A stretch of 64,000 nucleotides of DNA, from NCBI GenBank assembly GCA_017626295.1, contig JAGAJB010000036.1, forward strand, positions 1 to 64,000, read 5' to 3'. A program made the position numbers and the translations under genes. How positions within the stretch are numbered: the first letter of the stretch is position 1; the number at the start of each line of letters is the position of its first letter. Positions 1-64,000 of the stretch are shown one piece after another. The notes beneath the pieces are model-generated. The model saw only the letters and a program-made list of their open reading frames with translations. It did no database searches and had not been told where the DNA came from. Source of the DNA: Clostridia bacterium (GTDB lineage: Bacteria; Bacillota; Clostridia; Oscillospirales; Acutalibacteraceae).

Positions 1-56
1 ATGATACCCGCTTCGTACAGAACAACAACTTCCAATTTACAGAGGTAATATTATGA
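1..56 (+). CDS. C-terminal end of an upstream gene, cut by the window edge
   Basis: Reading from base 3 the frame is open and ends at a TGA at 54-56 with the tail DTRFVQNNNFQFTEVIL. The stop overlaps the ATG of the next gene (ATGA, 53-56), the usual sign of translational coupling, so the two are probably in one operon. A second frame from base 1 also closes at 46-48, but it lacks the overlap geometry. Too little protein is left to assign a family. Confidence 0.45.
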   Translation, partial: DTRFVQNNNFQFTEVIL

Positions 57-370
57 TTACATATTCGATAATTATGTTTTTGACAGCGGTACTTTTTGCT
101 GTGCTTGGTGTTGCGATATATCGGGGAAAAACCAATTTGATTCATGATTATCATCAAACAAACGTTACCGATAAAGCCGCATACGGAAAATCTTTCGGAA
201 AAGCCATGTTTATTATTTCAACGGCACTTTTGCTTAGCGGAATAGTAAGTCTGCTGGGAGATTCGGAAAAGATTACATTGGTTGCGGTTGCAGTATTAAT
301 TGTTGGATTAATAATCGGATTTATCTGCATTTTTTGCGTGCAGAAAAAATATAATAACGGTGTTTTCTGA
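53..370 (+). CDS. DUF3784 family small membrane protein
   Basis: This is a 105-residue integral membrane protein with a hydrophobic helix at about 4-24 and two more at about 52-70 and 75-97. Between helices 1 and 2 lies a polar segment with RGKTNLIHDYHQ and a following KAAYGKSFGKAM, the recognisable signature of the DUF3784 family, common in Firmicutes and without a known biochemical role. The start ATG overlaps the stop of the gene before it and has AGAGG upstream (41-45). A strong hairpin terminator lies 70 bases downstream, so it is probably the last gene of its transcript. Family identification is fairly secure; function is unknown. Confidence 0.75.
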   Translation: MITYSIIMFLTAVLFAVLGVAIYRGKTNLIHDYHQTNVTDKAAYGKSFGKAMFIISTALLLSGIVSLLGDSEKITLVAVAVLIVGLIIGFICIFCVQKKYNNGVF

Positions 371-410
371 TTGACAAATTCCAATTTATCGGGCTGTTTT
401 GAGTGATTTC

Positions 411-460
411 AATTTTTGACAAAAACAAGTTGTAAACACAAAAAATCAAGGACTTCTTCG
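411..460 (+). repeat. 50-bp perfect direct repeat, copy 1
   Basis: The 50 bases here are identical to 2044-2093. The copy ends in the loop of the intact terminator hairpin at 441-476. The two copies bracket the hairpin array and the FAD oxidoreductase gene. Identity was checked by eye, base by base. Confidence 0.9.
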
Positions 461-478
461 GAAGTCCTTGATTTTTTT
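441..478 (+). terminator. Strong intrinsic terminator
   Basis: A 16-bp perfect stem (441-456 with 461-476) closed by a TTCG tetraloop, with a T-rich tail inside and after the 3' arm. It ends the DUF3784 transcript. Confidence 0.85.
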
Positions 479-480
479 AT

Positions 481-661
481 CCAAGCCGAAGGATTGGTAT
501 GTAATGCCGTCAGGCGTATGTAATCAGCGAAGCTGTATGTCATCACCTTGGTGTATGCAATCTTCGGATTGATTACATGCATTTCTACGAAATGAATACA
601 TACACAACTTCGTTGTGATTACATTCCGTCTGCGACGGATTACATACAATGCTTCGCATTG
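481..661. repeat. Array of eight small hairpins with mirrored 8-bp linkers
   Basis: Short palindromic hairpins follow one another without gaps: 506-515 (GCC/GGC), 525-535 (CAGC/GCTG), 544-553 (CACC/GGTG), 559-570 (AATC/GATT), 580-594 (CATTTC/GAAATG), 603-617 (CACAAC/GTTGTG), 625-639 (TCCGTC/GACGGA) and 647-661 (CAATGC/GCATTG). In the left half they are joined by TATGTAAT-like linkers (498, 517, 536, 554). In the right half they are joined by its reverse complement, ATTACATA-like (571, 595, 618, 639). The linkers can therefore pair across the centre, giving a trunk with side hairpins. An imperfect CCAA/TTGG hairpin at 481-497 may be a ninth unit. There is no open reading frame of note. Confidence 0.8.
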
Positions 662-684
662 ATTTTTTTGACACCCGCACCTGA

Positions 685-713
685 TTGTAATTATTGCTTA
701 TATGTGATATAAT
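685..713 (+). promoter_or_regulatory. Sigma-A-type promoter of the FAD oxidoreductase
   Basis: TTGTAA at 685-690 and a perfect TATAAT at 708-713 are separated by exactly 17 bp, 44 bp before the ATG at 757. The stretch 705-720, which contains the -10 box, recurs exactly at 4823-4838. Confidence 0.7.
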
Positions 714-756
714 CAGTTCGGAAAAACTTATACTTTTTATAGTCAGAGGTATTATT

Positions 757-2013
757 ATGAAATACAATCTTATTGTTGCAGGCGGAGGACTCAGCGGTGT
801 TGCAGCAGCAGTCAGTGCGGCCCGTGAAGGTCTGAAGGTTATGCTTGTAGAAAAATCAGGCTGTCTCGGAGGTGCAATCTCCAACAACCTTGTTTACCCC
901 TTTATGCCTTATTGGACAAAGCAAAAAGACGGTAACGATGTTGGCAAAAAATATCTCTCTCAAGGAATTTTTAAGGAAATGAAAGTGCGTCACGACAGAT
1001 ATGTTGATGACTGCAAAGATCACGAATTCAATTCGGAATATTTCAAAATAGTTCTTGATGATATGACAGCCGAAGCAGGCGTTGACGTTCTTTTTCACGC
1101 TGTTGTATATGATGTAAAAACCGATAACAGAAAAATTTCATCTGTTGAAATCACTGCAAAAGCACAAAAAATAACAGTTGAAGCGGATTTCTTTATTGAT
1201 GCAACCGGTGACGGAGATTTATTTTATCTTGCCGGTTGTGATTATCAATTGGGTCGTGAAAGCGACAGCCTTTGTCAGCCGATGACAACATGTTTCAGAA
1301 TGAGCGGAGTTGACCTTGACCTTTTTACCGAAGAAAGACCCCGTTTGCAAGAGCTTTACAAGGAGAAACAGGCAAAGGGAGAAATAACAAATCCCAGAGA
1401 GAATATTCTTGTTTTCTTCGGTGTGGGTGAAGATGTTCTGCACTTCAACTCCACCCGTGTCGTTATGCTTGATCCGACAAATCCGTTTGACGTGAGCAAG
1501 GCGGAAGTTGTTGCAAGGAAACAAATTCATGAGCTTATCGGATTTCTGAAGGAGAATTCAAATGCATTTACTGAAAGTGCTTTAATTTCCGTTGCTGTAA
1601 ATATCGGTGTCAGGGAAAGCAGAAAACTTAAAGGTGTTCACATCCTCACAGGTGATGAACTGATCAACTGTACCCGCTTTGAGGATTCAATTGCACTCGG
1701 CAATTATGATATAGATATTCACAGTCCTACGGGAACAGGAACAAGTCACAGGTATTTTGCAGACGGAGAGTTTTATACAATTCCTTACCGCTCTCTCTTG
1801 CCAAAGGAATATGATAATCTTCTTGTTGCGGGTCGCTCAATTTCTGCGACACACGAGGCTCAGGCATCGGTCAGAATAATGCCGATTTGTTGTTGCCTGG
1901 GTGAAGCTGCAGGTACGGCGGTTGCCATAGCGCATAACACAAATAAAAATCTGCATACTGTCGATATAAAAAAATTACAAAAAATGCTCACAGAAAACGG
2001 AGCTGTGCTGTAG
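757..2013 (+). CDS. FAD-dependent oxidoreductase (FAD_oxidored family)
   Basis: This predicted flavoenzyme of about 418 residues opens with a Rossmann dinucleotide-binding motif (VAGGGLSGVAAAV, near residue 7) and an acidic/basic end of strand 2 (LVEKSG). It also has an ATGDGD motif in mid-protein and a C-terminal VAGRSIS...GEAAGTAVA block that closes the FAD site. This layout is typical of the FAD-dependent oxidoreductases often found beside polysaccharide-degrading genes; the substrate cannot be read from the sequence. I chose ATG 757 over an upstream TTG-type start because AGAGG lies 8 bases before it and the GxGxxG motif then sits at the normal distance. The gene has its own promoter and lies between two 50-bp direct repeats. 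Confidence 0.85.
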   Translation: MKYNLIVAGGGLSGVAAAVSAAREGLKVMLVEKSGCLGGAISNNLVYPFMPYWTKQKDGNDVGKKYLSQGIFKEMKVRHDRYVDDCKDHEFNSEYFKIVLDDMTAEAGVDVLFHAVVYDVKTDNRKISSVEITAKAQKITVEADFFIDATGDGDLFYLAGCDYQLGRESDSLCQPMTTCFRMSGVDLDLFTEERPRLQELYKEKQAKGEITNPRENILVFFGVGEDVLHFNSTRVVMLDPTNPFDVSKAEVVARKQIHELIGFLKENSNAFTESALISVAVNIGVRESRKLKGVHILTGDELINCTRFEDSIALGNYDIDIHSPTGTGTSHRYFADGEFYTIPYRSLLPKEYDNLLVAGRSISATHEAQASVRIMPICCCLGEAAGTAVAIAHNTNKNLHTVDIKKLQKMLTENGAVL

Positions 2014-2043
2014 TTCAAAAAATCCATTTTGACGCGTCATTTT

Positions 2044-2093
2044 AATTTTTGACAAAAACAAGTTGTAAACACAAAAAATCAAGGACTTCTTCG
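2044..2093 (+). repeat. 50-bp perfect direct repeat, copy 2
   Basis: Identical to 411-460. Here the 3' arm of the terminator hairpin is missing: after the shared TTCG the sequence continues ACAGTCTG. This copy therefore looks like a truncated derivative of the copy 1 terminator. Confidence 0.9.
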
Positions 2094-2101
2094 ACAGTCT
2101 G

Positions 2102-2129
2102 AAATGCAAGGCTTTGCCTTGCATTTTTT
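2102..2129 (+). terminator. Intrinsic terminator after the FAD oxidoreductase
   Basis: A perfect 11-bp stem (2102-2112 with 2116-2126), a three-base TTT loop and a run of six T. It probably replaces the broken terminator just upstream. Confidence 0.8.
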
Positions 2130-2147
2130 ATTTTATAATATTATAAT
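2119..2147 (+). promoter_or_regulatory. Likely promoter of the beta-helix protein
   Basis: TTGCAT (2119-2124) and TATAAT (2142-2147) with a 17-bp spacer. The -35 box lies inside the 3' arm of the terminator, a compact arrangement. Confidence 0.5.
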
Positions 2148-2185
2148 TATTTCAACCAACCAGAATCCAAGGGGGATTTATTTCT

Positions 2186-4825
2186 ATGAAGGAAACCATA
2201 AAAACAAAAATATTCGGAACAATTTGTCTTGTTTTAGGCATAGTTTTTTCAATTGTCGGTTTGTATTACTACCATATGCAATATCTCTGCTATGAATATA
2301 CACCGCTTCAGTTTATTCTCGGCTTTGTTGTTTGTCTTGGCGGAGCATTGCTTTCAATACCGCTGAGCAAAAAAGCAGATAAAAAGAAAAAAGTATTAAA
2401 TGCAGTTTTTACGGCTTTGGTTATTGCGTTTGTCCTTATAGGACTTATGTTTTTGATAAATGCCGTAATCGGCAACGGCGAACTTAAACTGGCGGCAATG
2501 GTTATTCCTGTGTATCTCACGTTCATTATAACTTCTGTTATGGCTCTGCTTTGTGTGTTCAGGATATTCAACAACAAGATTTTAAAAGTGATTCTCAGCG
2601 TACTTATTGTTATCGGTTTTCTCTTCGGAAGTCATTCATATATCAAATCACATATTTACGTTTTGCTTTACGAAGATTACACTGCTCCTACACCTGTTAT
2701 TTCAACAGTATCAAAAGAAAAGAATGATGATAAAATGATTATCGGCGATTTTTATGTTAGTACAAACGGCAATGATGAAAACAGTGGTACAAAAGATTCA
2801 CCGTTTCTGACAATTGAAAAAGCGGTTGAAACTGTAAGAAATACAGATAAATCAGGCAAAAACGGTATTACGGTTTGCATAGAAGGCGGTGAATACCGTG
2901 TGTCTTCCCTTAATTTTACCAAAGAGGATTCAGGTACAGAGGAATGTCCCGTAACATACTGTTCTTATAACGGTGAGGTTGTTATCAATGGTGGTATAAC
3001 ACTTGATACCTACGACTTTAAAAATGTAAAAAGTTATCGCGAAATTGCAGAAAGACTTTCTGCCGATGCTCAGGAAAAGGTTGTGGTCGTTGACCTTACA
3101 AAATCACCGTATTCGCTCACAAGCGACGATTGGGGTAAAATTTACGCAATCGGCTCTTACCATACAGCAGATAATTATGACGGCGATTATACAGGTCCTC
3201 TTTATTGCGAACTTTTCGTTGATGACATCAGACAAACCGTTGCAAGATACCCCGATAATGAATATCTTTATACCGAAGAAGTTGTAAAAACAGGCTTGGG
3301 CAAGGAATCCGACGGTGCGCTTACAGAGGTTAAAGATTGGTATGAAATCCGTAATCCCGAACCGGATATTTACAAAGTGAATCCTGAACTTGCAAAGAGA
3401 ATTTCAGGCTGGAAAAACCTTGATGATGTGTGGATGTTCGGCTATTGGAAATATGACTGGGCGGATGCTTCAACTCCCATAGGAAGTTTTAATAAAGATA
3501 CTCGCGAACTTTCTCCCAGGTTTGTTAGTCTTTACGGAACAAAAGAAGATGCACCGTACTATTTTTTCAATGTTCTTGAAGAACTTTCTGCACCCGGAGA
3601 ATGGTATCTCGACAGAGAAAAGGGACTCCTTTGTATGTGGGAACCTGAAAATAAGGATAATGCAGAAATTATTCTTTCTCTCTCACTCAATCCCGTAATA
3701 AATTCTGAGGCTGATTACATCACCTTTGACGGATTAACCGTAAAAGGAACACGAAGTGACGGTGTAGTTGTAACAGGCAATAACAACTCTGTTCAGAATT
3801 GTCTTATCAAAAATGTTGCAGGCAATGCTCTTGTTATGAACGGAAGCAATAACCTTGCATATAATAACGAAATCACCCGTACCGGAAAAGGCGGAATTAT
3901 TATTTCCGGCGGTGATACAGAAACCCTTACTCCCGGTAACAGCAAGGCTGACAACAATTACATCCACGATTGGTCGGAAATTTACCAGACCTATCAGCCT
4001 GCCGTTACTCTTGAAGGGGTGGGAAATATTTGTTCTCACAACGAAATGGCGAACTCTCCTCACGAAGCAATTACATATAAAGGTAACAATCACATTATTG
4101 AATATAATCTTATCCACGATGTATGTCTTCTTTCGGATGATGCGGGTGCAATTTATTCGGGAAGAAGTTGGGTGTGGTACGGCAATGTTGTAAGATACAA
4201 TTGTATTTATAACGTCGGTTCGGAAAATCACAGACCCGACGGTATTTATCTTGATGATGCGGTTTCGGGTCATCAGATTTACGGCAATCTTCTTATCAAT
4301 ATTCCCAGCAACTCAATTCACGTCGGCGGCGGCAGAGATAACATCATAACCAATAACATCATCGTTAACCCCGGCAACAATGCTCTGAGATTTGATGACA
4401 GAGCAAGAGAGGGTGCTCTTGAAAACGGGTGGTTTACTCACGCTTACGTAGACAGTGGTGATATGTGGGAAGCACTGTATAATTCACCCTGGCAGAGTGA
4501 AACCTGGCAAAATGCATTCCCCGAATACAAGAACTGCACAGACGATGTTTCAAAATCAGATTCGCCTGATTATATTCCCAACCCTGCAAGCACCTTCAAA
4601 AATAATATTATCATCAATAAAAATATGGAATATGGCGAGATTTACAACTCCGTATGGCAGTTTAGCGATATAAGCGAAAACGTAATATTTAATGTAGGCA
4701 AATGCGATGAAATCTTTGTCGATCCCGATAACGGAGATTATAATATCAAGGATATTGATGAAATCAGAAAGGACGCTCCCGATTTTAAAGAAATTCCTCT
4801 TGATATGATCGGTAGGGTAAACTGA
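2186..4825 (+). CDS. Membrane-anchored right-handed beta-helix protein, GH141-like
   Basis: This is an 879-residue protein in two parts. Residues about 8-152 form five hydrophobic helices. From about residue 188 a right-handed parallel beta-helix begins with FYVSTNGNDENSG, the usual opening of DUF1565 and GH141-type glycosidase proteins. An ELFVDDIRQTVARYP segment and a DGLTVKGTRSDGV start of the helical ladder follow. Asn-rich coils (NNNSVQNC, NYIHDWS, NNIIVNPG) mark successive rungs. GH141 members act on fucosylated or xylan-type plant glycans, but catalytic residues cannot be assigned here, so activity is inference. Five membrane helices fused to such a domain are unusual, since most relatives are secreted. 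Start ATG 2186 has AAGGGGG upstream. Confidence 0.75.
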   Translation: MKETIKTKIFGTICLVLGIVFSIVGLYYYHMQYLCYEYTPLQFILGFVVCLGGALLSIPLSKKADKKKKVLNAVFTALVIAFVLIGLMFLINAVIGNGELKLAAMVIPVYLTFIITSVMALLCVFRIFNNKILKVILSVLIVIGFLFGSHSYIKSHIYVLLYEDYTAPTPVISTVSKEKNDDKMIIGDFYVSTNGNDENSGTKDSPFLTIEKAVETVRNTDKSGKNGITVCIEGGEYRVSSLNFTKEDSGTEECPVTYCSYNGEVVINGGITLDTYDFKNVKSYREIAERLSADAQEKVVVVDLTKSPYSLTSDDWGKIYAIGSYHTADNYDGDYTGPLYCELFVDDIRQTVARYPDNEYLYTEEVVKTGLGKESDGALTEVKDWYEIRNPEPDIYKVNPELAKRISGWKNLDDVWMFGYWKYDWADASTPIGSFNKDTRELSPRFVSLYGTKEDAPYYFFNVLEELSAPGEWYLDREKGLLCMWEPENKDNAEIILSLSLNPVINSEADYITFDGLTVKGTRSDGVVVTGNNNSVQNCLIKNVAGNALVMNGSNNLAYNNEITRTGKGGIIISGGDTETLTPGNSKADNNYIHDWSEIYQTYQPAVTLEGVGNICSHNEMANSPHEAITYKGNNHIIEYNLIHDVCLLSDDAGAIYSGRSWVWYGNVVRYNCIYNVGSENHRPDGIYLDDAVSGHQIYGNLLINIPSNSIHVGGGRDNIITNNIIVNPGNNALRFDDRAREGALENGWFTHAYVDSGDMWEALYNSPWQSETWQNAFPEYKNCTDDVSKSDSPDYIPNPASTFKNNIIINKNMEYGEIYNSVWQFSDISENVIFNVGKCDEIFVDPDNGDYNIKDIDEIRKDAPDFKEIPLDMIGRVN

Positions 4826-4994
4826 TATAATCAGTTCGATAAACGAGAAGTAATAGGTGAGTTTTTATGGCATTAACAGTCAATATTTACTATTAGGGAT
4901 AAAGTGTTTATAAAAGAATAATAACTTCCGGTAGTTTTCACAAGTTTCATTGAGACCGCTGTACTTGATTGTGGATTTATATTTGGTGTGATAA
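4826..4994 (+). pseudogene. Intergenic stretch with a possible dead gene start
   Basis: A ribosome-binding-like AGGTGAG precedes ATG 4867, which reads MALTVNIYY and then hits TAG at 4894-4896. That opening resembles the start of small antibiotic-biosynthesis-monooxygenase proteins, but nothing more than nine codons can be compared. The 16-bp promoter-like element shared with 705-720 sits just upstream (4823-4838). It is probably a decayed or truncated gene; this is weakly supported. Confidence 0.25.
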
Positions 4995-5225
4995 AATGTA
5001 AGAATTTTCATTAATTATAAAGCCGATTGTGTTATTCAGATAAATCACAATAATGATATAGTTATTGACGCAGTTACTTCTCAGAACAGGTTACTGATTG
5101 ATAGTATGATATTTGTCTCTTTAGGGCTTTGCGTTCTTGTTTTTTCTGTTGTATTCGTCGGCTTTTCTTTGAGAAAAATCATTCAATTAAAGAGAGAAAA
5201 ACAGGAATATATGAAAAACAGTTAA
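4995..5225 (+). pseudogene. Remnant of a small single-helix membrane protein
   Basis: A frame open from just after a TAA (4992-4994) runs 76 codons to TAA 5223-5225. It has an acidic/polar part (NHNNDIVIDAV), one convincing membrane helix (SMIFVSLGLCVLVFSVVFVGF) and a basic tail (LRKIIQLKREKQEYMKNS), so it looks coding. No ATG, GTG or TTG starts the long version. The only ATG is at 5106, giving 39 residues with no clear ribosome site. It could be the 3' end of a broken gene or a 39-residue membrane peptide. Confidence 0.35.
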
Positions 5226-5254
5226 TCCACTATGCAGATAATGAAATTTCGTAC

Positions 5255-5283
5255 TTGTTTTAACGTAATTATTATGTTATAAT
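5255..5283 (+). promoter_or_regulatory. Promoter of the YgjV-like gene
   Basis: TTGTTT (5255-5260) and TATAAT (5278-5283) with a 17-bp spacer, 31 bp before the start codon. Confidence 0.65.
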
Positions 5284-5314
5284 TTGCAAAGTTTTGTTTG
5301 TTTAGGAGTTTATT

Positions 5315-5926
5315 ATGGAAGAAATGTTTTTGGATTATATCCAAGGTATAATTGCTGAGCCGATTGGTTCGATTTTTGTTTTTCTTGGTATGGGTGCAAT
5401 TATTGCTTCGTACTTGTTGAAGGGTAAAAGTATGAAGGTTATTCTCATCCTTGCTTTCCTCAGTAACGCTTTTGTTGCTATCGGTTATCTTTTACAAGGA
5501 CAGGGTATTAACGGCGCGGCTTCGTGCCTTACGGGTGCTGTTTTCTCAATTATCAATTTCCTGTTTGACAGTAAAAACAAGCCTGTACCGCGCCCAATGG
5601 TGGTGTTTTACGGTTTAGCCTTTGTTGGTATCAATATTGCTGTTAACTTCAAAAATATGGTCATTTTTGAGGGCGGTTTTAAGTTGATACCGGTTCAGAT
5701 TGTTCTTTGTGCACTTGCGATTTTAGGCTGCCTTGCCTTTGTTATGTGCATCGGTCAGAAAAACGGTGCTAAATATCGTTTTTGGAATATTATGAATATG
5801 CTTATGTGGTGTACATATGATATTGTTTCAATGAACTATGTTGTCCTTATAACGCACCTTATTCAGATGGGGTTTGCCGTTGTAGGAATGATAATCCACG
5901 ACAGAAAAAAGAAAGAAGAAAATTAA
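5315..5926 (+). CDS. YgjV-family inner membrane protein
   Basis: This 203-residue, very hydrophobic protein has about six membrane helices (roughly 17-35, 40-60, 65-83, 95-112, 125-147 and 160-193). The pattern LLKGKSMKVILILAFLSNAF with small-residue-rich helices matches the YgjV family (PF10688), a relative of small semi-SWEET-like membrane proteins; its substrate is not established. The start ATG has TTAGGAG nine bases upstream. It stands alone with its own promoter and shares a bidirectional terminator with the opposing operon. Confidence 0.7.
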   Translation: MEEMFLDYIQGIIAEPIGSIFVFLGMGAIIASYLLKGKSMKVILILAFLSNAFVAIGYLLQGQGINGAASCLTGAVFSIINFLFDSKNKPVPRPMVVFYGLAFVGINIAVNFKNMVIFEGGFKLIPVQIVLCALAILGCLAFVMCIGQKNGAKYRFWNIMNMLMWCTYDIVSMNYVVLITHLIQMGFAVVGMIIHDRKKKEEN

Positions 5927-5940
5927 ATTATTTTACATAA

Positions 5941-5976
5941 AAAACAGTAGCACAACTTTTGTTGCGCTACTGTTTT
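5941..5976. terminator. Bidirectional terminator between convergent genes
   Basis: A 16-bp stem with one mismatch (5941-5956 with 5961-5976), a TTTT loop, and flanking A and T runs. It serves the YgjV-like gene from the left and the TSUP gene from the right. Confidence 0.8.
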
Positions 5977-5980
5977 GCTG

Positions 5981-6751
5981 TTATGTGAGATAATCAAAAA
6001 CCAACATACCCACACCCATTATTAAAAGCCCGAAACCTAACGCTCTGTTCATAACCTTAGGTGTGGTTTTATTAGCAAATTTTGCGGTTATACGCGCTGC
6101 CACAAGGGTGAAAACAATGCAGAGAATAAGTATTGAATAATCTGTTATACCGCCACCGATGGCAAAGTGTGAAACCGCGCCCGTTAATGCGGTGAACGTC
6201 ATAATGAAAACGCTTGTTCCTACGGCTGTTTTTAATTCGTAACCGAGAACCGTGGAAAGTATTATAAGCATCATCATACCACCGCCGGCGCCTATAAATC
6301 CGCAAATAAGACCTATTGGTATACCGCAAATAAGAGATTGTATTATTGCTTGTTTCTTAGTTCTTTTGATATTGCTTTCTTTTGCCGCCATAACGGGTTT
6401 TACAATGAATTTTACACCCATCAGAAGCATTGAAAATTTTGAAAAATTCCCCATTGTTGTCTGGGGTAAGTATGATGCCGCTAAACTACCGATAACCGTA
6501 AACGCCATAACAGTTATTAGCATTACAATACCGTTTTTAACATCAATATTACCGTGTTTTTTGTAGGTGTAGGCAGATGCTGCAGAAGCCAGAACATCAG
6601 AAGCCAGCGCAATGCCGATTGCTTCATAAGGCTCTACGTTTAAAAAGGTTATTAACATCGGTGCAATAACTGCGGCAGCAGAAAGCCCCGCAATACCCGT
6701 ACCGAAACCTGCACCTGCACCGGCAATTAAACAAATAAGTATTTTTAACAT
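5981..6751 (-). CDS. TSUP-family permease (TauE/SafE type)
   Basis: This 256-residue membrane protein has seven to eight helices and the two-fold repeat of the sulfite exporter TauE/SafE family. An N-terminal GAGAGFGTGIAGLSAA is echoed by GFIGAGGGMMMLIIL in the second half. Members export or import organosulfur compounds or sulfite; the exact substrate cannot be predicted. It is the last gene of a five-gene minus-strand operon, 15 bp after the phosphatase-fold gene, and ends at the bidirectional terminator. Confidence 0.85.
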   Translation of the reverse strand: MLKILICLIAGAGAGFGTGIAGLSAAAVIAPMLITFLNVEPYEAIGIALASDVLASAASAYTYKKHGNIDVKNGIVMLITVMAFTVIGSLAASYLPQTTMGNFSKFSMLLMGVKFIVKPVMAAKESNIKRTKKQAIIQSLICGIPIGLICGFIGAGGGMMMLIILSTVLGYELKTAVGTSVFIMTFTALTGAVSHFAIGGGITDYSILILCIVFTLVAARITAKFANKTTPKVMNRALGFGLLIMGVGMLVFDYLT

Positions 6752-6766
6752 TTTTTTCCTCGATTA

Positions 6767-8326
6767 TTACATATTATAGTATTTTTTCAGTTGTTCAATT
6801 TCGTCTTCGCCAAAAGCACCGTCGAAGATAAACAAATCATCAATATTAAAAATCTGTTCGATTTCGTTATTGTATGTTCCTAAACCGTCGTTGCCCACAG
6901 TAAAGGGGAGATTATCAAGTTCAACAAGGTATTGCGGTTCTAATTCTGTTTCGTGGCAAAGATTAAAGTTGTAATATGTCTGAACTTTGCGATTTTCTTT
7001 GTCTACTACAAAAAGTCCGTGAACCCAACCTGTTGATATTTCGGGCGGGAAAGGTGTAACAAAGTCGAAGTCATCGTCACCGCAACCGATATTTAAAGCA
7101 GTGTTTGAACATCTCAGTGCAAGAAGTACACCTTTTGTACAACGTCTGCCACTCCAGTTCTTGTTGGCTATTATGGCAGGCTCGTCAATTAACTTGCGGT
7201 CGATTTTTATCCAAAGGGCTATTGTGAAACTTTCTGAGCCTAATTTTACAGTATCGTAAACAAGGTGACCGTTGTTTCCTAACTCGCCTCTGGCACCTCG
7301 TACGCCCTCGGAATAAAATTTAACTGTTCCGTGTTGAACAGGTGAGTGTTTGCCTGTAATGTCATTGAAATCGTTATCAAAGAATAAAGCGAGTTTAGTT
7401 TTTCTTTCGGGGATAAAAGAACTTAATCCTTTTTCGGAACGGTAGTCCGGAGTTGGTTTTGTTTCGGGAATATACGGTTTGCCCTCGATTTTAACATATT
7501 CGCCCTTGTATTCAGGGAAAATTCCTAAAGGAACTTGTGAACAGAAACCTTTTAAATTATATTCGGGTACTTCAATACCGAACGCGTAAAGAACAATTGC
7601 GTAAAGGTCAACTGTTCTCATATTTTGAACTTGTGATTTTTCGATTCCTTTTCCTCTTGCACCGAAGAAAATATATTTTTCGGTATCCGAATATCCGCCG
7701 TGACTTCTTTCAAATCCGCCGTGGTCTGAAATAACGATGAATAACGTATCATCAATTATTCCTGCATCTTCGTATGCTTTGAAAATTCGTCCTGTCTGTT
7801 CATCCTCGTATGTAACTGTTTTAAGATGTTCTTTACTGCCGTAGCCGTATCTGTGGCCCGCACCGTCGCCCTCATCAAAATGAACAAATAAGAACGTGGG
7901 TTTGTCCTTTATGCGTTCAATAACTTTATCGGTAAGTTCTCTGTCGTTTTCATTTGTGTACTTGTCTACATCTAAATCCTTTTCAATTAAACCGATGTTA
8001 ATGGGATTCCAGTTGCAGTATGAAACAAATGTAGCATCGGGAACAGCATTTTTAATTCTCTTGAATAATGATGGCAATATTTCGCTTTTATGGTCGTGAT
8101 TTCTTAAAGAGTTATTTGTAAGTCCGTGAACTATGGGCTCAGCACCAAGGAGCATTGCTCCCCAATTTTCAGCACTTATGGTGGGGTCCATTGAAAGACC
8201 GTAGTTGGTAACGGCACCGTTTTCAAATATTTTATCAAAATTAGGCGTAAACGTTTTGGTATTAAAATTACCGATACCGTCAATGCCTATAACCGCAACA
8301 TGTTTATATATCACTCTTTCACTCAT
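6767..8326 (-). CDS. Alkaline-phosphatase-fold phosphodiesterase with C-terminal LamG-like domain
   Basis: In this 519-residue protein the first 270 residues or so carry alkaline phosphatase superfamily marks. These are a metal-binding Asp in VIGIDGIGN (about 14), a nucleophile-region Thr/Ser in DPTISAENWGAMLLG (about 63-77), HFDEGDGAGHRYG, and ISDHGGFERSHGG in the second metal site. Residues from about 310 on (LALFFDNDFNDITGKHSP, then SFTIALWIKID) look like a concanavalin/LamG jelly roll. There is no signal peptide, so this pairing of a hydrolase and a lectin-like fold appears cytoplasmic. The ATG overlaps the patatin stop (ATGA), indicating coupling. Confidence 0.8.
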   Translation of the reverse strand: MSERVIYKHVAVIGIDGIGNFNTKTFTPNFDKIFENGAVTNYGLSMDPTISAENWGAMLLGAEPIVHGLTNNSLRNHDHKSEILPSLFKRIKNAVPDATFVSYCNWNPINIGLIEKDLDVDKYTNENDRELTDKVIERIKDKPTFLFVHFDEGDGAGHRYGYGSKEHLKTVTYEDEQTGRIFKAYEDAGIIDDTLFIVISDHGGFERSHGGYSDTEKYIFFGARGKGIEKSQVQNMRTVDLYAIVLYAFGIEVPEYNLKGFCSQVPLGIFPEYKGEYVKIEGKPYIPETKPTPDYRSEKGLSSFIPERKTKLALFFDNDFNDITGKHSPVQHGTVKFYSEGVRGARGELGNNGHLVYDTVKLGSESFTIALWIKIDRKLIDEPAIIANKNWSGRRCTKGVLLALRCSNTALNIGCGDDDFDFVTPFPPEISTGWVHGLFVVDKENRKVQTYYNFNLCHETELEPQYLVELDNLPFTVGNDGLGTYNNEIEQIFNIDDLFIFDGAFGEDEIEQLKKYYNM

Positions 8327-9174
8327 ATGTTTACCTCCAAAAAACTCTTGATTTCTTGTATTTTAGTGGTGCAATCTTTTACACCGAGGGCATACATATT
8401 CTGAATAACGTTTCTGTCTTTTTCTGTTGTTTTAACCTTTATGTGTTCTGTGGGGCGAATAACCAGAATTTTACCGTCTTTTTCAAGATCGTCAACTAAA
8501 TCGCATTGCTTACTGTAATCATTATTTCTGTTTTTTAATGTTTTGGCAAAATCGGGATATTTTTTATATGCAATGTTAGTTCCGTGTATTTCTCCGCTTT
8601 TTCTGAATCCCGAAGGTCTTGTTAAAACAGCGATGATTTTATCATAACCTTCGTCTATATAATGCTTTACGGGTATACTGTCCGATACACCGCCGTCGAG
8701 GTAAGGAACACCGTTTACCGCAACAGGTTTAGAAACAAAGGGGAGTGAACCCGAGGCTCTTAAATATTCCATACATTCTTCGCTTTCGAGGTCATAAATT
8801 GACTTGTATTCGGGCAGTCCTGTGTTAAGATTTGTTACCACCGCATAAAACTCTGTTTTACAGGTCCTGTAAGTTTCTGTGTCCATTACATCCAGCTTGA
8901 AGGGTAAATCGTCAAAATAAAACTGTTTACTCATCAAATCGCCTGTTTTTAATAATGATTTTATGCCTAAATTTTCTTTGTTATCTGCATATTTAAGATT
9001 ATATCTCAGAACTCGTCCGATTTGTTTGGATTTATAATTTATTCCAAAAAGCGCACCTGCGGAAACACCTACGGCAACGTCAGTTTCGATGTTATTTTCC
9101 ATTAAAACATCAAGTACGCCTGCAGTATATAAACCTCGCATTCCGCCGCCTTCAAGAATCAGAGCCGATTTCAT
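8323..9174 (-). CDS. Patatin-like phospholipase
   Basis: This 283-residue protein has all patatin hallmarks: the oxyanion loop LEGGGMRGLYTAGVLD (7-22), the nucleophile elbow GVSAG with Ser38, and the catalytic Asp160 in the DGG motif (YLDGGVSD). It has no signal peptide or membrane helix and is therefore a likely cytoplasmic acyl hydrolase acting on phospholipid or related esters. Its 5' end overlaps the MFS gene by 23 bases and its stop overlaps the next ATG, so the three are translated together. Relatives of the YjjU/RssA type are common in Firmicutes. The Ser-Asp dyad is intact. Confidence 0.88.
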   Translation of the reverse strand: MKSALILEGGGMRGLYTAGVLDVLMENNIETDVAVGVSAGALFGINYKSKQIGRVLRYNLKYADNKENLGIKSLLKTGDLMSKQFYFDDLPFKLDVMDTETYRTCKTEFYAVVTNLNTGLPEYKSIYDLESEECMEYLRASGSLPFVSKPVAVNGVPYLDGGVSDSIPVKHYIDEGYDKIIAVLTRPSGFRKSGEIHGTNIAYKKYPDFAKTLKNRNNDYSKQCDLVDDLEKDGKILVIRPTEHIKVKTTEKDRNVIQNMYALGVKDCTTKIQEIKSFLEVNI

Positions 9175-10348
9175 TTACTAAAGACCTCGATTTTATAAGT
9201 TTTAAAGTAATTTCATTTGCAACAAAAAGTAAAATTATAAATGTTAAAAGTACAAAGGGAGTAATATCAAATGTGGTTGCTGTTGCAATATAACCGAAAG
9301 CAAGTTGCACCGCAAAACCGATTGCGTACGCACCGCCCATATGAAAGCCTGTAATATCTGCAGAGTATTCTTTTCCGAATCTGTCGGGTACGCTGTGAAG
9401 TATACTCGGGAAAATTGGTCCGAAACCGATACCGATAAGTAGCAGACCAACAAATGAAGCCGTACCAATAGGCAATATAAGGATTAGTATACCAATGAAA
9501 GCGGTAATAATACCACCGCGTATAAGAGTTTTATCATCTGCTTTAATTGAGATGAATCCGGAAATAAGACGACCTAACATTATACCGCCGTAGTACAGGG
9601 AAACCCACCTTGCCGCAACATCAGGGGAAGCAGCAAACGAGTTTACAAGGTAGGATGCACCCCAGGTACCTATAAGGAACTCCATACTGCAGTAAAGACC
9701 TTGGGAAAGAATGCTTGTTATAACACCTTTAATTTTAAAAATATTAACGGATTTTTTATTGCTTTCTGTATTCTCTTCTATTATATTATCGGCAGTTTTA
9801 TCTTGTTTTTTCCATTTTTTCAATGAAAATATAACTAATAATGCAATACAGAATTGCATTATAGCGATTGTTCTGTAACCGCCGCGCCAGTTACCCCCAT
9901 CACCGTCAAGAAATTGAGCCATAATAAGAGGGCTTATTGTTACACCCACACCCCAAAAGCAATGAAGCCAACTCATATGCCTTGCTTCATAATGTAAGGA
10001 AATGTAGTTATTAAGAGCCGTATCAATTGCACCTGCACCGTAACCCATAACTACGGTACAAATCATCATAATCCAGATATTCGGTGCAAAACTTATACCG
10101 AGAAGTCCGCAAGCCGTCAGAAGAATTGATACAAATGTTACATTGGGTGTACCGAATTTTCTAATAAGTTTTCCTGCGATAAGACTGATACCGCCTGTGC
10201 ATACACCTGTTATGATACTGTAAACAGATGCGAAACTTTCGGGCACAAGAAAATCTTTGTGTACAACAGGCCAGGCGACACCGAAAAGGGAGTCGGGTAG
10301 GCCCAGGGATATAAAAACAACATAAATAACAGCGAGTATTGAAATCAT
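9152..10348 (-). CDS. MFS transporter
   Basis: A 398-residue protein with about twelve membrane helices split six and six by a charged central loop (KKWKKQDKTADNIIEENTESNKK, about 176-198). A basic cytoplasmic loop between helices 2 and 3 (AGKLIRKFGT) and LGRLISG in the second half fit the major facilitator fold, closest in style to FucP/YbjJ-like sugar or drug porters. The neighbouring sugar-type oxidoreductase suggests a sugar-like substrate, but that is inference. It starts 11 bp after the Gfo/Idh/MocA gene. Confidence 0.85.
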   Translation of the reverse strand: MISILAVIYVVFISLGLPDSLFGVAWPVVHKDFLVPESFASVYSIITGVCTGGISLIAGKLIRKFGTPNVTFVSILLTACGLLGISFAPNIWIMMICTVVMGYGAGAIDTALNNYISLHYEARHMSWLHCFWGVGVTISPLIMAQFLDGDGGNWRGGYRTIAIMQFCIALLVIFSLKKWKKQDKTADNIIEENTESNKKSVNIFKIKGVITSILSQGLYCSMEFLIGTWGASYLVNSFAASPDVAARWVSLYYGGIMLGRLISGFISIKADDKTLIRGGIITAFIGILILILPIGTASFVGLLLIGIGFGPIFPSILHSVPDRFGKEYSADITGFHMGGAYAIGFAVQLAFGYIATATTFDITPFVLLTFIILLFVANEITLKLIKSRSLVNEIGSDS

Positions 10349-10359
10349 AACTACCTCTT

Positions 10360-11340
10360 TTAGTCCTGTGGATATTTTATACCAATTGTTTTTCTTATTT
10401 CATCTATCTGCTTTGCGATAAAAATTGATTGCTCGAATGTATTTATCGGACTTTCCGTAAGCCCTTTTTCAACACATTCGCACATATGAATTATCTGTTC
10501 TTCAAAGCCGTTACCGAGGTAAGGAACTTGGATTTTTTCACAAGTGCCGTCCAGTAACCGAATCTCCAATTCTTGCGGGGCATAGAAACGGTTGAAGTGA
10601 ACATAACCCTTTGTGCCGTATATGTAACCCTCGTTGGGCTTTCTTAAAAGAACGGCACTTGAAAGGTCTGCAATAGCACCGTTTTTATATTTTATAAGTA
10701 CACAGGTATGACTGTCTACATCATTATATTTATCGCACAGAGCATTAATTGTTTCAATATCTTTACCTAAATACCAACTTGCAAAACTCAAACCGTAGCA
10801 GCCTACATCTAGCAGTGAACCACCGCCGTTTTCGTTTTTTAAAACATGATGGTCCATTTCATCTTGGTCCATTGTGTAACAGAATTTGCCCTCAACTCCG
10901 CGTATTTCGCCCAATAAGCCACTTTCTATGAGTTCTAACATCTTAATAGTGCCGGGGACTAAACGCGCCCACATCGCTTCCATAAGAAAAACATTATTTT
11001 CTTTTGCGACATTTATCATTTTTTCAACTTCTTTAGCATTAACTGCCAAAGGTTTTTCGCAGATAACGTGTTTTTTGTTGTTGAGCATAAGTATTGAACA
11101 TTCTGCGTGACCTGAATGAGGAACAGCAATATATGCTGCATCAATTAAATCAGATTTTGCCATCGCTTCATAACTGCCGAATCTTATTGGTATGTTAAAT
11201 TCATCACCAAATTTTTTGGCATTTTCATTTGTTCTTGACGCAACCGCTACAAGTTCTGCTTCGGGGACATTTTTTATTGCTTCTGCAAATCTGTGTGCAA
11301 TGTTTCCTGTACCAACAATACCGAATCTTAATTTTTTCAT
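10360..11340 (-). CDS. Gfo/Idh/MocA family oxidoreductase
   Basis: This 326-residue NAD(P)-dependent sugar dehydrogenase-like protein has an N-terminal Rossmann motif GIVGTGNIAHRF (8-19), the family signature CEKPLAVNAKE (about 94-104) with the conserved Lys, and a C-terminal beta-sheet domain beginning near 125. Family members oxidise or reduce sugars, inositols or dihydrodiols. It is the first gene of the operon, with its own promoter, and the MFS transporter follows, suggesting uptake and oxidation of a sugar-like compound. Confidence 0.85.
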   Translation of the reverse strand: MKKLRFGIVGTGNIAHRFAEAIKNVPEAELVAVASRTNENAKKFGDEFNIPIRFGSYEAMAKSDLIDAAYIAVPHSGHAECSILMLNNKKHVICEKPLAVNAKEVEKMINVAKENNVFLMEAMWARLVPGTIKMLELIESGLLGEIRGVEGKFCYTMDQDEMDHHVLKNENGGGSLLDVGCYGLSFASWYLGKDIETINALCDKYNDVDSHTCVLIKYKNGAIADLSSAVLLRKPNEGYIYGTKGYVHFNRFYAPQELEIRLLDGTCEKIQVPYLGNGFEEQIIHMCECVEKGLTESPINTFEQSIFIAKQIDEIRKTIGIKYPQD

Positions 11341-11368
11341 TCATTTCACCGCCTTGAAATATGTTTTC

Positions 11369-11397
11369 AGTATATCACATAAAAAAATCTTCTACAA
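11369..11397 (-). promoter_or_regulatory. Promoter of the Gfo/MFS/patatin operon
   Basis: On the minus strand, TTGTAG (11392-11397) and TATACT (11369-11374) are 17 bp apart, about 29 bp before the start codon. Confidence 0.65.
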
Positions 11398-11491
11398 TAT
11401 ATAAATGTCTTTTAAAATGTGTTATAATTAATAAAAAGTTATAAGCGATGTAATTATTCTTAAACTGTAATACAAATTCGGAGGTGTTCCT

Positions 11492-12151
11492 GTGGATATT
11501 ATTAAAGCAATGTATGAAAGACACTCGGTAAGAAGATATACTGATGAGCCTTTAAGAGAAGAGCATATAGAAAGTTTAAATAAAGCGATTGATGATGTTA
11601 ATAATGAAAGTGGATTAAGATTCACTCTTGTTACAAATGAACCCGAGGCGTTTTCGGGTAAAATGGCTTCTTACAGTCATTTTAGCGGTTGTACAGATTA
11701 TATTGTTGCCGTTGGCTCTAAAGGTAAAGATGAAGAAGTGGGGTATTACGGTGAAAAACTTGTGCTTATTGCTCAAAGTCTTGGTATAAACTCCTGTTGG
11801 GTTGCGTTGACTTACAGTAAGAATAAAGTGAAACCGGAAATCAAAAAAGGCGAAAAATTTTATATTGTTATCTCTTTGGGATACGGTATTCACCAAGGCA
11901 GACCTCATAAAAATAAGCCCTTAACCGAATTGTGCAGTTGTGAAGGTGAAATGCCACAATGGTTTAAAAATGCAATGGATGCGGTATTAACTGCGCCTAC
12001 TGCTATGAATCAACAAAAATTTCATTTTGAGTTAAAGGGAGAAAACGTTAAAGCAAAAGCACTTTTCGGGCCGTATTCTAAAATGGACCTGGGCATTGCA
12101 AAATATCATTTTGAGGCAGGTGCAAAGGAACATAAATTTAATTGGGCGTGA
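11492..12151 (+). CDS. Nitroreductase family protein
   Basis: This 219-residue FMN-dependent oxidoreductase opens with MYERHSVRRYTDEPL, the phosphate-binding start of the nitroreductase fold. In the second half VLTAPTAMNQQKFHFEL gives the conserved SxxNxQPW-like segment. The protein fits the putative nitroreductase subgroup found in clostridia. Function is probably reduction of small nitro- or quinone-like compounds; the physiological substrate is unknown. The start is GTG 11492, chosen because CGGAGGTG lies just upstream. TATAAT at 11423-11428 may be its -10 box, but no good -35 is visible. Confidence 0.85.
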   Translation: MDIIKAMYERHSVRRYTDEPLREEHIESLNKAIDDVNNESGLRFTLVTNEPEAFSGKMASYSHFSGCTDYIVAVGSKGKDEEVGYYGEKLVLIAQSLGINSCWVALTYSKNKVKPEIKKGEKFYIVISLGYGIHQGRPHKNKPLTELCSCEGEMPQWFKNAMDAVLTAPTAMNQQKFHFELKGENVKAKALFGPYSKMDLGIAKYHFEAGAKEHKFNWA

Positions 12152-12260
12152 AAACCGTAAATACAGATATAGCAAATATCTGAAATGTGCATATCATATT
12201 AGGGGTTGACCGCGCAGAGAATGCGCTGTTCGATTTTAAATATATAACTCGGAGGAAAAT
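12152..12260 (+). other. Leader region of the ZIP transporter gene
   Basis: This 109-base gap holds two small hairpins, CAGATAT/ATATCTG (about 12163-12180) and GCGCA/TGCGC (about 12212-12226), before CGGAGG and the ATG. I see neither a convincing terminator nor a known riboswitch core. It could simply be an untranslated leader. Confidence 0.3.
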
Positions 12261-13016
12261 ATGCGACTTGTTTTACTCACCGCTTTAGGAGTCGGCGGTG
12301 CTACAATGATCGGCTCTGTAATCGGTTTTATTTTTAAAAAGATTTCTCATAAATTCAGCGATATTGTTTTATCATTTGCCGCGGGAGTTATGCTTGCAGC
12401 GGCAGTTCTGGGTCTTATAATACCGTCTGTTGAGTATGGCGGAAAATACGGTATAATAATTACCGTTATCGGTATTTTTGCAGGCGCACTTTGTCTTAAT
12501 CTTATTGATAAACTTGTTCCTCATATGCATAAATTGGTAGGTTTTGATACCGAAGAACATACGGGAACCGATAAATTAAATAAAGTTTTACTTTTTGTTA
12601 TGGCAATTGCTATCCATAATCTTCCCGAAGGCATTGCCGCAGGTGTCGGTTTCGGTGCAGGTGATACAAGTGAAGCACTTCTTATTGCAGGTGGTATTGC
12701 GTTACAGAATATTCCCGAAGGCATGGTTATCATCGGACCTATGATAGCGGCGGGTGTTTCGCCGAGAAAGACATTTATATGCGCTATGGCAACAGGTCTT
12801 GTTGAAGTTATAGGTACACTTTTAGGATATTTTGCAGTAAGTGTTGCATCATTTATATTGCCTTTTGCTTTGGCGTTTGCAGGCGGTACAATGCTCTATG
12901 TTACAAGTGATGAAATTATACCCGAAACACACGCACATGGCAACGAACGCGGTGCTACTTATGCGTTACTGGTTGGTTTTTGCCTTATGCTTGTTTCTGA
13001 CGTTCTTTTGAACTGA
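12261..13016 (+). CDS. ZIP-family divalent metal transporter
   Basis: This 251-residue protein with eight predicted helices has the ZIP signature in helix 4 (IAIHNLPEGIAAGVGFG, about 115-131) and helix 5 (ALQNIPEGMVI, about 147-157), whose His, Asn, Pro and Glu residues form the binuclear metal site. A short His-rich stretch (ETHAHG) lies near the last helices. Zinc is the commonest substrate of this bacterial group (ZupT/GufA-like); iron or manganese are possible. The following sfsA gene begins 24 bases downstream, so the two may be co-transcribed. Confidence 0.88.
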   Translation: MRLVLLTALGVGGATMIGSVIGFIFKKISHKFSDIVLSFAAGVMLAAAVLGLIIPSVEYGGKYGIIITVIGIFAGALCLNLIDKLVPHMHKLVGFDTEEHTGTDKLNKVLLFVMAIAIHNLPEGIAAGVGFGAGDTSEALLIAGGIALQNIPEGMVIIGPMIAAGVSPRKTFICAMATGLVEVIGTLLGYFAVSVASFILPFALAFAGGTMLYVTSDEIIPETHAHGNERGATYALLVGFCLMLVSDVLLN

Positions 13017-13039
13017 CCGAAAAGACAGGAGGAAGTTTT

Positions 13040-13744
13040 ATAAAATATAAAGAAATTAAAGAGGGCGTTTTCATAGAACGCCCTAACAGATTTATTGCAA
13101 AAGTCCTCGTTGACGGCAAAGAAGAAACAGTGCATGTAAAAAATACCGGAAGATGTAAGGAACTACTGGTTAAAGGCGCGAAAGTATATCTTTATGTTTC
13201 CGATAACGAAAACAGAAAAACAAAGTATGACTTAATTTGTGTTGAAAAAGTAACAAAAGATAAAACGCTTTTAATAAATATGGATTCTCAAATTCCAAAC
13301 GATGCAGCGGAAGAATGGTTAAAAAGAGGCGTTTTGTTTTCTGAAAATGCAATAATTCGCCGTGAAGTTAAATATAAAAATTCAAGATTTGATTTTTACA
13401 TAGAAGACGGAAACAGAAAAATTTTTCTTGAAGTAAAGGGTGTTACACTTGAAAGTAACGGAACCGCAATGTTTCCCGATGCACCCACAGAACGCGGAAT
13501 AAAACATATTAACGAACTTGTTTCCTGTATTTCTGAGGGTTACGAAGCATATATACTTTTTGTTATACAAATGAAAGGTGTTAATATTTTTATCCCAAAC
13601 GATAAAACCCATCGTGCTTTCGGTGATGCTTTGAGGAAAGCGGAAAAACAAGGGATAAAAATATTAGCGGTTGATTCAGTTGTTACAAAAGACAGTATTG
13701 AAATTGATGAATACGTTAAAGTGAATCTTGACTACAATCTTTAA
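13040..13744 (+). CDS. sfsA: SfsA-like protein with an apparent AUA start codon
   Basis: The frame matches SfsA, a DNA/RNA nuclease-fold protein first described as a sugar fermentation stimulation protein. It has ERPNRFIAKVLVDG, then VHVKNTGRCKEL (the HCPNTG-like segment), and a nuclease core with DFYIEDGNRKIFLEVKGVTLE. An internal GTG at 13130 would delete the N-terminal OB-fold domain. Upstream the same frame stays open to AGGAGG (about 13028-13033), then ATA at 13040-13042. There is no ATG, GTG or TTG in between. From that ATA the product is 234 residues, the length I recall for E. coli SfsA. The start is therefore AUA or a mutated AUG. Confidence 0.8.
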   Translation: MKYKEIKEGVFIERPNRFIAKVLVDGKEETVHVKNTGRCKELLVKGAKVYLYVSDNENRKTKYDLICVEKVTKDKTLLINMDSQIPNDAAEEWLKRGVLFSENAIIRREVKYKNSRFDFYIEDGNRKIFLEVKGVTLESNGTAMFPDAPTERGIKHINELVSCISEGYEAYILFVIQMKGVNIFIPNDKTHRAFGDALRKAEKQGIKILAVDSVVTKDSIEIDEYVKVNLDYNL

Positions 13745-13784
13745 TTCTGTTATTATTTCATAAATCGATTTTGGAAGTGAGAAT

Positions 13785-16265
13785 ATGTCGAAAAAACTAC
13801 ATTTGCTCTGTAATGCGCATTTAGATCCTGTGTGGCAATGGGAGTGGGAAGAAGGTGCGGCGGAAGCACTATCTACATTCCGCATCGCTGCTGATTTTTG
13901 TGAAGAATACGATAAATTTGTTTTCTGCCATAATGAAGCGTTGCTTTATAAATGGATTGAGGAATTTGACCCAGAGTTATTCGCTCACATTCAAGATCTT
14001 GTAAAACGCGGTAAATGGCACATTATAGGCGGTTGGCATTTACAACCTGACTGCAATATGCCCTCGGGCGAGGCTTTTGTAAGGCAGATAATGACCGGTA
14101 GAGAGTATTTTAAAGAAAAATTCGGTGTTGTTCCCAAAGTTGCGTTTAATGCTGACCCCTTTGGGCACAGTCGAGGACTTGTACAGATAATGAAGAAAAG
14201 TGGGTACGAGGGTTATCTTTTTATGCGTCCGAGCAGAAGATTTTTAACTTTGCCTGCTAATGAGTTTAAATGGGTGGGTTATGACGGTTCGGAAATCACC
14301 GCTATCAGAATGTCGGGGGGTTATAACTCAGGCAGAGGCAGAGCCGCACAGAAAGTTCTTGAAATGATAGATGATTGCCCCGAAAATGACTTTTTCCTAT
14401 GCCTTTGGGGTATAGGTAACCACGGTGGCGGACCTTCTAAAAAAGATTTGGATGACCTTGAAGTTCTTATTAAAGAGCAAGCAGAAAAAGGTGTTGAAGT
14501 TGTTCATTCAACTGAAGAAGAATATCTTAAAGAAGTTCTTGAGAAAAGAACTTTACCCGAATTTTCAGAAAGTCTTAACCCTTGGGCTCCGGGTTGTTAT
14601 ACAACTCAGATTCGTGTAAAACAAAAATACCGTCTTACTGAAAATACATATTTTCTTACAGAATCAATGTGCTCTCACGCTTCGAGTGCGGGTTTAATGA
14701 AATATCCCAATGATAAATTGGCTGAAGCGATGTACGATATTTTGACGGTTCAGTTTCACGATATGCTTCCCGGGTCATCTATTCAACCTGCGGAAGAAAT
14801 GTGCCTACGAATGCTTGACCACGCAATTGAAATTCTTTCAAGGATTAAAGCACAGGCTTTCTTTGCACTTGCGTCAGGGCAGGAAAAAGCCCCTGAGGAC
14901 AGAATCCCTGTTTTTGTTTATAACCCTTATCCTTATGAGATAAAAGGTGACTTCGTTTGTGAATTTATGCTTTGGGATCAGGTGTGGGATGAGGTGTATA
15001 TGAAGCCCGATATGTATGATGAAAAGGGTAATATTTGTCCCACACAGTGCGAAAAAGAGTATAGCACCATTCCTATTGAATGGAGTAAAAGGGTAACTTT
15101 TAATGCTACACTTGAACCTATGAAATTGAATAGATTTGAATGTGCTTTTACGAGAGTACCTAAAAAGCCTGAAAATCAGGTTGTTTCCACCGATACACAT
15201 TTCATATTTGATAACGGCAATTTTAAGGTTGAAATCAGTAAAATAACAGGACTTGTTGATTCTGTTATCAAAGAAGGTACAGTGTTCGTGAAAAAGGGCG
15301 CATTTGCTCTTGAAATCTGGGATGATAACTTTGACCCATGGTATATGGAAGAGACTGCTTGGAAGAGTAAAATCGGTGAATTCAAACTGCTTTCTAAAGA
15401 TGAAACAACCGAGTATTGCCATACTTTTGAGCCTCTTGAAAGTGTTCACATTATTGAAAACGGTGATGTTCGTCTTGTTGTCGAAGCAGTATTCGGTTAT
15501 AAGACTTCAAGAGCAGTTGTTAAATACATTATTTCCAATGACGGTGATTTGAAAATTGATGTCAGAATCAATTGGAATGAAAAGCAGAAATTAGTAAAAC
15601 TCAATGTTCCTTCATGCTTTGGGGCAAATGAATGTATCGGGGAGCATCCTTATGGCAGAGAGGTACTTAAAACAGGACTTGAGGAAAATGTTTCACAGAA
15701 ATATATTGCACTCTGTTCAGATAAATCTGCTATTCTTGCGGTAAATAACGGAGTGTACGGTTCTTCTTTTGATGACGAAAACGAAAGTCTTAAGATAACT
15801 CTTTTGCGTTCACCGTCATACTGTGCCCATCCTATAGGCGGTAGGGTAGTAGTACCGCAGGATAGATCAATGCCGTATATTGAACAGGGTGAAAGAGATT
15901 ACTCGTTCCAATTCTGCTTTGGTGAAAAAAGCGAAATACTTAATAACGCCTCAAGAATCGCACAACATTTTAATATGGCACCTATGGTTCTTTCGTTTTA
16001 TCCCACAGGTGTGGGTGAAATTCCTGAGTCACCTGTTCGTATTAAAGATAACGATATAATTAACGTTACTGCTTTTAAAAAAGCAGATTTAGGTGAGGGT
16101 TATATTTTAAGACTTTTCAATCCCACTGAGAATGCACAAAAAGCAACTGTGTGCTTTGAAGATAGTGAAATAAGTGTTGAATTCGGAAAGTTTGAAATAA
16201 AAACACTTCGCTTTGAAAACAACGGTATTACCGAAACCGATCTTATGGAAGGTTTATTGAATTAA
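13785..16265 (+). CDS. GH38 alpha-mannosidase
   Basis: This 826-residue glycosidase has the GH38 zinc site HLDPVWQW (His12, Asp14) and the catalytic nucleophile Asp124 in FNADPFGHS. A three-helix bundle region with QFHDMLPGSS (about 325-334) follows, and C-terminal beta-domains run from about 390. Enzymes of this group cleave alpha-mannosyl linkages, for example in N-glycans or mannosylglycerate. No signal peptide is present, so it acts on imported oligosaccharides. It follows sfsA after 40 bases, with GTGAG before the ATG, and ends at a clear terminator. Confidence 0.92.
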   Translation: MSKKLHLLCNAHLDPVWQWEWEEGAAEALSTFRIAADFCEEYDKFVFCHNEALLYKWIEEFDPELFAHIQDLVKRGKWHIIGGWHLQPDCNMPSGEAFVRQIMTGREYFKEKFGVVPKVAFNADPFGHSRGLVQIMKKSGYEGYLFMRPSRRFLTLPANEFKWVGYDGSEITAIRMSGGYNSGRGRAAQKVLEMIDDCPENDFFLCLWGIGNHGGGPSKKDLDDLEVLIKEQAEKGVEVVHSTEEEYLKEVLEKRTLPEFSESLNPWAPGCYTTQIRVKQKYRLTENTYFLTESMCSHASSAGLMKYPNDKLAEAMYDILTVQFHDMLPGSSIQPAEEMCLRMLDHAIEILSRIKAQAFFALASGQEKAPEDRIPVFVYNPYPYEIKGDFVCEFMLWDQVWDEVYMKPDMYDEKGNICPTQCEKEYSTIPIEWSKRVTFNATLEPMKLNRFECAFTRVPKKPENQVVSTDTHFIFDNGNFKVEISKITGLVDSVIKEGTVFVKKGAFALEIWDDNFDPWYMEETAWKSKIGEFKLLSKDETTEYCHTFEPLESVHIIENGDVRLVVEAVFGYKTSRAVVKYIISNDGDLKIDVRINWNEKQKLVKLNVPSCFGANECIGEHPYGREVLKTGLEENVSQKYIALCSDKSAILAVNNGVYGSSFDDENESLKITLLRSPSYCAHPIGGRVVVPQDRSMPYIEQGERDYSFQFCFGEKSEILNNASRIAQHFNMAPMVLSFYPTGVGEIPESPVRIKDNDIINVTAFKKADLGEGYILRLFNPTENAQKATVCFEDSEISVEFGKFEIKTLRFENNGITETDLMEGLLN

Positions 16266-16272
16266 ATTTATT

Positions 16273-16303
16273 AAGAGCGTGGCAGAAAACCGCGCTCTTT
16301 TTT
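16273..16303 (+). terminator. Terminator after the alpha-mannosidase
   Basis: AAGAGCG (16273-16279) pairs with CGCTCTT (16293-16299) and is followed by a T run. Confidence 0.7.
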
Positions 16304-16335
16304 ATGTAAAACAGAAACTTATTGTATGTTTTTCA

Positions 16336-16364
16336 TTGATTTTCAAAAAATATGCTAGTATAAT
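16336..16364 (+). promoter_or_regulatory. Promoter of carB
   Basis: TTGATT (16336-16341) and TATAAT (16359-16364) with a 17-bp spacer, 31 bp before the ATG. Confidence 0.75.
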
Positions 16365-16395
16365 ATTTCTAAATAATCTGTCGGGAGGTTTTTGT

Positions 16396-19300
16396 ATGGC
16401 ACAAAGAACAGATATTCATAAAATTTTAATTATCGGTTCGGGTCCTATTATAATCGGACAGGCTTGTGAGTTTGACTATTCGGGCACTCAGGCTTGTAAA
16501 GCGCTTCGCAAACTCGGTTATGAAATTGTGCTTGTTAACTCTAATCCTGCTACTATTATGACTGACCCCGAAACTGCTGACGTAACTTATATTGAGCCTT
16601 TGAACGTTGAACGTCTTGAGCAGATTATTGCTAAAGAGCGCCCCGATGCATTACTTCCTAATTTGGGCGGTCAGTCGGGTCTTAACCTTTGCGCTGAGCT
16701 CAATAAAGCAGGTGTGCTTGAAAAATATAACGTTGAGGTTATCGGTGTTCAGGTTGATGCTATCGAACGCGGTGAAGACCGTGTTGAGTTTAAAAAGACT
16801 ATGGATGAACTGGGCATTGAAATGGCTCGCAGTGAAGTTGCGTATTCTGTTGAAGATGCACTTCGAATTGCGGATACCCTCGGTTATCCTGTTGTTTTAC
16901 GTCCTGCGTACACTATGGGCGGTGTCGGCGGTGGCCTTGTTTATAATAAAGAAGAACTTAAAACTGTTTGCGCCCGCGGTCTGCAGGCAAGCCTTGTAGG
17001 TCAGGTTCTTGTTGAGGAATCTATTCTCGGTTGGGAAGAACTTGAAGTTGAAGTTGTTCGCGATAAAGACAACAATATGATCGCCGTCTGCTTCATTGAA
17101 AATATTGACCCTCTCGGTGTTCACACAGGTGACTCTTTCTGCTCTGCGCCTATGCTCACAATTTCCGAAGATTGTCAGAAACGCTTGAAAGAGCAGGCAT
17201 TTAAAATTGTTGAATCTGTTCAGGTTATCGGCGGTACTAACGTACAATTTGCACACGACCCTGTCAGCGACAGAATTATTGTTATCGAAATTAACCCCAG
17301 AACTTCCCGTTCGTCTGCACTTGCTTCAAAAGCAACAGGTTTTCCCATTGCTCTTGTTTCTGCAATGCTTGCAACAGGTCTTACTTTAAAAGATATTCCT
17401 TGCGGTAAATACGGAACTTTAGATAAATATGTTCCCGACGGCGATTATGTTGTAATTAAATTCGCCCGTTGGGCATTTGAAAAGTTTAAAGCGGTTCAAG
17501 ATAAACTCGGTACTCAGATGCGTGCGGTCGGCGAAGTTATGAGTATCGGTAAAACATATAAAGAAGCCTTCCAGAAAGCCATCAGAAGTCTTGAAACAGG
17601 CCGTTACGGTTTGGGTTACGCTAAAGAGTTTAATGACCTTTCAAAAGAACAACTACTTAAACTGCTTATTACACCTTCAAGTGAGCGTCATTTCATTATG
17701 TATGAGGCTCTTCGTAAAGGTGCAACAATTGAAGAAATTCACGAAATTACAAAGGTTAAACATTACTTTATCGAGCAGATGAAAGAACTTGTGGATGAAG
17801 AAGAAGCACTTCTTAAATCAAAAGGCTCTTTACCTTCTGATGAACTTCTTATTTCTGCTAAAAAAGACGGTTTTTCCGACAAATATATCAGTAAACTTCT
17901 TGAAATCAGCGAGGATGATGTTCGTAACCGCAGAGTAGAACTCGGTGTAGTTGAGGAATGGGAAGGCGTTCACGTTAGCGGTACTGAAAATAACGCGTAC
18001 TATTATTCAACTTACAACGGAACTGATAGGAACCCGGTTTCTGAAGAAAAACCGAAAATTATGATTCTCGGTGGCGGTCCTAATCGTATAGGACAGGGTA
18101 TCGAGTTTGACTACTGTTGCGTTCACGCTTCCTTGGCTCTTAAGAAACTCGGCTTTGAAACTATCATAGTAAACTGTAACCCCGAAACTGTTTCAACAGA
18201 CTATGATACTTCCGATAAACTTTACTTTGAACCACTTACCCTCGAAGATGTTCTCAGTATATACAACAAAGAGAAGCCCGTTGGTGTTATTGCACAGTTT
18301 GGCGGTCAGACTCCTCTTAACCTTGCCGCAGACCTTGAGAAAAACGGTGTTAAGATTCTCGGCACACCTCCCTCAGTTATTGACCTTGCAGAAGACAGAG
18401 ATTTATTCCGCGAAATGATGGAAAAACTCGAGATTCCTATGCCCGAATCGGGAATGGCTGTTAATGTAGAAGAAGCACTTGAAATTGCCGCTAAAATCGG
18501 TTATCCCGTAATGGTGCGTCCTTCTTACGTTCTTGGCGGTAGGGGTATGGAAGTAGTTTATGACGATGAAAGTATGGTAGGCTATATGAAAGCCGCTGTC
18601 GGTGTTACACCCGACAGACCCATTCTTATTGACCGTTTCCTTAACAACGCATTAGAGTGCGAAGCAGATGCCATAAGTGATGGAACACACGCTTTTGTTC
18701 CTGCTGTAATGGAGCATATCGAACTTGCAGGTGTTCATTCGGGTGACTCTGCTTGTATCATTCCTTCAAAACATATCAGTAAAGAGAATGTTGAAACTAT
18801 CAAGGAATATACAAGAAAAATTGCTGAAGAAATGCACGTTAAAGGTCTTATGAATATGCAGTACGCTATTGAGGACGGTAAGGTTTATGTTCTTGAAGCA
18901 AACCCCAGAGCATCAAGAACCGTTCCGCTAGTTTCAAAGGTTTGCAATATCAGAATGGTACCTCTCGCAACTGACATTATTACATCCGAACTTACAGGCA
19001 GACCTTCTCCCGTGGCAGACCTTAAAGAACAGGTTATCCCTTATTATGGCGTTAAAGAGGCGGTTTTCCCCTTTAATATGTTCCAGGAGGTAGACCCTGT
19101 ACTTGGTCCTGAAATGCGTTCAACAGGTGAAGTTCTCGGTTTATCCGCATCTTACGGTGAGGCTTTCTATAAGGCACAGGAAGCAACTCAATCAACACTT
19201 CCGTTAAGCGGTACAGTTCTCATTTCGGTTAATAAGAGAGATAAAGTTGAATCCGTTGAAGTTGCAAAGAAACTTTATAATGACGGTTTTAAAATCCTTG

Positions 19301-19620
19301 CAACAGGCGATACTTATGTAAGAATTACCGAAGCAGGTATCCCTGCCGAAAAGGTTAAAAAACTCGATGAGGGCAGACCCAACGTTCTTGATATTATTAC
19401 TAATAATCAGGTCGATTTAATTGTTAATTCACCTGTTGGTAAAGATAGCAAGACAGACGACAGTTATCTTCGTAAGGCCGCTATTAAAGCGAAAGTTCCT
19501 TACATTACAACTATGGCAGCAGCCCTTGCTACTGCAGACGGTATTCACAAAGTCAAAACAAGCGTTAATGATGACATTAAATCGCTTCAGGAACTTCATA
19601 ATGAAATTCACGATGCATAA
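16396..19620 (+). CDS. carB: Carbamoyl-phosphate synthase large subunit
   Basis: This 1074-residue protein, the normal family length, contains two homologous ATP-grasp halves. The first opens with ILIIGSGPIIIGQACEFDYSGTQA-type sequence and the second (about residue 555) with MILGGGPNRIGQGIEFDYC. NPRTSRSSAL and NPRASRTVPL are the metal/ATP-site repeats. A C-terminal MGS-like regulatory domain begins near 940. The enzyme makes carbamoyl phosphate for pyrimidine and arginine synthesis with the glutaminase CarA. No carA lies beside it, so the small subunit must be encoded elsewhere. I chose ATG 16396 because GGGAGG precedes it; a longer upstream frame is not conserved. Confidence 0.97.
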   Translation: MAQRTDIHKILIIGSGPIIIGQACEFDYSGTQACKALRKLGYEIVLVNSNPATIMTDPETADVTYIEPLNVERLEQIIAKERPDALLPNLGGQSGLNLCAELNKAGVLEKYNVEVIGVQVDAIERGEDRVEFKKTMDELGIEMARSEVAYSVEDALRIADTLGYPVVLRPAYTMGGVGGGLVYNKEELKTVCARGLQASLVGQVLVEESILGWEELEVEVVRDKDNNMIAVCFIENIDPLGVHTGDSFCSAPMLTISEDCQKRLKEQAFKIVESVQVIGGTNVQFAHDPVSDRIIVIEINPRTSRSSALASKATGFPIALVSAMLATGLTLKDIPCGKYGTLDKYVPDGDYVVIKFARWAFEKFKAVQDKLGTQMRAVGEVMSIGKTYKEAFQKAIRSLETGRYGLGYAKEFNDLSKEQLLKLLITPSSERHFIMYEALRKGATIEEIHEITKVKHYFIEQMKELVDEEEALLKSKGSLPSDELLISAKKDGFSDKYISKLLEISEDDVRNRRVELGVVEEWEGVHVSGTENNAYYYSTYNGTDRNPVSEEKPKIMILGGGPNRIGQGIEFDYCCVHASLALKKLGFETIIVNCNPETVSTDYDTSDKLYFEPLTLEDVLSIYNKEKPVGVIAQFGGQTPLNLAADLEKNGVKILGTPPSVIDLAEDRDLFREMMEKLEIPMPESGMAVNVEEALEIAAKIGYPVMVRPSYVLGGRGMEVVYDDESMVGYMKAAVGVTPDRPILIDRFLNNALECEADAISDGTHAFVPAVMEHIELAGVHSGDSACIIPSKHISKENVETIKEYTRKIAEEMHVKGLMNMQYAIEDGKVYVLEANPRASRTVPLVSKVCNIRMVPLATDIITSELTGRPSPVADLKEQVIPYYGVKEAVFPFNMFQEVDPVLGPEMRSTGEVLGLSASYGEAFYKAQEATQSTLPLSGTVLISVNKRDKVESVEVAKKLYNDGFKILATGDTYVRITEAGIPAEKVKKLDEGRPNVLDIITNNQVDLIVNSPVGKDSKTDDSYLRKAAIKAKVPYITTMAAALATADGIHKVKTSVNDDIKSLQELHNEIHDA

Positions 19621-19635
19621 TTAAATTTTTTATTA

Positions 19636-19664
19636 CACCAAGGCTCTTTAGGCCTTGGTGTTTT
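19636..19664 (+). terminator. Terminator after carB
   Basis: A nine-bp stem CACCAAGGC/GCCTTGGTG with a seven-base loop and a short T run. It nearly abuts the next gene. Confidence 0.7.
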
Positions 19665-19675
19665 GGTGGGGAAAT

Positions 19676-20983
19676 ATGGTTTTTGCAATTTCGGTTTGCA
19701 CAGTTACGGCACTTTTAATGCTGCTTTGTGTATTATTTAAACCCGATATAAAAATAGGAAAATTAAAGTTTGCTACGTATTGGGTAGTATCATTGGCGGG
19801 TGCAATTATTTTACTTGTAGGCGGATGTATACCTGTTAGCGAACTTCTTAAAGGATTAACCGCTGATTCTTCAGTTAATCCAATAAAAATTTTAATTTTA
19901 TTTTTCAGTATGACATCGCTATCGGTTTTTCTTGATGTTCTCGGCTTTTTCAGATACCTTGCTAATGTTGTGCTGTCAAAAGCAAACGGCAGTCAAAAAG
20001 TTCTTTTCACGTTGCTCTACATAACGGTGTCTGTTTTGACGGTTTTTACATCTAATGATATTGTTATTTTAACATTTACACCCTTTATCTGCTTCTTTTC
20101 AAAGAAAGCGAAAATAAACCCTTTACCGTATTTAATTGCTGAGTTTGTAGCCGCTAACACCTGGAGTATGGCTCTGATTATCGGCAACCCGACTAATATT
20201 TACCTTGCATCATTTGCGGATATTGATTTTATTGAATATTTTAAATATATGGCTATACCTACTGTTGTGGCGGGTTTAACATCATATTTTGTTTTATATT
20301 TCCTGTTCAGAAAGCAATTATCACAGGAAGTTAATGTGGTAAGTGAAAAGGGGAAAGTACGTGACAAAAAACTCGTTATCCTCGGTCTTATCCATTTAGG
20401 TTTATGTACAGTGTTTTTGACTGTAAGTTCATATATAGGACTTCCTATGTGGTTAATATCCTGCGGTTTTGCGGTGTCGCTTTTCTTATGTGTTGTTTTA
20501 GTTTACATAAAAAGGCACAAAAAACCAAAAGTTTTATACAGTACGTTTGTAAGGCTTCCTTTTGAACTTGTGCCCTTTGTTCTTTCGATGTTTACCTTGG
20601 TTCTAACGCTTGAATATGTTGGAGCAACTAAAATAATTGCAGAATTTTTAAATAGTATAAATTCTGTATTTACATACGGCTTTTTATCCGTTTTAACAGC
20701 AAATGTTATAAATAACATACCTATGAGCGTGTTGTTCAGTTCTGTTTTAAACAGTACAGGACTTATCGGGAATGCGTACCTCAAGGCTGTTTTTGCATCT
20801 GTTGCAGGGTCCAATATCGGTGCATATTTAACACCTGTTGGGGCTTTGGCAGGCATAATGTGGTCATCAATTTTAAAACTTTACGGAATTAAACTTTCGT
20901 TTAAAGATTTTGTTAAAAACGGGCTTATTATTGGCATTCCCACTCTTTTAATGACCCTTATCGGAATTGAAATAATATTATAA
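19676..20983 (+). CDS. ArsB/NhaD-type (SLC13-like) ion permease
   Basis: A 435-residue protein with about eleven membrane helices. The half-repeat signatures of the ion transporter superfamily are visible: TSNDIVILTFTPFICFF and a GNPTNIYLASF re-entrant loop in the first half, and NVINNIPMSVLFSS then GSNIGAYLTPVGALAG in the second. These resemble ArsB arsenite and NhaD Na+/H+ transporters; the substrate ion cannot be decided. I placed the start at ATG 19676 rather than the upstream GTG inside the carB terminator region. GTGGGGA lies before it. Confidence 0.8.
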   Translation: MVFAISVCTVTALLMLLCVLFKPDIKIGKLKFATYWVVSLAGAIILLVGGCIPVSELLKGLTADSSVNPIKILILFFSMTSLSVFLDVLGFFRYLANVVLSKANGSQKVLFTLLYITVSVLTVFTSNDIVILTFTPFICFFSKKAKINPLPYLIAEFVAANTWSMALIIGNPTNIYLASFADIDFIEYFKYMAIPTVVAGLTSYFVLYFLFRKQLSQEVNVVSEKGKVRDKKLVILGLIHLGLCTVFLTVSSYIGLPMWLISCGFAVSLFLCVVLVYIKRHKKPKVLYSTFVRLPFELVPFVLSMFTLVLTLEYVGATKIIAEFLNSINSVFTYGFLSVLTANVINNIPMSVLFSSVLNSTGLIGNAYLKAVFASVAGSNIGAYLTPVGALAGIMWSSILKLYGIKLSFKDFVKNGLIIGIPTLLMTLIGIEIIL

Positions 20984-20988
20984 GAATA

Positions 20989-21026
20989 ACTCTGTATTAC
21001 GGTTTTTGTAATACAGAGTCATTTTT
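20989..21026. terminator. Bidirectional terminator, permease and GH30 genes
   Basis: A 12-bp perfect stem (20989-21000 with 21008-21019) followed by T-rich sequence. It lies between convergent genes. Confidence 0.8.
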
Positions 21027-22452
21027 ATTCAACGATAAACGTAGTTACAGAGTTGCCTTTTAAATCGGTTGAAAAAGTGTTGTCAGTTAATTCTAAGTCA
21101 TTTAATACCGCCCAATTTTCACCGTTTTCTAAATTACCGCTTGTTCTTATTACTTTTACGTTGCGGTTACTTTTTTTGAAGTCTGTTAAGTCAACAGTAA
21201 TGGGCAACTCTTTTGCAGAACAGTTGACACAAACGATTTTAACTTCATTGGTTTTACTGTTAAATGCTGCAAGCGTATTATCGTTACAATGTATTATTGT
21301 ATCACCGGGGCGAATGAATTTGCTGAATTGCCCCATTGCATAGTACTTTTTAGTTATAACGATTTCTTTTTTATCGTGTTCTGCAAAGGCAAGACCCCAA
21401 TAGCCCTTTTTCGTTGAGGGAAAACCTGAGTCTTTGTTACCGAGATAACCGTCCTTACTCTTGTGGTGGTCAATTGTAAGCCAGATTACCCAGGCAGATG
21501 GTGAAAGGTTATTTATATCAAAAATTATTTTTTTAGCGAGCCACAGTGCCGCACCCATTTCACCTGCATTTTTACCTGTGGTATCACTCCAGTCGGTTTC
21601 GCTCATCCAGAGGTTTCGTTTTTCTTCTTTCATAAGTTTACCGAGTTCCGCTATTTTTTCTGTTCCGTAGGTGTGGGTGCTGACTCTGTCAATAACTGCT
21701 TTTACTTCGTCTGTGTAGTTTAAATATTCTTCCAATTGCTTGTCAGTTGATGTTTCATCGCTTGCAACTATCTGTATATGATTTAGACCTTTGTTCTTTA
21801 TAGCCTTTGCAGTTTCCAAAATGATTCTGTTCTGACTTTCACCGCAGTCGTAATGGCAACCTTCCTGCTTTTCGCTGAAATGTTTCCAATAGTCCGTGTT
21901 AGGTTCGTTCATAGGGGAAACAGAGGATACTTTAATATTAAGAACATTGTTTATGTACTCCGTTACATCCGCAATATATTCCGCAAAATCTTTATAACAT
22001 TCTTCTTTGAGGTTGTTTTCGTTTGGGTTAAAATTTCCCGAAGAGCAACCGCTTTTTGTCATAAAATACGGGGGAGAGTTGGAGAAAACTTCAACAAATG
22101 CATCTTTACCGGCTTTTTTATACGCCGCCTTTAAAACATTCAGTTGGTTTCGGTCCGCATTGTAATCGTAAATGAACTCGTCTTTATCTTTATCATATTT
22201 CAACCAACCGGGAACTTTAGAATCAGTTCTTTTAATGTGTGCATGTGTCGGGTCATCGCCACCGCCTATGTTGTAACGCATAATATTAAGATTCAAACCG
22301 CTTTCACCGAAAAAGATGTCTGCAGATTTTTCTGTTAATACGTCTGAATAACCTATCCTGTGCGCCCACCAACAAAGGCTTGTACCCCAACCTTCAAATA
22401 TACCGTTGTTGGTTGTTGATGCATTTTTAAAAGAAATATGTACGGTATTCAT
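21025..22452 (-). CDS. GH30 family glycosidase (beta-1,6-galactanase-like)
   Basis: This 475-residue glycosidase has a TIM barrel plus a small beta-domain. It starts with GIFEGWGTSLCWWAHRIG, typical of GH30 endo-beta-1,6-galactanases. The acid/base Glu183 lies in SPMNEPNTDYW and the nucleophile Glu285 in MSETDW, both intact. The side beta-domain occupies about 375-475. No signal peptide is visible, so it probably cuts short galactan or glucan oligosaccharides in the cytoplasm. The gene is alone, with its own promoter. Confidence 0.88.
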   Translation of the reverse strand: MNTVHISFKNASTTNNGIFEGWGTSLCWWAHRIGYSDVLTEKSADIFFGESGLNLNIMRYNIGGGDDPTHAHIKRTDSKVPGWLKYDKDKDEFIYDYNADRNQLNVLKAAYKKAGKDAFVEVFSNSPPYFMTKSGCSSGNFNPNENNLKEECYKDFAEYIADVTEYINNVLNIKVSSVSPMNEPNTDYWKHFSEKQEGCHYDCGESQNRIILETAKAIKNKGLNHIQIVASDETSTDKQLEEYLNYTDEVKAVIDRVSTHTYGTEKIAELGKLMKEEKRNLWMSETDWSDTTGKNAGEMGAALWLAKKIIFDINNLSPSAWVIWLTIDHHKSKDGYLGNKDSGFPSTKKGYWGLAFAEHDKKEIVITKKYYAMGQFSKFIRPGDTIIHCNDNTLAAFNSKTNEVKIVCVNCSAKELPITVDLTDFKKSNRNVKVIRTSGNLENGENWAVLNDLELTDNTFSTDLKGNSVTTFIVE

Positions 22453-22482
22453 TTACTTCACACCTTTTATAAATCTGATTTT

Positions 22483-22511
22483 ATAATACAACTAAATTAA
22501 AGCAATATCAA
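22483..22511 (-). promoter_or_regulatory. Promoter of the GH30 gene
   Basis: On the minus strand, TTGATA (22506-22511) and TATTAT (22483-22488) with a 17-bp spacer. An 8-mer GCAATATC occurs twice (22502-22509 and 22518-22525) around the -35 box, a possible operator. Confidence 0.6.
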
Positions 22512-22570
22512 TACTTTGCAATATCTTCTATTGAAATGGGAGGGTAGTTGTATTAAAATAAACTCATAAA

Positions 22571-22589
22571 CTTTACTTAATCTTTACTT
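22571..22589 (+). promoter_or_regulatory. Putative response-regulator binding direct repeat
   Basis: CTTTACTT occurs at 22571-22578 and again at 22582-22589, an 11-bp period typical of OmpR/PhoB-type tandem half-sites. It lies upstream of the two-component operon and may allow autoregulation. Confidence 0.4.
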
Positions 22590-22660
22590 TTTCCTTGATT
22601 TATTTTGGTTTCGGTGTGGTTAAATCAAGCCAAGGTAAGATTTCTTAACGGAGGTTTAAA

Positions 22661-23350
22661 ATGTACCGTGTACTTGTTTGTGACGATGACGTTGCAATTC
22701 TTGAATCAATTAAAATTTACCTTGAGAACGAAGGGTATGAAGTTCTTACTGCCACAGACGGAGTGGAAGCATTAGATGTTATAGCAGAAAACGAGATACA
22801 TTGTTTGGTGCTTGATATTATGATGCCCCGCCTTGACGGACTGAGAACAACTTTGAAAATTAGGGAGAAATATAATTTCCCCATAATTTTCCTTTCAGCG
22901 AAAAGCGAAGATACCGATAAAATTACGGGTCTAGGCTTTGGCGGTGACGATTACGTTACAAAGCCCTTTAATCCATTGGAACTTATTGCGAGGGTGCGTT
23001 CTCAGATAAGGCGTTATACTTCTTTCGGTAGTATAAAGAAAACCGACAGTATGCTTATAACGGGCGGTTTAACCCTTAACACAGAAACTAAAGAAGTTCT
23101 TGTTGACGGCGATAGTGTTAAACTTACTGCAAGGGAATACAATATTCTCGAGTACCTTATGACAAATATGGGTAAAGTTCTTTCAAGTACACAGATTTAT
23201 GAAGCAGTTTGGAATGAGCCTGCTTTTCATACAGAGAAAACTGTTACGGTACATATCAGAAACATCCGTGAAAAAATAGAAATCAATCCTAAAGAACCAA
23301 AATATTTAAAGGTGGTGTGGGGTCTTGGATACAAAGTTGAGAAAATTTAA
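22661..23350 (+). CDS. OmpR/PhoB-type response regulator
   Basis: In this 229-residue protein residues 1-120 are a receiver domain with acidic pocket DDD (8-10), phosphoacceptor Asp52 in VLDIMMPRLDG, and switch Lys101 in DYVTKPF. Residues about 130-229 are a winged-helix DNA-binding domain (LTAREYNILEYLM, then TVTVHIRNIREKIE and VWGLGYKVE). It is phosphorylated by the kinase encoded next, whose start overlaps its end by 26 bases. CGGAGG precedes the ATG. The regulon cannot be read from the sequence. Confidence 0.95.
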   Translation: MYRVLVCDDDVAILESIKIYLENEGYEVLTATDGVEALDVIAENEIHCLVLDIMMPRLDGLRTTLKIREKYNFPIIFLSAKSEDTDKITGLGFGGDDYVTKPFNPLELIARVRSQIRRYTSFGSIKKTDSMLITGGLTLNTETKEVLVDGDSVKLTAREYNILEYLMTNMGKVLSSTQIYEAVWNEPAFHTEKTVTVHIRNIREKIEINPKEPKYLKVVWGLGYKVEKI

Positions 23351-25853
23351 GTATTCATTTTTCACAAAATTTTTATGTTGGCTGATTGCAATAACGTTGT
23401 TCTGCCTGTCTTTCACGGTGGCTGTTAAAATTATATTCGGTTGCTACGTAATGGGCCTTGAAAATTATTTTAAGGGTAATCCGTTAAGTCTGTATGAAAC
23501 AAATGTGTTTCTGACGCAGTTCCAGTCTGATTTTTTTGATGCTCATGCTATCGGCACGGTGAATTCAAATGAATATAAAGAAAAAGTGAATTCTCAAAAA
23601 GAAACAATTGTTGGCGAGGCATTGTCTGATTTTTTAACTACTAAAGCAGTAATCATTGAGCAAGAATTAACCTTTGCCGTTGATAATTGGGATGCTGAGT
23701 ATTACGCCTATGAGGACGAAGTAGAAGAAGTGGATGATGTTGTTGAAGATTCTACCTATGTCGAAGCCACACAGGTTGCAATTAGTGATAATGTTTCCGA
23801 AACAGAAGTAAAATTAACACTTCCCGCTGACGCTGATGAGTATGTGGGTGTTCCGCACTTTGCACCGAAAAACATTAAACTTGCAAGTTATGCACTTAAT
23901 ACTGAAAGCGGAAAAGGTTATATAAAATACGAAGCGCTGGTGCGAGATTCTGCTTTTGAAGGGTCTTTTTATAAGGATGGCTTCACCGTAGATACTGAAG
24001 GTTATAATGGGGAGTTTCCTGTTTTCGCTTTTGAAATCAGTTATAAATTAAGTGAAAATGAAGCTAAGAAAGAAATTGAAAGGCAATTTGATAATCAGGT
24101 TGAAGCCTCGGTTGTAAGTTATAACCAGGCAGACGGTGCAAAATCGCGTCTTGAGGACAGGGTAAACCTTAAATACTATATTGTTGACTTTGACGGAAAA
24201 GTTTTCAGTAATATTAAAGAAATACCTACAAATCTGAGTAACAACAAATATTATGTTCTTTCTAATGAAGAGAATGTAACCGTTAAAGGATTTTCTTTAA
24301 GTAACCTTGAGAAAATTTTAAAACATAATAATGTAAAAAAACTTTGCCTGTATTTCGACGAGAGTTTTAAAGGCAGTGACGTTTACGGCAATATTGTTAA
24401 ATCCTATAATACCGTAACAACCGATAATGTAAATAAACTTATAATTGAACTGGTTGCGTTGTTGGTGCTTTTCATTATAATGCTTGTTGTATGGCTCAGG
24501 CTTATCGGTAACAGAAAAGACTCGCAGGAACCTAAAGTATGTTTTATTGAAAAAATCCCCAATGATATACATACTCTTTTATCTTGTGGTGCCTTGTGCG
24601 GTTTAGTTTTTATTTATGGCGCTTTCTTTTTCGATATTTACGATGAAGTAACGTTTCATTTACCGCAGAATATGGTTATTATTTGCGCATTTTTAGTTCT
24701 TTGTCTTGCTGTTGTTACCGAGTGGCTTTCATCCGTAGTAAGAACAAAGAAGGCAGGCGAATCATATTTTAAAAACACAGTTATTTATAAGTTGTTTAAA
24801 GGTATTGCTAAACTGTTACGTAAACTTATTAAAGTATTTGAATATAAGCCCAAGGCTTTCAAATTAAGGTTTATTATTCTTTTTGCAGGATACATTCTTG
24901 CGAATGTTCTGATTGTATCTTTTGCAGTTGCCTGCACGTATTGGGGGCCGGTTCTCGCGATTATAGTAGGAATTTTCTGCCTTATTTTCAATGTAGGTAT
25001 TTGTTATTTGCTTGTTGATTACATCAATAATCTTGACAGAATTATTGTTGCATCATCTGAAAACGAGAACGTGGTGTTTAAGCGCACAGATATTCCGAAA
25101 TCTTTGAAAATTTTAGCAAATAATCTTACAGTGAAAAATGAGGCTCTTGATAAGGCTGTTGCTGAAGCAATAAAAAAAGAGCATATGAAAACCCAACTTA
25201 TTACCAATGTTTCTCACGACCTTAAAACGCCTTTGACTTCCTTGATTTCTTACTCTGATTTACTTTCTAAATGCGATATTGAGGATGAGGATGCAAAGAA
25301 ATATGTTGACGTCATAAATCAGCAGTCCGAAAAATTAAAACGGCTTATTGAAGATTTAATTGAAGCATCGAAAGTTTCAACGGGAAACGTAACACTTAAT
25401 AAAGTAAAGTTAAATCTTTCTGAACTTGCAGTGCAAGCGATAGTTGAATTTACCCCCGATTTTGAAAATAACTGTAACGAGGTTAAGTTCAGCGAGCCTG
25501 AAACACCGCCTGTTGTTTTTGCAGACGGCACTAAAACATACCGAATTATATCTAATCTTCTCAGTAATGCGAAGAAATATTCTGCACCCCATACGAGAAT
25601 TTACGCATCTGTTTACAAAGAGGGGGATTACGGTTGCTTTGAAATTAAAAATATTTCTAAAGAGCCGCTTAATATTTCCGCAAGTGAACTGACAGAAAGA
25701 TTCGTAAGAGGGGATGAATCAAGAACTAATGAGGGTAACGGCCTCGGTCTTTCCATTGCTAAAGATTTATGCAACCTTCAGAACGGTAAACTTGATATTA
25801 TAATAGACGGCGACTTGTTTAAGGTTATTGTAAAATTACCTGTAAATGAATAA
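23325..25853 (+). CDS. Multi-pass membrane sensor histidine kinase
   Basis: An 842-residue kinase. Helix 1 (about 14-38) is followed by a long external segment to about 370 with an acidic stretch near 125-145. A helix then comes at about 372-393, two more at about 419-470, and a pair at about 515-565. The phosphoacceptor His631 lies in NVSHDLKTPLT. ATP-binding N box and G boxes follow (NLLSNAKKYSA, then GNGLGLSIAKDL). The two-block membrane layout is more complex than in PhoR-type kinases. It starts at TTG 23325 within the regulator gene, so it is translationally coupled. The stimulus is unknown. Confidence 0.9.
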   Translation: MDTKLRKFKYSFFTKFLCWLIAITLFCLSFTVAVKIIFGCYVMGLENYFKGNPLSLYETNVFLTQFQSDFFDAHAIGTVNSNEYKEKVNSQKETIVGEALSDFLTTKAVIIEQELTFAVDNWDAEYYAYEDEVEEVDDVVEDSTYVEATQVAISDNVSETEVKLTLPADADEYVGVPHFAPKNIKLASYALNTESGKGYIKYEALVRDSAFEGSFYKDGFTVDTEGYNGEFPVFAFEISYKLSENEAKKEIERQFDNQVEASVVSYNQADGAKSRLEDRVNLKYYIVDFDGKVFSNIKEIPTNLSNNKYYVLSNEENVTVKGFSLSNLEKILKHNNVKKLCLYFDESFKGSDVYGNIVKSYNTVTTDNVNKLIIELVALLVLFIIMLVVWLRLIGNRKDSQEPKVCFIEKIPNDIHTLLSCGALCGLVFIYGAFFFDIYDEVTFHLPQNMVIICAFLVLCLAVVTEWLSSVVRTKKAGESYFKNTVIYKLFKGIAKLLRKLIKVFEYKPKAFKLRFIILFAGYILANVLIVSFAVACTYWGPVLAIIVGIFCLIFNVGICYLLVDYINNLDRIIVASSENENVVFKRTDIPKSLKILANNLTVKNEALDKAVAEAIKKEHMKTQLITNVSHDLKTPLTSLISYSDLLSKCDIEDEDAKKYVDVINQQSEKLKRLIEDLIEASKVSTGNVTLNKVKLNLSELAVQAIVEFTPDFENNCNEVKFSEPETPPVVFADGTKTYRIISNLLSNAKKYSAPHTRIYASVYKEGDYGCFEIKNISKEPLNISASELTERFVRGDESRTNEGNGLGLSIAKDLCNLQNGKLDIIIDGDLFKVIVKLPVNE

Positions 25854-25856
25854 AAG

Positions 25857-25893
25857 AAAACCAAGGCAATCCTCGGACTGCCTTGGTTTTTTA
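25857..25893. terminator. Bidirectional terminator
   Basis: A 12-bp stem (25857-25868 with 25879-25890) and a T run. It separates the kinase gene from the convergent condensation-domain gene. Confidence 0.8.
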
Positions 25894-27273
25894 TATGCTT
25901 TCAATTGATATTTTGAATTCGTCGAAAAATCTTTCAAGAACTTCTTTGTCTTTTTCTGTACCGCGTAAACACATTGATGCCTTTAACACACCGTTTATGC
26001 TCAAAGCCGTCATAACGGCACAGGGCTTGTTCTTTGCAGCACCTGCAACAAACGCAGAAAAAGGCGGATTATTTGCCAAAGAAAACGCTTTGGTGTCAAT
26101 AGCACCCACGTTGCTGACGGAAAGGGTAGGGTTTTTGTAAAACATCTTAACAACCGCTTCCGCTTGCAAGTAAACCATAGTTTTGTAACCGATATTTAAA
26201 AGCGGTAAACCGTGTAAACCCATAAACTCATCCTGTTTCAACTCTTTAGTCTTGTTTGAAACGTTTTTAAGAGTTTCTTTTATATCTTTACCTTTTTCTT
26301 TAAGGGCGCAATGTATGAATGATACGTGGTTAGTGTAACCGATTGATGTCGGGTCTTTTATGTATCTTCTTAAATCCGTAGCACAGGAAATGCTGATACT
26401 TTCGTTATCCTTCATTCCCGATACTTTACCCAATGCATCAATGTACGCCGCAACAAGTATATCGTTGACGGTAGCACCTATTGATTTAGCATAATTTATA
26501 GCCTTCGTGAAGTGGGGTTCGTCAATTTCTCTTGAAACAATTATAACGTTATCTGTTTTCTCGAGTGTTTCAAATGGCATTGTGTGATTATCGCGAGGGG
26601 AGATATTGGCAAACTGTTTTTTCGCTTTTTTAGCAGTTGTTTTATCTAAATCTTTATAAATTTCCGTATATTTTCTCGATTTACTTGAAAATGCTATGGG
26701 TGATTTACACTCTAAAACATAATCGGAATAATTCTTGCAAAAATCAGTCCAGAATGATTTGTAACCGCCACCGTCAAAACACATATGGTTCCAAATAAAA
26801 CAGACGTATGTTTTATTTTCGTAATAGAAAAGACCTATATTCATTTGAACGTTGCTTGAAAGGGGAATTTCTCTAGCAAAAAACTCCTGTTTTGCCTTTT
26901 CTATATCGTCAACTGTTTTAGCGAAAATCATATCGTTTATATTGTAGTCCCTTACTTTCCAATATGGAGTTATAGGGCTTTTTATGACCTGTGAGTGCAT
27001 AAAAGGCGCACACTCAAGGCAGCATATTGCAACGTTTTTAAAGGCTTCTTCATCAATATGAAAATCATAGTCAACTTCAAAACGTGCCATTCTGTCCATA
27101 TACTTTCGGCACATAAGGTTAACTTTATCGTACATTTCACAGGGAAGTCGCTTTTTTAAAAGACAGGGATTATTTTTTTTGTGTTCTATAAGGTCTTTAA
27201 TTACTTTTTCGTCTGTTAAACCTTTTTTTCTTAAAGAAATAATTTCTTTTTCGCTATCAAATTCAGTTGGCAT
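25891..27273 (-). CDS. Standalone condensation-domain / CoA-acyltransferase-fold protein
   Basis: A 460-residue protein of the chloramphenicol-acetyltransferase-like superfamily. The active-site HxxxD motif is present as NHMCFDGGG (His163, Asp167). A second-half bridging segment (ISCATDLRRYI, then LSVSNVGAID) matches condensation and alcohol-acyltransferase folds. It is one domain only, with no carrier or adenylation domain attached. Such proteins form amides or esters from activated acyl donors. The gene starts nine bases after the GH3-family gene and the two surely form one operon, suggesting that one activates an acid and the other transfers it. The substrates are unknown. Confidence 0.75.
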   Translation of the reverse strand: MPTEFDSEKEIISLRKKGLTDEKVIKDLIEHKKNNPCLLKKRLPCEMYDKVNLMCRKYMDRMARFEVDYDFHIDEEAFKNVAICCLECAPFMHSQVIKSPITPYWKVRDYNINDMIFAKTVDDIEKAKQEFFAREIPLSSNVQMNIGLFYYENKTYVCFIWNHMCFDGGGYKSFWTDFCKNYSDYVLECKSPIAFSSKSRKYTEIYKDLDKTTAKKAKKQFANISPRDNHTMPFETLEKTDNVIIVSREIDEPHFTKAINYAKSIGATVNDILVAAYIDALGKVSGMKDNESISISCATDLRRYIKDPTSIGYTNHVSFIHCALKEKGKDIKETLKNVSNKTKELKQDEFMGLHGLPLLNIGYKTMVYLQAEAVVKMFYKNPTLSVSNVGAIDTKAFSLANNPPFSAFVAGAAKNKPCAVMTALSINGVLKASMCLRGTEKDKEVLERFFDEFKISIESI

Positions 27274-27282
27274 AAAATCACC

Positions 27283-28977
27283 TTATTCATCAATAACGTG
27301 GGCGAAGAAAAACTCTTTTTTCTCTTCGTTATCAATAACTTTAATGGGTTTAACTTGGTTAAGGTTTGCGCCTCTTTTCCTTAAAACTTCGCGGTAATCG
27401 TCATAAGTGCCGTGTTTTAAGAATTTAACTTCGCAATGACCCAAAGCACCGCTTTTTATAAGTGGTTCAACGCTTACGTTACCCTTGCAAAGCATCTTTT
27501 CAAAAGCCTCATTGTAGCGCGACTTTTTCTCGTCACTTACAGGATCAGCCGTTTCCAATAACAATACATAATGACCCGGGGAAGTACTGCGGTCGGGATA
27601 AATACTGTAACCGATATATAAATCGTCCATATATTCCGAAAGATTTGCAACAATTTCATCAAAAGCAAGCGAACTGACTTTTTCGCCGCTTATGTTTGCT
27701 ATCTGATTAAGTCTGTAACAGAAAGTGATTTTCGGTGACTGATTATAAAAACCCGTAACCTTAATTACGTCTTCAATGCGGTAACGGTAAAAACCACTCA
27801 TATTAGTAAGTATTATTTCGTACTCTTTGCCTACTTCAAGGTCTTTAATAGTAAGAAGATTATCGTAACTGTCGCAGTCAATAGGTCTGAATTCATAAAA
27901 ACCGTTATTGGGGAGTAGAACATACTCGTAAGAATTCAGTTCAACAGGCACAGCCATAAAAGCCTCGGTTGCGGTGTAGCCTAAATAGTGTATAGGCATA
28001 TCTTCACCTATGTATCGCCTTAATTTCTTGGCATAAAAGGCGAGTGCGCCTGTACCCATACCGTACATCCACTCAACTTTAGGCCAGATTCTCGGAATAA
28101 TGGGAGAACTGTCAAAACCTTTTTTGAATTCTCTGCGCAGTTCCTCAGAACGTTCGGGCATAGGCTTTAGTTTTTTGTTATATTTTTTGCGGAGTTCTTC
28201 GGGCATTTTTATACTGTTGTTTATAATACCTTTTTCTATATCATCGCAAAGCATTTCCCAATTTTCTTCCATATAAAAGAACATTGATTCAAGCGTTGTA
28301 ATGAACACTGTGCCTAAATAACTTGTCTTTTTATTTATAAGGGCAAAACGAAGTTTTAAGTAGTGCATATCCATATCGCAGTCGGAGGCGGGGAAAAGCA
28401 CTTCCTTGGGCGATGTAGTAAAAAACGGAACAAGGGGGCGGAGATTTAAAAGCGGAATGGATGAAAGGCAACTTATAGTACCGCCTTTTACCTTGCGTCT
28501 GCCTGTTTCTGCAGTTAAAAGACCTTTTTGGGGCGGTAAACGTCTGCCTTGTTTTTTAAACCATTTAACAGCACAGCCCACAGGCGCACTGAAACTGAAG
28601 CACTGACAAACCCACTCTGCCCAATAGGAGAGGGGAACGAGTTTCTGTTTACCTGTACTGCCTGAACTTTCGGTAAAACGTCTGACAAACATATTGGTGA
28701 TAAGACCCTTTTCGCCGTTAGCCATTCGCCATACATATTCGTCATAATCAGCGTATGTAGATAATGGAACTATGCGCTGATAATCTTCAATAGATTTAAC
28801 ATCTTTAAAGTTGTTCAGTTTACCGTAAACGGTAGATTTATTTTTACGCATAAGGCGTTTGATGCAAGTTTCCTGCATTTTTATTGCTCTGCGTGAGTAA
28901 ATGTTAAGTTTAATATGCTCACATCTACCCAAAAAACCGCCAAATTCCGCAAGAATATGACCTTTAATATCTATCAT
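27283..28977 (-). CDS. GH3-family acyl-adenylating enzyme
   Basis: This 564-residue member of the GH3 family (named after plant auxin-responsive proteins, not glycosidases) belongs to the ANL acyl-adenylating superfamily. The ATP loop FTESSGSTGKQK (101-112), a YLGYTATEAFM motif near 325, and GFYRYRIEDVIKVTGF near 410 are the three family motifs. A mobile C-terminal domain contains KFLKHGTYDDYR. Plant GH3 enzymes join amino acids to jasmonate or auxin; bacterial ones are little studied. Start ATG 28977 was chosen over an upstream ATG because GGAG lies before it and the longer N-terminus would begin inside the promoter. Confidence 0.85.
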   Translation of the reverse strand: MIDIKGHILAEFGGFLGRCEHIKLNIYSRRAIKMQETCIKRLMRKNKSTVYGKLNNFKDVKSIEDYQRIVPLSTYADYDEYVWRMANGEKGLITNMFVRRFTESSGSTGKQKLVPLSYWAEWVCQCFSFSAPVGCAVKWFKKQGRRLPPQKGLLTAETGRRKVKGGTISCLSSIPLLNLRPLVPFFTTSPKEVLFPASDCDMDMHYLKLRFALINKKTSYLGTVFITTLESMFFYMEENWEMLCDDIEKGIINNSIKMPEELRKKYNKKLKPMPERSEELRREFKKGFDSSPIIPRIWPKVEWMYGMGTGALAFYAKKLRRYIGEDMPIHYLGYTATEAFMAVPVELNSYEYVLLPNNGFYEFRPIDCDSYDNLLTIKDLEVGKEYEIILTNMSGFYRYRIEDVIKVTGFYNQSPKITFCYRLNQIANISGEKVSSLAFDEIVANLSEYMDDLYIGYSIYPDRSTSPGHYVLLLETADPVSDEKKSRYNEAFEKMLCKGNVSVEPLIKSGALGHCEVKFLKHGTYDDYREVLRKRGANLNQVKPIKVIDNEEKKEFFFAHVIDE

Positions 28978-29017
28978 CCGATTCACTCCGTATCCATATT
29001 CGTTCCATAACAATGCA

Positions 29018-29046
29018 AGTATAACATAAGGTGAAAATATAATCAA
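29018..29046 (-). promoter_or_regulatory. Promoter of the GH3/condensation pair
   Basis: On the minus strand, TTGATT (29041-29046) and TATACT (29018-29023) with a 17-bp spacer. Confidence 0.7.
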
Positions 29047-29063
29047 GGAATTAACAAGTTCTT

Positions 29064-29099
29064 AATAAAAAACACCGCAGTAGAAAAACTACCGCGGTG
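29064..29099 (-). terminator. Terminator after the DapA-family gene
   Basis: An 11-bp stem (29073-29083 with 29089-29099, one G-U pair in the minus-strand RNA) followed on that strand by TTTTTTATT. Confidence 0.8.
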
Positions 29100-29110
29100 A
29101 AGGTTAAAAA

Positions 29111-30013
29111 TTATTTCATCAAGCCGTTTGCAACGCACCAATCGTGGAAAGATTTAAGTGAACGAAGTCTTGCGCCTGAAAGGTCGTGTGAGCCTCTTGT
29201 GTACCAGTTGAATGTATCAACACCCTGAAGTCTGATAAGTTCCTTAGCACTTGCACAGAAGCCACTGTCAATAGCATTGTCAAGAAGTATAATTTCGTTG
29301 TAGCGTTGTTCGGCAAGAGCCATATCGCCTGCAACAAAAGCCTCGTGGAAACGCTGGAAGAAAGCACCGCCGCAAGATGTAGGTGTAGCCATAACACCGC
29401 GAGCACCTGCAACATAAGCATCCCAAAGATAAGGCATATTAGCCTGAATAATTGTTGAATCGCCTTTGTTGTCGATTTTTGACTGAATGCCTTCCATTGT
29501 ACAGGTTGTATCTTTAATACCCCAGATAAGACCGTCTTTTGTAAGTTCGCCGTATGCTTTGCCACTCATTAAGTGGGGCTGGAAACCGGGGAACTCATAA
29601 AGGAAAACGGGGAGTGTAGTGTTTGATGCAAGTTCGCGGATATATGAAACTAATTTATCGTCATCATCACCAAAACCTTTTGTTGTAAGAACGATACCGT
29701 CAACACCGGTCTGTTCCATTTTCTTGATTTCTTCAAGGTTCTCTTCTTTAGTTGCTTCAATGTTAGCAGTAGCAACAACGGTTGTGTTGCCTTTGTGTTT
29801 AACCGTGAGTGTTGCAAGTTTAAGTCTTTCTTCTAAAGAAAGTAAAGTCATTTCTGAACTGCCGCAAACTGCAAAAAGATGGTCAACACCTTGTTCAACC
29901 TGCCAGTCGGCATATTTTTCGTATGTATCATAGTCAATGCTTCTGTCCTCATTAAAGGGGGTGAGCATAAGTGAATAAATACCGTCTTTATTATCTCTTG
30001 TCAACTTAGACAT
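29111..30013 (-). CDS. DapA/NanA family aldolase or lyase
   Basis: This 300-residue TIM-barrel protein of the dihydrodipicolinate synthase / N-acetylneuraminate lyase family has the Schiff-base Lys167 in GIKDTT and the catalytic Tyr139 in LYEFPG. The family motif GSSEMTLLSLEER, near 51-63, stands where true DapA has GTTGE. The replacement of GTTGE and of YNxPG argues against diaminopimelate synthesis and for a sugar-acid or keto-acid lyase. It lies 80 bp after pckG on the same strand, with only a weak hairpin between them, and may be partly co-transcribed with it. Confidence 0.85.
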   Translation of the reverse strand: MSKLTRDNKDGIYSLMLTPFNEDRSIDYDTYEKYADWQVEQGVDHLFAVCGSSEMTLLSLEERLKLATLTVKHKGNTTVVATANIEATKEENLEEIKKMEQTGVDGIVLTTKGFGDDDDKLVSYIRELASNTTLPVFLYEFPGFQPHLMSGKAYGELTKDGLIWGIKDTTCTMEGIQSKIDNKGDSTIIQANMPYLWDAYVAGARGVMATPTSCGGAFFQRFHEAFVAGDMALAEQRYNEIILLDNAIDSGFCASAKELIRLQGVDTFNWYTRGSHDLSGARLRSLKSFHDWCVANGLMK

Positions 30014-30093
30014 ACAGAATTACTTCTTTCTGAAATATATTTTTTACTAAAGATTTTAAGGGCTGTGCAAAGGCACAACCCTTTATTATAAAA

Positions 30094-31875
30094 TTATTGA
30101 ACGTTCTTTTTAAGAGTTTCAAGTTCTGCACTGAGTACGGGAGGAATCTTATCGCCGAATTTTGCGTAGAATTCTTCAATACCCTTTGCATCTTCCTGCC
30201 AGAGTTCTTTTTCAACTTCGAGGATGCTCTTAAGAGAATCAAGTGTAACTTCGCCTTCAAGACCTTCAATGTTTATGTCTTCAGCGTAGGGGATATAACC
30301 GATTTCTGTTTCTTTAGCATCAACTTTGCCTTCGCAACGGTCGATAATCCAGTCAAGAACACGAAGGTTATCACCGAAACCGGGCCACATAAAGTTGCCT
30401 TCGTCGTCTTTACGGAACCAGTTAACGTTGAAAATCTTGGGAGCCTTATCGGGATCAAGTGTAGCACCGATGTCGATCCAATGCTGCCAGTAATCAGCCA
30501 TATTGTAACCGCAGAAGGGAAGCATAGCCATGGGGTCACGACGAACAACGCCTACTGCACCGGCTGCTGCAGCAGTTGTTTCGGAAGCCATAATTGAACC
30601 AACGAATACACCGTGATTCCAGTCACGTGACTGATATACGAGTGGAGCAAGTTTTGCACGTCTGCCGCCGAATACGATAGCAGAAATCGGAACACCGTTG
30701 GGGTTCTCAAATTCGGGGCTGAGGCAGGGGCAGTTAACTGCGGGTGCAGTGAAACGGCTGTTGGGATGTGCGCCTTTTTCTTCGCTTTCCTGACCGTTCC
30801 AGGGGTTGCCTTTCCATTCAACAGCATTTGCAGGAGGATTCTTGTCAAGACCTTCCCACCAAACTGTGTTTGTATCTTTATTGAGGGCAACGTTTGTGAA
30901 GATAGTGCCACTCTTTGTTGTAGCAAGAGCGTTGGGATTTGATTTTTCGTTTGTGCCGGGAGCAACGCCGAAGAAACCGTTTTCGGGGTTAATAGCGTAA
31001 AGTCTGCCGTCGGGACCTTTACGGATCCAGGAAATATCGTCACCTACGCACCATACTTTGTAACCCTTTTTCTGATAACTTTCGGGGGGAATAAGCATAG
31101 CAAGGTTTGTTTTACCGCAAGCAGAGGGGAAAGCAGCGCAGATGTACTTAACTTCGCCCTGGGGATTCTCAATACCGAGAATGAGCATATGCTCAGCCTG
31201 CCAACCTTCTTTCCAACCCTGGTAAGAAGCAATACGAAGTGCAAAGCACTTTTTACCGAGAAGAACGTTTCCGCCGTAACCTGAGTTAACAGAGATAATT
31301 GTGTTGTCCTGAGGGAACTGGCAGATGTATCTCTTTTCTTCGTCGATATCGCAACGGCAGTGGAGACCGCGAACCCAGTCATTGCTGTCGCCGAGAACTT
31401 CTAAAACTTCTTTGCCTACTCTTGTCATGATAACCATGTTAAGAACAACGTAGATAGAGTCAGTAAGTTCGATACCTACTTTTGCGAAAGGTGAGCCGAT
31501 GGGGCCCATTGAATAGGGGATAACATACATTGTTCTGCCCTTGTAACTGTCGCGGGCAATATCGTAAAGCATTTCATATGCTTCTGCAGGGTCCATCCAG
31601 TTGTTTGTGGGGCCTGCTTCTTCCTTAGTGGAAGCGCAAATGAAAGTTCTGCCTTCAACACGAGCAACATCGTTAACTGCCGTTCTGTGAAGGTAGCAAT
31701 CGGGAAGAAGTTCTTGATTGAGCTTTATAAGTTCGCCTGTTGAACAAGCGGTAGCTCTGAGTTCCTCGATTTGTTCTTTTGAACCGTCAATCCAAACGAT
31801 TTTGTCGGGCTTTACAAGCTCAACTTTTTCGTCAATCCAGGAAAGTACGCTTTTGTTGGTTGTTAATGCTGACAT
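30094..31875 (-). CDS. pckG: Phosphoenolpyruvate carboxykinase (GTP)
   Basis: A 593-residue enzyme of the GTP-dependent class that interconverts oxaloacetate and phosphoenolpyruvate. The P-loop FPSACGKTNLAM, the guanine-side motif NPNGVPISAIVFGGRR, and RDPMAMLPFCGYNMADY are all present, and length matches the family. I rejected the longer upstream frame: the ATG at 31875 has an ideal AGGAGG seven bases or so before it, and the extension would cover the promoter. Upstream lie a good promoter and CGATTA half-sites that suggest regulation, probably by carbon supply. It may serve gluconeogenesis or CO2 fixation to oxaloacetate in fermentation. Confidence 0.96.
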   Translation of the reverse strand: MSALTTNKSVLSWIDEKVELVKPDKIVWIDGSKEQIEELRATACSTGELIKLNQELLPDCYLHRTAVNDVARVEGRTFICASTKEEAGPTNNWMDPAEAYEMLYDIARDSYKGRTMYVIPYSMGPIGSPFAKVGIELTDSIYVVLNMVIMTRVGKEVLEVLGDSNDWVRGLHCRCDIDEEKRYICQFPQDNTIISVNSGYGGNVLLGKKCFALRIASYQGWKEGWQAEHMLILGIENPQGEVKYICAAFPSACGKTNLAMLIPPESYQKKGYKVWCVGDDISWIRKGPDGRLYAINPENGFFGVAPGTNEKSNPNALATTKSGTIFTNVALNKDTNTVWWEGLDKNPPANAVEWKGNPWNGQESEEKGAHPNSRFTAPAVNCPCLSPEFENPNGVPISAIVFGGRRAKLAPLVYQSRDWNHGVFVGSIMASETTAAAAGAVGVVRRDPMAMLPFCGYNMADYWQHWIDIGATLDPDKAPKIFNVNWFRKDDEGNFMWPGFGDNLRVLDWIIDRCEGKVDAKETEIGYIPYAEDINIEGLEGEVTLDSLKSILEVEKELWQEDAKGIEEFYAKFGDKIPPVLSAELETLKKNVQ

Positions 31876-31913
31876 TATATATGACCTCCTGTAATAAAAT
31901 ATCCAAAAATTAC

Positions 31914-31954
31914 CGATTATGTAATCGTAGATATAATACAACAGATTACGATTA
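31914..31954. promoter_or_regulatory. CGATTA inverted-repeat elements at the pckG promoter
   Basis: CGATTA-TG-TAATCG (31914-31927) is a palindrome. TAATCGTA (31922-31929) also pairs with TACGATTA (31947-31954), arms that flank the -10 box. It is probably an operator; the regulator is unknown. Confidence 0.45.
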
Positions 31955-31961
31955 AATTCAA
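31933..31961 (-). promoter_or_regulatory. Promoter of pckG
   Basis: On the minus strand, TTGAAT (31956-31961) and TATTAT (31933-31938) with a 17-bp spacer, about 57 bp before the start. Confidence 0.6.
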
Positions 31962-32052
31962 GCAATTTTTCAAATATTATATATTTGTTAATATATTGAC
32001 ACACTCCACGTGTTTTTTTGTAAAAAGTGTGTAACTTGGTATTTATATTGTG

Positions 32053-32081
32053 AAAAAACGCCCTGAATATTCAGAGCGCTT
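32053..32081 (-). terminator. Terminator after the alpha/beta hydrolase gene
   Basis: A ten-bp stem with one mismatch (32059-32068 with 32069-32078, a near-palindrome), followed on the minus strand by six T. Confidence 0.65.
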
Positions 32082-32096
32082 TTTAAAAATCTTGAT

Positions 32097-33044
32097 TTAT
32101 TTAACGTATTTATCAATAAATCTGAATGTGTTACTCCAATAAAGTTCGGGGTGAACAAGGTGGGAGTTTGCGTGCTCTGCATCGGGTATTGAAAGTTTCT
32201 CTTTTTCGCAGGCTGCAGCGTTATAGTTAAGGTCCAACATTCTGTAGGGTACGAAAAGGTCCTCCTCACCGTGTATAAATAAAGTAGGTGTTTTCGACTT
32301 TTTAAGTTGGTTTACGCAAGATGCCTCTTTAAAACCAAAGCCGTGGAAAACTTTGCTGACGATTGTAGAGGGAATAAGCACGGGAAGAGGCGGTGTATGG
32401 TATGTCTGTTTGATTTCGTTTTTAAATTCATCCCAAACTGAACTGTAACCGCAGTCGGCAACGCAACATTTTACGTTTTCGGGTAAATCTTCGCCCGTTG
32501 TCATCATAACAGTGGCAGCACCCATTGAAACACCGTGTAGAACAATCTGAACATCGCCGTATATATTTATTATGTACTTAATCCAATCAACAATGTCAAG
32601 TCGGTCAAGCCAGCCCATTGTAATATGGTTTTGTTCGCTGATATTGTGTCCTCTCAAAGCAGGTAAAAGGATATTGTAGCCTTTATCGTGGTAGTGTAAA
32701 GCATAACTTCCCATTCTCTTAGGCTCGCTTGTATAACCGTGAACACAAATTAACCATTTGTCAGAAGGTTCTTTTGCCTTGACAACGTAAGAATGTAAAG
32801 GCTCATTTTTTCTGTTTTTAATAACGATATGCTCGTATTCCTGTGTGTCTAACCAGGCATTTCCCTCTGCTTCAAGGAGTGCAACGGGGGCGTTGGGGTC
32901 GGTAGGATTCTTTTTCTCTTCAATTTCTTTCATTTTATCACTGATTTTTTTTGAAACTCTTGAAAGAACACCGATGTTCATAGCAACGCCCACACCTGTG
33001 AAAGCACAAGCAGTACCTAATAAAACTTTAGCCGATTTTTTCAT
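32097..33044 (-). CDS. Membrane-anchored alpha/beta hydrolase
   Basis: This 315-residue protein has an uncleaved signal-type helix (residues about 5-27), then a basic/charged linker and an alpha/beta hydrolase core. The nucleophile Ser173 lies in GVSMGAA, the Asp in GEEDLFVP, and the His in DAEHANSH. HGYTSEPKR near 102 forms the oxyanion region. It resembles the YfhR/BAAT-like hydrolases of clostridia, whose substrates are unknown. I set the start at ATG 33044, 21 bases inside a TTG-initiated frame, because AAAGG lies upstream. The catalytic domain probably faces outward. Confidence 0.85.
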   Translation of the reverse strand: MKKSAKVLLGTACAFTGVGVAMNIGVLSRVSKKISDKMKEIEEKKNPTDPNAPVALLEAEGNAWLDTQEYEHIVIKNRKNEPLHSYVVKAKEPSDKWLICVHGYTSEPKRMGSYALHYHDKGYNILLPALRGHNISEQNHITMGWLDRLDIVDWIKYIINIYGDVQIVLHGVSMGAATVMMTTGEDLPENVKCCVADCGYSSVWDEFKNEIKQTYHTPPLPVLIPSTIVSKVFHGFGFKEASCVNQLKKSKTPTLFIHGEEDLFVPYRMLDLNYNAAACEKEKLSIPDAEHANSHLVHPELYWSNTFRFIDKYVK

Positions 33045-33125
33045 TTTGACACAACCTTTCGACAATATTTTCCTTTATTATACAATATTTCTTTTGAAAA
33101 ATAAACAGAAAATAGAATATTTTTG

Positions 33126-33154
33126 TTGTTTTATATATTTTCATCTGTTATAAT
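33126..33154 (+). promoter_or_regulatory. Promoter of the divIVA-fumB-pcrA operon
   Basis: TTGTTT (33126-33131) and TATAAT (33149-33154) with a 17-bp spacer. Confidence 0.7.
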
Positions 33155-33208
33155 GTTTTAAGTATAATGATAAGTGTGTCTTATCGCGATAAAACGGAGG
33201 TTTAACCT

Positions 33209-33979
33209 ATGGCTAACGATGTAGTTTTTAAAACTAAAGCATTCGGTGGTTTTAATAAACAGGAAGTTATGGATTTTGTTAATAAAATCCTTGACGAAAA
33301 AAATGAAGTTGAGAAAAAACTCGCCGATTCTTCCGAGAAGTGTGCGCAGTTAAATGCTGAACTTTCCGAATATAAAGCCGAAATTGAAGAAATCGGTAAT
33401 CTCAGAAGTGAAATTACTGCTCAGACTTCTCTCAATACTGAACTTCAATCGCAGATAGATGCCAAAGAAACCGAAATAAAAAATCTTTTAACAGAAATTT
33501 CTGAAAGAGATGAAAAAATAGCAGAGTTTGAGAATAACGCTCAAAACAATAGTATTAGTGAGGAAACTGAAAAAGAACTTGATTTTTTGCGTTCTGAGGT
33601 TCAGCGCCTTAAAACAGAGTGTGAAAAGAAGAAAGATTTAGAGCGACAGGTCGGTGCAGCAATGCTTGATGCCAGAGTTCACTCAGAAGAATTGGTGGAG
33701 GCTGCCCGCGAAAGAGCAAATAACGTTACTAAGTCTGTTTATGCCGCTATAGGTGATACGGCAGTTAAAATAGATGATCTTTCGGCAGGTATCGGTGAAA
33801 TTGCACGCAGTTTTACAAAATCTGTTGAAGAAGTTGAATTAAGAATTAAAGCCCTTACAGGTGATATGAGTAAAACTGCTCAACTGCTTATTTCCGAAAC
33901 AGGTATGATTGCGGAAACTTCTGCACCTGAGGTTGAATACGATTTTTCAAAGGATAATAATAGTACAGACGAAAAATGA
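33209..33979 (+). CDS. DivIVA-domain coiled-coil protein
   Basis: A 256-residue protein. Its first 35 residues (FKTKAFGGFNKQEVMDFVNKI) match the lipid-binding DivIVA N-terminal segment, though Arg/Phe details differ. A long heptad coiled coil runs from about 30 to 150, and a second helical part from about 155 (MLDARVHSEELVEAARERANN) resembles the C-terminal part of DivIVA/GpsB-like proteins. Such proteins mark curved membrane and organise division or wall growth in Gram-positive bacteria. CGGAGG precedes the ATG. Its stop overlaps the next start (ATGA), an odd partnership with a fumarase subunit. Confidence 0.8.
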   Translation: MANDVVFKTKAFGGFNKQEVMDFVNKILDEKNEVEKKLADSSEKCAQLNAELSEYKAEIEEIGNLRSEITAQTSLNTELQSQIDAKETEIKNLLTEISERDEKIAEFENNAQNNSISEETEKELDFLRSEVQRLKTECEKKKDLERQVGAAMLDARVHSEELVEAARERANNVTKSVYAAIGDTAVKIDDLSAGIGEIARSFTKSVEEVELRIKALTGDMSKTAQLLISETGMIAETSAPEVEYDFSKDNNSTDEK

Positions 33980-34506
33980 GTGAATATAATTTAAATACCG
34001 AAAATATAAATGAATGGGTACATACTTTAAAAGCAGGCGACAGGGTTAGCCTTTCGGGTGTTATTTACACCGCAAGAGATGCCGCCCACAAAAGAATTGT
34101 TTCAATTATTCGCGACGGTGGTAAACTTCCCTTTAAAATTGAAGGCTCCGTTGTTTATTATGCAGGGCCCACTCCCGCAAAGAACGGTCTTGCTATCGGC
34201 AGTATCGGTCCCACAACCTCTTCGCGAATGGACACTTTTTCACCCCTTTTGGTCTCAATGGGGCAAAAGGCAATGATAGGCAAAGGTAACAGAAGCGCTG
34301 AAGTAATTGAAGCGATGAAAACCTACGGTGCAGTTTATTTTGCGGCTGTAGGCGGTGCAGGTGCATTGTATTCCGAGTGTATAGAAAAGTGCGAAGTTGT
34401 TGCTTTTGAAGATTTGGGTTGTGAATCGGTAAAATCTCTGAATGTGAAAAATTTTCCGCTTATTGTAGCAATAGATTCCGAGGGTAATTCACTATATAAT
34501 AAATAA
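33976..34506 (+). CDS. Fumarate hydratase beta subunit (class I, C-terminal domain)
   Basis: A 176-residue protein that matches the beta subunit of the iron-sulfur fumarase/tartrate dehydratase family. GPTPAKNGLAIGSIGPTTSSRMD (about 60-82) and the MIGKGNRS loop (about 95-102) carry the substrate-binding residues. In many clostridia the alpha subunit, which holds the 4Fe-4S cluster, is encoded right before it. Here the neighbour is a divIVA-like gene and no alpha subunit is present in the window. Either the alpha subunit is elsewhere or this protein has another partner. Confidence 0.85.
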   Translation: MSEYNLNTENINEWVHTLKAGDRVSLSGVIYTARDAAHKRIVSIIRDGGKLPFKIEGSVVYYAGPTPAKNGLAIGSIGPTTSSRMDTFSPLLVSMGQKAMIGKGNRSAEVIEAMKTYGAVYFAAVGGAGALYSECIEKCEVVAFEDLGCESVKSLNVKNFPLIVAIDSEGNSLYNK

Positions 34507-34518
34507 TTTGAGGTGCGC

Positions 34519-35073
34519 TTGAAAAAGTCTTATGATTATTTCAAGACGTTAAAAGATATGTCTTGCTGTGTTAAGGATTCGTATACTTTTGCGGTCAGCA
34601 GTAAGGATTTTAAAAAAGAAGTTATTCGGTTTTCGGGTATTAAAACAGAGTTATCCGAAAGTTTAATGAATGAATTTGTTGCGCCAATTGAGCGTAACGA
34701 TATTTATAAATTGTCGTTTTGTCTGAATGAGGAACTGTGGCAAGTTACGAATCTTTATGATTTTATAATGCTCGCTGATACTAGTTCTTTCGGTTTTATC
34801 GGGCAAATCGGCGATTTGTTTAATAAACAAAATGATGTTTTTTCGATGTTCGGTGATTTTAAATTAACCGATAAAACAATGAAACTTTTGTCTGAAAGTT
34901 TGGCCTTATGCAACAGAACGAAAAAACAAATATTAAATGAAGTTAAATTTTCATTGCAAAGTGCTAAGCAACCCTTACTTAAATATTCTGTAAGTTGCGC
35001 TTTTTCGGAACTTGTAAGAGCAGTTGAAAAAACATTTTGCGAAGTCGAGAGAGTTATAATAAATAATAGTTAA
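34519..35073 (+). CDS. DUF47/PhoU-like helical protein
   Basis: A 184-residue, all-helical soluble protein. The N-terminal KSYDYFKTLKDMSCCVKDSYTF and the spacing of helices recall DUF47/PhoU-like phosphate-related regulators, but the match is loose and no metal-binding motif is obvious. I set the start at TTG 34519, with GAGG five bases before it; GTG 34513 is possible. It lies between fumB and pcrA with spacings of 12 and 10 bases, so it is co-transcribed. Function is unknown. Confidence 0.45.
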   Translation: MKKSYDYFKTLKDMSCCVKDSYTFAVSSKDFKKEVIRFSGIKTELSESLMNEFVAPIERNDIYKLSFCLNEELWQVTNLYDFIMLADTSSFGFIGQIGDLFNKQNDVFSMFGDFKLTDKTMKLLSESLALCNRTKKQILNEVKFSLQSAKQPLLKYSVSCAFSELVRAVEKTFCEVERVIINNS

Positions 35074-35083
35074 GGATGTTTTT

Positions 35084-37531
35084 ATGGAATTTACTCAGTT
35101 AAGAAGAAAACTAATAGAAAAAGAATTTTCGAGAATGAACGATATGCAGAAACGCGCCGTTTTTAACGTAAACGGTGCAGTTCTCATTCTTGCGGGTGCA
35201 GGCTCGGGTAAAACCACGGTTCTCGTAAACAGAATAGCATATCTCATAAAATACGGTAATGCATATAATTCGGATTTTACATATAGAGTTCCTAACGAAA
35301 AAGATTGCGAATTGCTTGAAAATTATATAAATAACGGTGGCGAAATTCCTTTTGAAATCGAACGCCTTTTAAGTGTTGATGCACCTGCGCCTTGGCAGAT
35401 ATTGGCTATTACTTTCACCAATAAAGCGGCAAACGAACTTAAATCAAGGCTTGAATCAATGCTCGGTGAAAAAGGGAACGACGTTTGGGCAAGTACATTC
35501 CATTCTTGCTGTGTCCGTATTTTACGCCGTGATTCCGAACGAATAGGTTTTTCAAAACACTTCACAATTTACGATACAGACGACTCAAAGCGCGTTATGA
35601 AAGAAGTTTTGCGAGTTCTTGATATTGACGAAAAGCGTCTTCCGGTAAAATATGTTCTTTCAGAAATCAGTAAGGCTAAAGATTCACTTATGACCCCCGA
35701 TGATTACACTAATGCCGCGGGTTATGATATGAATAAAAAACTTATCGGACAGGCTTTTGCAAAATATGAAGAAATGCTCAAAAAAGCCGATGCAATGGAT
35801 TTTGACGATATCATTGTAAACACCGTTAAACTTCTTAAAGAAAACCCAGACGTTCTTGAGTACTATCAGCGCAGATTCCGTTATGTAATGGTGGATGAGT
35901 ATCAGGATACTAACCACGCTCAGTATGTACTCACTTCACTTCTTGCAAGCGGTTACAGAAATATATGCGTTGTGGGTGACGATGACCAAAGTATTTATAA
36001 ATTCCGTGGTGCAACTATTGAGAATATTCTTTCTTTTGAAAATCAGTATGAAGATACCGAAGTTATCCGTCTTGAACAAAACTACCGTTCAACTTCTATA
36101 ATCCTTGATGCTGCGAATGCGGTTATTAAGAATAATCAGGGCAGAAAAGGTAAAACTTTGTGGACGGAAAAAGAGGGCGGAGATAAGATTCTTGTAAGAC
36201 TTCTTTCCGATGAACGCGATGAAGGTCGCTACGTTGCCGATGAAATTCTCAACGGTGTTGCCACAGGCAGAAGTCTTTCTGACTTTGCAATTCTTTACAG
36301 AACCAATGCGCAGTCAAGCAGTATTGAACGCGCTTTGGTTTATAACGCAGTTCCTTATAAGATTTTCGGCGGTCATAAATTCTATGACCGTAAAGAAGTT
36401 AAAGATGTTCTTGCATACCTCTCTGTAATTGCAAACCCCTCGGATACTGTGCGTATGCGCCGCATTATAAATGAGCCGAAAAGGGGAATTGGTGATACAA
36501 CCATCAACAATGCCGCCTCTATTGCAGATGGCTTGGGCCTAAATTTTTACGACGTAATTTCACACGCTAACGACTATCCTATGCTTTCAAGGGCTGCAGG
36601 TAAACTTTCCGAATTTACTAATCTTATAAATAAACTTGCCGAATCTCTTGAAGAAAAAGAAATACAGGATTTCTTTGATGATGTTATAAACGAAACAGGC
36701 TATATGCAGTACCTTGAACTTGATAAAGAAACTGCAGAAGAGCGCAAGGCGAACGTTATGGAACTTCTTGCAAACCTTTTAAGGTATATGGAAGAAAACG
36801 AGGGCGGTACGCTTACAGGCTTCCTGGAAGAAGTTGCATTGATGACTGATATTGATAATTATAATGCCGACTCTGAATCAGTGGTAATGATGACTTTGCA
36901 CTCTGCAAAAGGTCTGGAATTCCCCGTGGTATTTATTGTGGGTATGGAGGAGGGTCTTTTCCCGGGAAATCAAGTTATGTATGACCCCTCTGAAATTGAA
37001 GAAGAAAGACGCCTTTGCTATGTCGGAATTACAAGGGCGAAGGAAAAACTTCATATTACCAATGCCCGTACAAGAATGATTTACGGCAATACTTCAATTA
37101 CAAGGCCCTCACGCTTCATTTCAGAAATACCCGAAGAACTTACCGATTCAAACCTTAACTCGTCTCAGCAAGGCTTTTTCGGTGGTTTTTCGTCACAAAA
37201 CAGTTTCGGTTCTTCCTACGGCGGAGGTTATAGCAGTAAACAGTCAGGTGTATCTCAAAGAAACGGTTTTTCGGGTACGCAAAAATCCAACTCATCTTCA
37301 TCTGCTCACGGATTTTCAAGAGGAGGCTTCAGTAATAATACTGCCGCTAAAAAATCAGAGCCTGTTAAACTTGATTATAAAGTGGGCGATACCGTTGAAC
37401 ATAAAACATTCGGACAAGGTCTTATAATCAATGCCAACTCAGTTGGTGGCGATATGGTACTCGAAATCGCATTCGACAATTGCGGAACAAAAAAGATAAT
37501 GGCTAAAATGGCGAAACTCAAGAAACTATAA
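35084..37531 (+). CDS. pcrA: PcrA/UvrD-type 3'-5' DNA helicase
   Basis: An 815-residue SF1A helicase. Walker A AGAGSGKTT (37-45), Walker B VMVDEYQDTN (about 268-277), QSIYKFRGA, EQNYRST, and VVMMTLHSAKGLEFPVVF followed by RLCYVGITRAKEKL in domain 2 are all present. After about residue 680 comes a Gly/Ser/Phe-rich linker, then a C-terminal Tudor-like domain (YKVGDTVEHKTFGQG) as in PcrA, which contacts RNA polymerase. It works in repair, replication and removal of stalled polymerase. There is a 60-70-residue insertion in domain 1 around residues 60-100 relative to a compact PcrA. Confidence 0.95.
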   Translation: MEFTQLRRKLIEKEFSRMNDMQKRAVFNVNGAVLILAGAGSGKTTVLVNRIAYLIKYGNAYNSDFTYRVPNEKDCELLENYINNGGEIPFEIERLLSVDAPAPWQILAITFTNKAANELKSRLESMLGEKGNDVWASTFHSCCVRILRRDSERIGFSKHFTIYDTDDSKRVMKEVLRVLDIDEKRLPVKYVLSEISKAKDSLMTPDDYTNAAGYDMNKKLIGQAFAKYEEMLKKADAMDFDDIIVNTVKLLKENPDVLEYYQRRFRYVMVDEYQDTNHAQYVLTSLLASGYRNICVVGDDDQSIYKFRGATIENILSFENQYEDTEVIRLEQNYRSTSIILDAANAVIKNNQGRKGKTLWTEKEGGDKILVRLLSDERDEGRYVADEILNGVATGRSLSDFAILYRTNAQSSSIERALVYNAVPYKIFGGHKFYDRKEVKDVLAYLSVIANPSDTVRMRRIINEPKRGIGDTTINNAASIADGLGLNFYDVISHANDYPMLSRAAGKLSEFTNLINKLAESLEEKEIQDFFDDVINETGYMQYLELDKETAEERKANVMELLANLLRYMEENEGGTLTGFLEEVALMTDIDNYNADSESVVMMTLHSAKGLEFPVVFIVGMEEGLFPGNQVMYDPSEIEEERRLCYVGITRAKEKLHITNARTRMIYGNTSITRPSRFISEIPEELTDSNLNSSQQGFFGGFSSQNSFGSSYGGGYSSKQSGVSQRNGFSGTQKSNSSSSAHGFSRGGFSNNTAAKKSEPVKLDYKVGDTVEHKTFGQGLIINANSVGGDMVLEIAFDNCGTKKIMAKMAKLKKL

Positions 37532-37557
37532 ATAACAAAACTCTAGGTGGTGACAGG

Positions 37558-38127
37558 GTGAAAGAATTATTTGAATATTTAAGAAACAATACACTTTTTA
37601 AAGTTTTGTTATCGGTTATTTTGGGGTTGCTTTCTTCTGTAACTATCGTGTTTTTGTACGGCATATTTGTGGGTGGCGACTATTTGACATATAGTTATTT
37701 GATGTACATAGTTGTTTTTTCACTTTTCTCATCTTGTTTAATCAGCGTTTTTTTGTTTGGTAAAGATTTTTGGAATAAAAAGTACGGCAAAGAAATCTTT
37801 TTAGGAATTCTGGTTGCATATGTTGCATTGAATTTTCTTCTGTATCCGTCATTGAATAAATTGACTGCATCCAAAGAGTTTTCTGAATATGAAACAGAAA
37901 TTACAGAGTGTAGATTTTATCCGAAAAGTATTATACGTGAAGTGTTTTTTATTAATTCTGAAAATAAAACAGTAAAAACGAAATATTATGACAAGATGAT
38001 TTATTTAGATGACGAGTTAATGCCCGAAACTAACGGAAGAATGATTGTTCGTGAGAGTATGGGCGGTTTTAATCTGAAAATTTATGAAATAAGAGAAATA
38101 ACATACGAGCCGTATCAAGCAGAATAA
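37558..38127 (+). CDS. Small membrane protein of unknown function
   Basis: A 189-residue protein with four hydrophobic helices (about 13-36, 43-66, 80-97 and the short region near 100) and a soluble C-terminal part of about 90 residues rich in beta-strand pattern (TEITECRFYPKSIIREVFF). No family is recognised. It starts at GTG 37558 with AGGTGG upstream, 26 bases after pcrA, and the operon then ends at a strong terminator. Confidence 0.7.
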   Translation: MKELFEYLRNNTLFKVLLSVILGLLSSVTIVFLYGIFVGGDYLTYSYLMYIVVFSLFSSCLISVFLFGKDFWNKKYGKEIFLGILVAYVALNFLLYPSLNKLTASKEFSEYETEITECRFYPKSIIREVFFINSENKTVKTKYYDKMIYLDDELMPETNGRMIVRESMGGFNLKIYEIREITYEPYQAE

Positions 38128-38130
38128 GAA

Positions 38131-38173
38131 AACACCTTTATGAAAGTTTTTTGCTTTCATAAAGGTGTTACTT
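38131..38173. terminator. Bidirectional terminator, pcrA operon and rodA
   Basis: A perfect 16-bp stem (38131-38146 with 38154-38169) with a seven-base loop between convergent genes. Confidence 0.85.
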
Positions 38174-39352
38174 TTATATTTCTGAAAATGGTGAAGCAAT
38201 TCTGCTTAGTCTGAAGTTAACTGCCTCTCGCGAACGGTTGAATCGGTATATACTGAAAACAAGTCCGATACCTATATACAGGCAAAGTGTACTTGTACCG
38301 CCTGCGCTGAAGAAGGGGAGAGTAATTCCGATAACAGGAAGCACCATAAGGCACATACCGATGTTAATAACAACTTGCGAAGCGATCATAGCCGCTATGC
38401 CGTAGCAGGCAAGTTGTGCGGAAAAGTCCCTTGCTTTTTTTCCTGTTTGTATCATTTTATAGCAAATGAAGAACAAAAGACCTAACGCAATTAAGCAACC
38501 GAAGAATCCTGTTTCTTCACCTATTGCAGTAAAAATAAAGTCGTTTTCACTTTCGGGAACTATACCGCCCTGTGTATAAGTTCCTTTAAATAAACCTTGT
38601 CCGAAGAAACCGCCCGAACCGAGCGAATTTAAACCTTTTAACTGCTGATAACTTTCGGCAGGGAAATCTTCGGGTCTCAAAAGTGCTAAAAATCTGTTTT
38701 TCTGATAGTCGCCGAAAACATACATCCATATTAACGGCGAAGCCGCAACCGCTAAAATTCCGCCACAGGCGAAAAATCCGATATGCAGTCCTGCAAAGTA
38801 AAGCATAGCAATTGTCATAAACATAAAAACAAGTGCTGAGCCCATATCACCTGTAAGAACAACTAAGCCTATAGGAATAATGGCGTGTACACCCAAAAGA
38901 AATACGGAAAGAGGTTTGTTTATGGTGTCGCGACACAGTTCAAGGTGCATGGCGTATGTAATAACATAGCCGATTTTTACAAGTTCCGACGTCTGAAAGT
39001 AAATAGAACCGAATTTAAGCCAAGACCTTGCATCAGGTCGGGACTCCGGTGCTACGCCGAATATAAGGGTTATTAGCATCAGCAGTACACATACACCGCC
39101 TATAATAGGCCACAGTTTCATTATCAGTTCGTAATCTATCGCTGAAATTATTAGCGTCATAATAATACCCACAACGGCGGCGATAATCATAACAGTTGCG
39201 TCACGGGATATAAACTGACCGTCTTCCAGGTTGCATCTTGTTGCGCTGTAAACCATCAAAACACCGAAGATGGATGCAGCCATTATAAGAATAAATAATA
39301 TTTTATCGGTTTCTGAAACAAACCGTTTTGTACGTGAAAATATTTTTTTCAA
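38174..39352 (-). CDS. rodA: RodA/FtsW peptidoglycan polymerase (SEDS)
   Basis: A 392-residue integral protein with ten helices of the SEDS family, which polymerises glycan strands from lipid II. The large external loop contains QLKGLNSLGSGGFFGQGLFKGTYTQGG, followed by ESENDFIFTAIGEETGFFG, the conserved Asp/Glu region. The C-terminal PVIGITLPFFSAGGTS is the family signature. The RodA type rather than FtsW is suggested by the SGGFFGQG loop and the lack of division neighbours. I prefer TTG 39352 because AAGGGGG lies seven bases upstream; the longer ATG start at 39397 lacks a ribosome site. Confidence 0.88.
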   Translation of the reverse strand: MKKIFSRTKRFVSETDKILFILIMAASIFGVLMVYSATRCNLEDGQFISRDATVMIIAAVVGIIMTLIISAIDYELIMKLWPIIGGVCVLLMLITLIFGVAPESRPDARSWLKFGSIYFQTSELVKIGYVITYAMHLELCRDTINKPLSVFLLGVHAIIPIGLVVLTGDMGSALVFMFMTIAMLYFAGLHIGFFACGGILAVAASPLIWMYVFGDYQKNRFLALLRPEDFPAESYQQLKGLNSLGSGGFFGQGLFKGTYTQGGIVPESENDFIFTAIGEETGFFGCLIALGLLFFICYKMIQTGKKARDFSAQLACYGIAAMIASQVVINIGMCLMVLPVIGITLPFFSAGGTSTLCLYIGIGLVFSIYRFNRSREAVNFRLSRIASPFSEI

Positions 39353-39443
39353 GGCATTGCCCCCTTGATTTTGACTCGTAATATTGTTATTATACATATA
39401 TTAGATTTTTATTTCAAGTGTTTTACTTTTTTTTGAGGTACTT

Positions 39444-39890
39444 ATGGTAGAAGTTGTATCAAATTCACCCCAACAGACCGAGCAGTTTGCTGAACAGTTA
39501 GGTAAAGTTCTGACAGGCGGCGAAACTATCGCTTACTTCGGCGGTCTGGGTATGGGTAAAACCCGATTTACCGCAGGTCTTGCAAGGGGTATGGGTATAA
39601 AGGCGGACGTTTCAAGCCCTACATTTTCACTTGTTCACGAATATCACGGTGAAAAAACTCTTTATCACTTCGATATGTATAGAATTACTACCTTTGAGGA
39701 TTTATGTTCCACAGGGTTTTACGATTATCTTGACTGGGGCGGTGTTCTTGCGGTGGAGTGGAGCGAAAATATAGAGAACGCTTTACCCGAAGAAAAACTT
39801 ATTAAAATTGAAATATTACGCGGTGAAGATGATGAAAGCCGTATTTTGAGAATGAGTGGTGAAAGTATTTATGAAGATTCTTGGCGTTGA
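39444..39890 (+). CDS. tsaE: tRNA t6A biosynthesis ATPase TsaE
   Basis: A 148-residue protein with the P-loop GGLGMGKTRF (33-42), SPTFSLVHEY and HFDMYR, all typical of TsaE, the ATPase subunit of the TsaBDE complex that makes threonylcarbamoyladenosine at position 37 of tRNAs. It overlaps tsaB by 20 bases, showing coupling. TsaD, the third subunit, is not in the window. GAGG precedes the ATG. Confidence 0.93.
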   Translation: MVEVVSNSPQQTEQFAEQLGKVLTGGETIAYFGGLGMGKTRFTAGLARGMGIKADVSSPTFSLVHEYHGEKTLYHFDMYRITTFEDLCSTGFYDYLDWGGVLAVEWSENIENALPEEKLIKIEILRGEDDESRILRMSGESIYEDSWR

Positions 39891-40575
39891 CAGTACCGCA
39901 ACTGCGGCAAGTGCAGCCGTTTATTCCGACGGAAAAATACTTTCCCTGAATTTTTCCAATACAGGTTTAACTCATAGCCAGACACTTTTGCCTATGATAG
40001 ACAGTGCGCTTAAATCCGCAGGTGTTGATATTAAAGATGTTGACATTTTTGCAGTTTCAAACGGTCCCGGTTCTTTTACGGGTGTGCGTATCGGTGTTTC
40101 TGCAGTTAAAGGCCTTGCGCAACCGCTTAATAAAAAATGCGTAACAGTTTCAACATTGGAAGTAATTGCGAAACCTCTTGAAAATACAGGTTGTTATGCA
40201 GTTTCTGTTATGGATGCGCGCTGTAATCAGGTTTATACTGCTCAGTTTAACTGTTTAAACGGTTTTGAGCGTATTACAGAGGACGAAGCAATTACAATTG
40301 ATGAATTGGCTGAAAAGTTAAAAACTGTTACACAGCCTGTTGTTTTAATCGGTGACGGCGCAAACGTTACGTATAAAAAGTTAAAAGATGTTATTCCCGG
40401 TGTAGCAATAGCACCGCTTTCCGTTCGTTATCAGTCCGCGGCTAACGTTTGTTTAATAGCCGCCGAGAAATTGGAAAACGGCGATTTTACAGGTGAAGAA
40501 GCAAGTGATATTTTACCGAATTATCTTCGTCTTTCTCAGGCGGAGCGCGAATTAAAAAAGAAAAATAATAATTGA
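39871..40575 (+). CDS. tsaB: tRNA t6A biosynthesis protein TsaB
   Basis: A 234-residue protein of the ASKHA fold. It has ILGVDSTATAASAAV at the N-terminus, LLPMIDSAL, and the SNGPGSFTGVRIGVSAVKGL block (about 66-85) that is diagnostic for TsaB. It is the platform for TsaD and TsaE. I chose ATG 39871 because it begins the conserved MKILGVDS sequence, although an in-frame GTG lies 15 bases earlier. In many Firmicutes rimI and tsaD follow; here rpiB follows. Confidence 0.93.
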   Translation: MKILGVDSTATAASAAVYSDGKILSLNFSNTGLTHSQTLLPMIDSALKSAGVDIKDVDIFAVSNGPGSFTGVRIGVSAVKGLAQPLNKKCVTVSTLEVIAKPLENTGCYAVSVMDARCNQVYTAQFNCLNGFERITEDEAITIDELAEKLKTVTQPVVLIGDGANVTYKKLKDVIPGVAIAPLSVRYQSAANVCLIAAEKLENGDFTGEEASDILPNYLRLSQAERELKKKNNN

Positions 40576-40588
40576 AAGGTTGTTAATT

Positions 40589-41035
40589 ATGATAGTTTTA
40601 GCATCAGACCACGCAGGTTTCCCTCTTAAAGAAGAAATTAAGACTTTTCTTGACGGAAAAGGTGTTGAGTACATAGACTGCGGTACAGATTCAACTGCTT
40701 CCGTTGATTACGCTAAATTTGCTCAGACGGCTTGTCTTAAAGTTACAGGTGGTGAGGCAGATAAGGCTATTCTTTGTTGCGGTACAGGTATCGGTATTTC
40801 TATGGCTGCAAATAAAGTAAAAGGAATCAGAGCCGCTTGTTGTTCAGATTATTTCAGTGCAAAGTTTACAAGAATGCATAACGACGCTAATGTTCTTTGT
40901 ATGGGTGCGCGTGTTATAGGTGGAGGTCTTGCCTGCGAACTAGTTGACGTTTTCCTTAATACAGAGTTTGAGGGTGGCAGACATCAGCGCAGAGTTGACC
41001 AGATTACCGCTATTGAAAACGGTGAAATTCTTTAA
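40589..41035 (+). CDS. rpiB: Ribose-5-phosphate isomerase B
   Basis: A 148-residue protein with the RpiB/LacAB fold. IVLASDHAGFPLKEEI (2-17) includes the family Asp-His, CCGTGIGISMAANK (about 65-78) contains the catalytic Cys, and NDANVLCMGARVIG (about 99-112) follows. It interconverts ribose-5-P and ribulose-5-P in the pentose phosphate pathway. Start ATG 40589 is preceded by AAAGG. The stop overlaps the start of the phosphoesterase gene (TAATG). Confidence 0.93.
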   Translation: MIVLASDHAGFPLKEEIKTFLDGKGVEYIDCGTDSTASVDYAKFAQTACLKVTGGEADKAILCCGTGIGISMAANKVKGIRAACCSDYFSAKFTRMHNDANVLCMGARVIGGGLACELVDVFLNTEFEGGRHQRRVDQITAIENGEIL

Positions 41036-41904
41036 TGAAAAATTTTTTAAATAAAAAAATTGTACTGAGTATAATATCTGTTTTTCTTGTTGTAGGTATT
41101 GTATTTTTAGTTTACGGTAATTTCTCGGTGGATGTACAGGAAATTCATATAGTTACTGATAAACTTCCCGAAAGTTTCCACAATTACCTAATTGCACATA
41201 TTTCCGATTATCACAACCGTAATTCTGATATTGTTGATAATCAGATTTTTGACAGTCTGAACGAAGAACAACCGGATATTATTGTTATTACGGGCGATAT
41301 TATTGACAGTACTCATACAAAAGTTGACGTTGCGTTGGAGTTTGCAGAAAAACTCTGTGAAATAGCACCTGTTTATTATGTTACCGGTAATCATGAATCC
41401 AATGTGTTAAATGATGACGAGGATGAATTTAACAGACTTATTGAGGGGTTATCGGAGGTTGGCGTTACAGTTCTGCGTAACGGTAAAACAGTAATAGAAA
41501 ATTCTGCAGGTGACACTGTCAATCTTTACGGTATTGATGACCCGTATTTTTACGGTGGGTATGAACAGGTTTTTCAAAGAACTGAAATTTTGTGTAATGA
41601 ATTTTCAATGAAAGAAAACGAGTACAATATTTTGCTTGCACATCACCCCGAAACATTGTCGGTATATTATAAATACAATATTGATTTGGTATTTTCGGGT
41701 CACGCCCACGGCGGCCAGGTGACTTTGTTCGGCAAAGCGATTATGGCACCTGACCAAGTAACTTTTCCGCCATATACAAGCGGTTTGTACAAAATGGGGG
41801 ATACCCAACTTGTTTTAAGCAGAGGTATCGGTTACAGCGTTTTGCCAATAAGGGCTTTTTGCAGGCCGCATTTGGTTTATGCGGAGTTTAAAGTTTCCGA
41901 TTAA
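41035..41904 (+). CDS. Membrane-anchored metallophosphoesterase (YaeI/YkuE type)
   Basis: A 289-residue calcineurin-like phosphoesterase with an N-terminal membrane helix (about 8-27). The metal motifs are HISDYHNR (about 52-59), TGDIID, TGNHES, LLAHHPE and SGHAHGGQ, and all ligands are present. Relatives include YkuE and lipid UDP-sugar hydrolase-like enzymes; a lipid or nucleotide substrate is likely but unproven. It is the last gene of the tsaE-tsaB-rpiB run, followed by a strong terminator. Confidence 0.88.
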   Translation: MKNFLNKKIVLSIISVFLVVGIVFLVYGNFSVDVQEIHIVTDKLPESFHNYLIAHISDYHNRNSDIVDNQIFDSLNEEQPDIIVITGDIIDSTHTKVDVALEFAEKLCEIAPVYYVTGNHESNVLNDDEDEFNRLIEGLSEVGVTVLRNGKTVIENSAGDTVNLYGIDDPYFYGGYEQVFQRTEILCNEFSMKENEYNILLAHHPETLSVYYKYNIDLVFSGHAHGGQVTLFGKAIMAPDQVTFPPYTSGLYKMGDTQLVLSRGIGYSVLPIRAFCRPHLVYAEFKVSD

Positions 41905-41921
41905 CATTTTAATACTAAAAA

Positions 41922-41960
41922 AACAACCCAAGTGCTTTTTGAACACTTGGGTTGTTAATT
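41922..41960. terminator. Bidirectional terminator
   Basis: A 13-bp perfect stem (41922-41934 with 41944-41956) with a T-rich tail; it lies between convergent genes. Confidence 0.85.
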
Positions 41961-41961
41961 T

Positions 41962-42255
41962 TTATTCTGCTTTTAATGCACGCTGAAGCCAAATTGATGC
42001 AATATCAATTGCGGCATACAAACCGTTCTTTTCGGTTCTTTTAACAATTGCTTCAAGGGGATTTATTGAGGGGTCGGTATTTATAAGCTGAACAATAACT
42101 TTGTCAGCGATATTAACACCGTGAACCTCGTGTGTTGAAGCGATTGAAAGCATTATAACAAAGGGGTCACTCATATTACCGTAGTAAATTGTGTTATCTT
42201 TGCGCACGATGGGTTTACCTTTGTAGGTAAGAAAACTTGTCTGAGTATCAGCCAA
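41962..42255 (-). CDS. Small conserved-looking protein after ireB, function unknown
   Basis: A soluble protein of about 97 residues. It starts ADTQTSFLTYKGKPIVRKDNT and continues with GNMSDPFVIMLSIAST and VIVQLINTDPS. No known domain is recognised. TTG 42255 is the best start, since AAGGAG lies seven bases before it; a GTG nine bases upstream is possible. It follows ireB after 12 bases and thus shares its promoter, which suggests a link to the same growth or cell-wall signalling. Confidence 0.7.
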   Translation of the reverse strand: MADTQTSFLTYKGKPIVRKDNTIYYGNMSDPFVIMLSIASTHEVHGVNIADKVIVQLINTDPSINPLEAIVKRTEKNGLYAAIDIASIWLQRALKAE

Positions 42256-42267
42256 ACTAAACACTCC

Positions 42268-42510
42268 TTAATTAAGATATGCCTTAAGAAGAACTTGAAG
42301 AAGTTCATCTCTGTCAATTTTTCTGATAAGACTTCTGGCATTGTTATGAGTAGTGATGTAGGTGGGGTCTTCTGACAGTATATAACCTACAAGCTGACTG
42401 GTAGGATTGTAACCCTTTTCAACTAAAGAATTATAAACTGAAACAAGTATCTCACGCATCTCTTTTTCGTGGTCATCACTAATTGTGAATTGGATTGTTT
42501 TATCTGTCAT
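42268..42510 (-). CDS. ireB: IreB family regulatory phosphoprotein
   Basis: An 80-residue protein that matches the UPF0297/IreB family closely along its whole length ([52 protein letters not shown]). In Enterococcus, IreB is phosphorylated by the Ser/Thr kinase IreK on N-terminal threonines and affects cephalosporin resistance. Thr residues are present near the N-terminus here (positions 2, 5 and 9). The usual companions ruvX and a DUF1292 gene are absent. ATG 42510 has AGGAGG upstream; a longer frame is rejected. Confidence 0.92.
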
Positions 42511-42538
42511 AAATACACCTCCTAAAACTATATTCAAT

Positions 42539-42567
42539 ATTATAAACTATTCCGATTGAAATTACAA
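42539..42567 (-). promoter_or_regulatory. Promoter of ireB
   Basis: On the minus strand, TTGTAA (42562-42567) and TATAAT (42539-42544) with a 17-bp spacer, about 28 bp before the start. Confidence 0.7.
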
Positions 42568-42593
42568 CAGTAAAATTATTAAAAATCGGTTAA

Positions 42594-44957
42594 TTACGCT
42601 CTCATTTCAATACCGATTTCTTTAAGATTTGAAAGAACGGTATCGATCCAACCTTGAACTTCATCCATTTCGAGTGTTCTGTCCTTGGATGAGAAAATAA
42701 GTCTAACTGTAACGCTCTTAATTTCGCCGTTGTCGTAAGTGTCAATAACCTTAACGCTGTCGAGTTCTTCAAGGCAGAGTTTATTCCAACATTCAGCAAG
42801 GTCAGCAAAAGTTTTACCCTCTTTCATTATAAGTGAAAGGTCATAATATGTTGACTGTTTGGTTGAGGGTTCAACGAAATCGATGTTTGCACCGTTTACG
42901 GTAATGAAATCATCAACATCAATTTCAATACAAACAACCTTTGCTACTTTGTCAACCTTCTGTGCGTTTGTGGGGTGAAGAGTATTGATAGTACCAATAT
43001 CTACGCCGTCACAGGAAATAAGCGCTGTGTTCTTGGGATGTTGCCAAGCGTGAAGGGGAGCAACCTTTTTAAGCACAGGGTTTTTGTGCTTAATCTGCGT
43101 AAAGAGATTGTTTACAATAGTAACTGCTTTGAAGAAAAGGTCTTTTTCAGATACGGTTTTATCGTAAAGAACAACACCTAAACGGCGGCGCTCGTTTGCA
43201 GTACCGTCTGCTTTAATTCCGTCAACAACTCTGCCGATTTCAAAGATGCCGTAACTTTCTGCAAAGTCTTTATTTTCGGAAGCAGCAAGTAAAAGGGTGG
43301 GTATCATTGAATTACGGATAGTACCGTTATCGGAACTTTCAATGTTGAGGATTTTAACGTTTTCTTCAACTTCGATACCTAGTTTCTTGTATTTTCTCAC
43401 ATCACCCCAAATATATGAGTGAACTTCGTGAAGATTATAGTGTTTAACGAGAATATCTTTAATCTCATTGCTTTCAGCACGAACAGGGGCGCTCTTAACA
43501 GGTTTAAGAGGACTTTTTGTTGTTATGATACTGAAGTTATCGTAGCCGTAAATTCTTGTGATTTCTTCAATAATATCGGCTTTTATGGTAACGTCTTTAG
43601 TTGCTCTGTATGAGGGTACTTTTACTGTGAAATCATCACCGTTCTTTTCTACACCGAAACCGAGCGCAGTAAGAGTTTTAACGATTCTTTCTTCAGTAAT
43701 ATCAATACCCGTATATTTATCAACGTAGGCTTTATCGAAAGTGATGGAAATTTCGGGATACTTTCTTACATATTCATCTGTAAGTTGAGAAGCGATTTTT
43801 GCACCGTCATCAATAGATTTAAGAAGATATGCAAAACGCTTTGCGGCAGTAACTGTCATTTCAGGGTCAAGCATTTTTTCGTATCTTGCAGAAGCATCTG
43901 TACGAAGACCGAGTCTTGATGAAGATTTTCTGACGCTTATACCGTCAAAGTTTGCGCATTCGAGAACAACTGCATCAGTATCCCCAACAATTTCAGAATC
44001 AAGACCGCCCATAATACCTGCAATAGCAACAGGTGTTGAGCCGTTCTGAATAAGAAGAGTGTCGGTTGTTATATCACGCTCTGTATTGTCAAGAGTTGTG
44101 AATTCGCAGTCCTCTTTGGGAGTGTCGACTACAATTTCATCAATTTTGTTAGCATCAAAAGCGTGAGTGGGCTGACCCATTTCAAGCATAATGTAGTTTG
44201 TAAGGTCGGCAAGAAGATTTATACCTCTCATACCGCAGTAGTAAAGTCTTATCTGCATTGACATGGGACTGACATTCTTTGTGATGTTATCCATCTTAAT
44301 GCAAGAATAACGGTAAACAAGATCGGGTCTGCCTACTGTAACTTTAATCTTCTCGTCACCGTCATAAGCGAGATCGGAAAGGGGAAGGGGTTTTAACTCC
44401 CTGTCTGTGAGTGCAGCGAATTCGCGTGCAATACCGTAGTGACCCCAAAGGTCAGGGCGGTTTGTAAGAGATTTGTTGTCAACCTCAAAAATAATATCTT
44501 CAATGGGGTAAATATCTTTAAGGTCTGTGCCGTTAGGTGCGTCAACATCAATTTCCAAAAGTCCTGATTTATCGTCGGAAAGACCGAGTTCAAATGCGGA
44601 ACAGCACATACCTTCTGATTCATAGCCTGCAACAGTTGCCTTTGTGATTTCGCCTGCAGGAACTCTGCCGCCTGCTTTTACGAAAGCAATTTTCATGTTC
44701 TCGCGTACATTGGGCGCACCGCAAACAACATCATAAATTCTGTCGCCGCCGTCAACTTTAAGAAGGTGGAGTTTCTTTGAGTTGGGATGATTTTCGATAG
44801 AAATGATTTCACCTACAACTACATCGCGTAAATCTTCACCTTTAACAATAATATCCTCAACTTCTGCAGTTGCAAGGGTAAAACTGTTTATAAGGCTTTT
44901 AATATCAAGACCCTCAAGGTCAACATATTCTTTAATCCAGTTAATTGAAACAAACAT
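42594..44957 (-). CDS. pheT: Phenylalanyl-tRNA synthetase beta subunit
   Basis: A 787-residue protein with full PheT architecture. An EMAP/tRNA-binding domain (VVVGEIISIENHPNSKKLHLLKV) is followed by the B3/4 editing domain (NKSLTNRPDLWGHYGIAREFAAL and ANFDGISVRKSSSRLGLRTDAS). The B5 domain contains ITRIYGYDNF, and the C-terminal anticodon-binding (FDX-ACB) domain ends near SSKDRTLEMDEVQ. Together with PheS it forms the heterotetramer that charges tRNA-Phe. Its ATG directly abuts the pheS stop, and both are read from the T-box leader. Confidence 0.97.
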   Translation of the reverse strand: MFVSINWIKEYVDLEGLDIKSLINSFTLATAEVEDIIVKGEDLRDVVVGEIISIENHPNSKKLHLLKVDGGDRIYDVVCGAPNVRENMKIAFVKAGGRVPAGEITKATVAGYESEGMCCSAFELGLSDDKSGLLEIDVDAPNGTDLKDIYPIEDIIFEVDNKSLTNRPDLWGHYGIAREFAALTDRELKPLPLSDLAYDGDEKIKVTVGRPDLVYRYSCIKMDNITKNVSPMSMQIRLYYCGMRGINLLADLTNYIMLEMGQPTHAFDANKIDEIVVDTPKEDCEFTTLDNTERDITTDTLLIQNGSTPVAIAGIMGGLDSEIVGDTDAVVLECANFDGISVRKSSSRLGLRTDASARYEKMLDPEMTVTAAKRFAYLLKSIDDGAKIASQLTDEYVRKYPEISITFDKAYVDKYTGIDITEERIVKTLTALGFGVEKNGDDFTVKVPSYRATKDVTIKADIIEEITRIYGYDNFSIITTKSPLKPVKSAPVRAESNEIKDILVKHYNLHEVHSYIWGDVRKYKKLGIEVEENVKILNIESSDNGTIRNSMIPTLLLAASENKDFAESYGIFEIGRVVDGIKADGTANERRRLGVVLYDKTVSEKDLFFKAVTIVNNLFTQIKHKNPVLKKVAPLHAWQHPKNTALISCDGVDIGTINTLHPTNAQKVDKVAKVVCIEIDVDDFITVNGANIDFVEPSTKQSTYYDLSLIMKEGKTFADLAECWNKLCLEELDSVKVIDTYDNGEIKSVTVRLIFSSKDRTLEMDEVQGWIDTVLSNLKEIGIEMRA

Positions 44958-46034
44958 TTATTTGACCTCCTTTTCGGGTTGTGTGAAAGTTGTGTTTTCA
45001 AACTGTGAAAGTGATTTAAGGTTGCAAGAGTTGAATACACGGATATCTTTAATACCGTATCTCATCATTGCAAGTCTTGTAAGACCGAGACCGAAAGCGA
45101 AACCTGTGTATTTTTCAGGGTCAAGACCGCCGGCTGTAAGTACGTTAGGGTGAATCATACCGCAAGGGCAAAGTTCAAGCCAACCGGAATCTTTACAAGA
45201 GGGGCAACCTTTACCGCCGCAAATAGTACACTGAATATCAAGTTCAAAACCGGGTTCAACGAAGGGGAAGAAACCGGGACGAAGTCTTACGGTAATATCC
45301 TGCTGGAAAACTTCGGAAAGCATGGTTTTCATAAAGTAAATAAGGTTAGAGATAGAAATATCTTTATCAACCATAACACCTTCCATCTGGAAGAATGTGT
45401 TTTCGTGGCAAGCATCGATTTTTTCATTTCTGAAGCATCTGCCGGGGAAGATTACACGGATGGGTCTGTCTGCTTCAAGTTCGGAAGTGTATTTTTTAAG
45501 AATAGCATTCTGAGCAGCAGAAGTATGAGTTTTAAGCAACTGATTTGTGCTGAGGTAGTAAGTATCCTGCATATCACGTGCGGGGTGATGTTTGGGGATG
45601 TTAAGAGCCTCAAAACAGTGGTAATCGTCAACTATTTCATCATAATCTTCAATGGAGAAGCCCATACCTGCAAAAATATCTTCAAGTTCGCGCTGAACAA
45701 GTGTGATGGGGTGATATGAACCTTTATCCTCGGCAATGGGGAAGGTAACATCATAATCTTCGGCAGCGTTAATGAGGCGTTCTTCTTCCAGTTTTACGAG
45801 TTCAACATTTTTGTCTTTAATAGTTGCTTCAATGAACTGCTTAACATCATTGATGATTTGACCTGCTTCTTTTTTCTTGTCGTTGGGAACATTTCTGAGT
45901 TCGCTCATAAGAGAAGCAACAGAGCCTTTTTTACCTAAGAATTCAATTCTTAACTGTTCAAGGTCTGAGGGGTTAGCCGCAACCTTAACTTTTTCCTCGA
46001 ATTGCTGTTTTAACTGTTGTGCTTTTTCGAGCAT
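44958..46034 (-). CDS. pheS: Phenylalanyl-tRNA synthetase alpha subunit
   Basis: This 358-residue class II catalytic subunit has an N-terminal coiled coil (about 1-90) and motif 2 RVIFPGRCFRNEKIDACHENTFFQMEG. It also has RPGFFPFVEPGFELDI, and motif 3 GFAFGLGLTRLAMMRYGI near the C-terminus. A CTICGGKGCPSCKDSGW stretch adds four Cys to the usual fold and could bind zinc. ATG 46034 is chosen because AAAGGA lies upstream. It is regulated by the upstream T-box, so synthesis rises when tRNA-Phe is uncharged. Confidence 0.97.
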   Translation of the reverse strand: MLEKAQQLKQQFEEKVKVAANPSDLEQLRIEFLGKKGSVASLMSELRNVPNDKKKEAGQIINDVKQFIEATIKDKNVELVKLEEERLINAAEDYDVTFPIAEDKGSYHPITLVQRELEDIFAGMGFSIEDYDEIVDDYHCFEALNIPKHHPARDMQDTYYLSTNQLLKTHTSAAQNAILKKYTSELEADRPIRVIFPGRCFRNEKIDACHENTFFQMEGVMVDKDISISNLIYFMKTMLSEVFQQDITVRLRPGFFPFVEPGFELDIQCTICGGKGCPSCKDSGWLELCPCGMIHPNVLTAGGLDPEKYTGFAFGLGLTRLAMMRYGIKDIRVFNSCNLKSLSQFENTTFTQPEKEVK

Positions 46035-46198
46035 TTTTTTCAATCCTTTCACCTGATATAAAAATTAAATTATTTAATTAGCATTGAAATGTTTGGGAGT
46101 ACCTTATTTAAGTGTTTGCAATATTTGTTGTAAGAATAAGTGTTACAATCGGCGCGTTGCGCCCCAAAATTTTGCATTTTTTATTTTCAATTTTGCAT

Positions 46199-46448
46199 TA
46201 AAAATAAAAAGCCCCCATCCCAAAAGGGACGAAGACAAACTCCGCGGTACCACCCTAATTTTTGCTTTCTTTTCATCTAGAGCAAACACTCATCTGTAAT
46301 GTAACGGTTACACCCGTCGAAGCCTACTTAGTTTCAGCCACGCTGCTCACAAGTGAACTTCAAAGTAAACCTTTGTAATGTGCTTACAGCCTCGGGCACA
46401 TCTCTCTGTAACAGTAGTAAACTTCTACTCTCTTGCTCAACGCATTTG
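46199..46448 (-). promoter_or_regulatory. T-box riboswitch, tRNA-Phe specific
   Basis: On the minus strand the 14-base T-box core GGGTGGTACCGCGG is plain (46242-46255). A specifier codon TTC for Phe (46355-46357, in GAAGTTCACT) sits in the stem I loop. The terminator, CCC/GGG-based with a T run, lies near 46205-46233. Position before pheST fits the codon. About 165 bases of AT-rich spacer (with a GGCGC/GCGCC hairpin at 46151-46163) separate it from pheS. Confidence 0.93.
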
Positions 46449-46452
46449 CATT

Positions 46453-46481
46453 ATAATACCATATATAATTTTAAAATTCAA
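46453..46481 (-). promoter_or_regulatory. Promoter of the pheST T-box transcript
   Basis: On the minus strand, TTGAAT (46476-46481) and TATTAT (46453-46458) with a 17-bp spacer. A TATAAT three bases further down is an alternative -10 box. Confidence 0.6.
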
Positions 46482-46496
46482 GTGTTTTAAATATAA

Positions 46497-46524
46497 AAAT
46501 CCCCGCAATTTGCGGGGATTTAAT
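46497..46524 (-). terminator. Terminator after the ChbG-type gene
   Basis: An 11-bp stem AAATCCCCGCA/TGCGGGGATTT with a three-base loop and U-rich tail on the minus strand. Confidence 0.85.
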
Positions 46525-46528
46525 TTGC

Positions 46529-47416
46529 TCAGCCCTTAACAGTGCCGCCTTTCATTTTAATGAGTTCGCGGTAACTGATAAGTTCAACACCGTGGTCTTT
46601 AAGATACTTATGAACATAAGGGTCTTTCATAAGTTCGTATTCCCAGACTCTGTCCTGCCATCTGCCTGTAATACCTTTAAGCTCGTCGCTTTCAACAGAA
46701 GGATGTACGAAAGTTTCGGTAACTCCGTTTTCGGGAATATCAGTCCAGATTTTGAGGATGGTATCGCGGTAAACTTCGTAACTTACACGCATATCGTCAT
46801 TCCAATCCGGGAAAAGAAGATAGTCGGGGATAACAACATTGTATTTTTTACCCCAATGTTTTGAAAGAAGTGTTACTGCACTGTAAAGTATGTAAGGTGT
46901 GCCGTTGGGACAAATGCGTTTATCGTGCTTTGTGTAAAGACGGTATGCATAGCCGTAGGAACCGCAAATCTTAAGTGCTAATTTAGAAAGACCGAGTCTG
47001 CCGGTGTAATGACCGTAAAGAGAACCCATATGGTTGTCAACGTGTGAGGGTTTCATACCCATACTGTGAGCAAGGTCTATCTGAGCGCGAACTTCTTTTT
47101 CAATATCCTCGTAAGAAGCATTTTTCTCAACCTGGTCACTTTCGTGCCACATAAAGCCTTCTTCATCAATAAGTGTTTTGCCGTCTGTAAGAGGTTTCCA
47201 ACGGTATTTACCCCATTCGCTTGTAAGTGTGGTGTGTATACCAATAGCATACTCGCGATGAGCCTTTGAAAATTCAACTGCGTCTGCGGCTGCAGGGCAG
47301 GGCATCATAATTGTTGCCGATTTAAGCCAACCGCCAAGGAAAAGTTCGTTAACAGCATCGTTTGCCGCTTTACACATTCCGTAGTCGTCAGCATTAACTA
47401 TAAGATATTTAGCCAT
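46529..47416 (-). CDS. ChbG/HpnK (YdjC) family carbohydrate deacetylase
   Basis: A 295-residue protein with the metal/active-site motifs of the YdjC family: NADDYGMC (8-15) with the catalytic Asp, IGIHTTLTSE (His ligand), and SHVDNHMGS (His-x-x-x-His ligands). ChbG removes one acetyl from chitooligosaccharides, and HpnK works on hopanoid GlcNAc. A GlcNAc-containing substrate is likely here, given the divergent GH18 and sugar isomerase genes. It has no signal peptide. It is read from a promoter facing away from that plus-strand cluster. Confidence 0.88.
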   Translation of the reverse strand: MAKYLIVNADDYGMCKAANDAVNELFLGGWLKSATIMMPCPAAADAVEFSKAHREYAIGIHTTLTSEWGKYRWKPLTDGKTLIDEEGFMWHESDQVEKNASYEDIEKEVRAQIDLAHSMGMKPSHVDNHMGSLYGHYTGRLGLSKLALKICGSYGYAYRLYTKHDKRICPNGTPYILYSAVTLLSKHWGKKYNVVIPDYLLFPDWNDDMRVSYEVYRDTILKIWTDIPENGVTETFVHPSVESDELKGITGRWQDRVWEYELMKDPYVHKYLKDHGVELISYRELIKMKGGTVKG

Positions 47417-47459
47417 AAAAAATCCTTTCTTATGTAAAAAAATAAATTCTTTACTCTTT

Positions 47460-47487
47460 ATTATAATACTTGTAAAAAATAAATCAA
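47460..47487 (-). promoter_or_regulatory. Promoter of the ChbG-type gene
   Basis: On the minus strand, TTGATT (47482-47487) and TATAAT (47460-47465) with a 16-bp spacer. It adjoins the direct repeat 47488-47521. Confidence 0.6.
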
Positions 47488-47521
47488 GTATGTTGATAAA
47501 TTTTGTTCAGTATACTGATAA
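47488..47521. promoter_or_regulatory. Putative operator in the divergent promoter region
   Basis: AGTATGTTGATAAA (47488-47501) and AGTATACTGATAAA (47509-47522, taken from the second copy) are direct repeats 21 bp apart, two helical turns. The second contains the perfect 12-bp palindrome TCAGTATACTGA (47507-47518). It lies between the two divergent promoters. Confidence 0.45.
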
Positions 47522-47527
47522 AAACTC

Positions 47528-47555
47528 TTTACATTAAAAAAATGTATGATAAAAT
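47528..47555 (+). promoter_or_regulatory. Promoter of the isomerase/CBM9/GH18 genes
   Basis: TTTACA (47528-47533) and TAAAAT (47550-47555) with a 16-bp spacer, about 32 bp before the ATG. Confidence 0.55.
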
Positions 47556-47587
47556 ATAAATGATTTTAACGCTTCGGAGGTATTAGT

Positions 47588-48358
47588 ATGAGCGATATTA
47601 AACTTGGTGTACAACTTTTTACTTTGCGTGATAAGTGCAAAAATGCGGAGGATTTTGAAACTACACTCAAATTCCTTGACAGCATCGGTTGTAATGTTAT
47701 ACAGATTTCCGCTATCGGTGATATTCATCCCGAAAAAGTTGCGGAACTCGTTGATAAATATAAAATGGACGTTTGTGTTACTCATAAACCCTATGACAGA
47801 ATGAAAAACGACCTTGAGGCTCTTGTTCACGAACACGACCTTATCCATTGCGATAATATCGGTATAGGTTGTATGCCCGGGTCTGTTCATGAATCTTTCG
47901 AGGGTGTTACGGGCTTTATTATGAAGTGCAACGAGATTGCCGCAAATATGAAGAAAATGGGGAAACAACTTTGCTACCATAACCACGCCCTTGAATTTGA
48001 AGTTTACGACGGCAAACGCACTTTTGAAAGACTTATTGAGGAAGCACCCGATCTTCACTTTATCCCTGATACATATTGGATGCAGGTAGGTGGTGTTAAC
48101 CCTGCGGATTATCTTAAAAAACTTGCAGGCAGGGTAGAAGTATGCCATTTTAAAGATTTGCGTATTGTAAATAATCAGCAACAGTTTGCAGAATGCGGTA
48201 CAGGCAATATTGACTTTGGTGCGTGCTACCGCGCTTGTAAGGAAATCGGTGTTCAGTACATTGTTATAGAGCAAGACCTTTGCTATGATAAAGACCCCTA
48301 TGACAGCGTAAAAATAGGTTTTGATGGTCTTAAACGCATTGCGGCTGAGAATGAATAA
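47588..48358 (+). CDS. Sugar phosphate isomerase/epimerase (TIM barrel)
   Basis: A 256-residue xylose-isomerase-like TIM barrel protein. Its core has KLGVQLFTLRDK at the N-terminus, YHNHALEFE (metal-ligand region near 136), HFIPDTYWMQ and RVEVCHFKDLRI (near 200). IVIEQDLCYD supplies a late acidic ligand. The family includes IolE/hydroxypyruvate-isomerase-like enzymes acting on keto sugars or inosose. The exact substrate is unknown. CGGAGG precedes the ATG, and it begins the plus-strand cluster. Confidence 0.85.
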   Translation: MSDIKLGVQLFTLRDKCKNAEDFETTLKFLDSIGCNVIQISAIGDIHPEKVAELVDKYKMDVCVTHKPYDRMKNDLEALVHEHDLIHCDNIGIGCMPGSVHESFEGVTGFIMKCNEIAANMKKMGKQLCYHNHALEFEVYDGKRTFERLIEEAPDLHFIPDTYWMQVGGVNPADYLKKLAGRVEVCHFKDLRIVNNQQQFAECGTGNIDFGACYRACKEIGVQYIVIEQDLCYDKDPYDSVKIGFDGLKRIAAENE

Positions 48359-48370
48359 GGAAAAGAAAAT

Positions 48371-48913
48371 ATGCTTTATGAATTGAAAAATTGCCGTGAC
48401 GGAAATTCGGCTACATATAATACAACTGTTGATATATCTGAAAAAAATAATATAGTTACTTTTGTATTTACTGCAGAACATACCGAGTTTTATTGTCCTC
48501 ATAGCGGTTACAATAAAATTCATTCTGAGGGCGATGCCTGTGAGGTGCTTATAGGCTCTGACCCCGAACGAAAGGTTTACTATGAAATCGAAATCAGCCC
48601 GAATAATGATTTAATGGTTGCTGAAATGGTAAACCACGGTTTTGACGAAAACAACGAGCCGATTTTAGATATTCATTTCGTTGATAATTGTTTTGTGAAA
48701 AGTGACGTTACGCGAACTGATAACGGATATATTGCAACCGTCAGTTTCAATAAAAACTGTATTTTAAGCGGTGTGGGTGAAATTTATTTCAATGCATACC
48801 GCTTGGAAACAGATGGCGGTGAAATGGATAAGCATTTATTTGCGCTTATACCCACTATGCTACCGAAGTTTCACGCACCCGAATATTTTGTGTTCTTGAG
48901 AGATTATTTTTAA
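48371..48913 (+). CDS. CBM9/DOMON-like carbohydrate-binding protein
   Basis: A 180-residue beta-sandwich protein without a signal peptide. DACEVLIGSDPERKVYYEIEISPNNDLM resembles the core of the carbohydrate-binding family 9-like domain, with Arg/Tyr pocket residues further on (GEIYFNAYRLETD). It follows the isomerase by 12 bases and is therefore cotranscribed with it. A standalone CBM9-like protein in the cytoplasm is unusual. The fold assignment is moderately sure and the ligand unknown. Confidence 0.6.
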   Translation: MLYELKNCRDGNSATYNTTVDISEKNNIVTFVFTAEHTEFYCPHSGYNKIHSEGDACEVLIGSDPERKVYYEIEISPNNDLMVAEMVNHGFDENNEPILDIHFVDNCFVKSDVTRTDNGYIATVSFNKNCILSGVGEIYFNAYRLETDGGEMDKHLFALIPTMLPKFHAPEYFVFLRDYF

Positions 48914-48968
48914 AAAAGTTATCTGTTTACCTTTTATTTAATCATTAAATTTTTGTGAGAGGCATTCT

Positions 48969-50258
48969 ATGAAGAAGAAGGTTATTACACTCCTGGTTGT
49001 GTTTTTAAGTGTTGTTGTATCAGGAAGTGCTATTGCATTTTTTTTGAATTTACGTGATCCGAATACAAATGTTGTAACGGTGGTTTCTGACATTGATTCG
49101 CGTGAAATTGTTGTTGATTTTGAAAAACAGCCTGTTAATACCGTTGAAATAGATTTTGAATCCGAGGAAATGGCAAGGGTCACAATTTCTGCTGACGGTG
49201 AAGTGATTTATGACAGAACTTCAAACGATTTATATCGTTTTTGCGCTTTTGAGACAATTGAAACAGATTCATTAAATATTACTGTTGAAGGTAACGTTGA
49301 GAAATTGAAGTTGAGTTATAAAACCTGCACTGACAAAGACTTTCGTGTGACTTCTTATTTCGTTGCAGATACAATACAAGATGAAGGCTCTGTCAACCCT
49401 GAATGTTTTGATGTAGTAACCGATGCCATCATTTTCGGTTGTGTAACTTTCGATGAACAAGGTATAATTTCAGTAGATGAGAAAAAACTTGAAAATGCAC
49501 TTATAAATGTGCGTTCTGCAATAGGTGAAAAAGATGTAAGTATTTATTTCAATGTTTTAGGTCCCGGAAGTGATGAGGGTATTTCAGATTGGAACGAACA
49601 AATGAATAATCAGGCTAAAAAACACACTGCAGCTTTCAAAAGCGGGAAATTGGAAAAAGGTTTTGCAGATTTAGCCGAAAAATATAATTTTGATGGCATT
49701 TTCTTTGATTATGAATATCCTATTGAAAAAGAGTATTGGAAAGATTTTAATAAATTTATTGTAAATCTTGATTCTATAACTGATATAAAAATCGGTCTTG
49801 CTGTTGCCCAGTGGGATTTAGGGTTGAATTATAAAGCGCGTAAAGCTGTCGATATGCTTGAGTTTATGCAATATGATTTATTTGACGCACAAGGAAACCA
49901 CTCTTCTTTTTCAACTGCGGTTTCCGCTTATAATGCTGCAAAGGATAAGAATATAGATTTAGAAAAAATAGATTTAGGTGTTCCTTTTTACGGTAGACCT
50001 TCGGATAGCGGTGCTTTTTGGCCAACGTACAAAGATTATGCCGAGGTTTTAAAACGGAATAACGATGTTTGCGAAACTGAATACGGTGAAGCCTATTTTA
50101 ATTCTTGTCAGACTGTATATGATAAAACAGCTTATGCTATGAGCCGAGGTTTTGGCGGTATGATGGTTTGGCATTATTCCTGTGATGTTGAGGATGTCAA
50201 TTCGGATCTGTCTCTATTTGGCACTATGAAGGAATGTATCTCTGATAGGAAAAAATAA
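48969..50258 (+). CDS. GH18-type glycosidase with N-terminal anchor
   Basis: A 429-residue protein with a hydrophobic signal-anchor (about 4-26), an N-terminal beta-rich region to about 125, then a TIM barrel with the GH18 active motif as FDGIFFDYEYP. Asp242, Asp247 and the catalytic Glu249 are present, but the middle Asp of DxxDxDxE is Phe245. The downstream AVAQWD and YDLFD match barrel strands. It could hydrolyse chitin-like or peptidoglycan GlcNAc bonds or be a variant with altered specificity. It ends the cluster before a terminator. Confidence 0.8.
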   Translation: MKKKVITLLVVFLSVVVSGSAIAFFLNLRDPNTNVVTVVSDIDSREIVVDFEKQPVNTVEIDFESEEMARVTISADGEVIYDRTSNDLYRFCAFETIETDSLNITVEGNVEKLKLSYKTCTDKDFRVTSYFVADTIQDEGSVNPECFDVVTDAIIFGCVTFDEQGIISVDEKKLENALINVRSAIGEKDVSIYFNVLGPGSDEGISDWNEQMNNQAKKHTAAFKSGKLEKGFADLAEKYNFDGIFFDYEYPIEKEYWKDFNKFIVNLDSITDIKIGLAVAQWDLGLNYKARKAVDMLEFMQYDLFDAQGNHSSFSTAVSAYNAAKDKNIDLEKIDLGVPFYGRPSDSGAFWPTYKDYAEVLKRNNDVCETEYGEAYFNSCQTVYDKTAYAMSRGFGGMMVWHYSCDVEDVNSDLSLFGTMKECISDRKK

Positions 50259-50285
50259 AAATTATAAATTCAATACTTAATTATA

Positions 50286-50323
50286 AAAGCCGTACCATCT
50301 CAAAATTGAGATGATGCGGCTTT
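50286..50323. terminator. Bidirectional terminator, GH18 gene and iol operon
   Basis: AAAGCCG (50286-50292) pairs with CGGCTTT (50317-50323) and ATCTCAA with TTGAGAT in the upper stem, with a four-base internal loop. It lies between convergent transcripts. Confidence 0.75.
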
Positions 50324-50335
50324 AACTGTAACTTT

Positions 50336-51538
50336 TTAATTTATAACAAGTGTCATATCACTCATAGGGTAAGAACAGCAAGGGTGTATAATTCCGTAAC
50401 TGGAATCTGCAAGACGCCTTGAATCGATGCCATTCGGAATAAACACGTGACCTTTAATAAGTTTTGCTCTGCAAAAACCGCAGTCACCCGAACGGCACAA
50501 AGAGGGCGCTTCAATTCCCTCGCGCTCTAACGCGACAAGCAAAGTTTCAGTAGAGGCGCAGGCAACAGTACCTATAAGTTTACCGTTGCGCATGACTTTA
50601 CAAAGGAAAGTTTTATCTGCCGCATCTTTCGGAAAATCAGGCAAACCTGCAGGGTTTTCGATTTGACCGTTTAAGCCGAAACGAATGAATTTGTTTTCTA
50701 ATTTAAGTTCCGCAATCTGCGGCAGAATGCGGTTATAAAGTGTTTGTGACCCGCAAGCAAATAAACTGTATTTTGAACCCGGTGCATATTTTTCAATAAG
50801 GCTTTTGGTAACGAAACCGCGTTCGCACTTAAATACGTGCTCATCACTGAAAACATATATAACTCTGAAATTAGGCGAGTTTTCCGCCAGTTCATCAAGG
50901 CGTTCCGCCATAATGGCTTCACTTTGTTTTCTTGCAGAGTAAATAAGTGTTAAATCAATTTTAAAACTTTCGTCAGCAATTGCCTCAGCCATTGATAAAA
51001 ATGCTGAAATACCTTGATTATCACATACACCTACAATATTTTTGGAATCTCTTAAGGGTTGGTAGTAGAATGTGCCGAAAGGTGAAGATGCAGTAATTTC
51101 GGTACCTTTTCGCCAGTTGTTAAGAATATAGTGTGAAGCAAAACCGTCGGGCTTTTTCTTTACAATTATTACATATTCATCATCAATGGATCTTAAAGGT
51201 GAAGAACAAAGTGTATATGGTCTTGAAACAACCGCACTACCGATTTTCATCGTAATGCTTATACTTTGACCAGGTCTGAAATAGGCAAGTTTTGCAGTGC
51301 CGTGAGTAGTATCCGGCTCAAGAATGTACGCTCTTACATCTCTTGTAATTTCTGCAACCTGTTTAACTTTAAGGTATTGTGTCGGTGGATGCAGAAAGTT
51401 TGCAACAGAGTTTACTGCGTAGTTTGCAATTAAAGGTGTTTCGGGTGCTTCCGCAATAATTCCCTTGCGTGTTTCGGGAATGCTTGTGAAATTGCGAATA
51501 TCTTTAAAAGAGGAACGAACAATGACTTTATTTTTCAT
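50336..51538 (-). CDS. Ferredoxin reductase fused to a 2Fe-2S ferredoxin
   Basis: A 400-residue redox protein. After a short N-terminal segment comes a ferredoxin-NADP-reductase-like flavin domain with SRPYTLCSSP (about 130-139, FAD/FMN site) and a nucleotide-binding domain (DLTLIYSARK, then YSLFACGSQTLYN). Residues about 315-400 form a plant-type 2Fe-2S ferredoxin with Cys in CRSGDCGFC and a later Cys in PCCSYP. It should move electrons between NAD(P)H and a partner. Its start lies 11 bases inside the end of the CrtI-like gene, so that enzyme is the likely partner. Confidence 0.85.
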   Translation of the reverse strand: MKNKVIVRSSFKDIRNFTSIPETRKGIIAEAPETPLIANYAVNSVANFLHPPTQYLKVKQVAEITRDVRAYILEPDTTHGTAKLAYFRPGQSISITMKIGSAVVSRPYTLCSSPLRSIDDEYVIIVKKKPDGFASHYILNNWRKGTEITASSPFGTFYYQPLRDSKNIVGVCDNQGISAFLSMAEAIADESFKIDLTLIYSARKQSEAIMAERLDELAENSPNFRVIYVFSDEHVFKCERGFVTKSLIEKYAPGSKYSLFACGSQTLYNRILPQIAELKLENKFIRFGLNGQIENPAGLPDFPKDAADKTFLCKVMRNGKLIGTVACASTETLLVALEREGIEAPSLCRSGDCGFCRAKLIKGHVFIPNGIDSRRLADSSYGIIHPCCSYPMSDMTLVIN

Positions 51539-53096
51539 TATTTTCGCTCCTTTCTTCTTCAATATCACCCAAGGTTGCGAAAGCCGCATTTCTGCCCGAG
51601 GCTACTGATGAACTCACACCCGAAAGTTGAGCACCCCAACCGCCGCAAAACCGTAAACCTTTTGTGTCACAGTCTGTGGCTTCGGTCATAATTCGCGGTA
51701 CTATACCGTCCCAATCATCACCGAAATAACCGTAAATTGTGCCTTGCGGAGTATTTGTGTATCTTGCGAAAGTAACAGGGGTTGCCACTTCAAGTTCCTC
51801 AATATTGTTATGGATAGTTATGCCTGTTGCCTGTTCATAGTTTGCTATAAGGCGAGCCGCAAGCATATCCTTTTCTTCAAAGTAATTTTCGGGGGAAACG
51901 TCTGCCCAACAGTTATCTGTATAAAGTGTTGTAAGGCACAAAACAGTAGTTCCTGCAGGGGAGCAGTCGGGATTTGCAATATTTAAACAAACAGCCGCCT
52001 GAGCATTGTTTGAATCTATGGATTTCATAAGTGTAAACTGATACGCAGTATCGGCACTATCAGTTATAAAAACGGAATAATCTTTAATTCCCAAATCTTT
52101 CGGAGAACGGTTTAATCCGAGGTAAACACACGCGCCTCTCGCACCGTAAGTACGTGCATTAGTTCTCTTTACGGCTGAAACGGGTACATCCGATTTTTTC
52201 ATCATCTTTGAGTAAGCGGTTGTAGGGGAGCAAGTACAGATAATGTGGTTACACTCTATTCTCTCACCGTTTTTAAGGATAACACCGCTTGCGTGTCCGT
52301 CTTTAAAAAGTATTCTTGAAACGTGGGAATTATAGCGTATTTCACCGTCGTGATCTTCAAGCGCACCTGCTAAAGCCATACTTAAAGCGTGACTTCTGAA
52401 CGTGGGAACAACGGAGCCGTATTTAAGGTAAGAATGTACCATAGAAACGTAGTGTGTAAAACTGAGTCTGTCGCAGTCAACGCCCAGGTACATCCAGTAT
52501 GCATTAAATATTTCCTGTGCCTTTTGCGGAACGCCTAAAGCATTAAGAACTTCGTTAACAGAATAAGGTGCAGTTCTCACAAAATTACCGTGTTCTTTCA
52601 TAATACGACGGATTTCTCTCAGGTTATACTGACCGTCGCTTTCTGAAAAATAAGTGGTCGCTTTCTCAATATATTCTGCAAGATTGAAGAGTTTTTCCAT
52701 TGACTTTTTGCTACCGGGAACATAAGTTTCCATAGCATTTATAAAGTTTTCAACACCAAAGGGCATTGTAACGTCAATTTTTGTGCCGTCAGATGATTTA
52801 CTTACAAGTCTGAATGCATCCGGAACATCAGTCCAACTGATTTTTTCGCTGATACCTATTGAATCAAAAATACGGCGCAACTCACCAAGCCCCGCTTCTT
52901 TTGAAAATCCGCAGAGTTGATGTAAAGAAACGTCAAATTCAAATCTACCGCGGACAAAACTGGAAGTAAATCCGCCGGGAGCATTGTGACGCTCAAGTAA
53001 AAGGACTTTTTTGCCTTCTTTAGCAGCACAAACTGCGGCGGTTAAACCGCCGCAACCTGCACCTATAACTATAATATCATAGTTGTTGTCTGACAT
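51528..53096 (-). CDS. Phytoene-desaturase/retinol-saturase-like FAD enzyme
   Basis: A 522-residue flavoprotein with the FAD motif IIVIGAGCGGLTAAVCAAKEGKKV near the N-terminus, followed by LLLERHNAPGGF. The C-terminal FAD segment GLRFCGGWGAQLSGVSSSVASGRNAA is typical of CrtI, carotenoid isomerase and retinol-saturase enzymes. These reduce or desaturate long polyenes or related unsaturated substrates. No carotenoid genes are in the window. It directly follows iolG (2 bp), so it is expressed with inositol catabolism. The substrate is unknown. Confidence 0.85.
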   Translation of the reverse strand: MSDNNYDIIVIGAGCGGLTAAVCAAKEGKKVLLLERHNAPGGFTSSFVRGRFEFDVSLHQLCGFSKEAGLGELRRIFDSIGISEKISWTDVPDAFRLVSKSSDGTKIDVTMPFGVENFINAMETYVPGSKKSMEKLFNLAEYIEKATTYFSESDGQYNLREIRRIMKEHGNFVRTAPYSVNEVLNALGVPQKAQEIFNAYWMYLGVDCDRLSFTHYVSMVHSYLKYGSVVPTFRSHALSMALAGALEDHDGEIRYNSHVSRILFKDGHASGVILKNGERIECNHIICTCSPTTAYSKMMKKSDVPVSAVKRTNARTYGARGACVYLGLNRSPKDLGIKDYSVFITDSADTAYQFTLMKSIDSNNAQAAVCLNIANPDCSPAGTTVLCLTTLYTDNCWADVSPENYFEEKDMLAARLIANYEQATGITIHNNIEELEVATPVTFARYTNTPQGTIYGYFGDDWDGIVPRIMTEATDCDTKGLRFCGGWGAQLSGVSSSVASGRNAAFATLGDIEEERSENNEK

Positions 53097-53098
53097 TT

Positions 53099-54106
53099 TT
53101 ATTTAATCTCCGAGAGTTTAACAGGTCTGCCTTCGTTGGCGGATTTCTCAGCAGCAAGAGCAATCTTAACCGACTGAAGACCGGCATGGATACCAACAGG
53201 TGTTTCCTTGTTATTTATACAGCAGTCAACGAACTGTCTGACCTCTTCCGAGAATGAACCCATATATCTTTCGAGGAAGAAATAGAGGGGTTTTTCACCT
53301 GTAACGCCGTTAGCATCTGAAATGACTGCAGTTGAGAGTGTATCGTTAGATGTACTAACCATACCTTTTGAACCGAAAAGTTCAGCCCTTTGGTCATAAC
53401 CGTACATTGCCTGACGTGAGTTATCAATAACTGCAAGAGCACCGTTTTTCATTTTCATTGAAATGATGGCTGTATCAAAGTCACCGTATTCACGGATACC
53501 GGGATTGATAAGAGCATCTGCATAAACATAAAGTTCTTCAACGTCACTGTTTGTAAGGAAGCAAGCCATATCAAAATCGTGAATTGTCATATCAAGGAAG
53601 ATACTTGCCGCACAGTAACCAACAGGGGGTGCCTGAGGGTCACGTGATGTTATTTTAAGAATTTGTGCATCACCGATTTTGCCTTCATCATATGCTTTTC
53701 TGACTGCGGCAAAGTTATGGTCAAAACGACGGTTGAAGCCAACCTGGAATTTAACTTCGGGATGAGCCTTAAGGGCTTCTGCAATTTCAAGAATTTTATC
53801 AACTGTGTTAGCAAGCGGTTTTTCACAGAAAACGTGTTTGCCTGCTTTAATTGCTTCAATTGAAATCGGAGCGTGAGTATCAGTTGAAGAACAAACGAGA
53901 ACTGCATCTATTGTTTCATCTTCGATGATTTTTTTGTAATCTGTGTAGATTTTCTCAACACCGAAACTTTCGCAGAATGCTTTTGTTTCGTCATTCATAA
54001 ATGGGTCTGCAATAGCGGTAACTGTTGCATTTTTTACGTGATATGAAATTGATTCAAGGTGAACCTTACCAATACGGCCTGCACCGATAATACCAATGTT
54101 AAGCAT
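53099..54106 (-). CDS. iolG: Inositol 2-dehydrogenase
   Basis: A 335-residue Gfo/Idh/MocA family protein. It has GIIGAGRIGKVH (4-15, NAD site), CEKPLANTVDK (about 95-105), QVGFNRRFDHNF (about 124-135), and DMTIHDFDMACF with the catalytic Asp and His. The match with IolG is strong, and the operon supports it. It oxidises myo-inositol to scyllo-inosose with NAD, the first step of the pathway. It lies 30 bases after iolA. Confidence 0.93.
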   Translation of the reverse strand: MLNIGIIGAGRIGKVHLESISYHVKNATVTAIADPFMNDETKAFCESFGVEKIYTDYKKIIEDETIDAVLVCSSTDTHAPISIEAIKAGKHVFCEKPLANTVDKILEIAEALKAHPEVKFQVGFNRRFDHNFAAVRKAYDEGKIGDAQILKITSRDPQAPPVGYCAASIFLDMTIHDFDMACFLTNSDVEELYVYADALINPGIREYGDFDTAIISMKMKNGALAVIDNSRQAMYGYDQRAELFGSKGMVSTSNDTLSTAVISDANGVTGEKPLYFFLERYMGSFSEEVRQFVDCCINNKETPVGIHAGLQSVKIALAAEKSANEGRPVKLSEIK

Positions 54107-54136
54107 AATTATTATGTCCTTTCACTTTTAAAATAA

Positions 54137-55648
54137 TCAGATAGTTCCGTCCCATGTTGAAACTTCTGTTTTCTTGATTTCTTCTTCATCAAACCAGCGT
54201 GTAGTTACACATTTGCTTTCGGTAAAGAAACGGTAGGCATCTTTACCGAGACAGTGAAGATCACCGAAGAATGAATCTTTATGACCTGTAAAGGGGAAGA
54301 AACCGATAGGAACGGGGATACCGACGTTTACACCGACCATACCGCCGTGAGTATGGCGTGCAAATTCACGGGCATAGTGACCGTTCTGAGTGAAAATAAC
54401 AGAGCCGTTAGCATAGGGGTTAGCATTCATAACCGCAAGACCTTCGTGGAAATCTTTAACCCTCTTAACGCAAAGAACAGGACCGAAAACTTCATCTGTG
54501 CCGATTGTCATATCTTCCGTTACGTTATCAAAGATTGTGGGGCCGACAAAGTAACCGTCTTTAAGTTCTTCGGGAAGTTCGGGGTTTCTGCCGTCAAGAA
54601 CAAGAGTTGCGCCCTCTTTAACACCTTTTTCGATGTCTGCAACAACTTCTTCGTAGTGCTTTTTGTATGTAATCGGACCAAGTTTTGATGATTTATCAAC
54701 TGAGTTACCGACTTTGATTTTCATAGCCTGTTTTTTGAGTTCTGCAACAAATTCGTCTGCAATGGACTCTTGAACAACACAGCAGGAAAGTGCCATACAA
54801 CGCTGACCTGCACAACCGTATGCAGAGTTAATGATACCTGCAACGGTACGCTCAATGGGAGCATCTTCAAGAACAAGAGCGTGGTTTTTAGCCTGGCAGA
54901 GAGCCTGAACACGCTTGCCTGCTTTTGCGGCTCTTTCGTAAATTAGTTTTCCTACTGGTGTTGAGCCAACGAACGTGATACCTTTAATATCGGGATGGTC
55001 AAGAAGGGTGTTGATTTCGTTTCTTGAGCATGTAACAATATTAACAACGCCGTTGGGCATACCTGCATCTTTATAGAGTTCTGCAATTTTTAAGGCAGTT
55101 CTGGGCGTAAGTGAAGCGGCTTTTAATACGATAGTGTTACCGCAAGCGACACAGGTGGGAACCATCCAACCGAAAGGAATCATTGCGGGGAAGTTAACTG
55201 GAACAATACCTGCGAAAACGCCCATTGATTCACGGTATAAAACTGTGTCGTAGCCTTTTGAGGCATCCATAAGGCTTTCGCCCATCATAAGTGAGGGGAC
55301 TTGTGTTGCAAGTTCGGTACCTTCTTTTGCTTTAAGTACGTCGCCCTCAGCCTCTGACCAAACTTTGCCGTTTTCTTCGGCAACGAGTCTTGTGAGTTCT
55401 TCCATATGTTCAATAAGAAGATTGCGAACGTTATAAAGAATCTGTGATCTTTTAATTGCAGGGGTAGCATTCCAACCGGGATATGCTGCCTTTGCAGCCT
55501 CAACGGCGGCAAGAACTTCATCATTTGTACAGCAAGGTGCATAACCTGTTATTTCGCCTGTGCTGGGGTTATGAAGGTCGTACCATACATCTGTTTTAGA
55601 TTCAACAAACTCGCCGTTGCAAAAATATTTAAGTTTTTCTGCTGACAT
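54137..55648 (-). CDS. iolA: CoA-acylating (methyl)malonate-semialdehyde dehydrogenase
   Basis: A 503-residue aldehyde dehydrogenase. Cys284 in GQRCMA is the catalytic thiol. PVNFPAMIPF (150-159) with Asn152, and GITFVGSTPVG (223-233, NAD site) match the MmsA/IolA subfamily, which makes acetyl-CoA and CO2 from malonic semialdehyde with CoA. Lack of the usual catalytic Glu in the ALDH Glu motif (here QAKNHALVLEDA) fits this CoA-dependent class. It is the last step of the inositol pathway. Confidence 0.93.
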   Translation of the reverse strand: MSAEKLKYFCNGEFVESKTDVWYDLHNPSTGEITGYAPCCTNDEVLAAVEAAKAAYPGWNATPAIKRSQILYNVRNLLIEHMEELTRLVAEENGKVWSEAEGDVLKAKEGTELATQVPSLMMGESLMDASKGYDTVLYRESMGVFAGIVPVNFPAMIPFGWMVPTCVACGNTIVLKAASLTPRTALKIAELYKDAGMPNGVVNIVTCSRNEINTLLDHPDIKGITFVGSTPVGKLIYERAAKAGKRVQALCQAKNHALVLEDAPIERTVAGIINSAYGCAGQRCMALSCCVVQESIADEFVAELKKQAMKIKVGNSVDKSSKLGPITYKKHYEEVVADIEKGVKEGATLVLDGRNPELPEELKDGYFVGPTIFDNVTEDMTIGTDEVFGPVLCVKRVKDFHEGLAVMNANPYANGSVIFTQNGHYAREFARHTHGGMVGVNVGIPVPIGFFPFTGHKDSFFGDLHCLGKDAYRFFTESKCVTTRWFDEEEIKKTEVSTWDGTI

Positions 55649-55680
55649 TATATTTTCACCTTTCTTGGTTCTTAATTTAA

Positions 55681-56574
55681 TTATAATCCTGCTTTTTCAG
55701 CAATATATTTTCTCGCTTTTACTGCATACTCAAAGGGGTTAGCGATAGCGGGATCCTGTTCTGCTTCTACAAGAACGTAACCTTCGTAACCGTTTTCTGC
55801 AAGTACATCGAAAATAGGCGCAAAGTCTATAACACCGTCACCGGGTACTGTGAAAGTACCTTTTCTGACACCCTGGAGGAAACTTTCGCCTTTTGCCTTG
55901 ACGTCAGCGATAACATCGGGACGAATATCTTTAAGATGTACGTGTTTAATGCGTTTGATGTATTTCTTAAGAATATACATATAATCCTCACCGCAATAAG
56001 CAAGGTGACCTGAATCGAAAAGAAGATTGAAAAGTTCGGGATCTGTATTCTCCATAAGTCTGTCTATTTCAGCCGCAGTCTGAACAACAGTACCCATATG
56101 GTGATGGAAAGTGAGTGTAATGCCCATATCTTTAGCAACTTTACCGAGTTTGTTAAGACCTGTGCAAAGCATATCCCATTCTTCATCGTTCATTACATAT
56201 TTATCATCAAATATCGAAAGGTCGGTGCCTTGAATTGAATGACCCTGTTCGGAAACGCCTACTACCTTAGCACCCATTTCTTTAAGGAATGTAATATGTT
56301 TGATAAACTCTTTTTCGGTTTCCTCGTAAGGTTTAGTTGTAAGGAAAGTTGAGAACCAGGCGTTACAAATCTGCATACCGCGAAGGTCAAGAGCCTTTTT
56401 AAGAACAGTTGTATCTTTAGGGTACTTGTTACCGACTTCGCAACCGGTGAAACCTGCAAGTGCCATTTCGGATATACATTGTTCAAATGTGTTTTCTGCT
56501 CCAAGGTCAGGCATATCGTCGTTTGTCCAGGCGATAGGAGCAATACCGAGTTTTACTTTGTTTTTATCAAGCAT
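55681..56574 (-). CDS. iolE: Myo-inosose-2 dehydratase
   Basis: A 297-residue TIM barrel protein (AP-endonuclease family 2) with [17 protein letters not shown] at the N-terminus, [14 protein letters not shown] (about 153-166), [14 protein letters not shown] and [11 protein letters not shown], all as in IolE. It dehydrates 2-keto-myo-inositol to a diketone. Its start overlaps the iolD stop by one base. The neighbours make the assignment secure. Confidence 0.95.
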
Positions 56575-58487
56575 CAGAATTTCCTCGCTTTTCTAAGATT
56601 TTCTTCTTTATTTTCAAATGCGGTATTGACCGCTTTATTTGATGAAGTTGATGCAATACCGACGTGCCACCAAGCACCGTAACCGTCGGTCATTGTTTTG
56701 GGAAGTACTTTTATATCAATAAGTGTCGAAACAACTTGCTTTTTACTGTCAATAAGTGCCGCTTCAAGTTCTTCGAGAGTTGTTGCGGTATAAGTTTTTA
56801 CACCGTAACCGGAAGCACATTTAGCAAAATCAATGGGGAAAATTTCACCGAGGAGATTTCCGTTTTCATCGCGTTTACGGAATTCTGTTGCAAGGTTTCC
56901 GATACCGTTTGACATCTGAAGATTGTTAATACAACCGAAGCCTGAGTTATCAAATAAAAGAACGTTGATTTTTTTGTTTTCCTGGATTGATGTAACAAGT
57001 TCACTGTGAAGCATTAAGTAACTGCCGTCACCGCAGAAAGCGTAAACTTCTCTGTCGGGCTCTGCAAGTTTTGAACCTAATGCACCTGCTATCTCGTAAC
57101 CCATACAGGAATAGCCGTATTCCATATTGTAGGTGTAAAGACTGTCGGTAGTCCACATTCTTTGCATACAACCGGGGAGTGAACCTGCCGCCGCAACCGC
57201 GATAGCATCATCGTCGATTATTTTTCTTATAAGTGCAAGAGCAGCAGTCTGTGTGATAGTACCGCCTGTTTTTTCTACAAATTCGGGGATAGTATCTTCG
57301 TATCTGGCTTTTATGATAGGTTCAAAATCTTCCGTGTATTTATATTCGGAAAGGCGAAGCATTTCTTCATCCCAGGCTTTTTTTGCATCTTCAATTTCAG
57401 TTGTGTACTCTGTTTTATAATCGTCTATTTCAATATCAAGAGCCTCTATACCGAGTTTGGCATCACAAACGGCTTTTGTTGCAGAGAGTTTGTATGCATC
57501 AAATCTGTCTGTGTTAACGGTTATGAACTTCGCATCATCTCTGAAAAGTGATTTTGAAGCAGTTGTAAAGTCAGAGAAACGTGTACCTACACCTATAATA
57601 ACATCAGCATCTTTGGCGATAAGATTAGCAGAAAGGTTACCTGTAACACCTACACCGCCCATATTGAGTTTATGTGAAGAAAGAACGGAAGATTTACCGC
57701 TTTGTGTTTCTGCAAAGGGGATATTGTGCTTTTCGCAGAAGTTCTGTAAAGTTTCGCCTGCTTCAGAGTATCTGACACCACCGCCTGCAATAACAAGAGG
57801 TTTCTTTGCAGATTTTAAAATCTCGGCAATATCGGAGATTTCATCACTTGCAGGAGCAATTCTTGTGATTTTATGTACTCTCTTTTTGAAGAATTCTTCG
57901 GGATAATCGTAACTTTCGCCCTCAACATCCTGGCAAAGAGCAATGCAGACCGCACCTGTGTTACCTGTGTCGGTAAGAACGCGCATAGCGTTAATCATTG
58001 CAGACATAAGTTGCTCGGGACGTACAATTCTGTCCCAATATCTGCAAACAGGTTTGTAGGCATCATTTGTTGTTACTGATAATGAATAAGGTTGCTCGAA
58101 CTGTTGTAAAACAGGGTCGGGCTGACGGCAAGCGAATGTGTCAGCAGGGAACAGTAAGAGGGGAATGTTATTAACAGTAGCGGTAGCGGCTGCCGTAATC
58201 ATATTAGCAGCACCGGGACCTATTGAAGAAGAGCAAGCAATTATTTTTCTTCTGTTATGCTGTTTTGCAAAACTTGTGGCAACGTGTGCCATACCTTGTT
58301 CGTTTTTTCCTTGATAAACCTTGAGGGAGCCTCTGTTTTCATCAAGAGCCTGACCGAGACCGCAAACTATACCGTGACCGAAAACTGTAAAAATACCGTC
58401 AACGAACTTAGTTTCTTTGCCGTCAAAGGATACGTACTGATTGTCAAGAAACTTAACAAGAGCCTGACCCATAGTCATAATAGGCAT
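56574..58487 (-). CDS. iolD: 3D-trihydroxycyclohexane-1,2-dione hydrolase (IolD)
   Basis: A 637-residue thiamine diphosphate enzyme. It has the N-terminal ThDP-pyrimidine domain with [17 protein letters not shown] (about 60-76), whose Glu activates the cofactor, a central Rossmann domain, and a C-terminal ThDP/Mg domain with [14 protein letters not shown] followed by [12 protein letters not shown]. This length and the VSFDG sequence near 20 fit IolD, which cleaves the inositol ring. It follows iolB by 24 bases. Confidence 0.95.
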
Positions 58488-58511
58488 TTATATCACTCCT
58501 AAAAGAATAAT

Positions 58512-59279
58512 TTATTTAGTAAGCCACTGATGTTCTTCGGAAACAAATCTTGTTGTTTTAAGCCAAGGGTCATCGGGAAGATGACGCACCATCCAGATAT
58601 AGCACATCTCATAACCCGGAGCAACAACTTGTTCGTGGTCTTTGCCGTCGGGAATATATACCGCACTGCCTTGAACACTTTTGAAAACGTCATCACCTAC
58701 AAATGCCGCCCCGAAACCTTGGGGTTTATCGAATTGATAATAATAAACTTCGGGTTGCGGATGGTGGTGAGGGGGATAACTTGACCAACGTCCCGGTTGG
58801 TTATAAACCTCTCCGAGAACCATATTTGAATATGGTGCGTTATCGTGGTCAAAAACAGTTGAAACAATTCTGTAACCTGCACCGTCCCATTGGTCTTTAC
58901 CGAAATGCTGATAAAGAATCATATCGGGTGTATAAAAAACAGGTGTAAAAATAATATCATTATCTGTCTGTTGTATAAGAATTTCAGAGGGTTTATTTGC
59001 TTTTACGGTAACTTCTGTCTGTTTCGGAACGTGTAAGCAGTAAGATGCTTTAACAAAGGGGTTTTCTCTTACCATATTTTTGTTTTCACCGTTCCAACTG
59101 ATGTCAACATCGCCGTAAAGAATAAGGAAAGCAGTTTCGCAGTCCTCATCATATAATGTGAAAGTGTCACCGCTGTCAAAACGCTTGACTTTTATATTCA
59201 TAAGCATATCAGCGTGTTTTCCGTTCATTTCACAGATAATGCGTTCATTATTCTCGTTGAAAGAAAGTTTTTCAAACAT
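58512..59279 (-). CDS. iolB: 5-deoxy-glucuronate isomerase
   Basis: A 255-residue cupin protein. PPHHHPQPEVYYYQFDKPQGFG (about 168-189) with its His cluster and Glu is the metal site of IolB/KduI-type isomerases. It converts 5-deoxyglucuronate to 2-deoxy-5-keto-gluconate. Neighbours iolD and iolC flank it, with one extra gene between iolB and iolC. AAAGGA precedes the ATG. Confidence 0.94.
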   Translation of the reverse strand: MFEKLSFNENNERIICEMNGKHADMLMNIKVKRFDSGDTFTLYDEDCETAFLILYGDVDISWNGENKNMVRENPFVKASYCLHVPKQTEVTVKANKPSEILIQQTDNDIIFTPVFYTPDMILYQHFGKDQWDGAGYRIVSTVFDHDNAPYSNMVLGEVYNQPGRWSSYPPHHHPQPEVYYYQFDKPQGFGAAFVGDDVFKSVQGSAVYIPDGKDHEQVVAPGYEMCYIWMVRHLPDDPWLKTTRFVSEEHQWLTK

Positions 59280-59302
59280 TTTGTTTCATTCCTTTCGGGT
59301 AA

Positions 59303-60043
59303 TTAAACGTTTTCGGATGATACATCGGTAACTTTGTCATCTGTAAGGTTACCGCTTGCGCTAATGGGAATCAATTCGCCTAAATAAGTGGGTTCGGGTT
59401 GAATTATACACCAAACAAAATCTTTGCATCGTGCAAGACATTCGCGAATATTATTGTAAGTTCTCACGTCAATAGCGTAATTATACTGCCCGTCGGCAAC
59501 CACTCCGTATGCTTCAAGACCGAGTTTTCTTGCATCGTAAATGGCTCTGTATAAATGATACTTCTGTGTAACAATAACAAGTGACTCAACATAAAAAACA
59601 TCTCTTGCACGGTACATCGATTCATAAGTCGAGAAGCCGGCGTGGTCCATAAAAACTTCGTCGGGAACTGCACCGCATTCGATAGCGAAGTTTTTCATTA
59701 CGTTAACTTCGTCGTATTCTTCTCTGCCGTGGTCACCACTCATAAGAAGTCTGTCGGTACAGTCGGTATTGTAAACTTCGATACCGCGGTTAAGACGTTC
59801 TTCAAGCATATGTGACGGGTCTTCACCCCATACGCCTGCGCCTAAAACCATAACACAGTCAACTGTTTTTTCTTCAAATTCCTCTTGGGTGAGAATGTAT
59901 TGTGAAGAGTAATTTATAATATATATGTTTAAAATAACGGGAATTGAGGCAAGAAGTAAGACTAAGAGTAAACAAACGGAAATGATTTTTTTAAAATTGA
60001 GTTTCTTTTGGTTTTCCTTTTTCGCTTTTTTAAACTTCTTCAT
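59303..60043 (-). CDS. SanA/YdcF-like DUF218 membrane protein
   Basis: A 246-residue protein with a very basic start (KKFKKAKKENQKKLNFKK), one membrane helix (about 22-43), and a DUF218 domain outside: VMVLGAGVWGEDPSHMLEERLNRGIEVY, LMSGDHGREEYDEV, STYESMYRARDVF and VIVTQKYHLYRAIY. SanA in E. coli affects envelope permeability and vancomycin sensitivity; its chemistry is not settled. Its place inside an inositol operon, between iolC and iolB, is odd. The C-terminal 25 residues are a polar tail. Confidence 0.85.
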   Translation of the reverse strand: MKKFKKAKKENQKKLNFKKIISVCLLLVLLLASIPVILNIYIINYSSQYILTQEEFEEKTVDCVMVLGAGVWGEDPSHMLEERLNRGIEVYNTDCTDRLLMSGDHGREEYDEVNVMKNFAIECGAVPDEVFMDHAGFSTYESMYRARDVFYVESLVIVTQKYHLYRAIYDARKLGLEAYGVVADGQYNYAIDVRTYNNIRECLARCKDFVWCIIQPEPTYLGELIPISASGNLTDDKVTDVSSENV

Positions 60044-60049
60044 TTTTAT

Positions 60050-61066
60050 TTAACCTCGTGCGATCATTTCGCCGTATTCTTCTTTTTCCTTTTTTATAAA
60101 TTCTTTTACAGCATCAACTGTGGGCATATCCTGTGAACAAGCGTGACTTGCAACGAGCATAGCGGCAGAAGCAGAACCGAATTCAAGGGCGTCAATTATA
60201 TCCCAACCTTCAAAAATGCTGTAAAGGAATGCTGATGCGTAACCGTCCCCGCCACCGAATGATTTAAGGAGTTTTACGGGGAAAGGTTTGATTTTGTAGT
60301 TTTCACCGTCGTTTGTATAAGCGGTTGAACCTTCTTTGCCGTGTTTGATAATAACAATTTTTGTGCCGTTACTGTGCCAATATTTTGCACTTGTTTCATC
60401 TGTACCGTCAAGACCGATAAGTTTTTCTGTTAGGTCAAACTCTTCGCGGGAGCCTAAGATAATATCTGCTTTAGCGGCGACTGTTGAATAGTAAATTGCA
60501 ATTTCATCGCTGTTTTTCCAGTTATAAGCACGGTAGTCAATATCGAAAATTACAGGTATGTTGTTTTTCTTTGCAAGGAGCGTTGCTTTAAGTGCAGCCT
60601 CTCTTGATGGGCTTTCACAAAGGGCTGTACCTGAAATAAGGAGTGCTTTGGCTTTCTTTATATATTCCTCGTCAATATCTTCAACAGAAAGTTTAAGGTC
60701 TGCAGCCTCGTTTCTGTACATAAGAATGGAACTTTCTGTTTCAGAGCGAATTTCTGTAAATGTGAGACCGATTTTTTCGCCGTTTGTACAGCGTGTGATA
60801 TGAGAACAGTCTATACCTTCATTTTTGAAGAAATTCTCAACAAACGTTCCTAATTCATCATCGGAAACTTTTGCGAAGAATCCGCACTTCTTACCGAGTC
60901 TTGAAAGACCTACGGCAATATTGGCAGGTGAGCCCCCTAAATATCTTTTGAAAGTTGTGCTTTCTGAAAGAGGGCAGTAGTAGTCGGTAGGATTGAAGTC
61001 AACTGCAACTCTGCCGAGAAGAATCAAATCATATTCTTTGTTGTTATCGAATTCTATGTATTTCAT
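60050..61066 (-). CDS. iolC: 5-dehydro-2-deoxygluconokinase
   Basis: A 338-residue PfkB-family kinase with YLGGSPANIAVGLSRLGKK (about 43-61, substrate loop), FAKVSDDELG, and the anion-hole/catalytic KLLKSFGGGDGYASAFL (about 274-290) with Asp as base. It phosphorylates 2-deoxy-5-keto-gluconate. The aldolase IolJ that would follow is not present here; a fructose-bisphosphate aldolase elsewhere may act. It is the first gene of the operon, with CGGGAG upstream and its own promoter. Confidence 0.93.
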   Translation of the reverse strand: MKYIEFDNNKEYDLILLGRVAVDFNPTDYYCPLSESTTFKRYLGGSPANIAVGLSRLGKKCGFFAKVSDDELGTFVENFFKNEGIDCSHITRCTNGEKIGLTFTEIRSETESSILMYRNEAADLKLSVEDIDEEYIKKAKALLISGTALCESPSREAALKATLLAKKNNIPVIFDIDYRAYNWKNSDEIAIYYSTVAAKADIILGSREEFDLTEKLIGLDGTDETSAKYWHSNGTKIVIIKHGKEGSTAYTNDGENYKIKPFPVKLLKSFGGGDGYASAFLYSIFEGWDIIDALEFGSASAAMLVASHACSQDMPTVDAVKEFIKKEKEEYGEMIARG

Positions 61067-61084
61067 AAATATGTCTCCCGATTT

Positions 61085-61153
61085 TATTTTACTATGTAAA
61101 ATATACTACAATTTGTTTTATAAATCAATAATAAACACCATATTTTGCTATGT
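61085..61153. promoter_or_regulatory. 13-mer repeats flanking the iol promoter
   Basis: TATTTTACTATGT (61085-61097) and TATTTTGCTATGT (61141-61153) differ at one base and lie 56 bp apart in the same orientation. One is just downstream of the -10 box and the other upstream of the -35 box. They are probable operator sites for an IolR-like repressor. Confidence 0.5.
61100..61128 (-). promoter_or_regulatory. Promoter of the iol operon
   Basis: On the minus strand, TTGATT (61123-61128) and TATATT (61100-61105) with a 17-bp spacer, about 34 bp before iolC. Confidence 0.7.
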
Positions 61154-61219
61154 ATTCCCATTATGAAAAATAACAGTAAAAACTAGATGTTTTATACAAA
61201 AATCCTGTTTATGAAATAA

Positions 61220-61259
61220 AAATAACGAGAGCCGTCTGTAAAAACGGCTCTCGTTATTT
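61220..61259 (-). terminator. Orphan 16-bp hairpin between divergent genes
   Basis: A perfect 16-bp stem (61220-61235 with 61244-61259). The minus strand continues ATTTTTATTT, a terminator-like tail. No recognised gene would be ended by it. A second inverted repeat, TAAAGTTA/TAACTTTA, lies at 61263-61287. The rest of 61154-61392 shows no reading frame. Confidence 0.55.
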
Positions 61260-61392
61260 GCGTAAAGTTATTGGCGTATTAACTTTAGAAATATGTTAAC
61301 ACTCTTTTAACAGAAAATCAAGAGAAAAAAGATGGTGATATTTAACAAATATTGACCCTTAAAATTATGCAATCGTTTTTATATCACTATAA

Positions 61393-61421
61393 TTGCTTTT
61401 TATATACTATTGTGTTAAAAT
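61393..61421 (+). promoter_or_regulatory. Promoter of the lysoplasmalogenase-like operon
   Basis: TTGCTT (61393-61398) and TAAAAT (61416-61421) with a 17-bp spacer, about 28 bp before the start. Confidence 0.6.
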
Positions 61422-61449
61422 TGTGTAAAACAGGGGTTGAGGTGGGGAT

Positions 61450-62154
61450 ATGGAATATTTATTTTTAGTGCTTGGTGTAATTGCGGTTGTTATTTTTTGT
61501 TTTAACCGTAAAGCAGTTGTGCCTTTAAATACGGTCGTAATAAAAGGCATTGCCAGCATTTTCTTTGTGTTTACGGCACTCTTTGCCTATATAGGTAATC
61601 CCGATTGTCCCGACTATTTAGGTGGGTTTACTGTAGCGGGTGCTTGTATGGGAATGATTGGTGACATTGTTCTTGATTTAAAATATACATATTCAAAAGA
61701 TTCCGATAAATTTCTCAGAATGGGTTTTATCAGTTTTCTGATAGGTCATTTGTTTTATTTTGTTTCTCTTATTTCGGCCTACGGAGCAGAAATCAAAAAC
61801 TTCATTTTCGCACTCTGTGGCGGTGCTTTAATGTTTGCTTTCGTAATCCTTTCCGAGAAAATTTTGAAAATCAAATACGGTAAATTTAAAATAATTACGG
61901 CTGTTTATATCGGTATCGTGGGTTTAAGTGTCGGTTTGGGTAACAGTTATGCGTTGTTTGAAACCAGTACTCATACAGTTATTTTTGCCGTTGCCATGTG
62001 TTTATTCCTTCTTTCCGATGCACTCTTAGCGGGTCTTTATTTCGGTATTGATGAAAAAGACAGAAAAAACCAAGCCGCTATAACTTTTAATCATTTATTT
62101 TACTACATAGCACAATATCTTATTGCTGCTTCACTTATTTTTTACAGAGGGTAA
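61450..62154 (+). CDS. YhhN/TMEM86-family lysoplasmalogenase-like protein
   Basis: A 234-residue protein with eight predicted helices. MIGDIVLDL (about 76-84) and GFISFLIGHLFYFVSL (about 98-113) with LFLLSDALLAG (about 195-205) are the conserved acidic and His motifs of the YhhN family, whose mammalian member TMEM86B cleaves vinyl-ether lysoplasmalogens. Clostridia make plasmalogens, so the role is plausible, but activity is inference. GAGGTGGGG precedes the ATG. The next gene starts after two bases. Confidence 0.8.
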   Translation: MEYLFLVLGVIAVVIFCFNRKAVVPLNTVVIKGIASIFFVFTALFAYIGNPDCPDYLGGFTVAGACMGMIGDIVLDLKYTYSKDSDKFLRMGFISFLIGHLFYFVSLISAYGAEIKNFIFALCGGALMFAFVILSEKILKIKYGKFKIITAVYIGIVGLSVGLGNSYALFETSTHTVIFAVAMCLFLLSDALLAGLYFGIDEKDRKNQAAITFNHLFYYIAQYLIAASLIFYRG

Positions 62155-62156
62155 TT

Positions 62157-63329
62157 ATGCTTACTTCAAAATTATACTACGAGGATGCTTACATTAAAGT
62201 TTTTAATGCAAGTGTCCTCTCTTGCGAATTTACAGGGGAGTTTTATGAAATTATTCTTGATAAAACCGCCTTTTTCCCCGAGGGTGGCGGTCAAAAGGCT
62301 GACTGCGGTTTTATCGGAGATGCAGAAATAACCGATGTACAAGAGGTTAACGGCGAGATTATTCATTTTTCAAAAAACTCTTTAACAGTCGGTCAACAGT
62401 ATGAGTGTAAAATTGACTGGGGTATACGTTTCGGGAGAATGCAAAATCATAGCGGTGAGCACATAGTTTCGGGTATTGTCCACAGTATGTTCGGTTACGA
62501 TAACGTGGGCTTTCATATGGAAAATAATTATGTAACCGTTGATTTTAGCGGTGAACTAAACCGCGACCAACTGGATTTAATCGAAGAAAAGGCGAATATT
62601 GCAGTTTTTTCAAATTACAAAATTAAATGTTATTTTCCCGATGTTGATGAACTTTCTGATCTCGATTACAGAAGTAAACTTGATTTGACGGAAAATGTCC
62701 GTTTGGTTGAAATAGAAAATATTGATTTATGTGCCTGTTGCGCTCCCCACGTGAATTTAACAGGTGAGATAGGTGTTATTAAAATACTTGATTTTATGAG
62801 GCATCGCGGTGGAGTCAGAATAGTTATGAAATGCGGTTTTGATGCCCTGCACGACTATCGTGAAAAATATAAAAGCGTTTATGAAGTATCGGGACTTCTT
62901 TCGGCAAAACAGTGCGAGATTTCTGATTCTGTCGGGCGCTTGCTGCAAGAAATTGATTCTGTTCGCAGAGATTTTTACAATTTTAAACTATCGGTTGCGG
63001 AAAACGCTAAGACCAATCTCTTATCAGCAGGTGAGTGTTCTTATTTTATAACAAATGGCTATGATGCCGATATGATGCGCGAACTTGTAAATTTCAGTAT
63101 GTTAAACAGTAAACTTTGCATGATTTTTTCAGGTGACGACAACAACGGTTATTCGTATATTGCCGGCAGTTTATCACTTGATATGAAAAAAGTTGCAAAA
63201 GCAATAAACACCGTACTTAGCGGTAGAGGTGGCGGCAGAGATACTATGATTCAAGGTAAAGTTTCTGCCCATAAAAATTTTATTGTCGATTTTATTACTA
63301 ATATAGATTTAGGTGATTTTAATGGTTGA
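62157..63329 (+). CDS. AlaX-type alanyl-tRNA editing protein
   Basis: A 390-residue protein. It has an AlaRS-like OB/threonyl-editing domain with zinc ligands His98 and His102 in NHSGEHIVSG and Cys194-His198 in CCAPH. A coiled-coil and a C-terminal DHHA1-type domain (SGDDNNGYSYIAGSL, then GRGGGRDTMIQGKV) follow. It hydrolyses mischarged Ser- or Gly-tRNA-Ala in trans. Start ATG 62157 follows the YhhN stop by two bases, and its own stop overlaps the next gene. It is complete and has all metal ligands. Confidence 0.93.
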   Translation: MLTSKLYYEDAYIKVFNASVLSCEFTGEFYEIILDKTAFFPEGGGQKADCGFIGDAEITDVQEVNGEIIHFSKNSLTVGQQYECKIDWGIRFGRMQNHSGEHIVSGIVHSMFGYDNVGFHMENNYVTVDFSGELNRDQLDLIEEKANIAVFSNYKIKCYFPDVDELSDLDYRSKLDLTENVRLVEIENIDLCACCAPHVNLTGEIGVIKILDFMRHRGGVRIVMKCGFDALHDYREKYKSVYEVSGLLSAKQCEISDSVGRLLQEIDSVRRDFYNFKLSVAENAKTNLLSAGECSYFITNGYDADMMRELVNFSMLNSKLCMIFSGDDNNGYSYIAGSLSLDMKKVAKAINTVLSGRGGGRDTMIQGKVSAHKNFIVDFITNIDLGDFNG

Positions 63330-64000
63330 TTACAGAAAAAAACCTCCGAGAGGCTCAATGCCTCAGCCGGACCATATTTTTATAAGTTTTAACGGGGATG
63401 CCAAAACCTCAATGGCGGTCACTTGGCGAACATCAATAGATGTAACAAGCGGTTACGCCCTTTGCAGAAAAGACGGAACAGATGAATATATGCGTTATGA
63501 TGCAGATAGTGATGTTTTTGAAAGCGATATTGACATCAGTAATATGTTCTGGGCGCGTATGACTAATCTTGAACCGGGTACGAAATATTATTATACTGTT
63601 GGTAATGATGAATTCAGAAGTGATGAATTTTACTTTACTACCGAGGAAGAGAATGCCGAAAGTTTCAAATTTATCTGTGTTTCCGATCAGCAGTCGGGTG
63701 AACCCCACGATTTGCCCGATTACTCTGGTTTCAATGAATTTTTAAATTCGGTCCTTGCTGAAAATCCGGATACAAAATTCATTTTAACAGGTGGTGACAA
63801 TACGGACTGCGGTCAGCACGAAGTTCAGTGGAACGGAGCGTTTTCGGGACTTAAAGGCATAGTAGAACATATTCCCTTTATGATGACTTTGGGAAATCAC
63901 GATAATCGCGGTTTTGAAGATTATAAAAACGGAATAGGCAGATATTATTCCGAGCCTGCAGAATTTTTCGGTAAGCAGTTCAAAGGTTCTTATCCTTATA
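63322..64000 (+). CDS. Purple-acid-phosphatase-like protein, 3' end beyond the window
   Basis: The frame is open from ATG 63322 to the last base (226 residues), so the gene is partial. Residues about 17-110 form a fibronectin-III-like purple acid phosphatase N-terminal domain (PQPDHIFISFNG, then TSMAVTWRTS and NLEPGTKYYYTVG). The metallophosphoesterase core follows with CVSDQQSG, LTGGDNTDC and TLGNHDNRG. The first metal motif has Asp-Gln-Gln instead of Asp-x-His. There is no signal peptide, which is rare in this family. It overlaps the AlaX gene by eight bases. Confidence 0.85.
   Translation, partial: MVDYRKKPPRGSMPQPDHIFISFNGDAKTSMAVTWRTSIDVTSGYALCRKDGTDEYMRYDADSDVFESDIDISNMFWARMTNLEPGTKYYYTVGNDEFRSDEFYFTTEEENAESFKFICVSDQQSGEPHDLPDYSGFNEFLNSVLAENPDTKFILTGGDNTDCGQHEVQWNGAFSGLKGIVEHIPFMMTLGNHDNRGFEDYKNGIGRYYSEPAEFFGKQFKGSYPY

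Follow-up and report, generated by a model that had tools for sequence, protein, structure and literature searches.

What kind of element is the 186-base block at positions 479-664 of the window (the whole 64,000-nucleotide stretch of Clostridia bacterium DNA analyzed here), in which eight small hairpins are arranged as a mirror image? A preliminary description, made from the letters of the sequence, had offered a spreading REP/BIME-like repeat or a structured RNA. Here, we report the structure of the array, its relatives in other genomes, and the reading that these favor.

The array in the window

All eight hairpins of the preliminary description were confirmed (481-661), and the mirror symmetry is real. 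The left-half linkers are, in order, TATGTAAT, TATGTAAT, TATGTCAT, and TATGCAAT; those of the right half (ATTACATG, AATACATA, ATTACATT, and ATTACATA) are their approximate reverse complements. The linkers, said earlier to be kept, are thus kept approximately, not exactly. The stem of the first hairpin (CCAAGCCGAAGGATTGG) has one G/A mismatch, the other seven are perfect, and the center has no hairpin of its own. A terminator palindrome, absent from the preliminary description, ends one base before the array. The features, in window coordinates, are as follows.

440-477, +, intrinsic terminator palindrome: perfect 17-bp stem, TTCG loop, A-tract and T-tract feet; the 3' foot abuts the array, 1 nt from the element start
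479-664, +, array element, ATCC...GATT; left end set by alignment of 30 copies
481-497, +, H1, the left-end hairpin, with X at 482-492 (CAAGCCGAAGG); conserved within the TATGTAAT family
498-505, +, linker TATGTAAT, from sequence
506-516, +, hairpin h2, GCCGTCAGGCG
517-524, +, second linker TATGTAAT, from sequence
525-535, +, hairpin h3, CAGCGAAGCTG
536-543, +, linker TATGTCAT; its A-to-C departure recurs in many copies
544-553, +, hairpin h4, CACCTTGGTG
554-561, +, linker TATGCAAT, from sequence
562-571, +, center X'2, CTTCGGATTG: second copy of the H1 3' arm, complementary to left-end X (with a mismatch in this copy); covariation
572-579, -, inverted linker ATTACATG, from sequence
580-594, +, hairpin h5
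595-602, -, inverted linker AATACATA, from sequence
603-617, +, hairpin h6
618-625, -, inverted linker ATTACATT, from sequence
626-638, +, hairpin h7, CCGTCTGCGACGG; present in other copies too
639-646, -, inverted linker ATTACATA, from sequence
647-661, +, hairpin h8, CAATGCTTCGCATTG; right end GATT closes at 664
685-713, +, probable promoter of the next gene, TTGTAA - 17 nt - TATAAT, read from sequence; a neighbor outside the element

Predicted folding is far past chance, both as RNA (440-700, terminator included; z of -8.5 versus shuffles) and as DNA (479-664; z of -6.6, with 0 of 200 shuffles as stable), and when both strands were folded the array was the strongest outlier within the 64-kb window. 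An Rfam search of the window gave no match to the array; the sole match was a T-box leader elsewhere (46222-46449, minus strand).

The upstream gene encodes a DUF3784 protein, and the next gene downstream encodes a flavin adenine dinucleotide (FAD) oxidoreductase. In three other species, genes related to the FAD gene have no array beside them, so the array is not a fixed regulatory part of this gene, and a specific role in its regulation was rejected. A 70-nt stretch with TTTTGACAAAAACAAGTTGTAAACACAAAAAATCAAGGACTTC flanks the FAD gene on both sides (397-466 and 2027-2099, 90% alike), with the array at the first only.

Copies, families, and turnover

BLAST of the array region identified copies at numerous places within the genus and also in the order's other families. 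Other genomes from this genus and order contain some 38 distinct relatives, mostly with unrelated flanks; in the window's own genome, BLAST detected one full-length copy only. A profile search over the retrieved DNA returned 40 non-identical matches, and the left end (ATCCAATCCGAAGGATTGG) recurs in the same detail at dozens of unrelated sites. The two-linker pattern matched in 19 of 148 relatives (few matches to the reversed-pattern control), and the ATTTCAT family matched in 20 of 60 (control, 3 matches in one genome); most of the genomes compared are incomplete assemblies. These copies support the suspicion of a spreading element in the preliminary description and bear out its impression that similar arrays occur in other gut clostridia. 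The TATGTAAT family appears not to be common outside the order, which is as far as a stricter pattern takes us: it was absent from 398 genomes across the phylum, and the same pattern misses the copy in the window's own genome. A scan of 84,980 genomes and viral contigs with the two-linker pattern was set aside, since the matches listed were mostly chance; the carriers named among these random matches were Clostridia and Oscillospiraceae metagenome-assembled genomes, several of them of animal-gut origin. Plasmid and phage records held no match to the array.

The copies share a site. In 35 of the 37 with enough flank, the distance from the element start to the 3' foot of a palindrome that forms an intrinsic terminator is 0 to 2 nt; these palindromes differ in sequence, and it is invariably the same element end that is next to the terminator. 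A detectable tRNA gene precedes nearly half of the copies listed. One TCGATAT-family copy abuts the foot of a hairpin that lacks a T-run, which hints that the hairpin foot itself may be the target. No clean target-site duplication, as would mark a DDE-type MITE, was seen, and the T-run blurs the junction. On balance, we lean toward the view that the window array is one copy of a non-coding mobile superfamily, inserting or exchanged at the 3' foot of terminator hairpins always with the same end on the terminator side.

The superfamily comprises at least nine linker families, unrelated in sequence and built on one blueprint: a hairpin at the left end (X-X'), an array of linkers in direct orientation, another X' about 80 to 100 nt in, and an array of linkers in inverted orientation, within roughly 110 to 210 bp. 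A search for mirrored linkers with no preset sequence recovered ATGTAAT, ATGAAAT, TGATATA, GTGATAT, AGTGAAG, ATGAAGC, AGATAAT, AAAGAAT, and TTCATTA, and then TCGATAT; the TATATCATC family was spotted by eye. Over 707 kb of the window's own genome (a sample biased to contig starts), there were 12 mirrored-linker arrays versus 3 and 0 in two control searches. A global over-representation test of palindromic 7-mers gave nothing notable. With regard to terminal inverted repeats, another mark of DDE-type MITEs, element ends are AATGAAAT..ATTTCATT in the ATGAAAT family, AATGATAT..ATATCATT in the TGATATA family, and ATC..GAT only in the TATGTAAT family. Behind tRNA-Ala and tRNA-Arg (L390, L396, L397) are what may be hairpin arrays of one more family, with AACTTCATTTG-like linkers.

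An exact complement of the left end (the X' copy) was found at element positions 79 to 103 in 18 of 21 arrays tested (P ≤ 0.015 by shuffling); the window copy matches with a mismatch, and two other arrays are weak. X and X'2 covary in the TATGTAAT family (0.148 versus 0.070 in shuffles, 0 of 500), a signal lost when the register is slid. Further copies and covarying stems, two of the things that the preliminary description had proposed looking for, are thus both present. H1 and the long-range X:X'2 helix are mutually exclusive, and the predicted DNA folds include both: a fishbone of stacked four-way junctions in a TCGATAT copy and, the other way, pairing of the left end with the center in an ATGAAAT copy.

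Orthologous sites hold different families or none. At one tRNA-Thr site, three species carry a TATGTAAT array and one carries an ATGAAAT array, and the window's own genome shows GAATAAA heptamers in mirrored arrangement. Arrays at the tRNA-Ala(GGC) site belong, depending on the species, to the ATGAAAT, TATATCATC, AGTGAAG, GTGATAT, TTCATTA, or TATGTAAT family, with none in the window's own genome; the tRNA-Arg(CCG) site has a similar variety. Two cases are nested. Behind tRNA-Arg in genome G005, a TATATCATC element lies between the terminator and the remainder of an ATGAAAT array that genome G013 has whole; in the window's own genome, the last hairpin of a TATGTAAT element (a right-end remnant) comes after an ATGAAAT element, together with flank matching genome G009 (87% over 63 nt). 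Different families or none at the same tRNA sites, together with nested replacements, point to mobile or cassette-exchanged elements. Species that differ in the array often differ in the terminator too; the terminator may therefore be part of the moving unit, or the exchange may be by recombination.

The arrays might instead evolve in place, by short-repeat slippage and palindrome-perfecting template switching, with families exchanged between loci by ordinary homologous recombination. Orthologous copies have indeed lost single units and swapped whole hairpins, the stems are near-perfect, and, as at L114, left halves can be identical, including 100+ nt of upstream flank, while the right halves differ. 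In-place evolution is nonetheless unlikely, given so detailed a left end at dozens of unrelated sites, the nested insertion in G005, and A-to-G and C-to-T wobbles that suggest selection on single-stranded pairing (below).

Fragments of the tRNA-Arg 3' end are repeated at L401, L402, and L397; at L401 and L402 they come with an identical downstream sequence, in tandem, a pattern of the kind that integrating elements leave. In the window's own genome, where the sampled stretches are mostly contig starts, many arrays (L352, L356, L359, L361, L362, L371, and window position 479) are no more than a few hundred bases from a contig end; such arrays may break assemblies.

Strandedness of stem pairing

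In the stem-pair analysis (STRANDEDNESS), 930 of 972 pairs over 204 distinct modules were Watson-Crick. Pooled, the wobbles (10 GT to 10 AC) had suggested strand-neutral DNA palindromes, a reading overturned by splitting the halves. On one DNA strand of the TATGTAAT family, G.T versus A.C pairs number 16:1 in the left half and 2:9 in the right (P = 7e-5), or 9:0 versus 1:3 with the outermost pair removed (P = 0.014). The signs are reversed in the ATGAAAT family (1:5 left and 4:0 right; P = 0.048), and pooled ATTTCAT-strand modules give 15:0; all of these numbers are low, and the copies, where related, are not independent observations. ATGAAAT-family modules at L400 and L416-L455 (e.g., CCGAGCGTAGTGAGG) often have stems with tandem G.A/A.G mismatches on the ATTTCAT strand. 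The wobbles seem to arise from both C-to-T and A-to-G changes, which single-strand wobble tolerance fits better than one mutational bias does. Judged by these pairs, each half-array seems to be kept as its own single-stranded unit, and one continuous RNA or DNA strand across the whole array seems not to be the selected form.

That the block is a structured RNA or leader transcribed from end to end, as the preliminary description had also suggested, is very improbable for the same reason: the wobble-tolerant strand flips between the halves, where one molecule should tolerate wobble on one strand throughout. The very stable fold and the covariation would suit such an RNA, but there is no Rfam match, and the block lies behind a terminator and ahead of what is probably the next gene's promoter.

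In the TATGTAAT family, the wobble-tolerant strand points inward from each end, and the terminators have the bias of the left half (8 GT to 1 AC). Both would suit an array that serves the host as a bidirectional transcription barrier or 3'-end stabilizer, with the left half read in read-through RNA and the right half in antisense RNA, and the array does always lie between a terminator and what comes next. In the ATGAAAT family, however, that strand runs outward, and presence at a given site is not conserved; we regard a host-useful structure as quite unlikely.

Candidate mobilizers, known systems, and meaning

Against the mobile reading, no mobilizing enzyme was found. Y1 transposase genes gave no match in the window's own genome or in G006, G008, and G009 (several of these genomes being incomplete), and the check for HUH enzymes covered Y1 only. 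Reverse transcriptase (RVT_1) had no match in the window's own genome and some other carriers. Beside the Y1 loci of other genomes, clear arrays were not found (one weak match near L309). At L314 (1000-2900), a RAYT-like Y1 gene is surrounded by repeats of the "GACAGGGGACGGTTCT" type, which form a family separate from the arrays. At L052, the gene that directly follows a left half was considered as part of an autonomous element and rejected: the open reading frame has no Pfam match, and the stretch read has no right half.

REP/BIME elements, moved with RAYT (Y1) transposases, are small intergenic palindromes that are mirrored, dispersed, and variable in unit number. The arrays share all of these properties. 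Unlike REP/BIME elements, in which the palindrome is conserved, they keep the linker and let the stems vary freely, hold a fixed position at a terminator foot, carry an X' copy at the center, and have no linked Y1/RAYT gene; with no REP sequence either, the membership suggested by the preliminary description finds no support. Like the arrays, group IIC introns go in directly behind intrinsic terminator hairpins and in a fixed orientation. Unlike a derivative of such introns, the array has no ribozyme match, and its genome has no reverse transcriptase match. Palindrome-associated elements derived from IS200/IS605 have hairpin ends and oriented insertion with no target duplication. Hairpins at the ends and fixed orientation are common to the arrays, which differ in that no Y1 match was found in the window's own genome or several array carriers; we know of no such architecture from this group.

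Two published repeats are partly similar. The BrickBuilt MITE of Porphyromonas gingivalis is likewise intergenic, MITE-like, and built of repeats (a tandem 23-nt repeat, adjacent with no spacers, with leader and tail ends); unlike the arrays, it has no mirrored halves, as far as it is described there, and the abstract mentions no terminator targeting (PMC4596501). Heptamer TAACTGA repeats of Beggiatoaceae and cyanobacteria are also short intergenic arrays of patchy distribution; unlike ours, they are direct and mostly near start codons and, in the parts of that account considered here, are not mirrored and show no palindromic modules or terminator association (PMC4679880). A search of the open-access literature found no description of arrays like the present ones, and the set is apparently undescribed.

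The reading that fits best is a mobile element of a new type, a non-coding hairpin array that targets terminators. We suppose that the hairpins would be recognized as single strands, half-array by half-array. A recombinase or transposase acting in trans, and targeting hairpin feet, would then insert or exchange the element. The element would give the neighboring gene no specific service, and the downstream side of a terminator, as a harmless landing place, would explain its spread. More tentatively, the elements may form a new class defined by architecture, in which unrelated families share one blueprint, a terminator-foot target, a hairpin-recognizing enzyme, and rapid turnover at tRNA genes.

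If this is true, a widespread class of short mobile DNA in gut clostridia would have been overlooked because its families have a common plan and no common sequence. It would bring a testable target rule, the terminator foot, and a reason to seek the moving enzyme. Arrays of this kind also seem to be close to many of the contig breaks found in metagenome assemblies, and their movement would give a cause for the fast change of DNA behind tRNA genes.
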